The notes beneath the pieces were generated by a model, which saw only the letters and a program-made list of their open reading frames with translations, was not told where the DNA came from and made no database searches. From an uncultured bacterium (GTDB lineage Bacteria; Hydrogenedentota; Hydrogenedentia; Hydrogenedentales; CAILVY01), in the NCBI GenBank assembly GCA_937951485.1, contig CALEDJ010000028.1:14547-78546 (forward strand): a stretch of 64,000 bases of DNA. The letters are read 5' to 3'. The first letter of the stretch is position 1, and each line of letters opens with the position of its first letter. This document shows positions 1 through 64,000 of this stretch, in pieces. The position numbers and the translations under genes were made by a program.

Positions 1-1
1 A

Positions 2-1612
2 GACCATGTGCTGGCGATGGGCAGCCCGATGTCCCTGGCGCAGTCGGTGACCCTCGGCATCGTGAGCATTACGGAAATGACCATGCCTTCCTGGATCGAG
101 CGCTGGGGCGGGATTGAGCAGGACGGCGAAAACGTGGGCGCACTCGTGCGCTGGATCGGCCACGACGCACAGATTTTCGGGGGTAATTCCGGCGGTCCGC
201 TGGTGAATCTGCAAGGGGAAATCGTCGGCATCAACGAAATCAAGATGGGGCTTGGCGGCGCGATACCCGGCAATCTCGCCAGGGAAGTCGCGCAAGCCTT
301 GATTACCGAGGGCAAGGTTCGCCGCGCCTGGATGGGCCTTGAGGTGCAGCCGCGCCTCAAACACGACGACGGCGAAGCGGGTGTGCTGGTGGCGAACATT
401 TACAAGGATTCGCCTGCGGAAAGCGCCGGGCTGAAATCCGGGGACCTGATTCTCGCCGTGGGCGACACGCCCATTGATGTGCGTTTTCTGGAGCAATTGC
501 CTGATTTTAACCGCCTGGTCAGTGCATTGCCCATCGGCGAAGCGGTTGAAATCCGCTATGCGCGCAATGGCCGGGAAATGCAGACTTCCCTCATCACGGT
601 GGAACGGGAACCCTATCAGCCAAAGGAATACGAATTGAAGGAGTGGGGGCTTACGGTGCGCGACATCTCTTTCATGTTGGCCAGAGAGATGAAACGCAAG
701 GACACCGATGGCGTGCTGGTCACCTCGGTGCGTCCGGGAGGCCCAGCGGGTGATGCCAAACCCGGCATCCAACGTGACGACGTTCTTGTGGAGGTGGGCG
801 GAAAGCCGATAAAAAGCGTCCGGGCGCTCAAGGAGGTGACCGAAGAAATTGTCAGGGATGCATCATCGCCAACGCCCACGTTGACCGGTTTTGAGCGGAA
901 GACGGACCGCTTTGTTACAGTGGTGAAGGTGGGCATTACGGAATTGCAGGATCCCGGTCTGGAAGTCAAGAAAGCCTGGCTGCCGGTCGAGACGCAGGTG
1001 ATCAGCCGGGACATTGCCGAGTTGCTGGGCCGTCCTGAAATGACAGGCTTTCGCATCACCAGCGTCTATGCCGACAGCACGGCCGAGAAAGCCGGGCTTC
1101 AGGTGGGCGATCTGATCCTCGCGGTGGATGGCGAGAAGATGACTGCATCGGCCCCGGAACACTACGAGGAACTGTCCGCCTTTATCCGACAATACCGCGC
1201 AGGCACAACGGCGGAGTTGTCCATTCGTCGGGGCGAAGAAGACCTTAAGGTGCCCGTGGAACTTGTGAGTGCGCCGAAACTCGCCCGCGAAATGAAAAAA
1301 TACCGCGATGACAACTTCGAGTTCACGGTCCGCGACGTGACCTTCTTCGACCGGGCCAAGGAACAATGGGCCGAAGAACAACAGGGCGTGTTGGTGGATC
1401 AGGTCATCCCCGGCGGGTGGGCCGCGCTTGCGCAGTTGGCGGCGTCTGATTTGATCCTTGAGGTGGATGGTCAGCCCATCGCTGACGTGGCCGCGATGGA
1501 AGCCGTAATGAAGGCCATTGCAGAACAGCAGCCCAAGGCCGTGGTCTTTAAGGTGCTGCGCCGCATCCGCACCTTCTTTATCGAACTGGAACCGAAGTGG
1601 GACGCCAAATAA
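2..1612 (+). CDS. HtrA/DegP-like serine protease with four PDZ domains, 5' end outside window
   Basis: Envelope quality-control protease of the trypsin/HtrA family, presumably periplasmic. The reading frame is already open at the first bases and begins inside the protease domain, so the His and Asp of the triad and the signal peptide lie upstream of the window. The nucleophile motif GGNSGGPLVN is intact (Ser at about residue 61 of the visible part). It is followed by four PDZ-like domains at roughly residues 105-198, 212-310, 325-420 and 435-530, recognisable by repeats such as AGLKSGDLILAV and AGLQVGDLILAVDG. Typical HtrA proteins have one or two PDZ domains, so four is unusual. A second protease-like gene follows 61 bases downstream and looks catalytically dead. 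The family call is firm; the substrate is unknown. Confidence 0.85.
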   Translation, partial: DHVLAMGSPMSLAQSVTLGIVSITEMTMPSWIERWGGIEQDGENVGALVRWIGHDAQIFGGNSGGPLVNLQGEIVGINEIKMGLGGAIPGNLAREVAQALITEGKVRRAWMGLEVQPRLKHDDGEAGVLVANIYKDSPAESAGLKSGDLILAVGDTPIDVRFLEQLPDFNRLVSALPIGEAVEIRYARNGREMQTSLITVEREPYQPKEYELKEWGLTVRDISFMLAREMKRKDTDGVLVTSVRPGGPAGDAKPGIQRDDVLVEVGGKPIKSVRALKEVTEEIVRDASSPTPTLTGFERKTDRFVTVVKVGITELQDPGLEVKKAWLPVETQVISRDIAELLGRPEMTGFRITSVYADSTAEKAGLQVGDLILAVDGEKMTASAPEHYEELSAFIRQYRAGTTAELSIRRGEEDLKVPVELVSAPKLAREMKKYRDDNFEFTVRDVTFFDRAKEQWAEEQQGVLVDQVIPGGWAALAQLAASDLILEVDGQPIADVAAMEAVMKAIAEQQPKAVVFKVLRRIRTFFIELEPKWDAK

Positions 1613-1673
1613 CGTGTCCTTGATATCTCAACGCATCGCGACCGACAAGGTATTTGAGGAAAGGAAAACACAC

Positions 1674-2504
1674 ATGCAACTGAAATGCCGAATGCTGGCC
1701 GCCCTCCTGACAATGGCCATCGTTGCCCCCTCGGCGGTCCAAGCGGATGAAGACGCCGTGAAAGCCCGCGCCATCCTGGAGAAGAACAAATTGGCCGTGG
1801 CGACGGTCAAATTGGTGGTGAAGCAGAAATTCTCCATGTTCGGCATGGGGTCCGAAGAGAGTGAGTCCAAAATGGACATCACGGGAACGGTGATTGGGCC
1901 GGATGGATTGATCGTGGTTGCCCTGTCATCCACGGACCCAATGGCAATCTACCGCAACATGATGCCGAGCATGTTGGACGAGGGACTCCAGATGGACAGC
2001 GAATTGTCCGACGTAAAGATTCTCGCAGAGGACGGCGCTGAAATCCCCGCCCAAGTCATCCTGCGCGACAACGACCTGGACCTGGCGTTTGTTCGGCCAA
2101 AAGAAAAACCGGCGCAGCCCTGGCCGCATGTTGATCTGAGCAACGCCGCTACGCCGGAACTGTTGGACAAACTCGTGGCCTTGAACCGCCTGGGCAAGGT
2201 CGCCAACCGCGCGTATTCGCTTTCCTATGAATGGGTCGAGGCGATTGTGGACAAGCCTCGTACGTTCTACGTGCCTGGAAGTCAGATCACCAATTCCACG
2301 CAGGGATCGCCGGTCTTCAGTCTCGACGGCAGGATTGTCGGTGTGATTGTAATTCGGGCCATCAAGGATTCGGATAGCGGCGGCCCTTTCGGCATGAACG
2401 ACGCGGTGATACCCATCATTCTTCCCGCAGCCGATATCCTGGAGGGCGCGCAACAGGCCCCGCCATTCGAAGAAAGCGCAAACGCCTCGACCGAAAATGG
2501 TTGA
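1674..2504 (+). CDS. Secreted trypsin-like pseudoprotease (HtrA paralogue)
   Basis: 276-residue protein with a cleavable signal peptide (hydrophobic stretch followed by VQADED). I start at the ATG at 1674 because GAGGAAAGG lies about ten bases upstream and the signal peptide begins there; the frame is open further 5' inside the previous gene. The fold resembles the HtrA protease domain: TGTVIGPDGLIVVALSS matches the strand that normally carries the catalytic His, DNDLDLAFVRP matches the Asp region, and STQGSPVFSLDGRIVGV matches the GNSGGP region. The His is absent, and the Ser position is Gln (STQGSP against GNSGGP). Only the Asp is kept, so it is probably inactive. It likely acts as a partner or regulator of the upstream protease, with which it forms a probable operon; that role is inferred. 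Confidence 0.75.
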   Translation: MQLKCRMLAALLTMAIVAPSAVQADEDAVKARAILEKNKLAVATVKLVVKQKFSMFGMGSEESESKMDITGTVIGPDGLIVVALSSTDPMAIYRNMMPSMLDEGLQMDSELSDVKILAEDGAEIPAQVILRDNDLDLAFVRPKEKPAQPWPHVDLSNAATPELLDKLVALNRLGKVANRAYSLSYEWVEAIVDKPRTFYVPGSQITNSTQGSPVFSLDGRIVGVIVIRAIKDSDSGGPFGMNDAVIPIILPAADILEGAQQAPPFEESANASTENG

Positions 2505-2630
2505 CCGATCCGCACAAGAATTCGACAATGGCGGTCTGTCAGAAATGGCGGAGGGGACAGACGACAAGTCTTTCGGCAGAATCCCCCAACATTTACGGAC
2601 ATGAACACACTTGGATAAGAAAGCGGCGCA

Positions 2631-3380
2631 GTGTCCGACATCATTTCTTTGGAAAATAAAACGGCGCTGGTGACAGGCGCGGCGAAACGCCTCGGGCGGG
2701 CGATTGCATTGGCGTTGGCCCGCGCCGGCGCACATATCGTCGTGCATTATCGCGCATCCCGCGATGAAGCCGAAGAAACCGCCGCCGCCATCCGGGCCGA
2801 AGGCGTGCAGGCATGGGCGATTTCCGCAGATCTTGCCGTCCCACCGGAGGTCATGGCCCTCTTCGACCGCGCCGCGAAAGCGGCGGGCGCGATCGATTTC
2901 CTGATAAACAGCGCGAGTATTTTTCCGGCCTCCGGCCTGCGCGATTTTCCGCCCGAATCGCTGATGGAAAACGTGCAGGTAAACGCGCTGGCCCCGATAT
3001 TGCTCGCACGCCGCATGGCGGAACAGAACCGACAAGGCGCGGTCATCAATATGCTCGACGCCATGATTGCGGACTACGACAGGAAACATGTGCCCTATCA
3101 TCTGAGTAAGCGGATGTTGTATGATGTCACGCGCATGATGGCCCTGGAATTCGCTCCGAAACTTCGCGTGAACGGCATCGCGCCGGGGTTGATATTGCCG
3201 CCCGTGGGAGAAGATGAGGGCTACCTGGCCGCGCTGGCGCACACCACTCCGCTGCAACGGTATGGCAGTGTGGAAGGAATATGTGAGGCGGCGCTGTTCC
3301 TTCTGCGTTCCGGTTTTGTGACAGGCCAGGTTATTTTTGTGGACGGCGGGCGGCATCTGCGGGGGAGCGTTTATGGATAA
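2631..3380 (+). CDS. FolM/PTR1-like SDR pteridine (dihydrofolate/dihydromonapterin) reductase
   Basis: Short-chain dehydrogenase of 249 residues, NADPH-dependent by motif. The nucleotide-binding turn is TGAAKRLGRA, the TGxxxRxG form seen in pteridine reductases rather than the common TGxxxGxG. The active-site region reads NMLDAM followed by YHLSK, matching the PTR1/FolM pattern (Asp-Tyr-xxx-Lys). The start is the GTG at 2631, as there is no better upstream start. It overlaps folB by 8 bases and heads a tight folB-folK-folE run, which supports a job in reducing dihydrofolate or a related pterin. No folA is seen in the window, so it could be the dihydrofolate reductase of this organism; that is inference. 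A generic SDR cannot be excluded. Confidence 0.75.
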   Translation: MSDIISLENKTALVTGAAKRLGRAIALALARAGAHIVVHYRASRDEAEETAAAIRAEGVQAWAISADLAVPPEVMALFDRAAKAAGAIDFLINSASIFPASGLRDFPPESLMENVQVNALAPILLARRMAEQNRQGAVINMLDAMIADYDRKHVPYHLSKRMLYDVTRMMALEFAPKLRVNGIAPGLILPPVGEDEGYLAALAHTTPLQRYGSVEGICEAALFLLRSGFVTGQVIFVDGGRHLRGSVYG

Positions 3381-3750
3381 CGGCAATCTGGACAAAATAC
3401 ACATCCGCGACCTGCTCGTGCGCTGCATTGTCGGCATCTACGACGAGGAACGCGCCGCAAAACAGGATGTCGTCATCAACATCACGCTGTACGCCGATTT
3501 TTCGGCGGCATGCCACAGCGACCACATCGAGGACACGGTGGATTACAAGCGCATCAAGAAACAGGTGGTGGCGATGGTGGAAAATTCACAGTATTTCCTC
3601 CTTGAAAAACTGGCCGACGCGATAGCGGGGATTTGCCTGAATGATCCCAAGGTGCGGCGGGTTCAGGTGTGCGTGGACAAACCGGGCGCCTTGCGTTTCG
3701 CGCGGACCGTGGCGGTGGAAATCACAAGGGAGCGCAGGGACCATGCCTGA
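3373..3750 (+). CDS. folB: Dihydroneopterin aldolase
   Basis: Cytosolic enzyme that cleaves 7,8-dihydroneopterin to 6-hydroxymethyl-7,8-dihydropterin in folate synthesis. 125 residues, the usual size. The N-terminus has the family form DKIHIRDLLVRCIVGIYDEE, followed by DVVINITLYADF, the DTVDYKRIKK segment and FLLEKLADAIA. It starts at the ATG at 3373, inside the last codons of the upstream reductase, and itself overlaps folK by 8 bases, implying translational coupling. Identification is confident from sequence and from its position between a pteridine reductase and folK. Confidence 0.9.
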   Translation: MDNGNLDKIHIRDLLVRCIVGIYDEERAAKQDVVINITLYADFSAACHSDHIEDTVDYKRIKKQVVAMVENSQYFLLEKLADAIAGICLNDPKVRRVQVCVDKPGALRFARTVAVEITRERRDHA

Positions 3751-4276
3751 CCGCAGTGAAGCGGTCTCGGCCTATGTCGCCGTAGGCTCAAATATCGAAC
3801 CCGAACGGCACATCATCCAGGCCGTGCGCATCCTGTCAGAGACGATGCCGCTGACGGGGATTTCAACCTTTTATGTCACGCCGCCCATTGGCCGCCCGGA
3901 ACAGGACGACTACCTTAACGGGATCCTGCGCATAACATGCGCGCAATCGGCGCGCGCGCTGAAGTATGATGTATTGCGTCCGATTGAGAAAGCGCTTGGC
4001 AGGATCCGGACACCGGACAAATATGCGGCGCGCACCATGGACCTTGATGTCGCCGTATTCGGTGAGATGGTAGTGGATGAACCGGACCTGGTGATTCCTG
4101 ATCCAGATTTGCTGCGACGTCCCTTCCTTGCGGCGGCGCTGTTAACTCTGGAGCCGGACTTCGTCGTACCGGGAATCGGTACAGCACTGAAAGACCTGGT
4201 GGATATGGACGCGCTTCGCGGCTTGCAGCCTGCGACCGCATTTACGGACTTGCTTAAAGAAAGGTTTCTGTCATGA
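3743..4276 (+). CDS. folK: 6-hydroxymethyl-7,8-dihydropterin pyrophosphokinase
   Basis: Transfers pyrophosphate from ATP to hydroxymethyl-dihydropterin, the step after FolB. 177 residues. It has the N-terminal [11 protein letters not shown] strand, FYVTPPIG and [11 protein letters not shown] of the HPPK fold, and the signature [11 protein letters not shown] with the two metal-binding Asp residues. The open frame extends 5' inside folB, but the ATG at 3743 gives the normal N-terminus. The stop overlaps the folE start (ATGA), so folB, folK and folE are very likely co-translated. No folP is seen nearby. Confidence 0.92.
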
Positions 4277-4845
4277 ATCTCGAACGGGTGGCGCGGTTGG
4301 TGCGGGAATTGCTGATGGAATTGGGGGAGGATCCCAACCGGGAAGGATTAATAAAAACGCCCATGCGCGTGGCCAAAGCCTACGAATTCCTTACGTCCGG
4401 GTATTCCAAAAACATTGATGAAATCATCAACAACGCCGTGTTCAAGTCAGAATCCAACAACATGATCATTTCGCGCGACATCGAAGTGTACAGCCTGTGC
4501 GAACACCACATGCTGCCCTTCTTCGGCAGATGCCATGTGGGCTATATTGCCCGCGAAAAGGTGATCGGGTTGAGCAAAATCGCCCGCATCGTGGATTTCT
4601 ATGCGCGCCGGCTACAGATACAGGAAAGGCTCACCGCCCAGATTGCCCGCGCCGTCATGGACAACACGCAAGCGGAGGGGGTCGGCGTTGTCATCGAGTG
4701 CCAGCATCTCTGCTCCATGATGCGCGGCGTGGAAAAGCAGAACTCGGTCATGACCACATCGTCGGTGCTCGGCAGTTTCCATGATGACCCCGCCACCCGG
4801 ACGGAATTCCTGACGCTGATCTCCCGCGATATTCATCAACACTGA
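4273..4845 (+). CDS. folE: GTP cyclohydrolase I
   Basis: Converts GTP to 7,8-dihydroneopterin triphosphate, the first step of folate (and queuosine) synthesis. 190 residues. Zinc ligands are visible as Cys76 and His79 in [12 protein letters not shown] and Cys147 in [11 protein letters not shown]. The substrate region [20 protein letters not shown] and the QNSVMTTSS segment follow the family closely. It starts in an ATGA overlap with folK and is the last gene of the folate block. This is the zinc-dependent FolE1 type, not FolE2. Confidence 0.95.
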
Positions 4846-4866
4846 TCGAAGTGATTTCGTCGCGGT

Positions 4867-4896
4867 TTGCGGGCGCCCCGGCGGGATGCCTATACT
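4867..4896 (+). promoter_or_regulatory. Candidate sigma-70 promoter for the prepilin peptidase gene
   Basis: TTGCGG at 4867-4872 and TATACT at 4891-4896 are separated by 18 bases, about 30 bases ahead of the ATG at 4928. The position is sensible because folE ends at 4845. Motif match only. Confidence 0.4.
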
Positions 4897-4927
4897 TGCG
4901 CCCCGGAAGCAAGACCAGGAGTCGCCT

Positions 4928-6079
4928 ATGCCCATCACCCAAGTGCTGCAACCATTGCACAACCCGTTCATGATCGCCTCGTTTGTATTGGGGTGTGTCG
5001 TGGGAAGTTTCTGCAACGTATGCATCAGCCGCTGGGCCGCGGGCGAATCGGTCATCCGGCCCCGATCGCGATGCCCGAAATGCCTCAATGCCATCGCCTG
5101 GTACGACAACATCCCCTTGCTCAGTTGGCTGGCGCTGGGCGCAAAGTGCCGCCATTGCGGCCAGCCCATCAGTTGGAAATATCCCTTGGTGGAGGGGCTT
5201 ACCGGCGCCTTGTTCATGGCGGTATTCCGGCGCTTTGGCTTTGACATCGCCACACCGATTTACATGGCCCTGTGCGCCGGCCTGGTCATCGTCACATTTC
5301 AGGACCTTGCCGACTGGACCATTCCCAATGAGATTACGCTGCCGGGCATTCTCGCCGGCCTCGGCGTCTCGATGCTCGCCATGGCTCAACCGGAAAGCAT
5401 GCTGCGCGTCGCGGATCCCATTGACAGCCTCGACGGCATTGCCGCCGGCTGTTTCATCATCTGTCTTATGGACAGCGTCGTGGTATTGCTGTTGCGCAAA
5501 CCCGGCATGGGATTCGGCGATGTGAAACTGCTGGCCATGCTCGGCGCATTCCTGGGCTGGCGCGGCGTCATCGGGACCCTGCTGATCGGATCACTTATCG
5601 GCAGCGTCTTCGGGGTGGCCATGATTCTTTATTTCCGGCGCAGACAAGATGCCGAAACGCATGAAACCTCGGATCAGCCCGCGAACTTGCAGGATGCGCC
5701 CATAGACCCCGTCGCTGCCGCCGCATTGGGCGCCTGCACGGTTTATCTGGCCGCCCGTTGCTTCTATTCCCTGACAAATGAAGACATGATGCCGTCTGAG
5801 TTGCGCCGGATTCTGATCATTGCAGCGGCCATCGTGACAGCCTTCGCCCTGATCGTGTCCGGCATCTCGCTTTCGCTCTACGCCCGGCAACGGAAAACCG
5901 CCTCGGGAAAACACCCATCTCGCATCGCGGAACATCTGGAAGGCGGCGCGCAGGAGGAAGACCTGGAAATCACCTTGCAGGGACACTATCTCCCGTTTGG
6001 CCCTTATCTGGCCGCCGGCGGCATTCTGTTCCTCTTCTTTGGGCCGGAATTATACCAATGGTATACCGCAACGTTGTGA
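4928..6079 (+). CDS. Prepilin peptidase (A24 family) with an internal insertion
   Basis: Polytopic inner-membrane aspartic peptidase that would cleave, and possibly methylate, type IV prepilins or type II pseudopilins. The start at ATG 4928 follows CCAGGAGTCGCCT. The N-terminal zinc-binding methylase-type loop is present (Cys49, Cys52, Cys74, Cys77 in CPKC and CRHC). The catalytic aspartates are Asp126 (TFQDLADWTIPNEIT) and Asp198 (GFGDVKLLAMLGAFLG). The normal C-terminal helix GHYLPFGPYLAAGG is delayed by about 110 extra residues holding a charged region, one more predicted membrane helix (around LRRILIIAAAIVTAF) and an acidic loop. At 383 residues it is longer than the usual 250-290. No pilin or secretion genes are adjacent. 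Confidence 0.88.
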   Translation: MPITQVLQPLHNPFMIASFVLGCVVGSFCNVCISRWAAGESVIRPRSRCPKCLNAIAWYDNIPLLSWLALGAKCRHCGQPISWKYPLVEGLTGALFMAVFRRFGFDIATPIYMALCAGLVIVTFQDLADWTIPNEITLPGILAGLGVSMLAMAQPESMLRVADPIDSLDGIAAGCFIICLMDSVVVLLLRKPGMGFGDVKLLAMLGAFLGWRGVIGTLLIGSLIGSVFGVAMILYFRRRQDAETHETSDQPANLQDAPIDPVAAAALGACTVYLAARCFYSLTNEDMMPSELRRILIIAAAIVTAFALIVSGISLSLYARQRKTASGKHPSRIAEHLEGGAQEEDLEITLQGHYLPFGPYLAAGGILFLFFGPELYQWYTATL

Positions 6080-6118
6080 TTGGCAGCCAACAAATGATTG
6101 CGTGTCAAAGGAGTATTC

Positions 6119-7105
6119 ATGATGGCGGAATTGCCGGAATTCATGCGTCGTCTTGACGCCATTGCCGGGGGTTTTCAACGTTCCAAAATATTGTTCACCG
6201 CCTTGAAGGGCGGCGTCTTCACCCTCTTGGAAAACCCGATGACGGCGGCGGAAGTCGCCGCGCGATTGGGATGGGATGAACGCGGAACCCGGATGCTCCT
6301 GAACGGCCTGATCGCGCTGGACCTGGCGGACAAGGACAATCAAGGTCGTTACCGCAACGCGCCCATCGCCTCGGCATGCCTGATCCCTGGCGCTCCAATG
6401 GACCAGACGGCCATTCTCAACCACAAGGCGAACGGATGGGAAGCATGGGCGCACTTGGATGAACTGGTGCGCACCGGTAAGCCGTATCCGCGCGGTGATC
6501 GAAACGACGAACAAGTGCGCGCCTTTATTTGCGGGATGAAAAACATCGCCGTGGAAAGCGCAAACGCCATGGTCGAGGCGGTGGACATTGCCGCATGCAG
6601 AAACATGCTCGACCTGGGCGGGGGACCGGGCGTCTATTCGCACGCATGCCTCCGGAAAGTTCCGGCTTTGCGCGCGACGGTCTTCGACTTGCCGGAGGTG
6701 ATCCCCATCGCAACAGAAGAGGCTTCAGCAGCAGGATTGCTGGACAGAATGCATTTCGTCGCAGGCGATCTCACCAAAGACCCGCTCGGAACAGGGTATG
6801 ACTTGGTATTGGTCTCCAATATTATCCATTCATATGGCCCTGAGATGAACCAACTGTTGATCAAAAAATGCCACCAGGCGCTTATTCCAGGCGGCATGCT
6901 GATTATCAAAGACTTCCTTTTGGATGATGATCAAAAAGGCCCCGCCTTTGGCCTGGTCTTCGCTCTGCATATGTTCGTTCATACGGACGAAGGCGACACA
7001 TACGCTGTGGAAACAGTCCGCAAATGGACCCTTGAGGCAGGATTCTCGGATGGAAAACTCGTGGAACTCACACCGCAAACGCGCATGTGGATCGTCAGAA
7101 AATGA
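6119..7105 (+). CDS. SAM-dependent O-methyltransferase, dimerising COMT-like family
   Basis: 328-residue small-molecule methyltransferase. The N-terminal winged-helix dimerisation domain is at about residues 10-90 (FTALKGGVFTLLENPMTAAE). The Rossmann SAM-binding domain starts at MLDLGGGPGVYS and is followed by TVFDLPEVIPIA, FVAGDLTKDPLG and the post-motif LVLVSNIIHSYG. The start at ATG 6119 has AAAGGAG nine bases upstream. Such enzymes methylate hydroxyl groups of secondary metabolites or quinone-like compounds; the substrate here cannot be named and the neighbours do not help. Confidence 0.8.
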   Translation: MMAELPEFMRRLDAIAGGFQRSKILFTALKGGVFTLLENPMTAAEVAARLGWDERGTRMLLNGLIALDLADKDNQGRYRNAPIASACLIPGAPMDQTAILNHKANGWEAWAHLDELVRTGKPYPRGDRNDEQVRAFICGMKNIAVESANAMVEAVDIAACRNMLDLGGGPGVYSHACLRKVPALRATVFDLPEVIPIATEEASAAGLLDRMHFVAGDLTKDPLGTGYDLVLVSNIIHSYGPEMNQLLIKKCHQALIPGGMLIIKDFLLDDDQKGPAFGLVFALHMFVHTDEGDTYAVETVRKWTLEAGFSDGKLVELTPQTRMWIVRK

Positions 7106-7112
7106 TCATTCC

Positions 7113-7129
7113 CCGCGTAGTCTGCGCGG
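7113..7129. terminator. Hairpin just after the methyltransferase gene
   Basis: CCGCG, a 7-base loop and CGCGG lie 8 bases after the stop at 7105. There is no U-tract on the plus strand. It may end transcription in either direction, including from the minus-strand mini-gene at 7264-7175. Weak call. Confidence 0.3.
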
Positions 7130-7174
7130 CTACCGGGTCTATGATTGCGGAAGGCGATGTGACGTCCGCCTGGG

Positions 7175-7264
7175 TTAGAAAAAAAGCCCGAGCAGATTCA
7201 GGATCAACTGAACAAGTTGAAGCACTTGAATGATGGATGCAATCACGGCTGCTACGGCTTCCAT
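7175..7264 (-). CDS. 29-residue hydrophobic small protein, unknown function
   Basis: Short ORF with ATG at 7264-7262 and TAA at 7177-7175. An excellent ribosome binding site, AAAGGAGAGG, ends five bases before the ATG, and a TATACT-like -10 element (AGTATA on the plus strand, 7309-7314) would give a leader of about 40 bases. The peptide begins MEAVAAVIAS and ends LILNLLGLFF. It is almost wholly hydrophobic, with Ser10, Gln13, Gln16, Gln19 and Asn23 spaced every three to four residues, so one helix face would be polar. Size and composition recall membrane-active peptides such as TisB-type toxins or phenol-soluble-modulin-like peptides, but there is no homology call. No antisense RNA was identified. 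Confidence 0.5.
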   Translation of the reverse strand: MEAVAAVIASIIQVLQLVQLILNLLGLFF

Positions 7265-7348
7265 GGTCCTCTCCTTTGTTCTGTGGCAAACCTGCATTAA
7301 TCAGCGGTAGTATAACTCAGGCGGACCAACGAAATCGAGTTGTACCAC

Positions 7349-7448
7349 GAGGCATTTGCGAAATGGGCGTTTCAAACCTCAATTCCATCAAAAATCCCGG
7401 ATATTTCCTGCGCTTAAACGCAAAAATCGTCCATTTCGCAAATGCCTC
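7349..7448. mobile_element. MITE-like element, copy 1, with terminal inverted repeats and 6-bp target duplication
   Basis: 100-bp non-coding element. The ends GAGGCATTTGCGAAATGG (7349-7366) and CCATTTCGCAAATGCCTC (7431-7448) are perfect 18-bp inverted repeats. TACCAC flanks it on both sides (7343-7348 and 7449-7454), consistent with a target-site duplication. A related copy is at 60848-60947, with similar internal sequence in its right half. There is no transposase, so it would be mobilised in trans. The rest of the 7106-7569 gap holds the mini-gene and the promoter of the next gene. Confidence 0.6.
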
Positions 7449-7507
7449 TACCACAACATCCCACCCACATCTGTTTTGGTGAGCCAATAAACTGTCGGCT
7501 TCAATGC

Positions 7508-7537
7508 TTGGCATCTTCTATAAGGCTGTGGTATAAA
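7508..7537 (+). promoter_or_regulatory. Candidate sigma-70 promoter for the propeller protein gene
   Basis: TTGGCA (7508-7513) and TATAAA (7532-7537) are separated by 18 bases. Transcription would start near 7544, just ahead of the possible starts at 7570, 7600 and 7621. It fits the consensus well. Confidence 0.55.
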
Positions 7538-7599
7538 AACGCCTCCATGTCTGTTCATCATGGGGCACTATGCGAAAGAAAACGATGGAAAGTGGCCAC

Positions 7600-9957
7600 A
7601 TGGGGAAAAGGAGGTTCAACGTGTCTGGATTGACGTATGCATCTGCGACGGTGTTGCTGGCGCTTGGCGTCGCCGTTTCGGCATTGGCGGAACAGCCGCC
7701 CGCAAAAATCGGTCGGTTCCCCCAGGAAGTGACAACGCGCTTCGGCGAAGCCGAAGGGTTGCCCTCATCTAATGTATTGTCGGTGCGCATAGGCTCCGAC
7801 GGTCAGGTCTATGCCATCACAGACCGGGGCGCAGCCCGCTTCACAGGCGAGACATGGGAAGTGCTGCCCACCCCGCACGCTGAAAATCATCTGATTCAGT
7901 CGCTGTTTGTGGCGCAGATTGAACGGCTGTTTCCGAAAGACCTGACCGACGCGGCGCATCAGCCCGCCATGCTGCCGGCGGCCACCGTGCCCAACAACCG
8001 CTTCCGCGATGCAGTGATCCGGGATGGCGCGATCTATATCGCGACGGAAACCGGATTGCGGCGCGAGGCCGCCTTTGAACCGGCGCGCGAACTGCTGCGG
8101 GATTGCGTCGTTCATCAATTGGCCATCGGCCCGGACAAGCGCCTCGCTGCGGCGACCTCCGCCGGATTGATGCTCGAAGTGGAGGAAGACGTATTTGACA
8201 CGGCATTGATAGAGGATGACATGGGCCGCCGCTGGGCCGTGTCGGACGTCCGTGCCGTCGCGTATAGCAGCGAGGGACGTCTGTGGTTTGCCACGCGCGC
8301 CGGCGTGGGCTGCCGCACTGACGAAGGCTGGCAACTCTACACGCCTGCGGAAGGCCTGCCATACAACGATTTCACCTGGATGACAGCAGGTCAGGACGGC
8401 ATCGTCTGGTTCGCCACCCGCATGGGCGCGATCCGATTTGACGGCAAAAAGTGGGATTATCGCCAAGGCTTTGCTTATCTTCCGAATGATCATGTGCGAA
8501 ACGTCATCGTTACCCCCGACGGGTCCGTCTGGTTCGCCACCCCCCAAGGTGTCAGCCGCATCACATATCCCATGATGACCCTCGCGGAAAAAGCCGCGTT
8601 CTACAACGAGGAAATTGACAAATACATCAAGCGAACGCCTTTCGGATACACCTCGGAAGTGCGGTTGGCGCGTCCCGGCGACAAGAGTGAAATCATTTAC
8701 ACTGACAGCGACAACGACGGCCTCTGGACCGCCATGTACGGTGCGGCGCAGTGTTTCGCCTATGCGGCGACCCAAAATCCCCAATCGAAGGAGCGCGCAA
8801 AACAGGCATTCGAGGCATTGCGTTTCCTGCAGGTGGTCACCCAGGACTGTGAATACAGCCCCCCCAAGGGCTACGTCGCACGAACGATATTGCCGGCGGA
8901 CGGCCCCGATCCCAACGAAGGCCGACTGGAACGCGACCGGCAGCATCGGGCGACCAACGATTCCCTCTGGAAAGTCTATGAACCGCGTTGGCCAAAAAGC
9001 GCCGACGGCAAATGGTATTGGAAGAGCGACACCAGTTCCGACGAACTGGATGGTCACTATTTTTTCTATCCACTCTATTACGATCTGGTCGCGGACACAG
9101 AAGAAGAGAAGGCGCGGGTGCGCGAGGTGGTCCGTGATCTGACCGACCACCTGATCGAACATGGCTTCAATCTGGTGGATTTCGATGGCACGCCCACGCG
9201 GTGGGGAGTTTATTCGCCGGAATTACTCAATCATGACCCGAACTGGTGGGTCGAGCGCGGGCTGAAATCCCTGAGCATCCTTTCCTATCTCGCCGTGGCC
9301 GAACACATGACTGGCGACCCCAAGTATGGCCGGGCGGCGCGGGAATTGATTGATGTGCACGGCTATCGGACAAACGCCATGTTTCCAAAAATGCAGTTCG
9401 GCTTCGGTTCCGGCAACCAGTCCGACGACGAAATGGCGTTCATGTGTTTCTATAACCTGCTGAAATACACCAAAGACCCGTTGCTCCGCGATATGATGCT
9501 CCTCTCGTGTTATGCCTACTGGACGATTGTGTCCCCGGAGATGAATCCCCTCTTCAATTTCATCTATGCGGTCTTCGGGCGGGGCGCGAAACACACCAAC
9601 CCGTGGGGCACGCATCGTATTGACCCATGGCAGGGCTGGCTCGACGATTCCATCGAAACACTTAAAGGCTTTCCGCTCGACCGCGTGAACTGGGGCCGGA
9701 AAAACAGCCATCGCCTGGACATCATCCTGCTTCCCCGGCAACAGGCCAGCGAACCTACCGAGTTTCCGCGCAGAGACCGGGGCTATCGCAACAACGGCAA
9801 GGTGCTGCCGGTGGAAAACCGTTTCTTCGGGCATTGGAATACAGACCCATGGCGCCTGGACTATGGCGGCGACGGCCGGGAACTTGCCGGCGGCACCGTC
9901 TTCCTGCTCCCGTATTACATGGGGCTGTATCACGGCTTCATTGAGGAAACCGAGTAA
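7600..9957 (+). CDS. Secreted two-component-regulator-type propeller protein with C-terminal alpha-helical domain
   Basis: About 785 residues, exported. The N-terminal half (about residues 45-350) has propeller blades of the Reg_prop type, seen as repeated GRLWFATRAGV, GIVWFATRMGA and GSVWFATPQGV strands. The C-terminal half (about 360-770) is rich in Trp and Tyr (GHYFFYPLYYDLV, WVERGLKSLSILSYL) and looks like a helical toroid as in glycan-active enzymes; I do not recognise a catalytic motif. There is no kinase or output domain. The start is uncertain: ATG 7600 gives a signal peptide with a basic KRR head, GTG 7621 has a near-perfect AAGGAGG six bases ahead, and ATG 7570 is also open. It may sense or bind carbohydrate for the ABC system downstream; that is inference. 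Confidence 0.65.
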   Translation: MGKRRFNVSGLTYASATVLLALGVAVSALAEQPPAKIGRFPQEVTTRFGEAEGLPSSNVLSVRIGSDGQVYAITDRGAARFTGETWEVLPTPHAENHLIQSLFVAQIERLFPKDLTDAAHQPAMLPAATVPNNRFRDAVIRDGAIYIATETGLRREAAFEPARELLRDCVVHQLAIGPDKRLAAATSAGLMLEVEEDVFDTALIEDDMGRRWAVSDVRAVAYSSEGRLWFATRAGVGCRTDEGWQLYTPAEGLPYNDFTWMTAGQDGIVWFATRMGAIRFDGKKWDYRQGFAYLPNDHVRNVIVTPDGSVWFATPQGVSRITYPMMTLAEKAAFYNEEIDKYIKRTPFGYTSEVRLARPGDKSEIIYTDSDNDGLWTAMYGAAQCFAYAATQNPQSKERAKQAFEALRFLQVVTQDCEYSPPKGYVARTILPADGPDPNEGRLERDRQHRATNDSLWKVYEPRWPKSADGKWYWKSDTSSDELDGHYFFYPLYYDLVADTEEEKARVREVVRDLTDHLIEHGFNLVDFDGTPTRWGVYSPELLNHDPNWWVERGLKSLSILSYLAVAEHMTGDPKYGRAARELIDVHGYRTNAMFPKMQFGFGSGNQSDDEMAFMCFYNLLKYTKDPLLRDMMLLSCYAYWTIVSPEMNPLFNFIYAVFGRGAKHTNPWGTHRIDPWQGWLDDSIETLKGFPLDRVNWGRKNSHRLDIILLPRQQASEPTEFPRRDRGYRNNGKVLPVENRFFGHWNTDPWRLDYGGDGRELAGGTVFLLPYYMGLYHGFIEETE

Positions 9958-9998
9958 GCCCCATGGCAATAGTCAACGTTATTCAACTGCCGGCAACG

Positions 9999-10027
9999 GT
10001 GTTGTACAAATCCATTTTGGACAACAC
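9999..10027. promoter_or_regulatory. 29-bp dyad upstream of the sugar ABC operon
   Basis: GTGTTGTACAAA, five bases, then TTTGGACAACAC: an 11 of 12 match between inverted arms. It lies 170 bases before the solute-binding protein gene and 41 bases after the previous stop. It could be an operator for a dimeric repressor or a terminator-like hairpin. No LacI-type regulator gene is adjacent. Confidence 0.4.
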
Positions 10028-10197
10028 TGCGTCCCTTTCAAAACGCCACCTCTTTGGAGTGCGCACTCCAAAATCCACCAACATCACCATGGGAGGATTC
10101 CATCGGCCCCTCGCACACGGTTTCTGAATTTGGATGGCGCGTGAGACTGAATCCCGGTGGAGATGCGCTGTGTAATCCAGTATATTGGCGAGTGGAC

Positions 10198-11631
10198 ATG
10201 CGAGATATCATTAAACATATCAACGATGCGATCGTTGTCAGGGACAGCCTGATATATCTAATTGCAATTCCAGCCTGTATCGTTCCGGCCCTGCTGCTCT
10301 GGCCGCGGACGGCCGGAACCGGCGCGGAGCGCCGCGCAGCGGCGCAAGGCAGGACCGTCATCGTGTACTGGGACCGCCATTCCGGCCACGAGCATGAGTC
10401 CCGGCGCGTGCTGATAGAAGAATTCAACGAAAGCCAGAATGAAGTCCATGTGCGGACGCTGCCCATCGGCTATAACGCGCTGATGGAAAAGACGCTGACC
10501 TCCACGGCGGGCGGCGCGCCGCCCGATGTGCTCTCGGTGGATGGCGGTATCATGGCGCAGTTGGCGGCGCAGGGGCTTTTCATGCCGCTGGATGACCTGA
10601 TCGCGGAGGTGCCGATCCTCAACCCCGACGCCTTCATGCCGCACATCTGGGACATGGTCTGTTTCGACGGTCACGTCTGGGCCATCCCAACCACGACGGA
10701 CACCTACTGTCTGCTGTGGAACAAGAGCGCGTTCCGGCGCGCTGGACTCGACCCCGAACGCCCCCCGCAAACCTTGAAGGAACTCGAAGAATATGCCGCA
10801 AAACTGACCATTCGCGCCCCGTCCGGCGCGATTGAACAGATGGGGTTTCTGCCCTGGCTGCCCTGGGACCAGAGTTTCATGTGGGGCGTGCTTTTCGGCG
10901 GCCAATGGTACAACGAAGAAACCGGCCTTGTGGAGACGGGCAGCGATCCCGCCATCATTGCCTCGCTTGCCTGGCAACAGAGTTTTACGATTGACCCTTC
11001 CTCGGACAACAATCCGCCCTATGCTTTGCCCGCCGAGCGCATTCAATCATTTACGCGCGGCATCGGCGACTACATGAGCGCGAACAACCCCTTCTATTCC
11101 GGTAAGGTGGCGATGATTTCCGAGGGGGAGTGGCAGGTGACGTTTATTCCGAAATATGCGCCGGGGCTGGACTGGGGCGTCGCGCCCCTGCCACAGCCGG
11201 AGGGCGTTCCCCCAATTGCCTTTGGACCAACGTGCGTGGCGGATGTGATCCCCGTGACCGCGCGCAATCCCGAAGCGGCGAAAAAATTCCTGCGCTGGTT
11301 CTACAGTCCCCGTCCGGACGGAAGGCCGTCTCCCGCCAGCGACTACAACCATGCGATTCACAACATCCCGCCGCGCACGGAGGAGGCATTGCAGGACCGC
11401 TTCACGGCGCATCCCAAGTTCCGGGTTTTTGTGGAACAATTGCTGCACCGGCCCGTCGAAGCCTATCCGGTGACGCCTTGCACCCAGTTTCTCACTGACA
11501 CCATCGGCCGCTTTCGCGAATGGGTGGTCTTTCGCCGCATGACGCCGGAAGAGGCGGCGATGGCCATTGAAACATTGGTCAACCGGGAACTGGAGCGCAC
11601 CCGCGCGCTCCTGGAAAGGCGCAGGCCATGA
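10198..11631 (+). CDS. ABC sugar transporter, extracellular solute-binding protein (family 1)
   Basis: 477-residue periplasmic-face binding protein for an oligosaccharide or related solute. From the ATG at 10198 the protein has one N-terminal hydrophobic segment (LIYLIAIPACIVPALLL), which acts as a signal anchor; a clear lipobox is not seen. Family features include TVIVYWDRHSG at the mature start, GGAPPDVLSVDGG, VWAIPTTTDTYCLLWNKSAF, and KVAMISEGEW near the middle. The frame is open upstream to 10054, but that part looks unlike a signal peptide. It overlaps the first permease gene by 4 bases (ATGA). The substrate cannot be read from sequence. Confidence 0.88.
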   Translation: MRDIIKHINDAIVVRDSLIYLIAIPACIVPALLLWPRTAGTGAERRAAAQGRTVIVYWDRHSGHEHESRRVLIEEFNESQNEVHVRTLPIGYNALMEKTLTSTAGGAPPDVLSVDGGIMAQLAAQGLFMPLDDLIAEVPILNPDAFMPHIWDMVCFDGHVWAIPTTTDTYCLLWNKSAFRRAGLDPERPPQTLKELEEYAAKLTIRAPSGAIEQMGFLPWLPWDQSFMWGVLFGGQWYNEETGLVETGSDPAIIASLAWQQSFTIDPSSDNNPPYALPAERIQSFTRGIGDYMSANNPFYSGKVAMISEGEWQVTFIPKYAPGLDWGVAPLPQPEGVPPIAFGPTCVADVIPVTARNPEAAKKFLRWFYSPRPDGRPSPASDYNHAIHNIPPRTEEALQDRFTAHPKFRVFVEQLLHRPVEAYPVTPCTQFLTDTIGRFREWVVFRRMTPEEAAMAIETLVNRELERTRALLERRRP

Positions 11632-12521
11632 CCCGCAGGGAACGACTTCATCTGCGCAATGGCCTGTTGTTCGCCGCGCCCTGGGTCGTTGGCTTTCTCT
11701 TCTTTCAGTTGTACCCGCTGCTGATGAGCGTCTATTTTAGTTTCACGGACTATAACGTGGTGCATCCGCCGGTATGGGCGGGTCTCGACAATTACCGCGA
11801 ACTGTTCTTCGACGACCCACTGTTCTGGAAGGCGCTGTACAACACTCTCTATTTCACTGTCTTTTCCGTGCCGTTGAGCCTGGTCTTCAGCCTCTCCATT
11901 GCCATGCTCCTGAACCGGAAGATTCCCGGCATGTCCGTTTTCCGCACCGTCTTCTTCCTGCCGAGCATCGTGCCCATCGTCGCATCATCCGTGTTGTGGT
12001 TATGGGTCCTAAACCCGGAAAGCGGGCTTATCAACAGCCTGTTGCAGCAATTCCTCGGCATCCAGGGACCGGGCTGGCTGGCGGATGCGCGCTGGGCCAA
12101 GCCGTCACTCGTCTTGATGAGCCTGTGGGGCATCGGCGGCGCGATGGTAATCTTTCTGGCGGGGCTGGCGGAAGTCCCGCAGACCCTCTATGAAGTCGCC
12201 GAACTCGACGGCGCAGGCCGCTGGGCGAAGTTCCGCAATGTCACCCTGCCCATGCTCACGCCCACTATCCTCTTCAACCTCGTCATGGGCATGATCGGCG
12301 CGTTCCAGTATTTCACGCAGGTCTATGTCATGACCGGCGGCACAGGTTCGCCGATGGACAGCACGATGTTCTACGCGCTGTACATGTATCGCATGTCCTT
12401 TTACTATCTGCGCATGGGCTACGCCTCGGCGATGGCATGGATGTTGTTCGTCGTAATTCTCACAGCCACCATCAGCGTGCTGATTTCCTCAAAGCGGTGG
12501 GTCTATTATCATGGCGACTGA
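11628..12521 (+). CDS. ABC sugar transporter permease (MalF/UgpA type)
   Basis: Inner-membrane channel subunit, 297 residues with six predicted membrane helices. The cytoplasmic EAA loop is readable as EVAELDGAGRWAKFRNVTLP, which docks the ATPase. The N-terminus (LLFAAPWVVGFLFFQLYPL) is typical. It is coupled to the binding protein by an ATGA overlap and overlaps the next permease by 11 bases. No ATPase gene is present in the operon, so a shared MsmX/UgpC-type ATPase elsewhere is expected. Confidence 0.9.
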   Translation: MTRRERLHLRNGLLFAAPWVVGFLFFQLYPLLMSVYFSFTDYNVVHPPVWAGLDNYRELFFDDPLFWKALYNTLYFTVFSVPLSLVFSLSIAMLLNRKIPGMSVFRTVFFLPSIVPIVASSVLWLWVLNPESGLINSLLQQFLGIQGPGWLADARWAKPSLVLMSLWGIGGAMVIFLAGLAEVPQTLYEVAELDGAGRWAKFRNVTLPMLTPTILFNLVMGMIGAFQYFTQVYVMTGGTGSPMDSTMFYALYMYRMSFYYLRMGYASAMAWMLFVVILTATISVLISSKRWVYYHGD

Positions 12522-13506
12522 GCGGACGACACGGATTGCGGGTCTGGCGCTGCTGCTGGCGTTGTCCGCCGTGTTCCTGCTGCCCTTCGTCTGGATGCTG
12601 TCCACATCGTTCAAACATGAGTCGCGCATCTTTCCGCCGCCCGGTCGTCCCCCGCAGTGGCTTCCCACCACAGATGTGCGCGACGCGGAGGGACGCATCA
12701 TGGTCTGGTACCGGGGCGAAGCAGCGGCGGAATTGGGCGTGGACGAAGCGGGACGCCATGAACTGCTGCTGGCGGACGGCAGGGTGGTCACCGCGCTCGA
12801 CGAGGAAGTAGAGATCAAACAACGCATCGGATTGCACTGGCAGAACTACGTGCGCGCCTTCGAAATGATGAATTTCTTCCAGAATCTGCGCAACACCCTC
12901 TTCATCTGCTACATGACCGTGCTGGGAACGGTCATTTCCTCGTCGTTGGCGGCCTACAGTTTCGCGAGAATTCCCTGGAAGGGCCGCGAAGTGGTCTTCG
13001 TGGTGGTGTTGGCCACAATGATGATGCCCTACCAGGTAACGCTGATCCCCCTGTTTTCCGTGTACAGCGCATTGGGCTGGGTAGGCACCTTCAAACCGCT
13101 GATCGTGCCGTACTTCTTCGGCGTGCCGTTTTATATCTTTCTGTTGCGCCAGTTTTTCAAGGGCATCCCGGAGGATTTGAGCGCCGCTGCACGGATTGAC
13201 GGATGCAGCGAATTCGGCATCTATGCGCGCATCATCCTGCCCCTGGCCAAGCCCGCCATCGCCACCACCGCCCTGTTCCAATTCCTGTTCCAGTGGGGCG
13301 ATTTCCTGAATCCGCTGATTTACCTGCAAGATAGCCGCCAGTACACACTCGCCGTCGCCCTGCAGCAGTTTCAGAGCCAACATGAAAGTGCCTGGGGGCC
13401 GCTCATGGCGATGTCCACCGTAATCACCCTGCCGATCATTGTGCTGTTCTTCCTCACCCAGCGCACGTTCATCCAGGGCATCACCATGTCCGGCTTGAAA
13501 GGTTGA
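12511..13506 (+). CDS. ABC sugar transporter permease (MalG/UgpE type)
   Basis: 331 residues, second channel subunit. After the first membrane helix (ALLLALSAVFLLPFVWMLST) there is a periplasmic loop of about 80 residues, longer than in most MalG proteins. Five further helices and the EAA loop SAAARIDGCSEFGIYARIIL follow, ending with the usual ITMSGLKG. Last gene of the transporter operon. Confidence in class is high; substrate unknown. Confidence 0.9.
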   Translation: MATERTTRIAGLALLLALSAVFLLPFVWMLSTSFKHESRIFPPPGRPPQWLPTTDVRDAEGRIMVWYRGEAAAELGVDEAGRHELLLADGRVVTALDEEVEIKQRIGLHWQNYVRAFEMMNFFQNLRNTLFICYMTVLGTVISSSLAAYSFARIPWKGREVVFVVVLATMMMPYQVTLIPLFSVYSALGWVGTFKPLIVPYFFGVPFYIFLLRQFFKGIPEDLSAAARIDGCSEFGIYARIILPLAKPAIATTALFQFLFQWGDFLNPLIYLQDSRQYTLAVALQQFQSQHESAWGPLMAMSTVITLPIIVLFFLTQRTFIQGITMSGLKG

Positions 13507-13603
13507 CACAACGGCGCTACTATGTTGTTGAATTCCTCGTTTTCACAAGGGACCAGTTTATCATAGCAACCGCCGCAGGATCGCCACGCCAGGAAGTTTT
13601 TTC

Positions 13604-14392
13604 ATGCGCGAAATTGATTTCATCGAGTTGTTCTTGAGAGAAAACGCCGCGTACGTTCGCAACAAATTCAATGACAAGTCCGGTCTGACCGTAAGCACAA
13701 AGGCGCACGCCGGCGATCTGTTGACCGAGGTGGACCTGACCATTCAGAAGCGCTTTGTGGACAAGGTGACAGCGACATTTCCCGACGATATTGTGGTGGG
13801 GGAGGAGGGAGAATTCGCCCGCTATCCCCGCCCCGGCGAATCCCGCGTATGGGTTATCGATCCAATTGACGGCACCTACAACTTCGTCCGCGGACTATAC
13901 CCCGTTTTTGGCATCTCCATCGCCTTCACTGTAAACGGTGAATGCATTGCCGGCGGCGTGCTCCTGCCCATGAGCGACGACTTGTTTCTCGCTGAGCGCG
14001 GTTCCGGCAGTTACCATAATGGACACCGTCTGCGCGTCTCTGACGTGAGACAGGCGAACGAAGCGTGCATTCAGGTGGATTTCAGCGACCTGGAAGACCG
14101 CAAAGCCCTTATCAAAAGGGCATTGGACATGCTGCGGACGGTGGGGCAATTGCGCAGCATCGGTTCGGCGGTCGCCTCCATCTGCCAGGTGGCGATGGGG
14201 GAGGCCGAAGGATACCTGCACATGAGCCTCTGCCCGTGGGATTACGCCGCATCGCAACTAATCGTCGAAGAAGCCGGGGGCATGGCCAGCCGCCTCGACG
14301 GAAGCCCCCTGAGGCTTTTTGACAACCGCTCCGGCGTGCTTATCACCAACGGCGCCATCCACCGCGAAATGCTCGGCCTGATCACGCCGTAA
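13604..14392 (+). CDS. Inositol monophosphatase family protein
   Basis: 262-residue Mg-dependent phosphatase. Metal-binding motifs are in order: TEVDLTIQKRF, VVGEEGEF with the catalytic Glu, WVIDPIDGTYNFVRG, and the C-terminal CPWDYAASQLIVEEAGG. The start ATG 13604 follows AGGAAG. Family members hydrolyse inositol phosphates, histidinol phosphate or 3'-phosphoadenosine phosphates; this one is closest in pattern to SuhB/IMPase but the substrate is not certain. Confidence 0.85.
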   Translation: MREIDFIELFLRENAAYVRNKFNDKSGLTVSTKAHAGDLLTEVDLTIQKRFVDKVTATFPDDIVVGEEGEFARYPRPGESRVWVIDPIDGTYNFVRGLYPVFGISIAFTVNGECIAGGVLLPMSDDLFLAERGSGSYHNGHRLRVSDVRQANEACIQVDFSDLEDRKALIKRALDMLRTVGQLRSIGSAVASICQVAMGEAEGYLHMSLCPWDYAASQLIVEEAGGMASRLDGSPLRLFDNRSGVLITNGAIHREMLGLITP

Positions 14393-14403
14393 TCCCTCCG
14401 ATC

Positions 14404-14602
14404 GCCAACCTATCCGGTCCATCCGACCGGCCCAGCCCGTCCAACATGTCCGACTGGTCTGACCCGTCCGACTGGTCCGACATGTCCGACCCGTCCGACC
14501 CGTCAGACCGGCCCAGCCCGTCCAACATGTCCGACTGGTCCGACTGGTCCGACATGTCCGACTGGTCCGACCCGTCCGACCCGTCCGACCCGTCCGACTG
14601 CC
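14404..14602. repeat. 9-bp tandem repeat (TCCGAC-NNG) between two convergent genes
   Basis: About 200 bases of imperfect 9-mers, TCCGAC followed by TGG, ATG or CCG. A block starting GACCGGCCCAGCCCG recurs 81 bases apart (14425 and 14506), showing a higher-order duplication of nine units. Both strands stay open because the unit is a multiple of three, giving Ser-Asp-X type repeats, but there is no ribosome binding site. I treat it as non-coding. It fills the gap between the phosphatase stop and the cyclo-ligase stop. Confidence 0.75.
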
Positions 14603-15181
14603 TTACCTGCCCGGCGCCCCGGCGCACCGAATAACCCGCTCTTCCGTGATAACCCACTGCACCGGCCGATCATGGGGCTGCGACTGGAAATCATCGGTGA
14701 TCTGAAATTCGTAGGCCAACCCCGCCGTAGTCCCCGAAAACCCGGCCAGAAATCGGTCATAATACCCCGCGCCGTAGCCTATCCGGTATCCATCCAAGCG
14801 AAACGCAATGCCGGGCACGATGCACAACGCCGCGCTCGATATCGTCCTGACCAGCGGCAGCGATTCCGGGGGTTCCAGAACATCAAAAGGGCCCCGTTCA
14901 AGCGTTTCCAGGACATCCAGTCGCCGCCAATCCATCAGTCGCGACGGCAGCGCCTTGGGAACCAATACCTCCCGCCCGGCAGCAAGCAGTTCCCGGATAA
15001 GGCCGCAGGTATCCACTTCATGGTCTTTGGAAGCCACATAGGTCAGTATCTGCGGAGCATCCCGGAAGACATCCAGCGTTTTCAGGCGGTGGAGGATGGC
15101 GGCGCTTCGTTTCGCCGCTTCCTCGGAGGACAATTCGCGGCGTTTCTCGAGGAGTTGTCGGCGCAGTTCCTGTTTCTCCAT
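14603..15181 (-). CDS. 5-formyltetrahydrofolate cyclo-ligase
   Basis: Converts 5-formyl-THF to 5,10-methenyl-THF with ATP. 192 residues from the ATG at 15181, which has GAGGAG eight bases upstream; the longer open frame runs back through the intergenic RNA region and is not used. The N-terminus [18 protein letters not shown] and the signature [16 protein letters not shown] are characteristic. It sits downstream of the 6S RNA candidate on the same strand, the arrangement known for fau (ygfA) and ssrS in Proteobacteria. Confidence 0.9.
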
Positions 15182-15283
15182 CCAACGGCTCCTCATACAC
15201 GATGATGGGGGGGGCGTCCAAAATCCCCCTACAGGATGCAGAAAGTTCCCAGACACGGCAAGATTTTCTTTTTTCGTTCTGAA

Positions 15284-15471
15284 GGAAACAGGCCGCGCAT
15301 GCGCAAACACAGCATTTTCCAAGGGATAGGCCTTGGCACAGACCTTGCAATTACCCTGATGCAGGCTTGGCTCCCATCCGAGTCTGTCTTCGTGAGTGGT
15401 TGGCCCGGCGCACAGGAGCGCTTTCCCATTGGCGCTCCGGAATCCGTCGCTGGAATCTGCGCGGGCCTTCC
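15284..15471 (-). ncRNA. ssrS: 6S RNA (SsrS) candidate
   Basis: A 188-base segment whose ends pair: GGAAGGCCCGCGCA at the 5' end (15471-15458) with TGCGCGGCC-TGT-TTCC at the 3' end (15299-15284). About halfway (nucleotides 90-94) is CTCGG followed by GAG and AAGCCT, as in the apical loop of the E. coli 6S RNA, which has CUCGG at almost the same position. A 3'-side hairpin CCAAGG-CCTATC-CCTTGG falls at nucleotides 136-153, again where E. coli 6S has one. A GGAGCGC-loop-GCGCTCC hairpin lies on the 5' side. It stands directly upstream of the cyclo-ligase gene, the conserved ssrS neighbour. Ends are approximate; the comparison with E. coli is from memory. Confidence 0.65.
15333..15349 (+). promoter_or_regulatory. 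Sigma-54 type promoter for the flagellar operon
   Basis: TTGGCACAGACCTTGCA matches the -24/-12 consensus (YTGGCAC and TTGC, with GG and GC ten bases apart). Transcription would begin near 15360 and run into flgF at 15528. The site lies antisense inside the 6S RNA candidate, so one of the two calls may be fortuitous. A sigma-54 promoter ahead of middle or late flagellar genes is common in bacteria with hierarchical flagellar control. Confidence 0.55.
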
Positions 15472-15527
15472 TTGGGTGAACCGCTCCTTGGGGCGATGCG
15501 ATAGAACGGAAGGCATGGAGCAATGCG

Positions 15528-16286
15528 ATGATTCAGGGGTTATACACGGCGGCAGGGGGCATGCTGGCGGTGGAAACCAGGCAATTCACAATCGCCAACA
15601 ACATCGCCAATGCAGCGACAACGGGTTACAAACGGCAGTCGCCGGTGCAACTCGGTTTCTATCAGGTTTTTTCACGATCATTGCGCCGTCCATTCCATTT
15701 TGACATTGCACCCGCCCCCGCCGGCGGGGTGAAGGTGGTGGAGACCTACCCCGATCTGAACGGCGGCGTGCTGCGCACCACCGAAAACCCCCTGCATGTG
15801 GCACTGCAAGGGCCAGGCTTTTTCGTGGTGGATACCCCACGCGGGCCGCGCTACACCCGCGCCGGCGATTTCACTGCGGATCAGGCGGGAAACCTCGCCA
15901 CACAGAACGGCCATGTGGTGCAAAGCGTGACCGGACAACCCATCGCCGTGCGTGGCGGGGTCGTGAACATTGACCGCGAAGGCCGTGTCAGCGTGAATGG
16001 CGCGCCCACCGGGCAAATCCGCGTGGTTGAATTCGAGTCGCCGCACCGATTGACGCGCGAAGGCGACAGCCTCTTTGCGGCCTCGGACGAGACTGCCGCC
16101 CGCATGGCGGCGCCGGCGAACACCACCGTCGAGCAAAACCAGGTGGAAATGTCCAATGTCAACCTGCCCCGCGAAATGACCATGATGCTGCTGGGCATGC
16201 GCGCCTATGAAGCGAACCAGCGGGTAATTCAGGCGTTTGATGCAACAATGGGCCGTCTCATTGAGAGCGTCGGCATGCCTTTGTGA
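15528..16286 (+). CDS. flgF: Flagellar basal-body rod protein FlgF
   Basis: Proximal rod subunit, 252 residues. The N-terminus MIQGLYTAAGGMLAVETRQF and IANNIANAATTGYKRQ, and the C-terminus VNLPREMTMMLLGMRAYEAN, are the conserved rod/hook family ends that form coiled coils. It is shorter than FlgG and precedes it, the usual order. The ribosome binding site GGAG lies about ten bases ahead of the ATG. First gene of the flagellar operon. Confidence 0.9.
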   Translation: MIQGLYTAAGGMLAVETRQFTIANNIANAATTGYKRQSPVQLGFYQVFSRSLRRPFHFDIAPAPAGGVKVVETYPDLNGGVLRTTENPLHVALQGPGFFVVDTPRGPRYTRAGDFTADQAGNLATQNGHVVQSVTGQPIAVRGGVVNIDREGRVSVNGAPTGQIRVVEFESPHRLTREGDSLFAASDETAARMAAPANTTVEQNQVEMSNVNLPREMTMMLLGMRAYEANQRVIQAFDATMGRLIESVGMPL

Positions 16287-16303
16287 TGCTTGGAGGGTAA
16301 ACA

Positions 16304-17095
16304 ATGATTCGTTCCATGTTCACCGCCGCAACGGGGATGATCGCCCAGCAAATGAACATTGACAGCATCGCCCACAACCTGGCGAACGTCAACACCACCG
16401 GTTTCAAGAAAAGCCGCGTGAATTTTCAGGACCTTCTGTACGAAACCATCAAACCCGCAGGCAGCGAAACCCAGGCGGGCACGACCATCCCTGAAGGCAT
16501 CCAAATCGGCCACGGCGTGCGGCCTTCCGCCATCGCAAAGGTCTTCTCCCCCGGCGCGGCCATCCAGACCGGCAACCCCCTCGACTTAATGATCGAAGGC
16601 GACGGCTTCTTCCAGGTGGAAATGCCGGACGGCACCATCGCCTACACGCGGGATGGTTCATTTAAGATCAACCAGGATGGCGTAATCATGACCGCGGACG
16701 GCTATCCGCTCAGCCCCGGCATCACCATCCCCACAGACGCCGAATTAGTGAGCATCGGTTCCGATGGCACCATATCCGCGCGGGTCCCCGGCGACAACAC
16801 GCCGCAGACCCTCGGCACGCTGCAACTGGTGCGCTTCTCGAATCCTGCGGGGCTGGATGCGCGCCTCGGCCGCAACCTGCTGCTGGAAACCCAGGCCTCC
16901 GGTCCGCCCAATACGGGCGATCCCGGCCTGGACGGCCTCGGCACGCTTGCCCAAGGTTTCCTCGAAAACTCCAATGTCCAGGTCGTGGAGGAAATCCTCC
17001 AGATGATCATCGCGCAACGCGCTTATGAAGCAAATTCCCGGGTCATTCAGACCTCCGACGACATGTTGCAGACAGCGAATAATGTCCGCAGGTAA
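16304..17095 (+). CDS. flgG: Flagellar distal rod protein FlgG
   Basis: 263 residues. The N-terminus MIRSMFTAATGMIAQQMNID with HNLANVNTTGFKKSRVNFQD and the C-terminus NVQVVEEILQMIIAQRAYEA with NSRVIQTSDDMLQTAN are diagnostic for FlgG. GGAGG sits eight bases before the ATG. The distal rod crosses the P- and L-rings encoded just downstream (flgI, flgH). Confidence 0.96.
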   Translation: MIRSMFTAATGMIAQQMNIDSIAHNLANVNTTGFKKSRVNFQDLLYETIKPAGSETQAGTTIPEGIQIGHGVRPSAIAKVFSPGAAIQTGNPLDLMIEGDGFFQVEMPDGTIAYTRDGSFKINQDGVIMTADGYPLSPGITIPTDAELVSIGSDGTISARVPGDNTPQTLGTLQLVRFSNPAGLDARLGRNLLLETQASGPPNTGDPGLDGLGTLAQGFLENSNVQVVEEILQMIIAQRAYEANSRVIQTSDDMLQTANNVRR

Positions 17096-17148
17096 ACCTG
17101 ACCGCAATCGAATCCTGTAAGGCTTTCAGAACCTCACGGGGATGAGCA

Positions 17149-18153
17149 ATGAGCGCCATGTCAGCAACAAGATCAAGCATTTCCAGAACAACCACCGGCA
17201 ACGCCCCGCGCCGATATGCGATGACGGTCTTCATCGCGGCCATGGGATGCTGCTGCGCCCATGCCGCCACGGACACTGTGACGCTGTTGGAAGAAGCGCA
17301 GGTGCGCGGGCCGAAAGTAACGCTGGGCGAGGTGGCGGCCATTGAAGGCGTCAATGCGGAGGCGTTGTCGGCCATTGAAGTGATTGCCGCGCCGGCCCCG
17401 GGTTCGGCAAAGCCCGTGTATGCCTCGCTCGTGGAATCGCGGGTCCGCGCATCTGGCTTTGATCCGCGCACTGTCGCCATCAAGGGCGCGAACCGCGTCC
17501 TCGCCACGACATCCTACTCGCCCGTTTCCCGCGAGGCGATAGCCGAATCGCTGCGCCGGCACATCCTGCTGGAAATGCCGTGGGACCCCCGCGATACGGA
17601 GGTGGACGTGCCGCCGCCGCTGAACGACTTCATTGCTCCGGAAGGCGAGGTGCAAATTGCATGGCGCGCCAGTCCGCAGTACCGCTATGTGGGCGCGGGC
17701 GCCTTCACCGGAGAAATTCTCGTGGATGGCCGCGTGCACCGGACACTGTTGTGCCGCGCAACCGTCGAGCCGTATGTCACCGTTGCGACGGCGATGAGCG
17801 ACATTCCCCGGGGCCGAACCATTTCACCTGCCGACATCGAACTCCGCAAGGTGGCGCTGAGCACGGCCCCCCAGGGCGCCGTAACGCGCATCGAGGACCT
17901 CACCGGCATGGTCGCCACAAAAACCATCTTCCCCGGTCAAATCCTGACCACGCGCATGGTGGACATGCCGGTGCTCGTGCGTCGCAGACAAACCGTGCCC
18001 GTTGAACTGCGATCCGGCGCAGTGCACGTTCGCGGACAGGCCATCGCGCTGACGGACGCCCGCGTCGGAGACATAGTGGCTTGTGTCAACCCCAATTCCA
18101 GAGAGCAATTCTACGGCGTTGTCCGCCCGGATGGCGTCGTGGTGGTGCAGTAG
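17149..18153 (+). CDS. flgA: Flagellar P-ring assembly chaperone FlgA
   Basis: 334-residue periplasmic chaperone needed to build the FlgI ring. A signal sequence ends near CAHAATDTV; with the ATG at 17149 the leader is long, and the internal ATG at 17221 would give a more normal one. The C-terminal SAF-like domain is clear: MSDIPRGRTISPADIELRKV, LTGMVATKTIFPGQIL and VGDIVACVNPNSREQFYGVV. The gene lies between flgG and flgH in the standard order. Confidence 0.88.
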   Translation: MSAMSATRSSISRTTTGNAPRRYAMTVFIAAMGCCCAHAATDTVTLLEEAQVRGPKVTLGEVAAIEGVNAEALSAIEVIAAPAPGSAKPVYASLVESRVRASGFDPRTVAIKGANRVLATTSYSPVSREAIAESLRRHILLEMPWDPRDTEVDVPPPLNDFIAPEGEVQIAWRASPQYRYVGAGAFTGEILVDGRVHRTLLCRATVEPYVTVATAMSDIPRGRTISPADIELRKVALSTAPQGAVTRIEDLTGMVATKTIFPGQILTTRMVDMPVLVRRRQTVPVELRSGAVHVRGQAIALTDARVGDIVACVNPNSREQFYGVVRPDGVVVVQ

Positions 18154-18165
18154 GGAGGAAGAGCG

Positions 18166-18792
18166 ATGCGATGGAAACTCCTCATTGCGGCAGGCGTGAC
18201 GCTGGCGGCAACCGCAGCGGCGGACTCATTGTTTCAACTGGAATCCTCACAGTCCGGCACCCTGATTTCCGAGCGCCGCAACCGCTTCGAGCCGGGCGAC
18301 GTCATCACCGTGCTGGTGAATGAGCGGATTGACGCCTCCACCACTGCCGACACCAACGTCAAGAAGGAATCCGATGTGGAGGCGAAAACCCCCACCGCCC
18401 AAAACAGGTTTTTCGTATCCAATGACGGCCTGAACATCCTCAACCCCGATGAACTTCCGAACTGGAACATCGAAGTCGAGAATGAAACCAAGGCGCGCGG
18501 AAGAACCGTGCGTAGAAGCACACTGAACACCGCTGTCAGTTGCATCGTCAAACAGGTCTATCCTAACGGCAACATGCTGATTGAAGGAGAGAAGGTGTTG
18601 TCCGTCAACCGCGAGGATTCTTCCATATTTCTCAGCGGCATCGTCCGGTCCAGGGATGTCACCCCGGCCAATACCGTCACCTCATCACAAGTGGCCAACA
18701 TGCAATTAAGACTGCGAGGCAAGGGGCCGCTGTGGAACAACCAACGCCGGGGCCTGTTCACCCGATTGCTGGACTGGATTTCGCCGTTCTGA
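18166..18792 (+). CDS. flgH: Flagellar L-ring protein FlgH without a lipobox
   Basis: 208 residues, outer-membrane ring around the rod. Characteristic segments are SLFQLESSQSGTLISERRNR, FEPGDVITVLVNERIDAST and GNMLIEGEKVLSVNRED. The signal sequence reads LLIAAGVTLAATAAADSLF with no Cys at the cleavage site, whereas most FlgH proteins are lipoproteins. The start ATG 18166 has GGAGGAAGAG upstream. This organism's L-ring is therefore probably not lipid-anchored. Confidence 0.92.
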   Translation: MRWKLLIAAGVTLAATAAADSLFQLESSQSGTLISERRNRFEPGDVITVLVNERIDASTTADTNVKKESDVEAKTPTAQNRFFVSNDGLNILNPDELPNWNIEVENETKARGRTVRRSTLNTAVSCIVKQVYPNGNMLIEGEKVLSVNREDSSIFLSGIVRSRDVTPANTVTSSQVANMQLRLRGKGPLWNNQRRGLFTRLLDWISPF

Positions 18793-18810
18793 GAAGGAGT
18801 AAATGCGACG

Positions 18811-19950
18811 GTGAGACATGACATGAATGAAATCCCGAATGGGGCGCCGTATGGCCGCCTGTTCATGTGCATCTGTCTGATTGCCGCGCTGCTGGCGACG
18901 GCAGGCGATGCGCGCGCGGCGCGCCTGGGGGACCTGTGCGATGTCCAGGGTGTGCGCGGCAACATCCTGAAGGGAATCGGCATTGTGGTGGGGCTGGCCG
19001 GCACAGGCGACAAAGCGCCGGCGGCGGTTACCGCGCAACAGCGCATGCTTGAACGGCTCGGCATTGATGTCGAAAGCATGAAAGAATTGAAGAGCAACAA
19101 TTCCGCCATTGTGGCGGTCACCGCGGTGCTCCCGGCATTCGCCAAGGAAGGCACCCGCATTGACGTCAAAGTGGATTCCATGTATGACTGCAAGAGCCTG
19201 GAAGGCGGCATGCTGCTGGAGACCCATCTGACGGGGCCGGGCATGGGGGAGACCGTCTATGCCGTGGCGCAGGGGCCGGTCTCGGTCGGCGGGTTCAATG
19301 TCGGCGGCGGCGGCGCGGGGGCGCGACGCAACCACGTAACCGCAGGCCGCATCCCCATGGGCGCACATGTGGAGCGTGAAGCGCCTTCGCGCATCACGGA
19401 CGGTGAGCGCATCACGCTGCTGCTGAAGCGCCCCGATTTCGGTACGGCCAATGCCATTCAGCAGGCGCTCAACGCATTGCACGGCCCTGAAACCGCTGTT
19501 GCCCTGGGCGCGGGCACGGTCCGTGTCACGATTCCGGAGACGGACCGCGCGGACCTCATCGGCTTCATCGCCCGGCTGGAGGCGCTGAACATCGAAACGC
19601 GCCCGCCCACGCGGGTCGTGATCAATGAGCGCACCGGTACCATCGTGGTCGGGGGCGATGTGATGGTCAAACCCTGCCAGGTGGCCCATGGCAATCTCAC
19701 CATGCGGATCACCGCCACGCCGCAGGTTACCCCGGCGCTGCCGTTCACCGACGTCCAGCCCGTCGTAACACAGATTACGGAACTGACCGTGGAAGAGCAG
19801 GAAGCGTATCTGATGCCGGTGCAGGGCACCTCGGCGGGCGATGTGGCGGCGGCATTGAACCGCCTTCGCGTGACCCCGCGCGACATGATTTCCATCTTCC
19901 AGGCACTGCGCGAAGCAGGCGCGCTGGAAGCGGATTTGGAGGTAATGTAG
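18811..19950 (+). CDS. flgI: Flagellar P-ring protein FlgI
   Basis: 379 residues, periplasmic ring protein. The signal peptide ends near GDARAARLGDL. Diagnostic segments are DVQGVRGNILKGIGIVVGLA, GTGDKAPAAVTAQQRMLERL, IVVGGDVMVKPCQVAHGNLT and the C-terminal GTSAGDVAAALNRLRVTPRD. The start is the GTG at 18811 with GGAG eleven bases upstream; an ATG at 18823 is possible. A four-codon out-of-frame ATG-TGA sits between the Shine-Dalgarno and the GTG. It ends one base into the next gene. Confidence 0.95.
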   Translation: MRHDMNEIPNGAPYGRLFMCICLIAALLATAGDARAARLGDLCDVQGVRGNILKGIGIVVGLAGTGDKAPAAVTAQQRMLERLGIDVESMKELKSNNSAIVAVTAVLPAFAKEGTRIDVKVDSMYDCKSLEGGMLLETHLTGPGMGETVYAVAQGPVSVGGFNVGGGGAGARRNHVTAGRIPMGAHVEREAPSRITDGERITLLLKRPDFGTANAIQQALNALHGPETAVALGAGTVRVTIPETDRADLIGFIARLEALNIETRPPTRVVINERTGTIVVGGDVMVKPCQVAHGNLTMRITATPQVTPALPFTDVQPVVTQITELTVEEQEAYLMPVQGTSAGDVAAALNRLRVTPRDMISIFQALREAGALEADLEVM

Positions 19951-20360
19951 TGCTCTACGTCAACCCAATCGCGGGGCAAACGGACTTCCGGGCGGACCCC
20001 GCCGACCTCGCGGCATTCCGGGAACACCGTGCGTTTCAGGAATTGGAACGCATTTTTCTGTATCAACTGGTCCGGGAAATGCGCAAGAGCACCAGGGAAG
20101 GTCTATTTGGAAAGTCCCGCGAACGCGAATTCTTCGAAGATATTTTCAACGACCATCTGGCCGGCGTTCTGGCGGAATCAGGCGCGTTCGGCCTCGCCGC
20201 GCAGATGCAAGCGCAGTGCGATGCGGCGCAGGGGAGCGCCCGCCCCCCTCAGGAATCACCGCCTGCGATTCCGCTTCCTTCTGCGCTGTCACACCGCATT
20301 GCGCAAGCCGACGCGGCGTCGGCGCATTTAGCGAAGAATTCTCCGGAGCACCGAAAATAA
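19950..20360 (+). CDS. flgJ: FlgJ-like rod-binding protein (N-terminal domain only)
   Basis: 136 residues with the rod-binding domain signature: FQELERIFLYQLVREMRKST, REREFFEDIFNDHLAGVLAE and GAFGLAAQMQ. The muramidase half of gamma-proteobacterial FlgJ is absent, which is normal in many other phyla, so another enzyme must open the peptidoglycan. It starts with a GTG that shares one base with the flgI stop. The C-terminal 35 residues are rich in Pro, Ser and Ala and look disordered. Confidence 0.82.
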   Translation: MLYVNPIAGQTDFRADPADLAAFREHRAFQELERIFLYQLVREMRKSTREGLFGKSREREFFEDIFNDHLAGVLAESGAFGLAAQMQAQCDAAQGSARPPQESPPAIPLPSALSHRIAQADAASAHLAKNSPEHRK

Positions 20361-20457
20361 CACGATTGCGAAGGTGAAGGTAAAGAACAAGACATGTTTG
20401 CCGATATATGAAAACAAGGCGCGGCGCATCACGCGCCCGCCCCGCAAAGGAGCCGTC

Positions 20458-20832
20458 ATGCTTGATTTCCTTGCCATCAGCGCAGTGGGCAAAGCCTTTC
20501 AGGGCGCAGCCGATTTTGTGCGCGAACTGAAGCGCCCCCGCGTCAGCCGACAGGACTTTTCCGCGATCCTGCGCCACGAAATGCAGCAACGACGCGCCGA
20601 GGCAAAGGACGGCGCGGAAACGAGCCGGGCATCGTCTCTGGCCGAAACTTTCATAAAACAACGCGACGCCGACGGCAATCGTCGCATATCGCTGGCGGAA
20701 AGCGGTTTGGATCTAAAAACATTCGAGGCGGCGGACCTCAATGGCGACGGGGAATTGTCGCCGCAGGAACTTCAGGCTTATCTCCTGAAACGGATTCAAA
20801 CCGCCAGCGCCCAGGCATCAAATCATGGATGA
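20458..20832 (+). CDS. EF-hand domain protein in the flagellar operon
   Basis: 124 residues, no signal peptide. Two calcium-binding-type loops are visible: DADGNRRISLAE and DLNGDGELSPQE, spaced as an EF-hand pair in the C-terminal half. The N-terminal half is basic and helical. The ATG at 20458 follows AAAGGAG six bases upstream. It lies between flgJ and flgN and overlaps flgN by 8 bases, so it is translated with them. Function unknown; a calcium-responsive regulator or a structural partner in rod or hook assembly is a guess. Confidence 0.7.
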   Translation: MLDFLAISAVGKAFQGAADFVRELKRPRVSRQDFSAILRHEMQQRRAEAKDGAETSRASSLAETFIKQRDADGNRRISLAESGLDLKTFEAADLNGDGELSPQELQAYLLKRIQTASAQASNHG

Positions 20833-21331
20833 TCTTTTCACAGCATTGTGTGAAATTTTCGATGATGAACTGGAACGCCAGCGCAACGTACTCGATGTCT
20901 GCCTGGCGCAGGGCGCGGCGGCCCGCGCCCGCGATGTGGAGCATCTGGAAGCGAAGACGACGGCCCTCGCCATATTGATTCAGGAAGCGGTGGAAGCCGA
21001 GGCGCATAGGATGGAGGTCGTGCAGCGCCTTGTGGAGCACTACCGCCTGCCGGTGGAACAGCAGACGCTGTCGGGACTGATCGCCGTCGCCCCGGAACCA
21101 TGGAAATCGCGGATGCGCGAATTTCAGACGGAAATCCGCAAGGTATTGGAATCCGTCAAGAGTGTCGCGCGGGAAAATGACGCGCTTATCCGACAATCCA
21201 TTCATCATGTGAATGAGGCGCTGAACACGCTCGCAGAATGTGTCGAAAAGCCCCGGCAGGGTTACAATGCGCGAGGCGCGAAGTTGGGGGCCGCCGCGAT
21301 CCAGCCCGCCATGATTGACCGACAAGGATAA
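20825..21331 (+). CDS. flgN: FlgN-like flagellar export chaperone
   Basis: 168 residues, almost entirely helical, starting MDDLFTALCEIFDDELERQR. The pattern (LAILIQEAVEAEAHRMEVVQ, then a second long helix) and its position just before flgL fit FlgN, the cytosolic chaperone for FlgK and FlgL. Sequence conservation in this family is low, so the call leans on context. It overlaps the EF-hand gene and ends 7 bases before flgL. Confidence 0.7.
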   Translation: MDDLFTALCEIFDDELERQRNVLDVCLAQGAAARARDVEHLEAKTTALAILIQEAVEAEAHRMEVVQRLVEHYRLPVEQQTLSGLIAVAPEPWKSRMREFQTEIRKVLESVKSVARENDALIRQSIHHVNEALNTLAECVEKPRQGYNARGAKLGAAAIQPAMIDRQG

Positions 21332-21338
21332 CAGGCTT

Positions 21339-22262
21339 ATGGGCGCAATTCGGGTGACGCAACGCTTGCTTGTGGACCGCACGCTGCGCAATTTGAACCA
21401 CCAGTCGCGCCGCATCCTGAACCTGCAGGACCAATTGGCCACGGGGCAGAAGGTCAATCGCCCTTCCGACAATCCCCTCGCAGCGCGGCGCGCCGTAAAC
21501 CTGCGCATGGAAATCGCCCAGAACACGCAATATCTCACCAACATCTCCACCATGGGACCATTCATGCAGGAATCTGAAACCGCTGTATTGACAGTGGAGC
21601 GCCTGCGTCAACGCGCCAACGAATTGACGATTCAAGGACTGAGCGACACCAACGGCCCACTGCAACGCGCCCAAATCGCCATCGAGATCAATCAGTTGCT
21701 TGAAGACATGCTTTCTCAATCGAACTATTACACTTCCAACCGATATGTCTTCGGCGGCACCAACACGAGCAACACTCCCTTTGTCGCTGCACGCAATGCC
21801 GAGGGAGAAATCACTGACGTGACTTACGCCGGCAACGATGAGTATTTTCAGATTGAAATCTCCAATAAGATCATGGTCAATGTCAACGAAACCGGCCGCA
21901 GCGTGTTCATGCAGACCGCCCCGGGGACCGAGAACATCTTCGATACGTTGATCGCGATCCGCGACAACCTGCGCGCCAACGACACCGCCGCACTTTCCGA
22001 CAATCTGGAATCCCTGCACGCCGCACAGAGCCAACTGATGATGGCCGTGGCGCGCCTCGGCGCAACCCAGAACCGCATCGAGCGCGTGGATGCCAACCTC
22101 CGCGATGTCAATGTGCAACTCCAGCGCGTTCTGTCCGACAATATTGACGCGGATTTCGCCGAAGTCATGATCAACCTGAACGCCCAGACCAACGCCTTAC
22201 AGGCCGCGTTGAATGCCGGCGCCCGCGTCATCGTTCCCAGCCTGCTCGAATTCCTGCGATAA
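21339..22262 (+). CDS. flgL: Flagellar hook-filament junction protein FlgL
   Basis: 307 residues. The N-terminus is flagellin-like (RVTQRLLVDRTLRNLNHQSR, LATGQKVNRPSDNPLAARRA). The centre has SNYYTSNRYVFGGTNTSNTP, and the C-terminus has DADFAEVMINLNAQTNALQA. I use the ATG at 21339 with AAGGATAACAGG upstream; ATG 21315 would overlap flgN. flgK, which normally precedes flgL, is not present here. Confidence 0.9.
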   Translation: MGAIRVTQRLLVDRTLRNLNHQSRRILNLQDQLATGQKVNRPSDNPLAARRAVNLRMEIAQNTQYLTNISTMGPFMQESETAVLTVERLRQRANELTIQGLSDTNGPLQRAQIAIEINQLLEDMLSQSNYYTSNRYVFGGTNTSNTPFVAARNAEGEITDVTYAGNDEYFQIEISNKIMVNVNETGRSVFMQTAPGTENIFDTLIAIRDNLRANDTAALSDNLESLHAAQSQLMMAVARLGATQNRIERVDANLRDVNVQLQRVLSDNIDADFAEVMINLNAQTNALQAALNAGARVIVPSLLEFLR

Positions 22263-22362
22263 TAAAGGCCCCATAATCCCTCCAGAACAGGTGACGCGCC
22301 CGTATTGCGCCATCCAATGCGTATCGGCCATAATTGTTCCATGCAAAGCGCCACACATTGGC

Positions 22363-22379
22363 GCCGCCTTGGAGGCGGC
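22363..22379 (+). promoter_or_regulatory. Hairpin enclosing the ribosome binding site of the next gene
   Basis: GCCGCCT-TGG-AGGCGGC forms a 7-bp stem with a 3-base loop ending directly at ATG 22380 and containing GGAGG. It could sequester the Shine-Dalgarno. It may instead be a terminator-like structure after flgL, with translation starting at the TTG at 22398, which has its own AAAGGAG. Confidence 0.4.
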
Positions 22380-22907
22380 ATGAAAGGAGCAGAGGCTTTG
22401 AGACGCATAGGGACCGTGTTGATATGCCTGACGCTGGCGGCCTGCCAGCGCAGCCCGAAAGAAGTGGCGGACAAGGTGCTGGGCGATTTCGGCTTGCGCG
22501 AACGGCCGGAAGGCTATGTTTCCGGAACCGAAAAGGTCATGGTGGAATTGGAAAAAGTCGGAGCGTCGGAAATCAAACGACTGAATGCGGAACAAAGCAA
22601 GTCGAACGTGAAGTTCCAAAGCGACGGGCTTCGCGGAATGTATTACAAGGAAGTGAAGATTTACGAAAGTTACTATCCGCTGGATGCCAGTTCAGCCAGG
22701 CGAGACAGCAGCGGGGAACGCGGTTTTCACGGGTACGTAGAGTTTACATATCGCATCTATCAAAGCGAGCGACGCCCCACGCGGACTGAAGCCCTGGCGG
22801 AATCGGCTACTATTCCCACCGACGAAACAGGCAGGGAAGTGTATCGGTATGTGTTTGACGGCGGTGGCGTATGGAATGGCGGTCGGGGCCAACGCATCCG
22901 CCGATGA
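22380..22907 (+). CDS. Small lipoprotein of unknown function
   Basis: About 175 residues. The N-terminus has a lipoprotein signal (IGTVLICLTLAAC, Cys as the acylated residue). The mature part is charged and soluble (SGTEKVMVELEKVGASEIKR, FTYRIYQSERRPTR). No family recognised. The start is ATG 22380 or TTG 22398; both keep the signal peptide. It follows the flagellar operon but has its own leader, so co-function with flagella is not established. Confidence 0.6.
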   Translation: MKGAEALRRIGTVLICLTLAACQRSPKEVADKVLGDFGLRERPEGYVSGTEKVMVELEKVGASEIKRLNAEQSKSNVKFQSDGLRGMYYKEVKIYESYYPLDASSARRDSSGERGFHGYVEFTYRIYQSERRPTRTEALAESATIPTDETGREVYRYVFDGGGVWNGGRGQRIRR

Positions 22908-22991
22908 CTGGCGACACGCCCCTTTCCCCGGAGATTTGCAGCGCGCAGGGCGGGTGCAATGCAGCGCAGCGAAATGGAACCCACTATTTCC

Positions 22992-23444
22992 CTACTTCCC
23001 CCGAATTTCTTCCAGCACTTTCATTTTCGCCCTGATGAAGGTGGGATGATCAAGATTGAGCAAGGCCCGAAGTTTATGCGCGAGATGGTCCTCGTGCGCA
23101 TCCAGCATGCCGTCGGCAAAGATGATGCGCCAGACATCCTCCATAATTCGGATTTTCTCTTCCGGCGTACAGGCTTCATTGATAGCGCGCGTAAACTGCC
23201 AGAAGTCCGTGCTGTCATCCCTGACCTGAATCGCCTCTTCCAGCAGTGCTTCCGCGTCTCCTTTTGACAACTCAAGTTTTTCCCGAAGCACCTCCAGAAT
23301 ATGCGTGCGTTCCTCCTCGCGGAAATGACTGTCAGCGCGGGCCGCCTCCAGCATTACCACGCACAGCGCCACCGCCGCCTGATCCCAAGGCGACTGTTCC
23401 CGCTGCAACGGCGCGGCGAACAATTCCGCAAGTTTCTTCAGCAT
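22992..23444 (-). CDS. TerB-like domain protein
   Basis: 150-residue helical protein resembling the TerB/DjlA N-terminal fold: AAVALCVVMLEAARADSHFR with an acidic EEERTHILEVLREKL, then ACTPEEKIRIMEDVWRIIFA and DGMLDAHEDHLAHKLRALL. Acidic helix ends in such proteins can bind metal at the membrane face. Same strand and 42 bases after the beta-galactosidase gene, so possibly co-transcribed. The precise role is unknown; tellurite resistance should not be assumed. Confidence 0.75.
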   Translation of the reverse strand: MLKKLAELFAAPLQREQSPWDQAAVALCVVMLEAARADSHFREEERTHILEVLREKLELSKGDAEALLEEAIQVRDDSTDFWQFTRAINEACTPEEKIRIMEDVWRIIFADGMLDAHEDHLAHKLRALLNLDHPTFIRAKMKVLEEIRGK

Positions 23445-23486
23445 CGTCGAATATTCTCGCCCCGCGCCAGAAGCATCTGACCCCGC

Positions 23487-28059
<4,573 letters not shown>

Positions 28060-28178
28060 GATATTCTCCTCCCTGCGTTGATCCAGCGGCGATCATACAC
28101 GAAACTATGGGGAATTTTCCCTTGTCTAAGACGCACAGCATTCCCATGCAAAAAACACGCTGGAAAGGTGGAAACAAC

Positions 28179-29111
28179 ATGCAGGTATGGAAAACGGCAT
28201 TTGTGGCAGTGGCAGTATCGGCGGCGTTCAAAACCGGCCTCGCCGAAGAGAACAAATGCAATGTCCGCGAAGAAGCATCTGTCGGGGCGCGTTTTTTCTC
28301 GCAGTGCATCCTTTTGGGTGCACATCGAGGCGGACGCCATGTGTGGCCGGAGAACACCGTCCTGGCTTTTTCCCAAGCGGCGGAGCGATGGCCAAATGCG
28401 CTGCTGGAGGGGGACCTTCTGCTTTCCAGGGACGGCGAAGTCGTGGTTATCCATGACCTGACGGTTGATCGCACCACAAACGGACAGGGCTTCGTGAGCG
28501 ACCTGACACTAGGGGAATTGAAGCAATTGGATGCCGCCTATCACTTCACCACCGACGGCGGCCTGACCTATCCCCTCCGGGGATCAGGCGTCACCATACC
28601 CACCCTGAAGGAAACCCTTGCGGCAGCGCCAAACCATCTTTTTCTCTTTGAAATGAAGGAGGCGACAGGTATTGCCGAGGCCACCGTGAAGGTGATCCGC
28701 GACGCCCAGGCAACCGACCGCTGCATCCTCGCATCGGTCAGTCCCGTGGCCATGCGCTGGGTGCGCGAAAACGCCCCCGAAATCGCCACCTGCTATGACC
28801 ATCTTGAAGCGATCCGCATGCTGGCTGCCTATCGCGATGGAGATTGGGAAAACTACGCGCCCGTGGCGCAGATGCTGGCCATCTCCAGCGGCCTGGAAAA
28901 ACAGTTCAACGTTACTGACGAAGAAATCAGCGCCATCCGCAAAAAGGGAATTCTGTATCTTGTGTTCACAATCAACAACCGGGAGGAAATGAAACGTCTT
29001 CTGCTCCGCGGAGTTGACTGCATCCTCACCGATTACCCGGATGTGCTGGAAAAAGTGATCCGCGAAGTTCAGGAATCAGCCGCTCCCCCGCCGCCTCAAA
29101 CGCCGGGATAA
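28179..29111 (+). CDS. Secreted glycerophosphodiester phosphodiesterase
   Basis: 310 residues from ATG 28179, which has AAAGGTGG eight bases upstream; starts at 28107 or 28146 are possible. A signal peptide (VWKTAFVAVAVSAAFKTGLA) sends it to the periplasm. GDPD barrel motifs are GAHRGGRHVWPENTVLAF with the catalytic His and Glu, LEGDLLLSRDGEVVVIHD with the second His, and the C-terminal GVDCILTDYPDVL. Releases glycerol-3-phosphate from glycerophosphodiesters. Divergent from the SDR gene. Confidence 0.88.
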   Translation: MQVWKTAFVAVAVSAAFKTGLAEENKCNVREEASVGARFFSQCILLGAHRGGRHVWPENTVLAFSQAAERWPNALLEGDLLLSRDGEVVVIHDLTVDRTTNGQGFVSDLTLGELKQLDAAYHFTTDGGLTYPLRGSGVTIPTLKETLAAAPNHLFLFEMKEATGIAEATVKVIRDAQATDRCILASVSPVAMRWVRENAPEIATCYDHLEAIRMLAAYRDGDWENYAPVAQMLAISSGLEKQFNVTDEEISAIRKKGILYLVFTINNREEMKRLLLRGVDCILTDYPDVLEKVIREVQESAAPPPPQTPG

Positions 29112-29132
29112 CGGATTTCCCCGCTGCGGCCC

Positions 29133-29678
29133 CTATGCGCCGTATTGACGGCGTCTGTCAATGCGATCTCGAACGGCCATGCGCTGCCGCGCATCTTTCA
29201 CCACAGGCTGCTTTGCGCCCGCGATAACGGTCAATTTCTTCACGCGATGCTGGCGTTTTTCTTCGATGACCTGATGCACGTCCAACTTCCCATCCATGGA
29301 TTCTTTCGCGAACCCAGTCAGCGCTTCGCGCAGTTCCCGAATGGCTTGTGCGCATTTCATGTCCATTTTGGTCAAACACGCCGTACACAGCCGCATGCGG
29401 ACGTTTATGGCGGGCGCCCCGCATTGACCGCACGGCACCGGATCGGCGATCTCGGTGTTCTGCAAGCGACCCTGATGCAGCATACGCAAGACGCATGCCA
29501 GATCAACGGCGGCCGCTTCCGCAATTTGCTCCACAGTAAGTCCCGGCGTTTCCGAAAGCGCCTCGCCGATCTTCGCATAATCGGCCTCTTCATCCGCTTC
29601 ACACCGATGGCAGACAGGAGCCTGAATCATCGCATAAAGCCGACCGCACCGCGGACATTTTGTGATACGTGGCGCCAT
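29133..29678 (-). CDS. Zinc-ribbon/HTH protein resembling flagellar-operon protein YvyF
   Basis: 181 residues. The N-terminal zinc knuckle CPRCGRLYAMIQAPVCHRC is followed by a helix-turn-helix-like segment (TPGLTVEQIAEAAAVDLACV), a second zinc pair (CGQCGAPAINVRMRLCTACL), then a basic tail. This order matches the YvyF/TIGR03826 proteins of flgM-flgK operons. The ATG at 29678 is preferred, with GGGAGG upstream; ATG 29693 is 15 bases earlier. It lies 7 kb from flgL, so a flagellar role is plausible but unproven. Confidence 0.6.
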   Translation of the reverse strand: MAPRITKCPRCGRLYAMIQAPVCHRCEADEEADYAKIGEALSETPGLTVEQIAEAAAVDLACVLRMLHQGRLQNTEIADPVPCGQCGAPAINVRMRLCTACLTKMDMKCAQAIRELREALTGFAKESMDGKLDVHQVIEEKRQHRVKKLTVIAGAKQPVVKDARQRMAVRDRIDRRRQYGA

Positions 29679-29786
29679 AAGCCGCCTCCCCATGTCCTTT
29701 TAATCATACCATGAAATTGGCAAAAAGGGTAACACGTGAGGCTTTTGGTGCAGAAATGGATATGACGCCGCACCGATCTTGTAACC

Positions 29787-29830
29787 GTCATTGCGATCGG
29801 AGCGGCGCACTGCGCCGCTCCGCTGCCAGG
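29787..29830. repeat. GTCATTGCGATCG-type palindromic repeat, short copy
   Basis: GTCATTGCGATCG is followed by GGAGCGGCGCA and its near complement TGCGCCGCTCC. The opening 13 bases recur at 60732 in a longer copy of the same intergenic repeat class. A strong hairpin is expected in RNA from either strand. Confidence 0.55.
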
Positions 29831-30152
29831 AAAGCACCTTATGTTCTAGAAGATTGAAATCGAATCCGATAGTTTTTTCATATGCTCCCGATACAAACGG
29901 GAACCTTCCAGTTGAGCCTTTTTGTGCTGCGGCCGGAACAAGCCTCGGGGTGCTTGTAGCCGTCGCCCAAGGCCACCGCAAACACCCCACAACGGGAGTT
30001 GCTGCTGAGTACCGAATTCATTTGTCCAAGAATGCCGCGAAAGTACATCCTCTTTCTTCCGCGAATTGCCGCCGAAGGCGATGGGGGACTTGCAATCACG
30101 GGATTATGAGCAATGATTACTTCTATGGCTGGAATCTTATTAAAAAATGGTT

Positions 30153-30311
30153 GCATTTTAGCGGAGTGGTGTGCTGCGGGGAATGTTGTGTTCTTTCTAC
30201 ATCCCCCGGCGCATCTATGAATCCCCCTTTGAAGGGGGTGGCGCGAAGCGCCGGGGGATGTAAAAGGCCATATAGTGCGCCCCGACGATCTATGCCATTC
30301 CGCTAAAATGC
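30153..30311. repeat. Composite inverted-repeat element with GCATTTTAGCGGARTGG ends
   Basis: About 160 bases. The outer arms GCATTTTAGCGGAGTGG (30153-30169) and CCATTCCGCTAAAATGC (30295-30311) match 16 of 17. Inside are perfect 15-bp arms TACATCCCCCGGCGC (30198-30212) and GCGCCGGGGGATGTA (30248-30262), and within them CCCCCTT-TG-AAGGGGG. The right 50 bases recur at 32862-32910. AAAAAATG occurs on both flanks, offset by three bases from the arms. No ORF; MITE-like or REP-like. Confidence 0.6.
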
Positions 30312-30384
30312 TGCAAAAAATGTCTTCAGGCGCGGACAGTCCCAATTCAGCGGATTGTCAGCGTAGCGCGGCGGACGGGGGGGA

Positions 30385-32565
30385 TCATGCCCGCTTTCGG
30401 GCATGTGCGATGACCTTCTTCAATGCCGTAACCACCTCGTGGATGTTCTTGTCGGACATGGCTGGATAAAGCGGCAGCGACAGAATGTCCTGGGAGATCT
30501 CCGCTGCCACCGGGTAATCCTCCGGGCGCATGCCGAGGGTCTCGCGGTAATAGGGATGCAGATGCAGGCTATAGAAATGCACCGAGGACCCGACATTTTC
30601 CCGGCGCAGATCGTAGGCGATTTCATCCCGATTGCGCGCAAGCCTGTCCAAACGCAACCGGATGATAAACAGATGCCAGGCGTGCTCCACGTCGTCCAAT
30701 TCCCGGGGCAGGATGATTTCGTCCACTTCTTCCAGCACGCTCCGGTACATGGACGCAATACGTCGGCGCGCGAGCATGAACGTGTTGAATTTCTTCAACT
30801 GCTCCAGCCCCATCGCCGCGCTGACGTTACCGAGCGCATACTTGAATCCCGGCGCGACCACCTGCTGCGGCGCGGCGACGGCGCTGCGCCCGTACCTGTC
30901 CCAGGCCGCTGCAGCCATGCCGTTATTGGCCAGAAGCCGAATCTTCTCGGCGTATGCGGGGTCGCTCAGGGTGACCATCCCGCCTTCCATCGTCGTGATG
31001 TTTTTAATAGCGTAGAAACTGAAGCAGGTGAAATCGCTGCATGCGCCGATCGGCTTTAGTTTATACAGCGCGCCCAAAGCATGCGCCGCGTCCTCCACAA
31101 CGGGGATGCCGTGTTTTTCAGCAATCGCATGGATAGCGTCCAAATCGCACGGGTGCCCTGCGATGTGCACCGGCATGATGGCGCGGGTGCGCTCCGTGAT
31201 GGCCCCCTCCAACAACGCCGGATTCATATTGAACGTAACGGGGTCCACATCCACAAACCGGATTTTCGCCCCCATGTTCAGGATGGTGTTGCCGGTCGAA
31301 GCCCATGTCACCGGAGACGTGACCACTTCGTCGCCCGGCTCGACGCCGGCTGCAATCAGGCTCAGATGCAGCGCCGCCGTGCAGGACGATACGCCCACCG
31401 CCAGCGGCGCGGCCACGACATCGGCAAACGCATTTTCAAAGGCGCGCACCTGCGGCCCGGAGGTGAGCCACCCGCTCCGCATCGCCTCGACCACCGCCTG
31501 TTCCTCTTCCAACCCCAGCGTAGGCTTGCTCAAGGGGATGAAACGCGCCGCCACCGGTTCCCCGCCGAGATCCACCGGCGTCGCCATTAACTCTTTCATG
31601 CGCGCTAAATTGGAGAATTGCTTCTCAAAGGGGTTGACGTCGGCGTTGTCCAGCAGCCCGCGCAATTCCTGTACCCCTTCATCTATCGAGTACTGGCAGA
31701 AGAAGCCCAGGCGGGCGCGAATCTTGGCGAATTGCACCCGGTAGTTCCGGAGATCGTCGTCATCCTTGAGTACCTCCACCGTTACGCCGTCGAAATGGCG
31801 CGCCACGCGATGCGCCAAATCAAGGATGCGGGTGTTATACACATCCGACCCCGTGTTGAAAATCTCGCCGCTCACCTTCTCCGCCGGCGCTTCCAGGAGC
31901 AGCGCCATCGCCCGCGCCGCGTCGCGCACATGCACAAACGGCCGCCACTGGTTGCCACCGCCCCGCACCTCAATCCGTTGTCTGCGCATCGCCGTCGCCA
32001 CCATCAGGTTGACCGCCAAATCAAAACGCATCCGCCGCGACCATCCGAACATCGTCGCCACGCGCGCCACCACCGGTTCAAAATGCGCGCCCTTCATCTG
32101 GAGAATACCGTTTTCCGCCGCCAGTTTGCTCCGCCCGAAGGTGGACACCGGGTTCGCCGGGCTTTCCTCGTCAAGCAGTTCAAAAACCCCCCGCCCATAA
32201 ACCGAGCAGGAGGAAGCCAGCACAAACCGGCGCACTCCCCGCTGCACCGCCTGTCGCGCCAACTCCAGTGTGCTTTCCACATTCACATCCATCGCCATCT
32301 CCACATCCAAATCGCACGAGGGATCGTTGGACAGGCTCGCGAAGTGCGCCACTGCGTCAATCCCCTCAAGAATATCCGGCGATTCCTGGAGCCGGCGGAT
32401 ATCCCCCTCGACCACCTCACAGTTCGCGTTGGATGCGAAGTCCCGGACAGCGTCCCGCCCAAAACAGAACCGATCAAAAATCCGTACAAAATGTCCCCGG
32501 TCCAGCAGTTTGCATACCACCCAACTGCCGAGATAGCCCCCACCACCAGTCACCAGCACACGCAT
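30385..32565 (-). CDS. Fusion of NAD-dependent epimerase/dehydratase and DegT/DnrJ-type aminotransferase
   Basis: 726 residues from ATG 32565, which follows GGAGTAAGGGAC. Residues 1-325 are an extended SDR: MRVLVTGGGGYLGSW, VAHFASLSNDP, ASSCSVYGRG. The catalytic Tyr position of the YxxxK motif is Phe143 (STFGRSK, Lys147 kept). Residues 340-726 are a PLP-dependent sugar aminotransferase: FIPLSKPTLGLEEEQ, GWLTSGP, SSCTAALHLSL, EDAAHALGA and FSFYAIKNITTMEGG with PLP lysine Lys521. Such enzymes make nucleotide-linked amino sugars for surface glycans; here both are one chain. No glycosyltransferase operon surrounds it, but repeats lie on both sides. Confidence 0.88.
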   Translation of the reverse strand: MRVLVTGGGGYLGSWVVCKLLDRGHFVRIFDRFCFGRDAVRDFASNANCEVVEGDIRRLQESPDILEGIDAVAHFASLSNDPSCDLDVEMAMDVNVESTLELARQAVQRGVRRFVLASSCSVYGRGVFELLDEESPANPVSTFGRSKLAAENGILQMKGAHFEPVVARVATMFGWSRRMRFDLAVNLMVATAMRRQRIEVRGGGNQWRPFVHVRDAARAMALLLEAPAEKVSGEIFNTGSDVYNTRILDLAHRVARHFDGVTVEVLKDDDDLRNYRVQFAKIRARLGFFCQYSIDEGVQELRGLLDNADVNPFEKQFSNLARMKELMATPVDLGGEPVAARFIPLSKPTLGLEEEQAVVEAMRSGWLTSGPQVRAFENAFADVVAAPLAVGVSSCTAALHLSLIAAGVEPGDEVVTSPVTWASTGNTILNMGAKIRFVDVDPVTFNMNPALLEGAITERTRAIMPVHIAGHPCDLDAIHAIAEKHGIPVVEDAAHALGALYKLKPIGACSDFTCFSFYAIKNITTMEGGMVTLSDPAYAEKIRLLANNGMAAAAWDRYGRSAVAAPQQVVAPGFKYALGNVSAAMGLEQLKKFNTFMLARRRIASMYRSVLEEVDEIILPRELDDVEHAWHLFIIRLRLDRLARNRDEIAYDLRRENVGSSVHFYSLHLHPYYRETLGMRPEDYPVAAEISQDILSLPLYPAMSDKNIHEVVTALKKVIAHARKRA

Positions 32566-32768
32566 GTCCCTTACTCCAAATCCATCACCAATTCGATTCT
32601 CCGCGAAGTATATCAGGTGCGCCTTCCCTGAGGCTATATGACCGGAGGACCTGACGCCGCCTGACCGTGACCATACCGGTCTATCGAGTCCCCGAACATT
32701 CTCACTGTCGTCATGTCCGAGCAAGCGGGAATCCAGACATCATGCAGCGGTCACCCTTCGATTTTTCC

Positions 32769-32795
32769 GGCCTCCCGCTTTCGCGGGGCCTTTTT
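32769..32795 (+). terminator. GC-rich hairpin followed by five T
   Basis: GGCC(T)CCCGC, loop, GCGGGGCC, then TTTTT: the form of an intrinsic terminator on the plus strand. No plus-strand gene ends here, so it is probably part of the repeat cluster between divergent genes. Confidence 0.4.
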
Positions 32796-32861
32796 CCGTC
32801 CTGTCAGCCGTGTTGCGCGGAGGTTGCACCACACAGTTTGCGGAGGCAACGCCGGGAGGTC

Positions 32862-32910
32862 TAAAAGGCCATATACTGCGCCCGAAAACCTGTGCCATTC
32901 CGCTGAAGTG
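32862..32910. repeat. Partial second copy of the 30153-30311 element
   Basis: 49 bases beginning TAAAAGGCCATATACTGCGC and ending CCATTCCGCTGAAGTG. They align with the right end of the element at 30261-30310 with few changes. The left half is not recognisable. Together the two copies bracket the epimerase-aminotransferase gene. Confidence 0.6.
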
Positions 32911-33026
32911 TTACTCGGATAAAAATGCCGCATTCTTTCGTTGGCGCATAAATCCTTCTTGCGCTATACTCACGCTTTGTTTTCGATCATGGGAAAAAGT
33001 GGCGCTTCTCCACCGGAGTATCGAGT

Positions 33027-33950
33027 TTGGGCAAGGGCTGCAAGAAAACAGCGGAAGTGGCGCTCGAAGGCATCCGGGCGCGCGCAGGCGCAATGCGCGC
33101 GCAGGCAGACGCCGTCCGGGCGGAAGATCCCGACGGTGTGCACGACATGCGGGTGGCCTCACGCCGACTGCGCGCCGCCGTGGATGAATACCGTCCCGCG
33201 CTGGATAAGAAGGCATCCAAAGCGCTGCTGAAACACGTGCGCGCGGTGACCCGAACCCTGGGCCGCCCCCGGGAATTGGATGTCATGCTGGAAACCCTCG
33301 CCAAACACCGCGACACATTCAAAGGCGAGGCCAGAACCGCCGCCAACCACGCTTTGCGGCGCATCCGCGCGCGTCGCCGCGCGGTGGCAATGTCCTGCCG
33401 CGAAGCGGCGGCCATCGCGTCCGGCGCGCAGTTCGAAGAACTGCTGGAGACCTTGCTGGCAAGCGCCGCACCCTCCAGCGAATGCCTGCTGGACCACGCC
33501 CGCCGCAGCCTGAAAAAGAAATTCGACCGCTTGTGCAATGCTTACAAATCGTGGAAAGAAACCGGAAACGAAGAACGTCTCCATGAAGTCCGCATCGCCT
33601 TCAAAAAACTGCGCTACGCCTGCGAAGTGCACGCGCGAATCTACGGCGACCGCATGACGCGCTTCTTGAAGCGACTGAAAGATGTGCAGCAACTCCTGGG
33701 CGATTGGAACGACCTCCGCGTATTGCGTCTTGAACTGACCGATATCGCTTGGGAATTACCCGACCCCATGCGCGCGGGACTTCCCACCCTTATTGCCGCC
33801 ATCGGCCGCCCATGCGCCGAACTTGAAACCGCCTTCGCCGCCCATGCTGAACAATTCTTCTCCAAATCGCGCCGTCGCGGCGCCCGCCAACTCTTCCAAA
33901 CCCCCGCCATCTCGTGCCCTTGCTGCTCTCCCCCCAAAAAAGAACCATGA
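33027..33950 (+). CDS. CHAD domain-containing protein
   Basis: 307 residues, helical and very rich in conserved basic residues. CHAD signatures: DGVHDMRVASRRLRAAVDEY, LGRPRELDVMLETL, and in the second half LHEVRIAFKKLRYACEVHAR and VQQLLGDWNDLRVL. CHAD domains bind polyphosphate through Arg, Lys and His. The start is the TTG at 33027, with GGAG eight bases upstream; no ATG fits as well. It converges with the MFS gene. No polyphosphate kinase or CYTH gene is adjacent. Confidence 0.88.
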   Translation: MGKGCKKTAEVALEGIRARAGAMRAQADAVRAEDPDGVHDMRVASRRLRAAVDEYRPALDKKASKALLKHVRAVTRTLGRPRELDVMLETLAKHRDTFKGEARTAANHALRRIRARRRAVAMSCREAAAIASGAQFEELLETLLASAAPSSECLLDHARRSLKKKFDRLCNAYKSWKETGNEERLHEVRIAFKKLRYACEVHARIYGDRMTRFLKRLKDVQQLLGDWNDLRVLRLELTDIAWELPDPMRAGLPTLIAAIGRPCAELETAFAAHAEQFFSKSRRRGARQLFQTPAISCPCCSPPKKEP

Positions 33951-33990
33951 TTGCTTGCTTCTCCCGTTGTGGCCGCTCCCTTGATCACGC

Positions 33991-34005
33991 CCCGACAACG
34001 TCGGG
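33991..34005. terminator. Hairpin between convergent CHAD and MFS genes
   Basis: CCCGAC-AAC-GTCGGG, a perfect 6-bp stem with a 3-base loop, in the 59-base gap between two convergent stops. No U-tract. Possible bidirectional terminator. Confidence 0.35.
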
Positions 34006-34009
34006 TCAA

Positions 34010-35191
34010 TTATGCGACGGGGAATAACGCGCTCCGCTGTTTTCCAGGCACACGGGAGGAGACGAGGGCGCAGAAAAGGGCAAAGACGGCGGCGGCGAAA
34101 AAGACGCGTTCATAGCCGAAACCGACCCACAGCGCACCCGCGACGGCGGGGATGCTCATGCTCGCTATATGGTTGATGGAGACGCCCATCGCCAGGGATG
34201 CGTTCAGTTCCTGGTGCGAGGCGGTCATGCGCGAGAGATACACGGACCTCGCGTTGCCGAGGGCGAAGAGCAGGTCGTCCAGCACGAAACACACGCAGGC
34301 GACAAGGCGCGCGGTGTCGGCGTCGCCGGTCAGTTGTCTGGCGTAGCCGTACCCCAGGCAGACCACGCAGAGCGCGATGCCGTCACAGACCATGACGAAA
34401 CGCTCGCCCAGCCAGTCAATAACCATGCCCGCTAGCGGCTTGAAGACAATGCCGATGATCGCCGCGAGCATCAGCAACCCTGCAATGGACGAGGCGGGCA
34501 GTCCGTAGATTTTGATGAGGACCCACGGCCCGAAGGTGATGAAAATCTGCTTGCGTGTGCCGAACAGAAATTCCAGCAGATAATAAAGTCGAAACTGCCC
34601 GCGGTACACCATCCGCGATCGCGGCTGATGCAGGTGGGGAATATACATCAACATGTAGAAAAATCCGCCCAGCGCGGCAATCAGCGCGGCGATAAAGAAC
34701 GCATTGGCATAGACGGGATGCGTTTTGTCGAGAAAAAGCCACACCCCGCCGGTGCCGATCACCACGCCGATGGTGCCGACTGCGCTGGCCTGTCCCATGC
34801 GGCGACCGCGATTGTTCTCGCTGCTCAACGCCAGAATGACCGACGCGCCGACCGGCTGCAGAAGGTGCAGGCCCGCACTTGCCAGGAGCATCATCGCAAG
34901 CATCGGCAGGAACTCCGTGCCGAAGAGTCCCAAGCCCGCCAGGCCGCCCGCAAGCCCCAGCGCGCCGACCATCCCGACACGCGTCACGGGCAGCATGCAC
35001 AGTACCCCGGTCATCACCACGACCATTAACCCGGGGAACTCCCTCGGAAACTCCAGCCAGCCCCGGGCGTCCGCGCTCAGGCGAAACGTGTCCGCCAGGA
35101 AATTGTTGAAGATGGAATCGTTGATGCCTACCGCGACCGACATGCACACCACGGATGCCATGTACAGCGCCATCTGACGTTTCGGGGGCAT
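34010..35191 (-). CDS. MFS transporter
   Basis: 393 residues with about 11-12 predicted membrane helices, start at ATG 35191 (AAAGGAAT upstream). The central loop NNRGRRMGQASAVGTIG corresponds to the helix 4-5 region, and the second half begins after MVYRGQFRLYYLLEFL. No substrate-specific motif recognised. It is transcribed away from the membrane-protein pair at 35343, with a 151-base divergent promoter region between. Confidence 0.82.
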   Translation of the reverse strand: MPPKRQMALYMASVVCMSVAVGINDSIFNNFLADTFRLSADARGWLEFPREFPGLMVVVMTGVLCMLPVTRVGMVGALGLAGGLAGLGLFGTEFLPMLAMMLLASAGLHLLQPVGASVILALSSENNRGRRMGQASAVGTIGVVIGTGGVWLFLDKTHPVYANAFFIAALIAALGGFFYMLMYIPHLHQPRSRMVYRGQFRLYYLLEFLFGTRKQIFITFGPWVLIKIYGLPASSIAGLLMLAAIIGIVFKPLAGMVIDWLGERFVMVCDGIALCVVCLGYGYARQLTGDADTARLVACVCFVLDDLLFALGNARSVYLSRMTASHQELNASLAMGVSINHIASMSIPAVAGALWVGFGYERVFFAAAVFALFCALVSSRVPGKQRSALFPVA

Positions 35192-35342
35192 TACATTCCT
35201 TTCGTTGCATGACACCGGGATGAAATGGCCCGAATAGTACACCATTCCCCAAGCCCTGATCATCAAACACCGGCTCGAAACGTTTCATCCCCGCAACGTA
35301 CAATAGCGATGCATTCAACATGATGTTCATTGACTCAAACTT

Positions 35343-37121
35343 ATGACAGGTATTCCCGTGGGCGAAGAACTGAAAAAGAGTCGCCTTGTCCCCGCTGCCG
35401 TCATTGCGCTAGTCGCGGTGACACTGTCGGCCTTCGGCGTCAGCGTGTGGCAGCGCGCGTCCCATTTTGGTCTGACCGGCGGCGACATGGCCGGCGCATT
35501 CACGGCGGGCAGCACACTCATGGCGCGGCATTGGGACCGCGAAGGCGCGTGGAGACTCCGCTTCGTCATGTATTGGGAACCTGATTCCATCGAGTATCCC
35601 ACCCCCGCGTCGCGCACCCCTTACATTTCCTATCCGCCGGGATGCATTCTTCCTTTGTATGTTCTCGGGAAAATCAGTGCCCAAGGTCCATCAGTCCGCT
35701 TGACAGCGGGATACAACCTGGCCAATCAGGCCGCCATCGCCCTGTGTCTCGGCCTCATTGCGCTTATCTTGCTCTCGAAGATGGGATACCCGCTTCTATT
35801 GAGCCTGCTCTATTCGCTCCCGCCCATATTCCTGTACCTCTGGTTGCCGTCACCTTTTTACGAACATCAGATGGGCTATTTCGCCGACTCCGCGGTCATT
35901 TTGCCGTTCGTACTGTGCGTTCTCGTTGAAATCACGCGCGCCAATGTTCCTGATGACCGGGAAAGAAAACCGCTGGCACTGCTTCAGGGCCTCATCGCTT
36001 TCTGGGGCATGTTCACGGACTGGCTGTTTGCATTCGTATTGTTGTGCGTCTGGGGCGTGCGGCTGTTCTCCGGCGAAATGAGAAGCAAGCCCGGCGTTAT
36101 GTTCCGAAAAACGCTGATTTTCTGGACTCCCGCCGCGACCGCCCTCTTGCTTTTCTTTCTGCAACTGTGGCACCTCGACGCGATTCAACAGTTGGCCCTG
36201 CGATTCATACACCGCACTGGCATGGACGGCGGCGGCCTGAATGCATTGCGCCCGGTTCCCCGCGAGGTATTCTTCGGCGCACTTTTCACTTTCAACCTGC
36301 GCACACGCTTCTGGGAAACCTTTATCCCCGCCGCCTACGGAATGCCGGGAAAAATCATTCTTCTCGCGGCCTGTGCCGCGCTCGCCATGAGTCTTACGGC
36401 CCTGGTCATTATCCGGCTACGCAAAAAGGCGATTCCAGATGAAATGCGCGTAACGATATGGGCGGCATTTCTTCTGCTTGTCCCATGCCTGATGCACTCC
36501 CATATCTTCAAAAACCACAGTTCATTTCTGTTCCACTTTTTTTCCGTGCTGAAACTCGCCCCGGCCATGGCGATTATCCCGTTTGTCCTCATCCCGACAA
36601 CGTGTGTCGCACTGACATGCATCGTCCTTCGTTGGGATAGAGTCCTGCGCACCTGTATCGGCGTGGCGGTATTGCCGATGGTGATCATCCTGTGTGCGTG
36701 GTACCTCTACACACTGGGATGGCAGCGCGAACGGATGTACGGCGAACTCAATCTTGACATGCAGCGCGCGGCGCAATTTGTAGGCGCGCACACCGGATAT
36801 CACGACGTCGTCTTTTCGCCGGAGGAAAACATTCCCCGACATTTCTACGTCTATTCCATGAAGGTAACACATCAAGGACGGAGCATTGATCAAATCCGCG
36901 AAAGATTGGCGACCGTCTCCGGCGAATATGTCGTGAACCTCTTCCTGAAAAGCGATACGGATTGCGATGGATATCCCGGACTTGAATTGCTCTGCGACCA
37001 CGCCCGCGAAACCGTCCGGGAGGGAGAGTATATTCTGCACAAGATAGACAAACACGATTTTGAAAAGGCATATTCGATGTGGCAACAAGTTCCGGATCAA
37101 AGTGATGGCAATATCTCGTGA
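35343..37121 (+). CDS. Polytopic membrane protein of unknown function, paralogue 1
   Basis: 592 residues, about 10-11 predicted membrane helices followed by a soluble C-terminal domain of about 130 residues. It is paralogous to the next gene. Shared motifs are GAWRLRFVMYW, the LYLWLPSPFYEHQMGYF block, a TDWLFAFVLLC/SDWLFVFVAAC pair and GAHTGYHDVVFSPE in the tail. The first periplasmic loop with Asp-Ser (PDSIEY) after helix 1 recalls GT-C glycosyltransferases, but I do not see their usual acidic signature clearly. Weak ribosome binding site; GTG 35358 is another possible start. Function unknown. Confidence 0.7.
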   Translation: MTGIPVGEELKKSRLVPAAVIALVAVTLSAFGVSVWQRASHFGLTGGDMAGAFTAGSTLMARHWDREGAWRLRFVMYWEPDSIEYPTPASRTPYISYPPGCILPLYVLGKISAQGPSVRLTAGYNLANQAAIALCLGLIALILLSKMGYPLLLSLLYSLPPIFLYLWLPSPFYEHQMGYFADSAVILPFVLCVLVEITRANVPDDRERKPLALLQGLIAFWGMFTDWLFAFVLLCVWGVRLFSGEMRSKPGVMFRKTLIFWTPAATALLLFFLQLWHLDAIQQLALRFIHRTGMDGGGLNALRPVPREVFFGALFTFNLRTRFWETFIPAAYGMPGKIILLAACAALAMSLTALVIIRLRKKAIPDEMRVTIWAAFLLLVPCLMHSHIFKNHSSFLFHFFSVLKLAPAMAIIPFVLIPTTCVALTCIVLRWDRVLRTCIGVAVLPMVIILCAWYLYTLGWQRERMYGELNLDMQRAAQFVGAHTGYHDVVFSPEENIPRHFYVYSMKVTHQGRSIDQIRERLATVSGEYVVNLFLKSDTDCDGYPGLELLCDHARETVREGEYILHKIDKHDFEKAYSMWQQVPDQSDGNIS

Positions 37122-38883
37122 CAGCACACCCAATGTTCGTTGCCACGCGATCATACCTGTGACGATCATGATAATCGGGACCGCGTTGTTCGGCCTTGGC
37201 GTCTGGCAGCGGTCGCACGCCTTCGGCGATGCCGGTCTCAGCATGGCCGGTTGGACAACCGCCGGCTCCGCAGTCACGGCCGCCAACTGGTATCGGGAAG
37301 GGGCGTGGCGGCTTCGCTTTGTGATGTACTGGGCGCCCGATTCCGTCGAATTGGATGCATTGGGACCACGAGAACCATACGTCTCCTTTCCGCCCGGCTC
37401 CATCATCCCAATCTATCTTCTCGCTAAACTGGCTCGACGCGATCCAACGCCCGCCATGGTGATGGGCTACAGCCTTTTCATTCATCTGATGACCACGCTG
37501 ACCCTGGGGATGCTGGCATATTGTGCGGCGCGTCAAATGAAACTGCGCCCCGGCATCGCGGGCATTTTTGCCATCGTGCCGATGGCGCTCTATCTATGGC
37601 TTCCGTCCCCGTTTTATGAGCATCAGATGGGCTATTTCTCCGACCAGGCCGTAATGCTGCCATTTGCGGCATGCCTGCTGGTGGAGGTGCTCCTGTGGGA
37701 CACCTCTGGCAAGATGCAGCGCCGATGTTTGCAGGGTTTACAGGCGGCGATACAGTTCTGGGGCGTATTCTCCGACTGGCTTTTTGTCTTTGTAGCGGCG
37801 TGTCTATGGCTTGTTCGCGCGCTGCGCGGCGACTTCGGCCCCAGGCCATTGCCTTGGCTGGGACGCGCCATCCGTTACTGGGCGCCGGCGGCGTTGGCGC
37901 TGGCGATCTACGCAGCCCAACTCTGGCACTTGGGCGCGTTCGAGGATGTTGTAAGCCGCTTTCAACTGCGCGCAGGCGTGGGGGAGGAGCGCAAGTACGC
38001 GGTGCAACGAGGTCACGACGCGTTTTCCTTCAGCGGCGCATATGGCGCGGGCACACGCTTCTGGCGACAACATATGAAGGACGGCTACGGCCGCCAAGGA
38101 CGGACCTTGATCGGCGTGACGCTGGCCGCCGTCGTCGTTTCCACATGCGCGATGGCTGGCCTGCGTCTGCGCAAAAAACCGATACCTTCCCCGTTGTCCC
38201 TGTGCGCATCCCTGGGATTTCTTGCCTTGGCCCCATGTCTGTTCTACTTGCTGGTGTTCCAGCAGCATTGCTCCTATTTCCTGCATGCCTTCACAGCGCT
38301 CAAATTTGCCCTTCCCATTGCGGTAGTTCCCTTCGCGGCGCTGCCCGCCGCTGTCGCGGCGCTGGCGGCGGCACGGATTCGCACACCCAGAGTAAAAGGG
38401 ACTCTGGAGTGGGGCATGGCCGGGCTGGCGCTGGCATGCACTGTAGGCTATCTGTGGACGCTGGCGCCGGCGCGCGGCGCGATCTACCGTGCACAGCCCA
38501 AGGACCACATCGCCCCGGCCCGATTCATCGGCGCGCACACCGGCTATAAGGATGTGGTCTTTTCCCCCGATCATGCCATCGCTGATCGCCCACCCCAGGT
38601 CATCGTCTATTCCTTCAAACAAGTTCATAAAATTGAAGAACTGTCAGACATCCTTAAAATCACCGACCGTATTGATAAGGATTTTACGCTGAATATCTTT
38701 CTTCGCAACGCTTCCACGCCGTTGACTGACAGACTACAGAAGATTTCGCAGCATGCGTCCGAACGCATCGAATACGAAGGGATGGTGCTGCTGAAGATGC
38801 CCCGAAATGCGTTCTACGCACTTGTATCCAACTTGGAGAACGCTCCGGACCCCGCGATAATGTCCAATGCAGGCGCAAGATAA
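37105..38883 (+). CDS. Polytopic membrane protein of unknown function, paralogue 2
   Basis: 592 residues, the same length and layout as the preceding protein: N-terminal helix, loop GAWRLRFVMYWAPDSVE, then PYVSFPPGSIIPIYLLAKLA, LYLWLPSPFYEHQMGYFSDQ, and a soluble tail with GAHTGYKDVVFSPD. I choose ATG 37105, which overlaps paralogue 1 by 17 bases; ATG 37060 is possible. Tandem duplication with divergence is evident. The last 70 bases overlap the convergent DUF2851 gene. Function unknown; lipid-linked sugar transfer is one possibility. Confidence 0.7.
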   Translation: MAISRDSTPNVRCHAIIPVTIMIIGTALFGLGVWQRSHAFGDAGLSMAGWTTAGSAVTAANWYREGAWRLRFVMYWAPDSVELDALGPREPYVSFPPGSIIPIYLLAKLARRDPTPAMVMGYSLFIHLMTTLTLGMLAYCAARQMKLRPGIAGIFAIVPMALYLWLPSPFYEHQMGYFSDQAVMLPFAACLLVEVLLWDTSGKMQRRCLQGLQAAIQFWGVFSDWLFVFVAACLWLVRALRGDFGPRPLPWLGRAIRYWAPAALALAIYAAQLWHLGAFEDVVSRFQLRAGVGEERKYAVQRGHDAFSFSGAYGAGTRFWRQHMKDGYGRQGRTLIGVTLAAVVVSTCAMAGLRLRKKPIPSPLSLCASLGFLALAPCLFYLLVFQQHCSYFLHAFTALKFALPIAVVPFAALPAAVAALAAARIRTPRVKGTLEWGMAGLALACTVGYLWTLAPARGAIYRAQPKDHIAPARFIGAHTGYKDVVFSPDHAIADRPPQVIVYSFKQVHKIEELSDILKITDRIDKDFTLNIFLRNASTPLTDRLQKISQHASERIEYEGMVLLKMPRNAFYALVSNLENAPDPAIMSNAGAR

Positions 38884-40289
38884 TGCGCGAGCGGACAGTT
38901 TGTGCACGAGGGATTGGAGGCACACCAGTCCTGGTGAATCTGCAAGAGTCCCTGCTGCAACTGGAAACTGGATTTCACGCCGGCCTCGTCATGGAAAAGG
39001 CGGGGCATCATGCGCTGCGTCAGATGGTTCTCCGGTTCAGGCGGCAGCGCACGAAAGAACGCCAGAATCTTTTCCTCACGGGACTGGTCACGGCGCATCC
39101 GCGCCAGCGCCAACGCCGCCGGTACGAACACGTTGCCGATGATAGATCGTATCCGGCCCGCGCCGATGGGCGCGGTGGGGCGTTCCATACGCTTGCCGGT
39201 CCACGTGCAGTGCTCCGACCAGAATCCCAGCGCCTTGGGGAAAAGCGCCTCGAATGCACGACGGCGCTGCAAAGGCGACGCGTCGCCACGCCAGACCTTT
39301 TCCAGCGACGCAACCAGACCATCGCTCGCGGTGCGCGCAATGAACAACGCGGACCCCGAAAGCCGCCGCTCCGGGTTATTGTTCGGGCGCACACCGATGC
39401 GACGCCATTCCAGGGGCAGGCTGCGCAATCCATCCAGCGCGTCGCGGCGGATCGCGCTCAGTCGCCCATAGTGCGGCGCGGTCGCCGAATCTTCAGGCAA
39501 CGATTCCGGCATCAGGCCGCCAATCTGCAGCAGCGCTGTTTCAAGGATCATCGGGTCCCGCTGCGCCAATTGCCGCGCCCGATCATAGGGCAGGTGCCGC
39601 GCGATGGCCCGGAAATGATGCTTGAAATGGGAAAAACCGCATGCGTACATGAACGCCTCGTACACGGCCTGGTCCATGCCCGCATGGTCCATGCGTTCGC
39701 GCATGGCGCGCGCTTTGTTCAGCATGCGCCATTCCCCCGCGAGGCGCAGCAAGTTCAACATCACGGGCGCGCCGAACCGCAGCACCAAATCGGCGCATTG
39801 CCCTGGATTGTCCGCGGTGCCCGCGTCTCTTTCGTCATTGGCGATCATCTCTGCAATCGCGCGCAGGTCAGGGCGAAGCAGCGGCCCTATTTCCAGCGTA
39901 GCCACCCTGCGTCCCGTGGCGGTCATCGCGGGCGTGTCCGGCCCGGCAGACAACACCACATGAAGAATCACCTGCTCATAGCGGGAATCCCGGTGATGCC
40001 CGTGGCTTTTCCAGTCGCCGGAATAGAGATGTACTTCCACGTCGCCGGAATAGAGCCGGTCATTAAATTCGATCTGCGCGCCCCGGAAATCCGGTCCATC
40101 CTGGCGGTTCCACCATCCCGGCGACACCACCCGGATACGTTGCCCCTCCGTCGTACACAGCCCTTCCGGGGGCAACAACTGGTCGTACCAGATGCCTTGC
40201 AGGATTTCCTCGCGGACCGGCGCGTCTTCCTCGCGCACCCCTGTCGGCGCAGGGCGCAGCAACGCGTATCGTTCCGAGAAAACAGCCAT
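38814..40289 (-). CDS. DUF2851 family protein
   Basis: 491 residues, soluble. It matches the DUF2851 pattern known from Bacteroidetes and relatives: N-terminal LLPPEGLCTTEGQRIRVVSP, GWWNRQDGPDFRGAQIEFND, GDVEVHLYSGDWKSHGH and RYEQVILHVVL, with a C-terminal Cys cluster (DWCASNPSCTNCPLAHYL) that may bind metal. The ATG at 40289 has GGAG six bases ahead. The GDVEVH and HxxH-like positions hint at a nuclease-like core, but the function is unknown. Its 3' end overlaps the membrane protein gene tail to tail by 70 bases. Confidence 0.82.
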   Translation of the reverse strand: MAVFSERYALLRPAPTGVREEDAPVREEILQGIWYDQLLPPEGLCTTEGQRIRVVSPGWWNRQDGPDFRGAQIEFNDRLYSGDVEVHLYSGDWKSHGHHRDSRYEQVILHVVLSAGPDTPAMTATGRRVATLEIGPLLRPDLRAIAEMIANDERDAGTADNPGQCADLVLRFGAPVMLNLLRLAGEWRMLNKARAMRERMDHAGMDQAVYEAFMYACGFSHFKHHFRAIARHLPYDRARQLAQRDPMILETALLQIGGLMPESLPEDSATAPHYGRLSAIRRDALDGLRSLPLEWRRIGVRPNNNPERRLSGSALFIARTASDGLVASLEKVWRGDASPLQRRRAFEALFPKALGFWSEHCTWTGKRMERPTAPIGAGRIRSIIGNVFVPAALALARMRRDQSREEKILAFFRALPPEPENHLTQRMMPRLFHDEAGVKSSFQLQQGLLQIHQDWCASNPSCTNCPLAHYLAPALDIIAGSGAFSKLDTSA

Positions 40290-40443
40290 CGCGCACTCCA
40301 GCACCTTGGGGCGCTGCTGCCAACGCCCCTTTGGCCTGTCTCTTTGCCGGCAAACTGCAACCCCCTCCGGATGGCAACCTCGCCTTCCGGAGGGGGCATT
40401 TTACACTATCGCATCTTTGCCGTTGCAGGAGATTCGGGATCCA

Positions 40444-40824
40444 TCATGAAGCCTGGACCACGAATTCTATCGGCGTCTGCATTATCCGACCCTTGATATT
40501 TACCGTGAGCAGTCCGCGAATGATGTATTGACCCGCATTGTCCAGCGGGTCCACGAAGGTCGCTTCCGCGAAGACGATGCAGCGGCCCTTGGTCACCGCG
40601 ACGCCCATACTCTCGAAAAGCGTCTGCAAGCCCTCGGCGTCCAGCGCTGCGGCGAAAGTGCCGCCTGTCTGGCCCGCCAACTGCTGCAATTCCGTGAAAT
40701 CAATACCCGTCCCAAGCCCGACGGAAAACACGGGGATTTCCGCAAGTTGGGCCTTGTCTATCACGCTCTGCATCGTACAATTATAAGAGGCGGTATCCTC
40801 GCCCTCTACACTAATTTCTGGCAA
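40444..40824 (-). pseudogene. Remnant of a VWA-domain protein
   Basis: 126 codons covering only the C-terminal half of a von Willebrand A domain: EGEDTASYNC, then VIDKAQLAEIPVFSVGLGTG, LQQLAGQTGGTFAAALDAEG and a beta-rich tail. The MIDAS strand (DxSxS) that should lie 80-100 residues upstream is missing, and the frame meets a TGA three codons before the only start (a TTG). The sequence beyond is unrelated and AT-richer. It therefore looks truncated by insertion or deletion at about 40825. Confidence 0.6.
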
Positions 40825-40963
40825 GGGGCTGTCTCAATCTTCTTGTCAGAGAGAGATCTTGCCTTCTCGCACACTCATTTGCGCCCAAAGTCCCCATGCG
40901 GCGATCCTTCCTCTCATTGCCCCCTTATCGCCATGATAAGCAACCCCAAGGCTTTCAGCCATC

Positions 40964-40992
40964 TTTATACCATGCTTTGCTATGGGTGTCAA
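40964..40992 (-). promoter_or_regulatory. Consensus sigma-70 promoter, left copy
   Basis: On the minus strand TTGACA (40992-40987), 17 bases, TATAAA (40969-40964). Transcription would start near 40957 and run through paired segments (GGCGAT with ATCGCC) towards the VWA remnant. No coding start with a good ribosome binding site follows. Confidence 0.65.
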
Positions 40993-41126
40993 GAAGAATT
41001 GAATGCTGGCCCGCGAATAAGGAACGCGGTTGGATACCGCATCTGCTTTTTCCCCACAGTAGATATGCCATCTTGTCACTTCCTCATTTGGAGTGCGCCC
41101 TTGCGACAAACAACAATGACAACAAA

Positions 41127-41169
41127 CTGCTTGCCCCCCGCCCACAGGCGTCCCCTTCAGGGCAAACAG
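41127..41169 (-). terminator. Long hairpin followed by T-rich sequence
   Basis: On the minus strand CTGTTTGCCC (41169-41160) pairs with GGGCAAGCAG (41136-41127), 9 of 10. It is followed by TTTGTTGTCATTGTTG. This would end the transcript from the promoter at 41407-41435 after about 280 bases. Confidence 0.4.
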
Positions 41170-41253
41170 TTCGCCACCCCCGTCCCCAAATAACAACACT
41201 CCACCCTTTCCCCCTCACCAGCAGTCTGAATATGCGTTTCCTTCAGACTGTTA

Positions 41254-41316
41254 TCACAGTCCCATCAGGGCCCGCAAGTCAGCGAGCAATCTACGCAACA
41301 GCCACAACATTTTCAT
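41254..41316 (-). CDS. 20-residue leucine-rich small ORF
   Basis: ATG at 41316, TGA at 41256-41254. AAGGAG lies only two bases ahead of the ATG, a close but possible spacing. The peptide begins MKMLWLLRRL and ends LMGL, with eight Leu, three Arg and one Asp: a cationic amphipathic helix. It follows a promoter and two hairpins (CGGCAC/GTGCCG and GCAAACG/CGTTTGC) and precedes a third (CAGTCTGAA/TTCAGACTG). It could be a type I toxin-like peptide or an attenuation leader; no downstream biosynthetic gene supports the latter. Confidence 0.35.
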   Translation of the reverse strand: MKMLWLLRRLLADLRALMGL

Positions 41317-41406
41317 TTCTCCTTATCCGTTTAAACCGCCAGTTATCAACGCAAACGCAGCACGTTTGCCGACTTGGAAATACGGCACCATCATGTGCCG
41401 TGGGTC

Positions 41407-41435
41407 TTTATAACATGCCTTCATCCACCTGTCAA
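41407..41435 (-). promoter_or_regulatory. Consensus sigma-70 promoter, right copy
   Basis: On the minus strand TTGACA (41435-41430), 17 bases, TATAAA (41412-41407). The start would be near 41400, giving a leader of about 84 bases before the 20-codon ORF. Both promoters in this region have the same TTCTTGACA context. Confidence 0.65.
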
Positions 41436-41694
41436 GAAAATGCCTCAATCAAGAATAATCGTTCCATTTGAACCGAGTGAAGTGATTATTCTCATAGCCC
41501 CGTCATTGGCAGCGAGGCGATGCCCTGCGCCGCCGAGTGAAGTAATCGGAAGCACATCGGATATCCAAGAAATGATGCCGGCGTTGTCTGCATTACGCGC
41601 ATATTTGCGGTCCGCGTGGAGAATGGGTATAACAGTTTCACACGCCAATGCAAGGCTTTTGGGCTGATGTCACACCGGAAAAAAGGATGCTGCG

Positions 41695-42675
41695 ATGGAA
41701 TATGTGCGGTTCGGCAAAACAGGGTTGTTGGTTTCAGAAGTGTGTCTGGGGACGATGACTTTCGGCAACGAAGCGGACGAGACGATGTCGCAGGCCATTA
41801 TGGACCGTGCCCTGGAGTTGGGCATCAATTTCTTTGATTCGGCCCACAACTATAACAAAGGCGAGACGGAGCGCATCGTGGGGCGTTGGATGGGGTCTCA
41901 TCGCCATGAGATTATTCTCACCTCAAAGGTGTTTTTTCCTGCCGGCGGCGGACGCAATGACCAGGGATTATCCCGCCGGAATATTCTGATGGCGGTCGAG
42001 GAGTCGTTGCGTCGCCTGCAAACGGACTATATTGACATTCTTTATCTGCATCATTGGGACGAGCATGCGGATATCGAACAGTCCCTTTCAGCCGTGGACG
42101 ACCTGGTGCGGCAGGGAAAGGTGATTTACTGCGGCGTGTCGAATTTTGCGGCCTGGCAGACAATGAAAGCCATTGCGACGGCAGACCGCCGTAACTATCC
42201 GCCCATCGTGTGCATGCAGCCGATGTACAGCCTGCTGAAACGCCAGGCCGAGGTGGAGTTGTTTCCCCTGGCGGCGCATGAGGGCCTGGCAGTGTGCCCT
42301 TACAACGCCATCGCAGCCGGCGTACTCACGGGCAAATACTTGGAAGGGGGAAAGGGCAGAATTACCGAAACGGAAATGTACCGCCAGCGCTATGCGAATC
42401 CGCAATATGTGACAATCACGCGGCGTTTCGTGCGGTATGCAAGGAAAAAAGGCCTGTCGCCGGCGGCACTTGCGGCGGCCTGGGTGATGACGCATCCGAT
42501 AGTGACCTCCACCATTCTGGGAGCGCGAACGCTGGAACAGTTCAACGATACGCTGGCGTGTCTGGATATCCGGCTGACCGCCAGGCAGCGCATGGAAATC
42601 ACCCGATTATCCGTGGAACCCCCGCTGGCCACCGACCGAGAACCGATGGACGCCATGAAAACGCGCGGCTGGTAG
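41695..42675 (+). CDS. Aldo/keto reductase
   Basis: 326 residues, NADPH-dependent barrel enzyme. The catalytic tetrad is visible: Asp48 and Tyr53 in FFDSAHNYNKGETE, Lys78 in LTSKVF, His119 in LYLHHWDE. The cofactor end has STILGARTLEQFNDTL. Pattern resembles the YajO/general-stress-protein-69 branch. Substrate unknown. It converges with the glycine-rich protein gene with a 1-base gap. Confidence 0.9.
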   Translation: MEYVRFGKTGLLVSEVCLGTMTFGNEADETMSQAIMDRALELGINFFDSAHNYNKGETERIVGRWMGSHRHEIILTSKVFFPAGGGRNDQGLSRRNILMAVEESLRRLQTDYIDILYLHHWDEHADIEQSLSAVDDLVRQGKVIYCGVSNFAAWQTMKAIATADRRNYPPIVCMQPMYSLLKRQAEVELFPLAAHEGLAVCPYNAIAAGVLTGKYLEGGKGRITETEMYRQRYANPQYVTITRRFVRYARKKGLSPAALAAAWVMTHPIVTSTILGARTLEQFNDTLACLDIRLTARQRMEITRLSVEPPLATDREPMDAMKTRGW

Positions 42676-42676
42676 T

Positions 42677-43771
42677 TTACCACCGTCCCTGTGCGCGCGG
42701 CAGCGCCCCGCCGTACGCCCCGCCCTGAATCGGAGTTCCGCCATAGGCTCCGATGCGCGCCGGCTCCTCGCCTACGATCCGGTCGTCAATATTCGAGAAC
42801 AGGTCGGAAATATTGCTGATCATGGTCACGTCAGGCCCGCCCATCGGCATGCCCATGCCCCCAAAACCGCCGCCCATCGGCATGCCCATGCCCCCAAAGC
42901 CGCCGCCCATCGGCATGCCCCAGCCGCCCATCTGGCCCACGCCATACATGCCATAGACGCCGCTCATGCCCGGTCCGCCCATGCCCATTCCACCGCCATA
43001 ACCGCCGTATCCACCACCCCACGGCTGCTGTCCGTAGCCGCCACCGGGGCGCCCATAGCCACCGCCGATTTGTGGATTGGCCGAGACAGGGCCGCCCCGC
43101 ACCACGATCTTCGGCAGGGTGTCGGGATAGGCATTATTCAATTCATATACCCGCGTCTCCAAGTCCTCAAAAGTCTCCCGGCGCAGTTTTTCCGGAGACG
43201 AGATGAAGATAAAATTGCCCTCGACACGGTAGTCCAGATTCAGCCCCCGGAGAATCGCCTTCAGCGCATCTCCCATCGCAATATCATTCAACTGGATATA
43301 CGGCAGATAGCCGTCGCTCACAAAAGCGCCCCGGCCTTGGGCGGCTTGCTCCGCCCTCGCATTGCCTCGGATGCGCAGGGGACGCGGCCCCACGGCAACT
43401 GAGGGGTTGTTTGGAACCTCAGGATTGGCGATTGACTGCGACGAAACGGAGGCAGGATTGTTCGGAGTGTACACTGGGGAGGCCCGGTCTTCGGCTTCGC
43501 CTGACTTTCGCGCCGCACGCCACTGCGCGAGGAGCGCATCCCGATGGGCGGCATTTTCACTGATTCGCATCTCGTTTGGCGTCACCATGTCTTTCGACAC
43601 AGCCAGCAAATCTCCGCTTTCGGGGAAATGTACATAATACATATTCCCACCTTCGCGGATATATACATCCCCATGCGTCACGCCGTCCAGCATAATGCTG
43701 TCGGCGGCAGCGCCAAAACCGGTCATCGTGCAACCGGCTATCACTATCAAGATCATCATGATTCTTTTCAT
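42677..43771 (-). CDS. Secreted glycine-rich protein with an STN/secretin-N-like domain
   Basis: 364 residues from ATG 43771 (GAGGTG upstream), with a signal peptide (MILIVIAGCTMTGFGAAADS). The middle has a short STN-type domain as at the N-terminus of secretins and TonB receptors: LPYIQLNDIAMGDALKAILR, then GLNLDYRVEGNFIFISSPEK. The C-terminal part is Gly/Met-rich with a 33-bp DNA repeat encoding GMPMGGGFGGM units (about 42838-42925). There is no secretin pore domain. Possibly a partner of a secretin, or a surface or matrix protein. The upstream frame to 43873 is not needed. Confidence 0.65.
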   Translation of the reverse strand: MKRIMMILIVIAGCTMTGFGAAADSIMLDGVTHGDVYIREGGNMYYVHFPESGDLLAVSKDMVTPNEMRISENAAHRDALLAQWRAARKSGEAEDRASPVYTPNNPASVSSQSIANPEVPNNPSVAVGPRPLRIRGNARAEQAAQGRGAFVSDGYLPYIQLNDIAMGDALKAILRGLNLDYRVEGNFIFISSPEKLRRETFEDLETRVYELNNAYPDTLPKIVVRGGPVSANPQIGGGYGRPGGGYGQQPWGGGYGGYGGGMGMGGPGMSGVYGMYGVGQMGGWGMPMGGGFGGMGMPMGGGFGGMGMPMGGPDVTMISNISDLFSNIDDRIVGEEPARIGAYGGTPIQGGAYGGALPRAQGRW

Positions 43772-43851
43772 GTCCGCACCTCGCTTTTTCTCGGACAGTG
43801 TCATCTCAAGAAACACCAACTCGGACACACTTCTTTCCTGTTGTCTTTTTT

Positions 43852-44949
43852 TTAACGCACTGCATCCTGCCAAGGTTGGCGACGCATCCCTGCGTCTGCA
43901 TGATGGTCCACAAAGTATTTCAACATCGTATCGAGATACTTTGACACCGGCGGACAGGAAATACCATGCCTGGCCAAAAGTCGCATAGCGTTATTTGTGT
44001 CATATTCTACAGGTAAATAACTGTATTTGAACGAATCATAAGTCGCGCCGACGATTTTTTCAAAGTACGGAATCCTGAACATCAGGCCCACCATGCCTGA
44101 TGGCAGACGCAGCAGGGGTTTGAATTTTCCCCATTTTTCACATACCGTGTCAATAAATTCCCGATAGGTCATCGGGTGAGGATCGCCCAGGCAGAAGGTC
44201 CCGCCAACGGAAGCAGGGTCTTCCGCCAGCGCGTAAAACGCATCCGCCACGTAATCTACCGGCACAATGTGGCACTTGGTGGAACCGGTGTCGTTGACAA
44301 CCAGGTGCATATTGCGCCAAATCATCTGCAAGGCAAAGTACGGACCATCAATTTTCTCAAACTCACCGGTCTTCGAGTCGCCCACCACGATGGTGGGACG
44401 CAGGATCAACGTGGGGATTTTCTCGCCGCGCTCACGCACAAGTTTTTCGGCGAGAAACTTGGTTTCATCGTAATGGTTCTTGAAACCTTGGCCGAGATCG
44501 AGGTCTTCCTCCTTGAAAAGCCCTTGATAGGTGCCGGAAACGGCCACGGTGCTCATGTAGGCGAAGCGTTCCAGACCCGACGCGCCTTCCACAAAGTCCA
44601 ACACATTCCGGGTGCCGTCCACATTCACCCGCATGGCGATATCCCTGGGGGTGGACAGGTCATAAATGGCGGCCAGATGAATCGCGCGGGTCATGCGCGC
44701 CTGAATATCCTTGGCGATGGCTTCATCCAGTCCAAGATTGGGCTGGGTGATGTCGCCGTCCAGGAGCCGGATGCGCTCGCGCCGGGCGGCATCACTGACA
44801 TTCTTATCCAGCCATTCCTGCAAGCGGGCCAGAAACATGCCGCGCTCCAGAAGCAACAATTCGCAATCCGGCTCAGTGATATAATGTCTGAGGATGTATC
44901 TGCCGATGAAGCCGCCGGCGCCGGTGAAGAAGACCACTTTCCCGCTCAT
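43852..44949 (-). CDS. Extended SDR (NAD_binding_4/thioester-reductase-like)
   Basis: 365 residues from ATG 44949, preceded by GGAGGGCACAGG. GxxGxxG motif in VVFFTGAGGFIGRYILRHYI, acidic GDITQPNLGL, active-site HYDETKFLAEKLV with Tyr and Lys, then LILRPTIVVGDSKTGEFEKI. This branch includes fatty-acyl and carboxylic-acid reductase domains and long-chain steroid-type dehydrogenases. It follows a lipid-kinase-like gene on the same strand, which suggests lipid modification, but the substrate is not known. Confidence 0.8.
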   Translation of the reverse strand: MSGKVVFFTGAGGFIGRYILRHYITEPDCELLLLERGMFLARLQEWLDKNVSDAARRERIRLLDGDITQPNLGLDEAIAKDIQARMTRAIHLAAIYDLSTPRDIAMRVNVDGTRNVLDFVEGASGLERFAYMSTVAVSGTYQGLFKEEDLDLGQGFKNHYDETKFLAEKLVRERGEKIPTLILRPTIVVGDSKTGEFEKIDGPYFALQMIWRNMHLVVNDTGSTKCHIVPVDYVADAFYALAEDPASVGGTFCLGDPHPMTYREFIDTVCEKWGKFKPLLRLPSGMVGLMFRIPYFEKIVGATYDSFKYSYLPVEYDTNNAMRLLARHGISCPPVSKYLDTMLKYFVDHHADAGMRRQPWQDAVR

Positions 44950-45087
44950 CCTGTGCCCTCCAGTCATGTCGTCTGCTTTTCGCGGTTCCCGAAACGTTGT
45001 CGGAACCAATTCCTCGCACTTCTCTTCGGCTGCATTCACGATATCAGGAAGGCGGCTGTTGGTCAAGCGGAATCAGGGTCCAGGAAA

Positions 45088-46035
45088 TCAGTCAGAAAGC
45101 CCATTCCAGCCGGTGACCACTTTGATGGCGCCGGGGATCACCTGAACGGTGGAGGGCAGGATGCCGGGCATTTCGCCGTCGGTGTTGATCTTGACGATTT
45201 CCGGGGATTCCACGGAAACCTCTTTCCCTCTGAAATATTGAACGATTTCCGGCAAATCATTCAGGCGACCGCGATAGAGCCGATGCAGGTTGAAAAAGGC
45301 GAAGCGGAGACTCACAGGGCTGATGATGTAAATATCGAAAAGCCCGTTATCCAGTCGGGCGTACGGGGCCACATGCATCCCGCCGCCGTCATATTGCCCT
45401 TTGGCGATAATGAGTTCCTTCACCGTCTGTTCGATTTCAATGTCATCAATTCGTATTTTCATGTATTTGTCTTTGTAACTTATCAGGGCCATGATCGTAT
45501 GCCAGAAATAGGACATGAACCCTCCGTAGGCTTTGGTGTTTCGATTGACACGATCCACGATTTCGCCGCCGACGCCGATATGGCAGGTGTTCAGAAAGTA
45601 ACTCATCCCTTCCAAACCATTGAGGTCCGTATAGGTGATGCGGCCGACATCTGCCGCAACAGTATGGTCGCTCGCAAGATAGGGCAGCGCCTTCAAGCCC
45701 CTGGGAATGTGCAGGGTCCGGGCGAGATCCGACCCTGTCCCATAGGGCAGAATGGCCATCACCGCATCCGGGTTGATGGGGGAGGCGCCCTCAAAAAAGC
45801 CGTTGGTCACCTCGAAATGGGTGCCGTCGCCGCCTACGCTGATGATGCGTGTAAATCCCTGCCAGAGCGCCTGCTGCACCAGTTTTGTGGCATGATAACG
45901 GCGCTCGGTGTGAAAAAACGTGACATTATCCAACGTTGATTCAATAGCCCGCTGAATAACAGGCCATTTCCGCGCCGTACGGCCGTGCGCTGATCGTGGA
46001 TTGACGATAACGGCTGCTCTTTCACCCGGCTGCAT
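45088..46035 (-). CDS. Diacylglycerol/sphingosine kinase-like protein (DagK/YegS family)
   Basis: 315 residues. Phosphate donor site in IISVGGDGTHFEVTNG with the GGDGT signature; N-terminal AAVIVNPRSAHGRTARKW; GTGSDLARTLHIP; and the C-terminal beta-sandwich domain with DNGLFDIYIISPVSLRFAFF. Phosphorylates a lipid such as diacylglycerol or phosphatidylglycerol. It lies 30 bases downstream of purB and upstream of the SDR, all on the minus strand. Confidence 0.86.
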   Translation of the reverse strand: MQPGERAAVIVNPRSAHGRTARKWPVIQRAIESTLDNVTFFHTERRYHATKLVQQALWQGFTRIISVGGDGTHFEVTNGFFEGASPINPDAVMAILPYGTGSDLARTLHIPRGLKALPYLASDHTVAADVGRITYTDLNGLEGMSYFLNTCHIGVGGEIVDRVNRNTKAYGGFMSYFWHTIMALISYKDKYMKIRIDDIEIEQTVKELIIAKGQYDGGGMHVAPYARLDNGLFDIYIISPVSLRFAFFNLHRLYRGRLNDLPEIVQYFRGKEVSVESPEIVKINTDGEMPGILPSTVQVIPGAIKVVTGWNGLSD

Positions 46036-46065
46036 GTCGCCCCGCCTTGACCATTGCGCCGCGCG

Positions 46066-47496
46066 TCATACACGCACATCCGATTGAATATCCCTGTGGG
46101 CGGCCAGCCGCGCCAACACAGGTTCCACTTCCTGCGCCATGAACTGCGCCACCTGTTCCGGCGCCCGACCAACGAAACGCTGCACATCACAGACGCGGTC
46201 CAGGTCCTCGCGGCTCAGTCCCAGCGCCGGATCTGCGGCCAGGCGTTCCAGCAGATCATTGTCGCCACCCTCCTCCTTCACGCGGCGCGCCGCTGCGTGC
46301 GCATGCACGCGAATCACCTCGTGGAGCGCCTGACGGTCGCCGCCGCGCTTCACGCCCTCCATGATGATGTTTTCCGTCGCCATGAATGGCAATTCCGCAA
46401 GAATGTGTTTCTCGATAACCTTCGGATAGACGTTGGGATTCTCCATGATATTGAGATACAGATTCAGCACCGCATCCGCGGCAAGAAAAGCCTCCGGGAT
46501 GCTCAAGCGCCGGATGGCGGAATCGTCCAGCGTGCGCTCGAACCACTGCACTGCGCTGGTAAACTGACCGTGAAGCGGCGCGGCCATGAGGAAGCGGGCA
46601 AGCGCGCAGGCGCGCTCGCACCGCATCGGATTGCGCTTGTAGGCCATGGCCGAACTTCCAACCTGCGTTTTTTCAAACGGCTCCTCGATTTCCTTCATGT
46701 TCTGGAGCAGGCGCATGTCGGTGGCGAATTTATGAACGGATTCCCCCAGTCCCGCCAGCGTCCGCAACACATGCGTGTCCACCTTGCGGGGATAGGTCTG
46801 ACCGGTCACTGCATAAGCGCTCTCAAAACCCAGTTTTTCGGAAACCCGCTGTTCCAAGCGACGCACCTTCTCGTGGTCTCCGTCGAAGAGTTCCAGGAAT
46901 GACGCTTGCGTACCCGTCGCACCCTTCACGCCACGGCAGCGCAGCCGGTGGATTTGCGTCTCAATGTCCTCGATATCCATCAGCAAATCCTGCGCCCACA
47001 GGCAGGCGCGCTTGCCCACGGTCACCAACTGCGCCGGTTGAAAATGGGTGAATCCGAGCGTTGCGAGGTCCTTCCATCGCAGTGCAAAATCGCGCAGGCG
47101 CGCAAGCACGGCGACGGCCTTGGACAGCGCCAGTTCCAGCCCTTCGCGCATCAGGATGAGGTCCGTGTTGTCGGTGACGAAGCAACTGGTCGCCCCCAGA
47201 TGAATGATGGGGCGCGCCGCCGGCGCGACATCCGCATACGCGTGAATATGCGCCATAACATCGTGGCGCGTCTTCCGCTCGTATTCCTCCGCCTTCGCAA
47301 AATCAATGTCGTCCACATGCGCGCGCATCTGGGCCAACTGCTCATCCGTGATCGGCAGGCCGAGTTCCTGCTCCGCCTCGGCCAGCGCCACCCAGCACCG
47401 CCGCCACGTGCTGAACTTGCGCTGCGCACCCCACAGTTCAATCATCGGTTTCGTCGCGAAACGCTCGACCAGCGGGGAAACGTATCCGGTGTTCAT
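46066..47496 (-). CDS. purB: Adenylosuccinate lyase
   Basis: 476 residues. Acts twice in purine synthesis, on SAICAR and adenylosuccinate. Fumarase/aspartase signature [15 protein letters not shown]-terminal [36 protein letters not shown] with the catalytic His region, and [19 protein letters not shown]. The length and the eukaryote-like FLELFDGD segment match the longer PurB subgroup. The start is ATG 47496 with AAGGA about ten bases upstream. It follows purO directly, so the two purine genes form a unit. Confidence 0.92.
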
Positions 47497-47521
47497 GTGA
47501 TCCGGTTCCTTGTCTGCGACG

Positions 47522-48178
47522 TCACACGCTCTGCCATTGCGCCACATCCATGATGGCCAGCGTGAAACCTTCGTCCGATGCTACGGCGGCCACCGCGGCC
47601 ACCGGATGCTTGCGCTCCGCAAAAACACCCCCGCCAAGGATGAAACGACACGCCTCTTCCGCAGTGTTTGCCGTCCAGTGTCCGGAGAAGCGCGGCTGAA
47701 TAGCGTTTTCCTCATAGGTGGCCACATACGCGAAATGACCCGGCGCCAGGGGAATGCGACGCACCTCCAGACCGTCCTCGCGCACAATCGCAAGCCAGGT
47801 CGCCCCATCCACTTTGTCCGCGACGGCGGCGATTCGCGGTGTGTTGCAGTCGTCTTTCTCATAATCCAGGGTCATCAGGGAGAGCGTGAGAGCGTCACGC
47901 GCGCCCATGCCCGCGGCCATCTTTTCCGCAATCGGGTCGGTGTGGCTGCCGTTGCTGATAACCGCTACCTCGCCGTCGCAGATTACCCGCGCGCAGTTGT
48001 AGGCGATGTAGGGGTTCTTTGCCACATCGCCTTCATGGCCTGGCTTGGGAACGATGCGCACCCTGTCTTTCTCCACAAGCGCCGTGCGATTGGGAAAGGA
48101 ACGACTGGAAACCCGATACACTGCGCACAAGCGCTCGTCAGATGTCTGCGCTACGCAGACAATACGCCCTACGTACAT
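47522..48178 (-). CDS. purO: Archaeal-type IMP cyclohydrolase
   Basis: 218 residues, complete. It closely follows the PurO family described from methanogens: [78 protein letters not shown]-type central strand and [11 protein letters not shown]. PurO closes FAICAR to IMP, the last step of the pathway, normally done in bacteria by the C-terminal/N-terminal halves of PurH. AAGGAG is seven bases before the ATG. It lies 25 bases upstream of purB on the same strand, which supports the function. Confidence 0.88.
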
Positions 48179-48316
48179 GTGAAACTCCTTGTGTTGCATG
48201 GATTCAGGTGCGTGAGCACCCATTATACCCAATCAATAAACCCTTAGCGACATTTCCCCCTCAGCCCCGCTTGTGTTACGATAGCACCGTCACGCAATTA
48301 AAGAAGGACGACCACC

Positions 48317-48340
48317 GTGAGGCGCAAGACAAGGCTGTGA
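48317..48340 (+). CDS. Seven-codon leader ORF overlapping the kinase start
   Basis: GTG at 48317 with AAGAAGGA about seven bases upstream, encoding MRRKTRL, and a TGA at 48338-48340 that overlaps the GTG start of the kinase (GTGA). This arrangement could couple translation. Alternatively the kinase start is elsewhere and this is chance. Confidence 0.25.
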   Translation: MRRKTRL

Positions 48341-49266
48341 AACGCGAGGGGGACAAACCGGCGGTGATCGCCGGACGCTACGAGGTGGTGCGCCCGCTGG
48401 GACGCGGCGGCATGGGAAAGGTCTTTCTTGTCGAAGACAGGGAAACGGGGCGCAGGCTCGCCATGAAAATCCTGCGCGACCGCTGGCTTTACAATGACCG
48501 CGTGATCGCCCGCTTCGAACGCGAGGTCGCCGCTCTGCGCCAACTCAACCATCCCTGCATATCGAAAATCTACGATGCCCGCCGCTCCGGCGATATGCTT
48601 TTCTTCACCATGGAATATGTGGAAGGAAAAAGCGTCCACCAATGGATAAGGGACCGCGGGCGCATCGGCCTTGGGTCAACGGTGCGCGTGCTCTGCCTCG
48701 TAGCGCACGCCCTTGAACACGCCCACCGCATCACCATCCACCGCGACATCTCCCCCGACAACATCATGGTGCTCAAGGACGGCTCCGTCCGCGTGCTCGA
48801 CTTCGGCCTGGCCAAACTCCGCGACGCCAACCAGGCGCTGACGATGATCGGCGTCAACATGGGAAAGGTCCAATACAGCGCCCCGGAACAGCGCGTCAAT
48901 GCCGCCACTGTGGACCATCGCGCCGACATCTATTCGCTTGGCGTGATGTTTTTTGAAATGCTGACCGGGCAATTGCCGGACGGAAAAACCAAAATTGCCG
49001 ACATATGCCCGGAACTGCCCCGCGAATGCGACGCATTCGCGCAAAAAGCGATGGCCGAAAAGCCGGAAGACCGCTTCGCGGATGCCGGCGAATTCCACAG
49101 GTCGCTGCTTGAATTGTATCAGCGCCACGAAGCGGAAAAGGCGCGGCAGGCGGCGCGGCAATCACGTTTTCCATGGAACATGTTCGCGCGATTTCAATCC
49201 GTCTGGAATCGCCTTCGGCGAACGCCTCCCGCTTCCAGGCAGCCGGAAAACCGCGAGTCCATGTGA
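48337..49266 (+). CDS. PknB-type serine/threonine protein kinase
   Basis: About 309 residues. Kinase subdomains: glycine loop PLGRGGMGKVFLV, Lys44 (LAMKIL), helix-C Glu63, catalytic loop HRDISPDN with Asp137 and Asn142, DFG at 155-157, and APEQ in the activation segment end. Ser replaces the usual Lys in HRDxKPxN, as in many bacterial kinases. No membrane helix and no sensor domain; a short basic C-terminus. The frame is open far upstream, antisense to purO, but GTG 48337 gives a normal N-terminus. Divergent from purO. Confidence 0.85.
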   Translation: MKREGDKPAVIAGRYEVVRPLGRGGMGKVFLVEDRETGRRLAMKILRDRWLYNDRVIARFEREVAALRQLNHPCISKIYDARRSGDMLFFTMEYVEGKSVHQWIRDRGRIGLGSTVRVLCLVAHALEHAHRITIHRDISPDNIMVLKDGSVRVLDFGLAKLRDANQALTMIGVNMGKVQYSAPEQRVNAATVDHRADIYSLGVMFFEMLTGQLPDGKTKIADICPELPRECDAFAQKAMAEKPEDRFADAGEFHRSLLELYQRHEAEKARQAARQSRFPWNMFARFQSVWNRLRRTPPASRQPENRESM

Positions 49267-49283
49267 CGCCGTCAGGGCCGACT

Positions 49284-50276
49284 TCAAAGCGCTTCGGGAT
49301 TGACGCAGTTGGGGGGAACTTCTCCGCGCAGGCGCGCCACGATATTGCGCGCAGCGATCTCCGCCATCCTCGATCGGGTTTCCAATGACGCGCTTCCCAG
49401 ATGCGGGATCAGCACGGCATTCTGGCACGCCGGCAAATCAGGGTGAATGTTCGGCTCATCCTCGTAGACATCCAGCCCGGCGGCGAAAATCGCCCCATCC
49501 TGCAATGCGCGCGCCAGCGCCGCCTCGTCCACCACCGGTCCTCGCGACGTATTCACAAGCACGGCGGTTGGCTTCATCGCGTCGAATTCCGCCTTGCCGA
49601 ATGCATGACGGGTTTCCGGCAACAATGGGCAATGAATCGAGATGAAGTCCGACTCCCGCAGCAGCGTCGGCTTGTCCACATAGGTCGCGCGCAGCGCCGC
49701 CTCCTGTTCCGGCGGCATGGGGGAGACGTCGTGATAGATAACCCGCATATCGAATCCGGCGGCACGCCGCGCCATGGCCTGGCCGATGCGTCCCATGCCG
49801 AAGATGCCCAGCGTCTTGCCGTGCACGTCCATACCCAGCAGCATCATGGGCCCCCAGCCGGCCCACTGCCCCGCGCGCAACAGGCGCTCGCCCTCGCCCA
49901 GCCGCCGCGCCGCGGCCATCATCAGCGCCCAGGCGCAGTCCGCTGTGGTTTCCGTCAGTACACCCGGCGTATTGCTCACCGCTATCCTCCGTCGGGTTGC
50001 CGCATCCACATCCACATTATTGTACCCCACCGCCATGTTGGCGACGATCTTGAGGCCCGGTCCGGCGGCATCCATGACCTCCGCGTCAATCACATCCGTA
50101 AGAATCGCCAACAGCGCATTCGCGCCGCGCACGCCCGCCAGCAAATCCGCCCGCGCAATCGCGCCATCCTGCGGCGCGACATGCACCGACCTCCGCCCAA
50201 ATGCCTCATACAACACTTTAAGCGCCCGGTCCGGGATAATCCGGGTGACAAATATGCGCGAAGCGGACGGTTTCAT
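49284..50276 (-). CDS. D-2-hydroxyacid dehydrogenase (glyoxylate/2-ketogluconate reductase-like)
   Basis: 330 residues from ATG 50276. NAD-binding motif GIFGMGRIGQAMARRAAGFD; catalytic Arg in VNTSRGPVVDE, Glu in DVYEDEP, His in LIPHLGSAS. Substrate loop AVGYNNVDVDAATRRRIAVS and NTPGVLTETTADCAW match the GhrB/GyaR group. Probably reduces glyoxylate, hydroxypyruvate or 2-keto-gluconate. It begins two bases after the stop of the 6-phosphogluconate dehydrogenase gene and is the last of the minus-strand cluster. Confidence 0.87.
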   Translation of the reverse strand: MKPSASRIFVTRIIPDRALKVLYEAFGRRSVHVAPQDGAIARADLLAGVRGANALLAILTDVIDAEVMDAAGPGLKIVANMAVGYNNVDVDAATRRRIAVSNTPGVLTETTADCAWALMMAAARRLGEGERLLRAGQWAGWGPMMLLGMDVHGKTLGIFGMGRIGQAMARRAAGFDMRVIYHDVSPMPPEQEAALRATYVDKPTLLRESDFISIHCPLLPETRHAFGKAEFDAMKPTAVLVNTSRGPVVDEAALARALQDGAIFAAGLDVYEDEPNIHPDLPACQNAVLIPHLGSASLETRSRMAEIAARNIVARLRGEVPPNCVNPEAL

Positions 50277-50278
50277 AA

Positions 50279-51730
50279 TCAGACGACATAGGTGGATGCG
50301 GACGTGGTGCCGCCGCGTCCGGTCCAGTTCGTGTGGAAAAACTCCCCGCGCGGTTTGTCCACGCGCTCGTAGGTATGCGCGCCAAAATAATCGCGCTGCG
50401 CCTGGAGCAGGTTTGCAGGCAGGAAAGCGCTGCGGTAGCCGTCGAAGTAGGCCAGTGCGGTGCTCAATGCAGGCACCGGCACGCCGATCCGAACCGCCGT
50501 GCTGACCACCCGCCGCCATGCCTGCTGGTTCTGCGTCACCACTTCGGCGAAGAAAGGATCGAGGAGCAGGTTGGCAAGATTCGGGTCACGGTCGAACGCT
50601 TCTTTGATCTTCCCCAGAAATACCGACCGGATGATACAGCCGCCGCGCCACATCAACGCCACACCGCCGTAATTGAGATTCCAGCCGTATTCCTGCGCGG
50701 CGCTGCGCATGAGTTGAAATCCCTGGGCATAACTGACAATCTTGGAAGCGTAAAGCGCGTGCCGAAGATCATTCACGAACGACTCCTTGTCGCCGCTGAA
50801 CGCCTCAACGTCACCTTTGAGCACCTTCGACGCGGCAACGCGCTCCTCCTTCAACGCCGAGAGACACCGCGCAAATACCGCCTCGCCGATCAGCGTCAGC
50901 GGCTGTCCCTGATCCAGCGCGGCGATGGCGGTCCATTTGCCCGTGCCCTTCTGGCCGGCGGTGTCGAGGATCAAATCAAGCACATGCCGGCCTTCTTCGT
51001 CCTTGTAGCCGAGAATATCCCGCGTGATTTCGATGAGGTAGGAATCCAGTTCGCCCCGGTTCCATTCCGCGAAGACCTCGTGCATTTCCTCGTTGCTCAT
51101 GCCAAGCCCCTGCTTCATCAGGTGGTAGGTCTCACAAATCATCTGCATGTCGCCATATTCGATGCCGTTGTGCACCATCTTCACGAAATGACCCGCGCCG
51201 CCTTCGCCCACCCAGTCACAGCACGGCTCGCCCTGCGGCGTCTTCGCGCAGATTGCCTGGAAAATGTCCTTCACATGCGGCCACGCCGCCGGCGACCCCC
51301 CCGGCATCATCGAGGGGCCGAGCAGTGCGCCCTCCTCGCCGCCCGACACGCCGGTTCCGATAAACAGCATTCCCTTGCTTTCAACGTACTGTGTGCGGCG
51401 GATTGTATCCGGGAAATGCGAATTGCCGCCGTCTATGATGATGTCACCGGGAGACAGATGGGGGAGAAGCAATTCAATAAAATCATCCACCGCCTTGCCC
51501 GCCTTCACCAGCAACATCACCTTGCGCGGCGAGGTCAGATTTGCGCAGAGTTCCTCGATACTGTGGCAGCCTTTGATTTTCCTCCCTTTGCCCCGTCCGT
51601 TGACGAAGTCATCCACCTTCGACACCGTCCGGTTATAAACCGCCACGCCGAATCCCTTGCTCTCCATGTTCAGCACAAGGTTCTCGCCCATCACCGCCAA
51701 TCCAATCAAACCAATGTCCATCTTCTCCAT
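50279..51730 (-). CDS. gnd: 6-phosphogluconate dehydrogenase, decarboxylating
   Basis: 483 residues, full length. NADP site [20 protein letters not shown] and [24 protein letters not shown]; catalytic [19 protein letters not shown] with the Lys; C-terminal [18 protein letters not shown] and the final RGGTTS tail. Oxidises 6-phosphogluconate to ribulose-5-phosphate and CO2. Start at ATG 51730 with GGAGAGC upstream. No zwf or pgl is in the window, so it may serve gluconate entry rather than the oxidative shunt. Confidence 0.95.
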
Positions 51731-51805
51731 AATACTTGCTCTCCACTTCACTTTTTCATGCAGATTCCTTTTTCATCTCATGGAATCTATAGCCCAATTC
51801 CGAAT

Positions 51806-53095
51806 TTATTTTCTCAACGCCTGAAGCGCGTATGCCGGCAGTTTCTTCTCGGCGAAGACAGGCTTGAAACGGGCGAAACGCTGGCGTCCGTTGATGACAG
51901 GCACGCTGGCCCAGTCCTCGCCGATCAGCGGTTTCGCGTAACGGACGAAGTCGTCGGTGACGTCAATCATGTTCGGAGCGATCCACGCTTTGGGAAACGT
52001 GCGCTCGGAATTGGCGACCTTTTCCAGCGGCACTTTGTCGTAACGGACATTATAAATGGGACCAGGTTCGCGCAGGATGGTGGCCATCCAGCCATTCTCG
52101 CCGGATTGCGCGATCAGTACCGCCTTCTGGCCGACCCTGTAGGCTTCATCCAGGTCCACCACGGACGCATAGACACAGGTCATGCGCTGGTCGGTGCCGG
52201 AAACCTGACCGCGCGCGCTGCCCGGCACAGGCAGCCCCTTCTCGTTCAGCATGTTCACCACCTGCTGCGCCACAGTGGTCTTTGACGCGCTGTATTGGGC
52301 GTGGCCAAAACTGTCGCGAGTGAATCCCAGGTCACCCAGGTCGAATCCTTCGCTGACCACGATGATGCATCTCCCGTCGCGACGCAATTGGTCGGCGACG
52401 TTGTCGCACATTTCTTCGGCGGTGATACCGGCCTCCGCGAGGTAGATTTGAATCGGGCATTCGCGTTTGGGGTCGGCGAGCCGCGCCGCCGCCGGAATAT
52501 AGCCGATCTTGCGGCCCATGGCCTGCAAGACCAGCACCGGGTCGGCGGGACAAGACCCGGCGTTCTCCTCATTCGCGTTCTGCACGACGCCCATCCAGTA
52601 ACGCGCTACGCTGCCATAACCGGGGGTATGGTCAATGAGTTTGAATTCCGAATCGCCTACGTCGTTGTCAATCGTCTTGGGAATGCCGACCGCCACAAGA
52701 TCCAAGCCCTGCTCATTTGCAAGGACGCTCACTTTGTGCGCGGTGTCCATCGAATCGTTGCCGCCGTTATAAAAGAAATACCCGATGCTGTGCGCCTTCA
52801 TCACATCAACGACGCGCTGAAAATCTTCGTTCTGGTTCTTTTTCAACTTATACCGGCAGGTTCCGATGGAACCGGCGGCGGGTGTGTAGCGCAGAAGCGC
52901 GATTTCTTCCTCGTCCTGTGCGGAAAGGTTCAGCAATTCTTCCTTCAGGACGCCTTCAATCCCATGCCAGCCGGCATAAATCGTCCCGAAGGTTTCAGGA
53001 AACATCCTGCACGTGTCAATCACACCGCGCAAGGAACTGTTGATGACCGGACTTGGTCCGCCGGATTGGGCGACAATCACATTTCGAGGCGCCAT
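51806..53095 (-). CDS. 6-phosphofructokinase, PPi-dependent type by motif
   Basis: 429 residues from ATG 53095 (AAGGAG upstream). N-terminal QSGGPSPVINSSLRGVI and GWHGIEG. GGNDSMDTA at about 111 has Asp where ATP enzymes have Gly, and PKTIDND at 139 has Lys where ATP enzymes have Gly; both changes mark pyrophosphate-dependent PFKs. VLQAMGRKIGYIPAAARLA binds fructose-6-phosphate. It would act reversibly in glycolysis. It starts 4 bases from the end of the TPR gene, so co-transcribed. Confidence 0.88.
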   Translation of the reverse strand: MAPRNVIVAQSGGPSPVINSSLRGVIDTCRMFPETFGTIYAGWHGIEGVLKEELLNLSAQDEEEIALLRYTPAAGSIGTCRYKLKKNQNEDFQRVVDVMKAHSIGYFFYNGGNDSMDTAHKVSVLANEQGLDLVAVGIPKTIDNDVGDSEFKLIDHTPGYGSVARYWMGVVQNANEENAGSCPADPVLVLQAMGRKIGYIPAAARLADPKRECPIQIYLAEAGITAEEMCDNVADQLRRDGRCIIVVSEGFDLGDLGFTRDSFGHAQYSASKTTVAQQVVNMLNEKGLPVPGSARGQVSGTDQRMTCVYASVVDLDEAYRVGQKAVLIAQSGENGWMATILREPGPIYNVRYDKVPLEKVANSERTFPKAWIAPNMIDVTDDFVRYAKPLIGEDWASVPVINGRQRFARFKPVFAEKKLPAYALQALRK

Positions 53096-53099
53096 ATCA

Positions 53100-53756
53100 T
53101 TACTCCTTGATGTTTTCGACTTCTTCCGACACGGATTCATTCTCATCACGCTCGGCCACCCACCATAGAAAATAGTCGCGATCTCCCGCAAGAATGCGTT
53201 CTTTCAAGAAGCGGGCGGGCCGGTAATTGGGATACTTGGCCAGCAATGCGTTGAACGCGCTCAACCCGCCGACCTTGCCGCTCTGAAGATAAATGGCGAT
53301 GGCGCGATTCAGCGCGGTCTTCGGCGCATCAGGCGTGCGGGCGAGTTCCGCATCAAAAAAACGCACCGCATTGGCATAACTTTCCATCGCATCGGTTTCT
53401 TTGCCCATCTTTTCCAGAAAAATCCCCCGGAACAAATGCGCCATAGCAAAATTCGGCCGCACTTCAATCGCCTTATCCGCGGCCGCCAAGGCCTCCTCGT
53501 AGCGACCCAGGCGCCCCAGGATGGTGCCCTTGTTGCAATGTGCCTGTGCATAAGCGGGGTCTGCCGCCACCGCGTCTTCAATCAGTCGCAGCGCCTCCGC
53601 TTTGCGACCCGCCTGTAAAGCCTCCACAGCGTCTTTGTTCAGGCGTTCCGCATGTATCTTCGGCACATACGCATCCGTATCAGGCGCGCTTTCCTGATAA
53701 CACCCGGCAGTCAGGAGCGCAAGCGTCAAAATGCCCATGTGCAGTAATTTCAACAT
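53100..53756 (-). CDS. TPR-repeat lipoprotein
   Basis: 218 residues. Lipoprotein signal MLKLLHMGILTLALLTAGC with Cys as the acylation site. Three TPR units at about residues 45-150: AGRKAEALRLIEDAVAADPA, GRYEEALAAADKAIEVRPN, GKETDAMESYANAVRFFDAE. An acidic C-terminus follows. Probably a scaffold on the inner face of the outer membrane; partner unknown. Its presence in the middle of a metabolic cluster is odd. Confidence 0.75.
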   Translation of the reverse strand: MLKLLHMGILTLALLTAGCYQESAPDTDAYVPKIHAERLNKDAVEALQAGRKAEALRLIEDAVAADPAYAQAHCNKGTILGRLGRYEEALAAADKAIEVRPNFAMAHLFRGIFLEKMGKETDAMESYANAVRFFDAELARTPDAPKTALNRAIAIYLQSGKVGGLSAFNALLAKYPNYRPARFLKERILAGDRDYFLWWVAERDENESVSEEVENIKE

Positions 53757-53772
53757 TGCAGGTCCCACGGCG

Positions 53773-55023
53773 CTATTTCGCCAACCGGTACAAAATCTCT
53801 CCGGCATCCGGCACGAGAAGATAACCTTCGTCCTCGCGGTCCCGCCATTCATCGGGATTGACGGAATCCGGGTCGCGATATCCCAGGTTGATGGCGCGGC
53901 ATTCCGCCTCCGGAATAGACGTAGCCAGCGTCACCTGTACGCGCGGACGCTCCACGCCGTCAATGTAAGTCCCCATGCCGCGCACGTGTGTGGAATGCGC
54001 CAGAATGCCGCCGGGGATGTCGCGGAATTTGTCCATCTGCGCCGTGAAATAGTCACGCACGTGGTATCCGATTCTTTTAATCAACGCGCCATGCGTGACG
54101 CTCACCTCGCGGATGTGTTTTCCATGAATGATCAGTTCCCCGCCGTCCGCCACCACCGGCTCCAGTTTGTACATGCACTTGCCCGCCACCCAGATTTCAT
54201 CGTACATCCGCGGCGCCATGGCCAGCACGCTTCTGAACGGATGATCCTTGTAGACAATATGGATTTTCGCGGACAGGTCCGCCGCGCGGTCCCACGCCGC
54301 TTCCGGTCCGCCGAAAAAAGCCGCCTTGGTGTTTTTCCCAATGACACTGAGACAGCAGCAGTATTTTTCCACCGGGATCAGCGCCGCCGCGGCGTTCACC
54401 ACCTCGCGTACGGGCGTGTGCTTCGTGCCGTTGATCACATAGTTGGTGATCAGCGCGCCAAGCCAGTGAAACAGATTGAGAATCTCCGCGCCCGCCACGC
54501 CGGGGAAAAAATACTTGTTGCCTCCGCTGAAGCCCACTACTTCATGGGGAAACACAGGGCCGACAATGCACACGAGATCATATTCCAGTACGCGGCGGTT
54601 AATCGTCACCTCCACGGACTGTTTCATCAGGCCCCCGGAGATGCGGTCAATTTGCGCCTCAGAAAGTGTTCCGATACACGCCAGAGACGCCGGATCCTGC
54701 CAAGCGTGGTTGAATATGCCTATGTTGCGATACTTTCCCACGCGTTCTTCGGGCGTAATGCCGACCAGGCGGTTGACCATCTCGTCGGTCATCGGTGGAT
54801 GCGTGCCGAGCGCTATGAGATAGTCCATCCGCTTCACGCGCCCATGCAGTGCGTCAAACAAGGCACGGAACACGAGCGGCATGGGCATGCTGCGGGTATG
54901 ATCGGGAATGATAAACAACACCCGCCGATTTTCTGCGGGTATCGTCGCGCAGGCTTCCTGGATAAACCCGTGGAGTTCGTCGTCGCTCAAAAAACCGTCT
55001 TCGCAGATGCGCTGCATCACCAT
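53773..55023 (-). CDS. LarA-like nickel-pincer racemase/epimerase (DUF2088 family)
   Basis: 416 residues. LarA family features: IIPDHTRSMPM, ALGTHPPMTDEMVNRLVG, FPHEVVGFSGGNKYFFPGVA with the cofactor-region His and Lys, and ILAHSTHVRG. LarA enzymes epimerise 2-hydroxyacids using a nickel-pincer nucleotide; the family also contains malate and sugar-acid members. No larB, larC or larE is adjacent, so the cofactor would come from elsewhere. Starts at 55023 (ATG) or 55035 (GTG directly after the previous TGA). The position beside PdxB-like and gnd genes suggests a sugar-acid substrate. Confidence 0.8.
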   Translation of the reverse strand: MVMQRICEDGFLSDDELHGFIQEACATIPAENRRVLFIIPDHTRSMPMPLVFRALFDALHGRVKRMDYLIALGTHPPMTDEMVNRLVGITPEERVGKYRNIGIFNHAWQDPASLACIGTLSEAQIDRISGGLMKQSVEVTINRRVLEYDLVCIVGPVFPHEVVGFSGGNKYFFPGVAGAEILNLFHWLGALITNYVINGTKHTPVREVVNAAAALIPVEKYCCCLSVIGKNTKAAFFGGPEAAWDRAADLSAKIHIVYKDHPFRSVLAMAPRMYDEIWVAGKCMYKLEPVVADGGELIIHGKHIREVSVTHGALIKRIGYHVRDYFTAQMDKFRDIPGGILAHSTHVRGMGTYIDGVERPRVQVTLATSIPEAECRAINLGYRDPDSVNPDEWRDREDEGYLLVPDAGEILYRLAK

Positions 55024-55035
55024 TGAAACACCCAC

Positions 55036-56178
55036 TCAATCCGATACGTTGAAACCAATGCCTGACAGCGTCGCCGCCACTTGCGTATTGGACCGGGTCA
55101 ACCGCACACGAGTGTTGAAAAACTCTCGGCGGCGCGGATACTCCTTGCGCAACCGGTCGAAATAGGCGCCGCGTTCCGATTCCGGGACCGTGAGAATGCC
55201 CCTCATCGCGGCATCATCCCGCATTATGTCATACACCGCGCGGACCGCGCCAGAGACAGCGCGAGGGTCATCGGGATTCACCCGGATTTCCGGGCATTCG
55301 GGCGCAGGGAGCAGGGGGGAGGGGTCCCATGTCGGCGTAACGCCAAGGTGGGCGCACAGCGCCTCGTAAATCTGGCGCGTGCCGTTCACTTTGCCATCAA
55401 AGGAATAGCCCGCGATATGCGGCGTCGCAATGAAGGCGGCCTCCACCAGTGCGATCTCGGGATGGGGTTCATTCTCCCAGACGTCCAGCACCGCCGCGCG
55501 CAGATGTCCCTCCTGCAACGCCGCCGTGACCACTTGGTTATCCGCCACCGCGCCCCGCGCCGTGTTTATTAATATGCCGTCCCGTTGCATTCGGCCAAGA
55601 AACGATGCATCGGCGAGATGCCAGGTGGGATAGGGTCCGGTTTTCTCCAAAGGAGTATGAAGAGTAATGATGTCGCAATCGAGAATTTCGGCAATGGGAC
55701 GGTATCGTGGATCGCCGGTCTTGTCCGCCAACGGGGGGTCGTTCAACATGCATCGCATGCCCAATGCTTCGGCAGCCTTCCACACCCGGCCGCCGACATT
55801 GCCCACTCCCACAATGCCCAGCGTCATCGCATCCAAACGAAGCCCAAAGGCATCCGCAAGCGACAATAAAGCCGCCGTCACATACTGGCAGACGCTGCCG
55901 GCGTTACAGCCGGGCGCAGCGGAAAACGCAATACCCTTTTCCTGCAAGTATGCCTTGTCCACATGATCTTCGCCGATGGTGGCCGTGGCGACAAATCGCA
56001 CCGGCGTCCCTTCCAGAAGATCGCGGTCCACGCGGGTGATGGACCGCACCAGCAGCACATTCGCATCCGCGAGCGCCTCGCGCGTGATGGCGCGCCCCGG
56101 CAGGGTATGCACCGTCCCGAACGCCGAAAACGCCTCGCGGACGTAGGGAATGTTCTCGTCGGCGATGATTTTCATCAT
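55036..56178 (-). CDS. pdxB: Erythronate-4-phosphate dehydrogenase-like 2-hydroxyacid dehydrogenase
   Basis: 380 residues. The N-terminus MKIIADENIPYVREAFSAFG and NVLLVRSITRVDRDLLEG, with IGEDHVDKAYLQEKGIAFSA and GCNAGSVCQYV, are the PdxB pattern. NAD site LGIVGVGNVGGRVWKAAEAL; catalytic NTARGAVADNQ and PHIAGYSFDGKVNGT. PdxB makes the PLP precursor 3-hydroxy-2-oxo-4-phosphobutanoate. It overlaps the UroD-like gene by ATGA. In this cluster it could instead oxidise another phosphorylated or sugar acid, but the match to PdxB is good. Confidence 0.85.
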   Translation of the reverse strand: MMKIIADENIPYVREAFSAFGTVHTLPGRAITREALADANVLLVRSITRVDRDLLEGTPVRFVATATIGEDHVDKAYLQEKGIAFSAAPGCNAGSVCQYVTAALLSLADAFGLRLDAMTLGIVGVGNVGGRVWKAAEALGMRCMLNDPPLADKTGDPRYRPIAEILDCDIITLHTPLEKTGPYPTWHLADASFLGRMQRDGILINTARGAVADNQVVTAALQEGHLRAAVLDVWENEPHPEIALVEAAFIATPHIAGYSFDGKVNGTRQIYEALCAHLGVTPTWDPSPLLPAPECPEIRVNPDDPRAVSGAVRAVYDIMRDDAAMRGILTVPESERGAYFDRLRKEYPRRREFFNTRVRLTRSNTQVAATLSGIGFNVSD

Positions 56179-57227
56179 GTTCGCATCGCTTCATCCAGCA
56201 CGGTCAAATAATTCTCCACCGGCATGTAATCCGTCAGGGAGTTGCCGGTACCCATCGCCCAGAACCCATCGGCGAAACATTCGTCAATGATGGCACGGGC
56301 GTAAGCGCGCAGGGGTTTTTCCTCCAGGCGGCAGATGCGGTCCACATCCAGGCCGCCCAGCGCCGTAACCCGATCACCATACTTTTTCTTGAATGCCGTC
56401 ACCGGCATGATCACATCCTCAAATGAGTGCTTGGCGTCAATGCGGCAGTCGTTGATGATATCGTCGTAAACAGTCGCGAGATTCCCGCAGGAGTGTAAAA
56501 TGAACGGCTTACCCGCCAAATGCGCAATCCCGACCATCCGCTTGTAAATGGGAAAAACGTATTTCCGCAGTTGCTCGGGCGAAAGAAAAGTGGAGGTTTT
56601 GAAACCCAGATCGTCGCCCTGGCGCAGGGCGCAGACGGCGTCCATGGACGCGATTTGCCGCAGGGCGCTCGTGTGAATCTCGCCGATCCGCGTAAACATT
56701 GCTTCCACGAGGTCCGGTGCGGTGCAGACTGCCAGCGCCAGGCCCTGCACGCCCATCATGTTGGATACCCATTCATACGGCCCCATGCAGACACCGCCGA
56801 CAATTTTCACCCCATCAGGTAACAATTCAGCCACCTTCTCAAAATGGGCAAAATCCAGCGGGGAAGCCGGGTCCGGCCAAGGGTAGCGTTCAAAGTCTTC
56901 CCAGTTGCGTATCGTCACACTGGCTTCACTGCCATGCGAGACCCGGCCGTGGCGTTCCTCGTGGGATTCCAGCGGCAGATGGGGCGCAATCTCCATGGGA
57001 ATCACGTCGAACCCCATCCCCACCCAGAAGTCCACCACGATACGCCAGGACCGGTCCATATCAAAGGGCGCGATATCGTAGTTCGTCGCTGTGCGCCGCG
57101 CAATGAATCCCGGGCTGGCGTAGTGCTCATAAAATGGCAGATGGGACGGGCGTTTTTCCCGGCGCAATACCCTCACAAACTGTTCGTAATCCGGTTTTCG
57201 GCGCACCTCAAATCGCATGCTTGTCAT
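56175..57227 (-). CDS. Uroporphyrinogen decarboxylase-family protein (methyltransferase-like)
   Basis: 350 residues with a UroD/MtaA-type barrel: FILHSCGNLATVYDDIINDC carries the metal-binding His-x-Cys seen in corrinoid methyltransferases, and VTALGGLDVDRICRLEEKPL follows. It lacks the Asp and Arg pattern typical of HemE at the N-terminus, so heme synthesis is unlikely. Coupled at both ends by ATGA overlaps with the HAD and PdxB-like genes. Such proteins are abundant in Lentisphaerae-like genomes next to sugar genes; the role is unknown. Confidence 0.8.
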   Translation of the reverse strand: MTSMRFEVRRKPDYEQFVRVLRREKRPSHLPFYEHYASPGFIARRTATNYDIAPFDMDRSWRIVVDFWVGMGFDVIPMEIAPHLPLESHEERHGRVSHGSEASVTIRNWEDFERYPWPDPASPLDFAHFEKVAELLPDGVKIVGGVCMGPYEWVSNMMGVQGLALAVCTAPDLVEAMFTRIGEIHTSALRQIASMDAVCALRQGDDLGFKTSTFLSPEQLRKYVFPIYKRMVGIAHLAGKPFILHSCGNLATVYDDIINDCRIDAKHSFEDVIMPVTAFKKKYGDRVTALGGLDVDRICRLEEKPLRAYARAIIDECFADGFWAMGTGNSLTDYMPVENYLTVLDEAMRT

Positions 57228-58120
57228 TTCTTCCAGGGCGGCGTTTCGGGCAGATACCGTTCGAATTCCCTGATCAGCGACGCTTCGTAATCGCCTGCAT
57301 AGGTTCCGGCGAAGAAGCGGTCCAGTCCTTCCTCAAAGAGCCGCTGCCACGACGCATCCTCATCGCCCGGATCGACAGGGAAAAACAGCGCGTTGTTGGC
57401 GCGGGCCGCTTTGAGATCGCCGAAGGCGTCGCCGATCATGAGTATCTTTGTGTTCTCATAACGCCCTTCGGCGGCATAGCGGATGTGTTCGCCCTTGGTG
57501 CCCATCTCTTGCCCGCAAATGGCGAAAACGTATTTCGCCACATCCTGTTCCTCCCATTCCCGAACGAGCGCCTCCGTCGGGGTCTGCGAGCACACCATGA
57601 TGTCGGCCTTGGGCATTGCCTTCTCCAGGCTCTCCCGCACAAAGGGAAAAGGCGGCAGCCCGCCTTGCACAATGTCCGCAACACTGGCATTCACCGCCTT
57701 GCTCCAGGCGAGGGTCTGGTGCATATCCGGGTGATCATGTTCCTTGCAATACGCTTCAAGCGCCGGGTTGCCCAGTTTCGTTTCCTTCTTTATCCACGCC
57801 CGAAGGTTGGACGCTTCGGGGATTTTCACGCCCCGCCGCTGCACCTTGTCCCAATCCTGGAGCAAATCAAACAGCATGACCAGCGCCGGAAAACGGTTGA
57901 TTCCCCGCCACTTGGAATACAGGTTCACGAATTCCGCCGCTTCGCGGGCGTATTTCGACACCGCCTGCAGGTGGAAGTGCTTGATAATATTGGGGATAAA
58001 GCATTCCTTATGCTTGATCTCCATCGTGTCGAAGGCGCAGCCGTCGGAATCAATGGCAATCAGGAACTCATGCTTGGGTTGATGGGCTTTCAGTTTGTCC
58101 ACCACGTCACTCATGCTCAT
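57224..58120 (-). CDS. HAD family hydrolase
   Basis: 298 residues. HAD motif I is EFLIAIDSDGCAFDTMEIKH (nucleophile and acid Asp residues with one Ser between), motif II region DIMVCSQTPTEALVREWEEQ and motif IV KILMIGDAFGDLKAARANNA. A large helical cap lies at about residues 40-160. Probably a phosphatase on a sugar phosphate. Starts at ATG 58120 or 58114 after GTGGAGAG; ends in an ATGA overlap with the UroD-like gene. Confidence 0.82.
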   Translation of the reverse strand: MSMSDVVDKLKAHQPKHEFLIAIDSDGCAFDTMEIKHKECFIPNIIKHFHLQAVSKYAREAAEFVNLYSKWRGINRFPALVMLFDLLQDWDKVQRRGVKIPEASNLRAWIKKETKLGNPALEAYCKEHDHPDMHQTLAWSKAVNASVADIVQGGLPPFPFVRESLEKAMPKADIMVCSQTPTEALVREWEEQDVAKYVFAICGQEMGTKGEHIRYAAEGRYENTKILMIGDAFGDLKAARANNALFFPVDPGDEDASWQRLFEEGLDRFFAGTYAGDYEASLIREFERYLPETPPWKK

Positions 58121-58184
58121 GCCTACGCTCTCCACTGGTTTTCAGATTGTGCGGGCCGGTGGCCCGCGTAATGCCGCTCCGTTA

Positions 58185-59015
58185 TCATACCCCCGAAAAT
58201 GCCGAGAAACCGCCATCCACTGGCGTTACAATTCCCGTTACGAACCGTGAGGCATCGCTCGCCAGCCAAATCACTGTGCCGATCAGGTCTTCCGGCGCGC
58301 CATAGCGCCCCATAGGCGTATGGGCAATGATCGTTTTGCCGCGCGGCGTGGGTTCCCCGGTTTTCTCATCCGTCAAAAGGAACCGGTTCTGTTCCGTCAG
58401 AAAAAAACCGGGGGCAATGGCGTTGACCCGCAGTCTCGGGCTGTATTCCTGCGCCAGATGCACCGCCAGCCATTGCGTGAAATTACTCACCGCCGCTTTG
58501 GCCGCGCTGTACCCCGGAATCCGCGTCAACGGACGGAATGCATTCATGGAAGACACATTGATAATGGAACCGCCTTCCGGGTTCTTGAGCATGGCCTGGA
58601 TAAAGACCTGCGACGGCACGACCGCCCCCCCTATGAGATTCAAATCAACCACCTTCTGCATCGCTTCCGCGGGAATATCGAAAAAAGATTGCTCCGGTGA
58701 CGTGGTCGCCCCCTTCATATTGCCCCCGACGGCATTCACAAGAATATCAATGGAACCAAAATCGGCCAATACCGCATCGCAACACGTCTGGATGGTCTCT
58801 TTTTTGAACGCATCCATGAAATACCCCCTGGCCTTCCCGCCTGCATCACAAATTCGCTGGGCCACGGCCTTGGCAGGGTCCGGAAACAGGTCGGCAATCG
58901 CGACGGCCGCGCCTGCGGCGCCCAGCCCCTCAGCAATCGCACCCCCCAGCACACCGCCGCCACCCGTCACCACGGCCACTTTCCCGCTAAGATCAAAGAG
59001 ATTCGACACTTGCAT
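58185..59015 (-). CDS. SDR oxidoreductase resembling D-mannonate/fructuronate reductases
   Basis: 276 residues from ATG 59015 (AAGGAG upstream). TGGGGVLGGAIAEGLGAAGA, ILVNAVGGNMKGATT, NVSSMNAFRPLTRIPGYSAA and YSAAKAAVSNFTQWLAVHLA, then NAIAPGFFLTEQNRFLLTDE with TGEPTPRGKTIIAHTPMGRY. The long insertion after the PG motif and the MNAFRPLTRIPGYS segment match SDR-type mannonate oxidoreductases in hexuronate catabolism. First gene of the minus-strand cluster, which strengthens the sugar-acid reading. Confidence 0.82.
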   Translation of the reverse strand: MQVSNLFDLSGKVAVVTGGGGVLGGAIAEGLGAAGAAVAIADLFPDPAKAVAQRICDAGGKARGYFMDAFKKETIQTCCDAVLADFGSIDILVNAVGGNMKGATTSPEQSFFDIPAEAMQKVVDLNLIGGAVVPSQVFIQAMLKNPEGGSIINVSSMNAFRPLTRIPGYSAAKAAVSNFTQWLAVHLAQEYSPRLRVNAIAPGFFLTEQNRFLLTDEKTGEPTPRGKTIIAHTPMGRYGAPEDLIGTVIWLASDASRFVTGIVTPVDGGFSAFSGV

Positions 59016-59108
59016 GATGCAAAGTCTCCTTACGCAAAGCCCGTAATTCAATAAATCCACGTGAACTGTCGCACCCAACGGGAATGGTAGCATATTTCAG
59101 AAAGGGAA

Positions 59109-60647
59109 TTAAACCCGATTTTCCTTTGGCTGCACACTGGGGCTGAAACGCCGCAGGAATCTCCGCTTGCGTTCATTCAGAAAGATGTCAAGGCGGCATG
59201 TTTCCTTGTCTTGAATCACATGCCAGAGCAGTTGAACAGGTCGCCACGGGCGCACGATGAATTGCGTGAGGAAAAAGACCAGCAGGATGGCGTATTTCCA
59301 TCTGGTAATCGTGGCGGCGCTCATGTGCGCGCAGAAATTGTTCTTTTCTTCCAACACGGCATCCATGGAAAAAATGGGGGCGAGCAGGGTCTCGTCGGAC
59401 GGGGTGATGCGTCCAGTGGCCTCCAGTTCCCGGTAGAGTTGGGTGCCGGGAATGGGGAAGAAAATGCTGAGGGCGATGTCATGCGCCCCGGCAAGCCCCA
59501 ACCGGAACGCCAGCCGCACGGACTGGCGCATGTCGGCGGCGGTGTCGTGTGGAAACCCCACGACAAAGAAATTAGAGACCGCAAGTCCATGGCGGACCGA
59601 TGCGCGCACCGCGCGAATCAGGCTCGGTTCCTTCAGACGTTTGCCCACCAGTTTGCGGGTGCGCTCCGAACCGCTCTCCGGCGCGAAAGTGATGGCATGA
59701 CAGCCGGTTTGCTGCAGCCACCCGGCGACCTCCTCGTTGATTACCTCACAGCGGGTGCCCACCGGCAATTGCCAGGAAATCTTGAGTTTCCGGCGATCCA
59801 GAATCTCGCAGAACCGAAGCATCCAATCCCGCCGGAGAATCGCAGTCAGGTCATGAAACGGAAAACTGACCGCTCCATATTGCCGGTGGTAATGCTCGAT
59901 TTCATCGGCGACCTGCTTCGGGTCCCGTGCGCGCCAGCAACGCCGCCACATTTCCGCGTTGGAGCAAAACGTGCAGGCATAGGGACACCCCCGTGTCGCC
60001 AATATCGGCATCGCCATCCCCGCATTGACGCCCATGACATACCCGTGTTCGTAATAGGCTTTCGGATCAAACAAGTCCCACGCGGGCCAGGGGATCGCAT
60101 CCACGTCGCGGATGCGCGCGCGCCGCGGCGTCTGCACATAGTCGCCGTTGCGCAAGAAGGCCAGTCCCGGTATCGCGTCCACGGCAGCGTCGCTCTCCAG
60201 CCCTCGGAACAGTTCCCGCGCCGTCTCTTCGCCTTCACCCAGCACCAGATAATCCAGCGGCGCTTCACGCAGCGAGTGTTCCGGCAAGCCGTTGAAATGT
60301 TCGCCCCCGCCCACTATCAGCACATCCGGGCGGGATTCGCGGATACAGCGGACAATCCGTCGCACCAGCGGCCATGTGAATGAAAACAGAACGCTGATGC
60401 CCACCGCCCGGACGTTGGGATCAATGGCTGCCGCGATTTCTTCCGGACGCAAACCCAGGTACTGCAATCTTCCCTCGCTGGTCGCCTGTGTCGGCGCGGC
60501 CATCGCGGCATCCAACACGAATACTTGGTGGCCATCTTCGCGCAATGCAGCGGCGATATACGCCAATCCCAGCGGCAGCGATGGGCGCGTCGCCTGCACC
60601 GCCGCAGGGTTGAAATAGATGGGGGGATGTATCAACTGAATCTGCAT
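59109..60647 (-). CDS. B12-binding-type radical SAM protein
   Basis: 512 residues. The N-terminal cobalamin-binding-like domain (about 1-150: LIHPPIYFNPAAV, LPLGLAYIAAALREDGH, ADVLIVGGGE-type GEHFNGLPE) is followed by the radical SAM barrel with the cluster CPYACTFC at ILATRGCPYACTFCSNAEMW. HAITFAPESGSERTRKLVGK and FFVVGFPHDTAADMR complete the barrel. The C-terminus has a hydrophobic, probably membrane-associated, stretch (YAILLVFFLTQFIVRPWRP). BchE/methyltransferase-like subclass; substrate unknown, perhaps a lipid given the tail. Confidence 0.87.
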   Translation of the reverse strand: MQIQLIHPPIYFNPAAVQATRPSLPLGLAYIAAALREDGHQVFVLDAAMAAPTQATSEGRLQYLGLRPEEIAAAIDPNVRAVGISVLFSFTWPLVRRIVRCIRESRPDVLIVGGGEHFNGLPEHSLREAPLDYLVLGEGEETARELFRGLESDAAVDAIPGLAFLRNGDYVQTPRRARIRDVDAIPWPAWDLFDPKAYYEHGYVMGVNAGMAMPILATRGCPYACTFCSNAEMWRRCWRARDPKQVADEIEHYHRQYGAVSFPFHDLTAILRRDWMLRFCEILDRRKLKISWQLPVGTRCEVINEEVAGWLQQTGCHAITFAPESGSERTRKLVGKRLKEPSLIRAVRASVRHGLAVSNFFVVGFPHDTAADMRQSVRLAFRLGLAGAHDIALSIFFPIPGTQLYRELEATGRITPSDETLLAPIFSMDAVLEEKNNFCAHMSAATITRWKYAILLVFFLTQFIVRPWRPVQLLWHVIQDKETCRLDIFLNERKRRFLRRFSPSVQPKENRV

Positions 60648-60731
60648 GATGCCTGGGTCTGTTCGGTATCCAATAACAAGACGACGGGTAACATTTCAGC
60701 CGACTGAAGTAATCGCTGCGCGCTGCTTTGT

Positions 60732-60834
60732 CATTGCGATCGTAGCGAAGCGCAACGCGGCAGGATGGATAAACCATGCGCCTCGGACTGCTTCGCTCAG
60801 CGGCGCAACGCGCCGCACCGCTCGCAATGACGAA
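60732..60834. repeat. GTCATTGCGATCG...CGCTCGCAATGAC palindromic repeat
   Basis: About 100 bases. The ends GTCATTGCGATCG and CGCTCGCAATGAC are imperfect inverted repeats, and internal GC-rich arms pair (CGGCGCAACGCGCCG). This class of intergenic palindrome is widespread in several phyla. A shorter relative is at 29787-29830. Confidence 0.6.
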
Positions 60835-60847
60835 AAGAAAATGTCAT

Positions 60848-60947
60848 GAGGCATTCGCAAAACAGGTGTCAGGGACCTGATCCCCGGCTAAAAACCGGAA
60901 TATTTCGTGTTCTTATGCTCGAAAACAATCCATTTCGCAAATGCCTC
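60848..60947. mobile_element. MITE-like element, copy 2, with 5-bp target duplication
   Basis: The left end GAGGCATTCGCAAAAC and right end CCATTTCGCAAATGCCTC (60930-60947) match the terminal repeats of the element at 7349-7448; the right end is identical. GTCAT flanks both sides (60843-60847 and 60948-60952). The interior right half also aligns (GGATATTTC against GAATATTTC, then a common AAAACNATCC-type junction). Length 100 bases, as in copy 1. Confidence 0.6.
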
Positions 60948-61102
60948 GTCATGTTTGTTGATTCCAAAGGTTACGCCAGTCGGCTGAAATGTTACGACAA
61001 CGTCTATTTTGAAACGACGGAGGAATGATCGCACATTCCCCGATCCGTTTTCAGTCTTTCAGAAAAATATGCTATAGTTCGGCCTTCAATCCCTTTTTTT
61101 CT

Positions 61103-61123
61103 GGAGTACAGGCTTTAGACTGG
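61103..61123. repeat. GGAGTACAGGCTTTAGACTGG repeat half
   Basis: Matches the arms of the inverted repeat after leuS (63684-63750), so leuS is flanked on both sides by this repeat. It may belong to the 5' leader of the leuS mRNA, about 25 bases before the ATG. Confidence 0.5.
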
Positions 61124-61146
61124 CGGGTTCTGGAGACACTCTTTTC

Positions 61147-63672
61147 ATGCCCCAGGGAAAGTACGATCATCAAAGCATCGAGTCAAAATGGCAGGCATAT
61201 TGGCTCAAACACAAGACATTCAAATCAGACATTGACCCCGCCAAGCCGAAATACTACGTGCTGGACATGTTTCCATACCCCAGCGGCGACGGCCTGCACG
61301 TCGGTCATCCGGAAGGTTACACCGCCACGGATATCATTGCGCGATACAAGCGGATGCGCGGGTTCAACGTGCTGCACCCGATGGGCTGGGACGCTTTCGG
61401 CCTGCCGGCCGAACGCCACGCCGTACGTACGGGCGAGCACCCGGCGCTGGTGACCAACAGGAACTGCGACACCTTCCGCCGCCAGATTCAGGCGCTCGGC
61501 CTGTCCTACGACTGGGACCGTGAAATCAACACTACGGACCCCAAGTATTACAAATGGACGCAGTGGATTTTCACGGTGCTCTTCGAGCGCGGCCTTGCCT
61601 ATGAGGTCGAGGCCCCGGTAAACTGGTGTCCCGCCCTCTGCACCGTCCTGGCGAATGAAGAGGTCAAGGACGGCAAATACGTCGAGACCGGAGACCCCGT
61701 GGAAAAACGCATGATGCGCCAATGGATGCTTCGGATTACGGCTTATGCCGAACGCTTGCTGGAGGACCTGGACGAACTCGACTGGCCCGAAGGCATCAAG
61801 GCGATGCAACGCGAATGGATCGGCCGCAGCGAAGGAGCCGATGTGGATTTCACCGTGGCGGGCAGCGGCGAAAAATTCACCGTGTTCACCACACGGCCGG
61901 ACACACTTTTCGGCGCGACCTATTGCGTGCTGGCCCCGGAGCATCCGCTGACGCTGCGCATTGCAACCCCGGCACAGCGCGCCGCCGTCGAGGACTACGT
62001 CGCCCAGGCGACGCGGAAGAGCGCCCAGGACCGCATGAAGGAGGAACAGACCAAGACGGGTGTATTCACTGGCGCGTACGCAATAAACCCGGTCAATAAT
62101 GAGGCGATTCCCATCTGGACTGCGGATTATGTGCTGGCCGAATACGGCTACGGCGCCATCATGGCCGTGCCCGCCCACGACACCCGTGACTATGAATTTG
62201 CCAAAACCTTTGGATTGCCCATCATCGAAGTCATTGCCGGCGGCAATATCGAACAGGAAGCCTTCACCGGCGACGGTGTGCTCGTGAACTCGCCGTTGCT
62301 CAACGGGCTGCGCGTACCCGAGGCCAAGGCGAAAATGAGCGCCTGGCTGGAGGAAAAGGGACTCGGCAAGGGCACGGTGAATTACAAACTCCGGGACTGG
62401 CTCTTCTCGCGCCAGCGGTATTGGGGCGAACCATTCCCCTTGATTCGCCTGGAAGACGGCACGGTCAAGGCGGTGCCCATGCGCGATCTGCCCGTGATAC
62501 TTCCGGACCTGCATGACTACAGGCCCACGGCTGACGGCCAGCCGCCGCTGGCGCGCGCCGTGGACTGGGTGAACACCACCGACCCGGACACTGGCGCTCC
62601 CGCAAAACGTGAAACCAACACCATGCCGCAGTGGGCAGGGTCCTGCTGGTATTTCCTGCGCTTTGTGGACCCGCAAAATGATCAATCCGCATGGTCAAAG
62701 GAGGCCGAAGCGTACTGGATGCCGGTGGACCTGTACGTCGGCGGGGCGGAGCATGCCGTGCTCCATCTGCTCTATTCCCGCTTCTGGCACAAGGTGCTCC
62801 ACGACGCCGGCCATGTCTCCACGAAGGAACCCTTTACCAGACTTTTCAATCAGGGCATGATCCTCGCCTACTCCTACCAGGACGCCCAGGGCAAATATTA
62901 CTATCCGCACGAGGTGGAAAAACGCGGTGATGCCTGGGTGGTGAAGGCGACCGGTGCGCCGCTCCGTGTGCAGATCGAAAAAATGAGCAAGTCACGCTAC
63001 AACGTCGTAAATCCCGATGAGGTCGTGCGCGAATACGGCGCGGATTCCATGCGCCTGTATGAAATGTTCATGGGACCGCTGGACCGCGACAAACCCTGGA
63101 CTGACGAAGGCATCCAGGGCGTGCACCGCTTTCTGCGCCGCGTGTGGACGGTGTATCTGGATGAAAGCGGAGCGCTCCACCCCCGTATCGTGGCGAAAGG
63201 TGGCGATGAAGCCATGCGCCGCGAACTCCACAAAACCATCAAGGCGGTCACGAACGACATCGAAAACCTGCAATTCAACACCGCCATCGCGCGCATGATG
63301 GAATTCATCAATGCCGCGATGAAGACGGACCGTATTGACCGCGACGTGATGGAGACCTTCGTGCTGGTGCTGTCGCCGTTCGCGCCGCATCTGGCCGAAG
63401 AACTCTGGGAACGACTCGGTCATGAGAAAACCCTTGCCTATGACCCTTGGCCAACCTGCGACGAGGCGCTGCTTGTCGAAGACACCATCGAAATCCCCGT
63501 GCAGGTCAACGGCAAATTGCGCAGCAAGGTGATATTGCCCAAGGATTCAGACAAGGATGCCATTCTTGCGGCTGCGAAGACTGATCCCAAGGTGACAGGG
63601 TTCATCGCGGGCAAGACAACCGTCAAGGAAATCTACGTTCCCGGAAAAATGGTCAATCTCGTCGTCAAATAA
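61147..63672 (+). CDS. leuS: Leucyl-tRNA synthetase
   Basis: 841 residues, complete. Class Ia synthetase charging tRNA-Leu. HIGH motif as HVGH (51-54) in [25 protein letters not shown] at about 612-616 in [16 protein letters not shown]. The editing domain is present at about 220-410 ([40 protein letters not shown]). The C-terminal tRNA-binding domain ends [13 protein letters not shown]. Ribosome binding site GGAG lies about 13 bases upstream, rather distant. Leu-rich regulation such as a T-box is not seen. Confidence 0.97.
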
Positions 63673-63683
63673 GAAAGTTCGGG

Positions 63684-63750
63684 AGTACAGACTTCAGCCT
63701 GAAAAAAGAACAGGGTTCTTTCTCGCTTTCAGCAGGTTGAAGCCTGTACT
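63684..63750. repeat. AGTACAGRCTTCARCCTG inverted repeat after leuS
   Basis: AGTACAGACTTCAGCCTG (63684-63701) and CAGGTTGAAGCCTGTACT (63733-63750) pair at 16 of 18 positions around a 31-base loop. It begins 12 bases after the leuS stop and could terminate the transcript. A half copy is at 61103. Confidence 0.6.
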
Positions 63751-63936
63751 GCAAAACAGTGTTGTTCAAAACAGACTATTCAAGGAGATGAAAGGCCATG
63801 CCCAAAACCCTTGGAAAATCCTGTTGAATGAAGATAATGTGGCGGGCTTGTCTTACACGCAAACCTCTTCGTGGGATTCCTGAGGCATCATTGATTCATG
63901 TACCAAGGTGTTCTGTTTTGTTCCCCCTCACCCCAC

Positions 63937-63957
63937 CCCTCTCCCAGCGGGAGAGGG
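63937..63957. repeat. CCCTCTCCC-AGC-GGGAGAGGG hairpin repeat
   Basis: Perfect 9-bp stem with a 3-base loop. The first arm reappears at the very end of the window (63991-64000), pointing to a tandem or longer element beyond the edge. This is a common intergenic repeat motif in many bacteria. Confidence 0.55.
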
Positions 63958-64000
63958 AGCAAGAGCATTCCTCGGGTTGCGCGGTAAACGCCCTCTCCCA

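Follow-up and report, generated by a model that had tools for sequence, protein, structure and literature searches.

We found that a gene-poor locus in the window (the whole stretch of 64,000 nucleotides that was analysed) carries two near-ideal promoters, a group of perfect hairpins and a 20-codon open reading frame (ORF). As the best single reading, which we hold tentatively and rate as somewhat short of probable, we propose that the locus is a lineage-specific short transcription unit, an mRNA for a small peptide. This reading is preferred because the promoters are rare and paired and their motif is enriched across the order, because perfect promoters elsewhere in the order precede genes, because the hairpin density and the folding of the right unit stand out, and because the ORF has gene-like codons and tandem stops and the neighbouring VWA gene is truncated.

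The locus lies in a genome of 4.55 Mb. On its right is an aldo/keto reductase (AKR) gene (41695-42675, + strand), and on its left is the C-terminal remnant of a VWA-domain gene (40444-40824, − strand), followed by a DUF2851 gene (38814-40304, − strand) whose protein has its nearest named relatives in Candidatus Hydrogenedentota. When synteny was followed via DUF2851, the AKR and VWA genes were not adjacent to it in the relatives compared. In addition, the 117-aa ORF at 40846-41199 and the other ORFs of the locus had no Pfam or NCBIfam match, and their codon scores were like those of non-coding DNA.

The promoter pair

The original prediction of two perfect leftward promoters 443 bases apart was borne out. 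Both the right promoter (TTGACAGGTGGATGAAGGCATGTTATAAA, 41407-41435) and the left promoter (TTGACACCCATAGCAAAGCATGGTATAAA, 40964-40992) lie on the − strand, match TTGACA-N17-TATAAA exactly and have an extended −10 element, with ATGT and ATGG before TATAAA, respectively. TTC stands 5′ of each. The two promoters are identical at 25 of 34 bases (74%); the common bases are mainly the boxes, TTC, GCATG before the −10 and GA, and the likeness stops there. Neither was reported by the standard promoter scan, since that scan accepts the second hexamer only with T as its sixth base.

The exact pattern occurs four times in the genome, whereas the reversed-pattern control gave none. Two of the four matches form the pair at this locus, on the same strand and 443 bp apart, and we estimate that chance would place two of four random sites this close on the same strand in about 6 of 10,000 cases. 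Furthermore, in 68 genomes of the order there were 93 matches vs 15 for the controls; therefore, the majority of these matches are probably genuine promoters. A close promoter pair was absent from all other genomes of this set.

The right unit and its short ORF

The right promoter is followed on the − strand by three perfect hairpins. The 5′ hairpin has a 7-bp stem, ACGGCAC/GTGCCGT (41382-41401), and sits at the predicted transcript start; the second has a 7-bp stem, GCAAACG/CGTTTGC (41351-41369), and the third a 9-bp stem, CAGTCTGAA/TTCAGACTG (41222-41250). The fold of the transcript gave a long terminator-like stem at about 41121-41175 (− strand), followed by the T-rich stretch TTGTTGTCATTGTTGTTTGTC. 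Thus, all four hairpins described earlier are present, including the last with its T-rich end. The T-rich tract is interrupted (a poor U-tract), and this stem was not among the terminators listed by the terminator scan.

Three perfect stems of at least 7 bp per 290 nt were reached at only 0.27% of window positions. In addition, the RNA from 41408 to 41120 folds at −105.9 kcal/mol (z = −3.5 vs shuffles). In a sliding scan the opposite strand of the region folded as strongly as the transcribed strand (z about −3.9), so folding does not single out one strand; this is expected, since the hairpins are palindromic.

The ORF (MKMLWLLRRLLADLRALMGL, 41254-41316, − strand) has 20 codons, or 18 from the second ATG, and ends with TGA, directly followed by an in-frame TAA at 41251-41253. 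As predicted, it is preceded by the Shine-Dalgarno sequence AAGGAG (41319-41324, − strand), which is spaced 8 nt from the second ATG (41310) and 2 nt from the first (41316), and it includes eight Leu and three Arg. Its codon score was 0.35 (genes, 0.32; spurious short ORFs, −0.03). The signals expected of a small-protein gene, namely a Shine-Dalgarno sequence, a stop and gene-like codon usage, are thus all present, but the support from codon usage is weak, as 7.4% of spurious short ORFs reach the same score. Meanwhile, the window has seven AAGGAG-N4-9-ATG sites, three of which, including the present one, begin ORFs of 15-60 codons; therefore, the Shine-Dalgarno sequence alone is weak evidence. 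The peptide had also been described as amphipathic, which our analysis did not support: its hydrophobic moment is ordinary and is reached by 30% of shuffled peptides.

From the computed features (the promoter sequences and their rarity, the hairpins, the ORF signals and the truncated neighbour) we infer how the unit would be expressed, from transcription and its termination to translation, and what the peptide may do. RNA polymerase with the main sigma factor would start near 41400 from the near-ideal extended promoter and make an mRNA of about 280 nt, and transcription is likely for the right unit at least. The two stable hairpins would protect the 5′ end, a basic, leucine-rich peptide of 18-20 residues would be translated from the strong Shine-Dalgarno sequence, and the right transcript would end at the GC-rich stem near 41121-41175. 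The peptide would most likely associate with the membrane.

Several observations stand against the short-mRNA reading, namely the weak codon evidence, the interrupted U-tract, the equal folding of the opposite strand and the lack of DNA or peptide homologues in the 68 genomes of the order, phages and plasmids. The DNA of the unit had no relative in the 67 other genomes of the order or in a class-wide search, where only dispersed-repeat pieces matched, and it had no homologue in phages or plasmids. Similarly, an exact-pattern search of viral contigs and a DNA search of its own genome gave nothing beyond dispersed-repeat pieces. For the peptide, only the window itself appeared below E = 0.6 in the 68 genomes, and neither Pfam nor NCBIfam gave a match up to E = 10. 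It should be noted that the family is represented in the comparison set by just two further genomes, both of another genus; therefore, the missing conservation does not count strongly against function. The unit may be young or decaying.

The broken VWA gene, the repeats and alternative readings

The original prediction placed the locus where a VWA gene has been truncated, and the homologues agree with this. In three of them (L013, L015 and L016) the open frames have roughly 700-980 residues, and the G.D(T/S)S motif is deep within the domain, preceded by about 340-500 open-frame residues. The remnant in the window starts at this mid-domain motif (GEDTAS), so that the N-terminal part is missing relative to the homologues. 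The remnant has 126 codons without a stop and gene-like codon use, and thus the break looks recent.

The left promoter would read into this remnant, and its transcript would end at a very stable hairpin between the remnant and DUF2851 (40361-40396, z = −6.6), which is probably a bidirectional terminator. The left transcript folds no better than shuffles (z = 0.02), and the GGCGAT/ATCGCC pairing proposed for it is not above chance. Thus, the idea of strongly expressed structured RNAs held only in part: it agrees with the promoter statistics and, in the right unit, with hairpin density and folding, but the left transcript shows no such excess of folding.

Dispersed repeats lie on both sides of the right unit. 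One, of the CAATGACGGGGCTATG family, is upstream of the right promoter (41461-41580) and has copies elsewhere in the genome; the core of this family had 19 matches with up to two mismatches, and the control had none. The second repeat (41011-41098) lies between the right unit and the left promoter, with copies in L002 and L006 and a 34-nt piece in another family (L026). The CAATGACGGGGCTATG repeats are palindromic, resembling REP-type elements, and are also found at 60766-60832 and 29785-29818 of the window and in L003, L004, L005 and L007. Arrival by insertion, as suggested earlier, is plausible, because the VWA N-terminus is lost exactly here and repeats flank the unit, although an empty site (the locus without the insert) was not found. 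A candidate insertion-sequence end at 40825 (GGGGCTGTCTCAATC) was rejected, because the genome has no other copy of it that is exact or has one mismatch, and its two-mismatch matches are scattered.

The chief rival reading, which we consider unlikely and yet the most serious, is that strong promoters and a leader were left behind when their genes were deleted as the VWA gene broke and repeats built up, and that they have no selected function now. The adjoining truncated gene, the repeats on both sides, the unconserved DNA of the unit and the other ORFs without a Pfam or NCBIfam match all fit such debris. However, decay should have eroded the promoters, the three hairpins, the Shine-Dalgarno sequence and the ORF, and all of these are still perfect.

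It is less probable still that the locus makes a non-coding small RNA with functional hairpins, in which the ORF is incidental. Hairpin density, the folding of the transcript and a G-rich transcribed strand would suit such an RNA, but the good Shine-Dalgarno spacing, the gene-like codons and the tandem stops speak against it. Rfam gave no match at the gathering score for the locus (the best match below it was the MAT2A 3′UTR stem-loop, E = 0.11, on the other strand). The 6S RNA of the genome was located elsewhere, by its only covariance-model match (G000:C32:74874-75058), and a literature search on small RNAs in Hydrogenedentes found nothing relevant. A new class of ncRNA had also been suggested; such a class would need a conserved, covarying structure in several genomes, and the DNA is unique to its host among the 68 genomes of the order and offers neither conservation nor covariation to test.

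We regard as improbable a more specific version of the short-mRNA reading, in which a lineage-specific small gene was recently born at a site where repeat-associated rearrangement had broken a gene. The site would have gained two near-ideal promoters, one of which would now drive a structured mRNA that arose de novo; its peptide of 18-20 residues might act in regulation or at the membrane. Should the locus be expressed as RNA and peptide, it would illustrate how a very small orphan gene can arise where DNA has been rearranged, in a little-studied bacterial lineage; if it is not expressed, it would show promoter remnants and hairpins piling up at broken genes.

Amino-acid attenuator leaders of the leuL type have a Leu-rich short ORF followed by competing hairpins, and the locus looks similar in both respects. 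Eight of its 20 codons are Leu, and the 5′ arm of the third hairpin could pair alternatively with GACTGT over the ORF stop, as read from the sequence. The CAGTC arm (41246-41250) thus has two possible partners, one upstream across the stop codon and one downstream, and the fold gives the downstream pairing. Nevertheless, a leader peptide with mutually exclusive hairpins and a terminator, left from a lost downstream gene, is very doubtful: there is no run of Leu codons, no biosynthetic gene or operon downstream, no clean U-tract terminator and no leader match.

Type I toxin mRNAs of the Ibs, TisB and Ldr type code for very short, leucine-rich and mostly hydrophobic peptides behind a structured leader. 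The size, leucine content and 5′ leader of the present unit resemble them, but a membrane toxin silenced by an antisense RNA, as proposed earlier, is the least credible reading, for a 9-of-12 consensus scan found no + strand promoter-like site at 41100-41440 (a weak or atypical promoter could escape it), the peptide has several charged residues and no distinctive amphipathicity, and neither a family match (Pfam and NCBIfam, up to E = 10) nor relatives were found. Neither a toxin nor a new RNA class can be claimed on this evidence.

Genes behind perfect promoters in the order

The short-mRNA reading can be compared with other perfect promoters of the order. We read the loci behind 20 of them and two other sites in the host genome, and most pointed into genes, whose identities are our reading of the translations. 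For instance, one promoter is upstream of a recA-like coding sequence (L044). The closest known layout is that of bacterial small-protein genes (<50 aa, monocistronic, with a strong sigma-70 promoter), since a promoter, a Shine-Dalgarno sequence, a short ORF and a hairpin terminator are also found at our locus. Similar layouts occur in L058 and L060, where perfect promoters at 1500 are followed by small ORFs (about 44 residues) that carry CxxC and HxDC motifs and look like monocistronic small-protein ORFs. In contrast, the peptide of our locus has no homologue and is far shorter.

Twelve of the loci read (L008, L042, L045, L046, L047, L050-L055 and L057) form one promoter class that is conserved across the order, with the promoter near 1500 and the pattern GG(A)ATTGC-N8-TTCTCTA-TTGACAC-N11-GGCTATGCTATAAA. 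This promoter lies about 250 nt upstream of a long ORF, and the leader between them is poorly conserved; one of the ORFs has fn3 and InlB-type repeats. In addition, two genomes (L048 and L049) have a common perfect promoter at 1500 and then a short ORF (MKHMRPVTRKPALSQISNFEVFKEFL..., about 43 residues) that looks like a peptide precursor. Meanwhile, in L009 about 190 nt of non-coding DNA with a T-rich end separate a perfect promoter from a sugar-transferase-like gene, and this stretch (1500-1740) may be a small RNA or a long leader.
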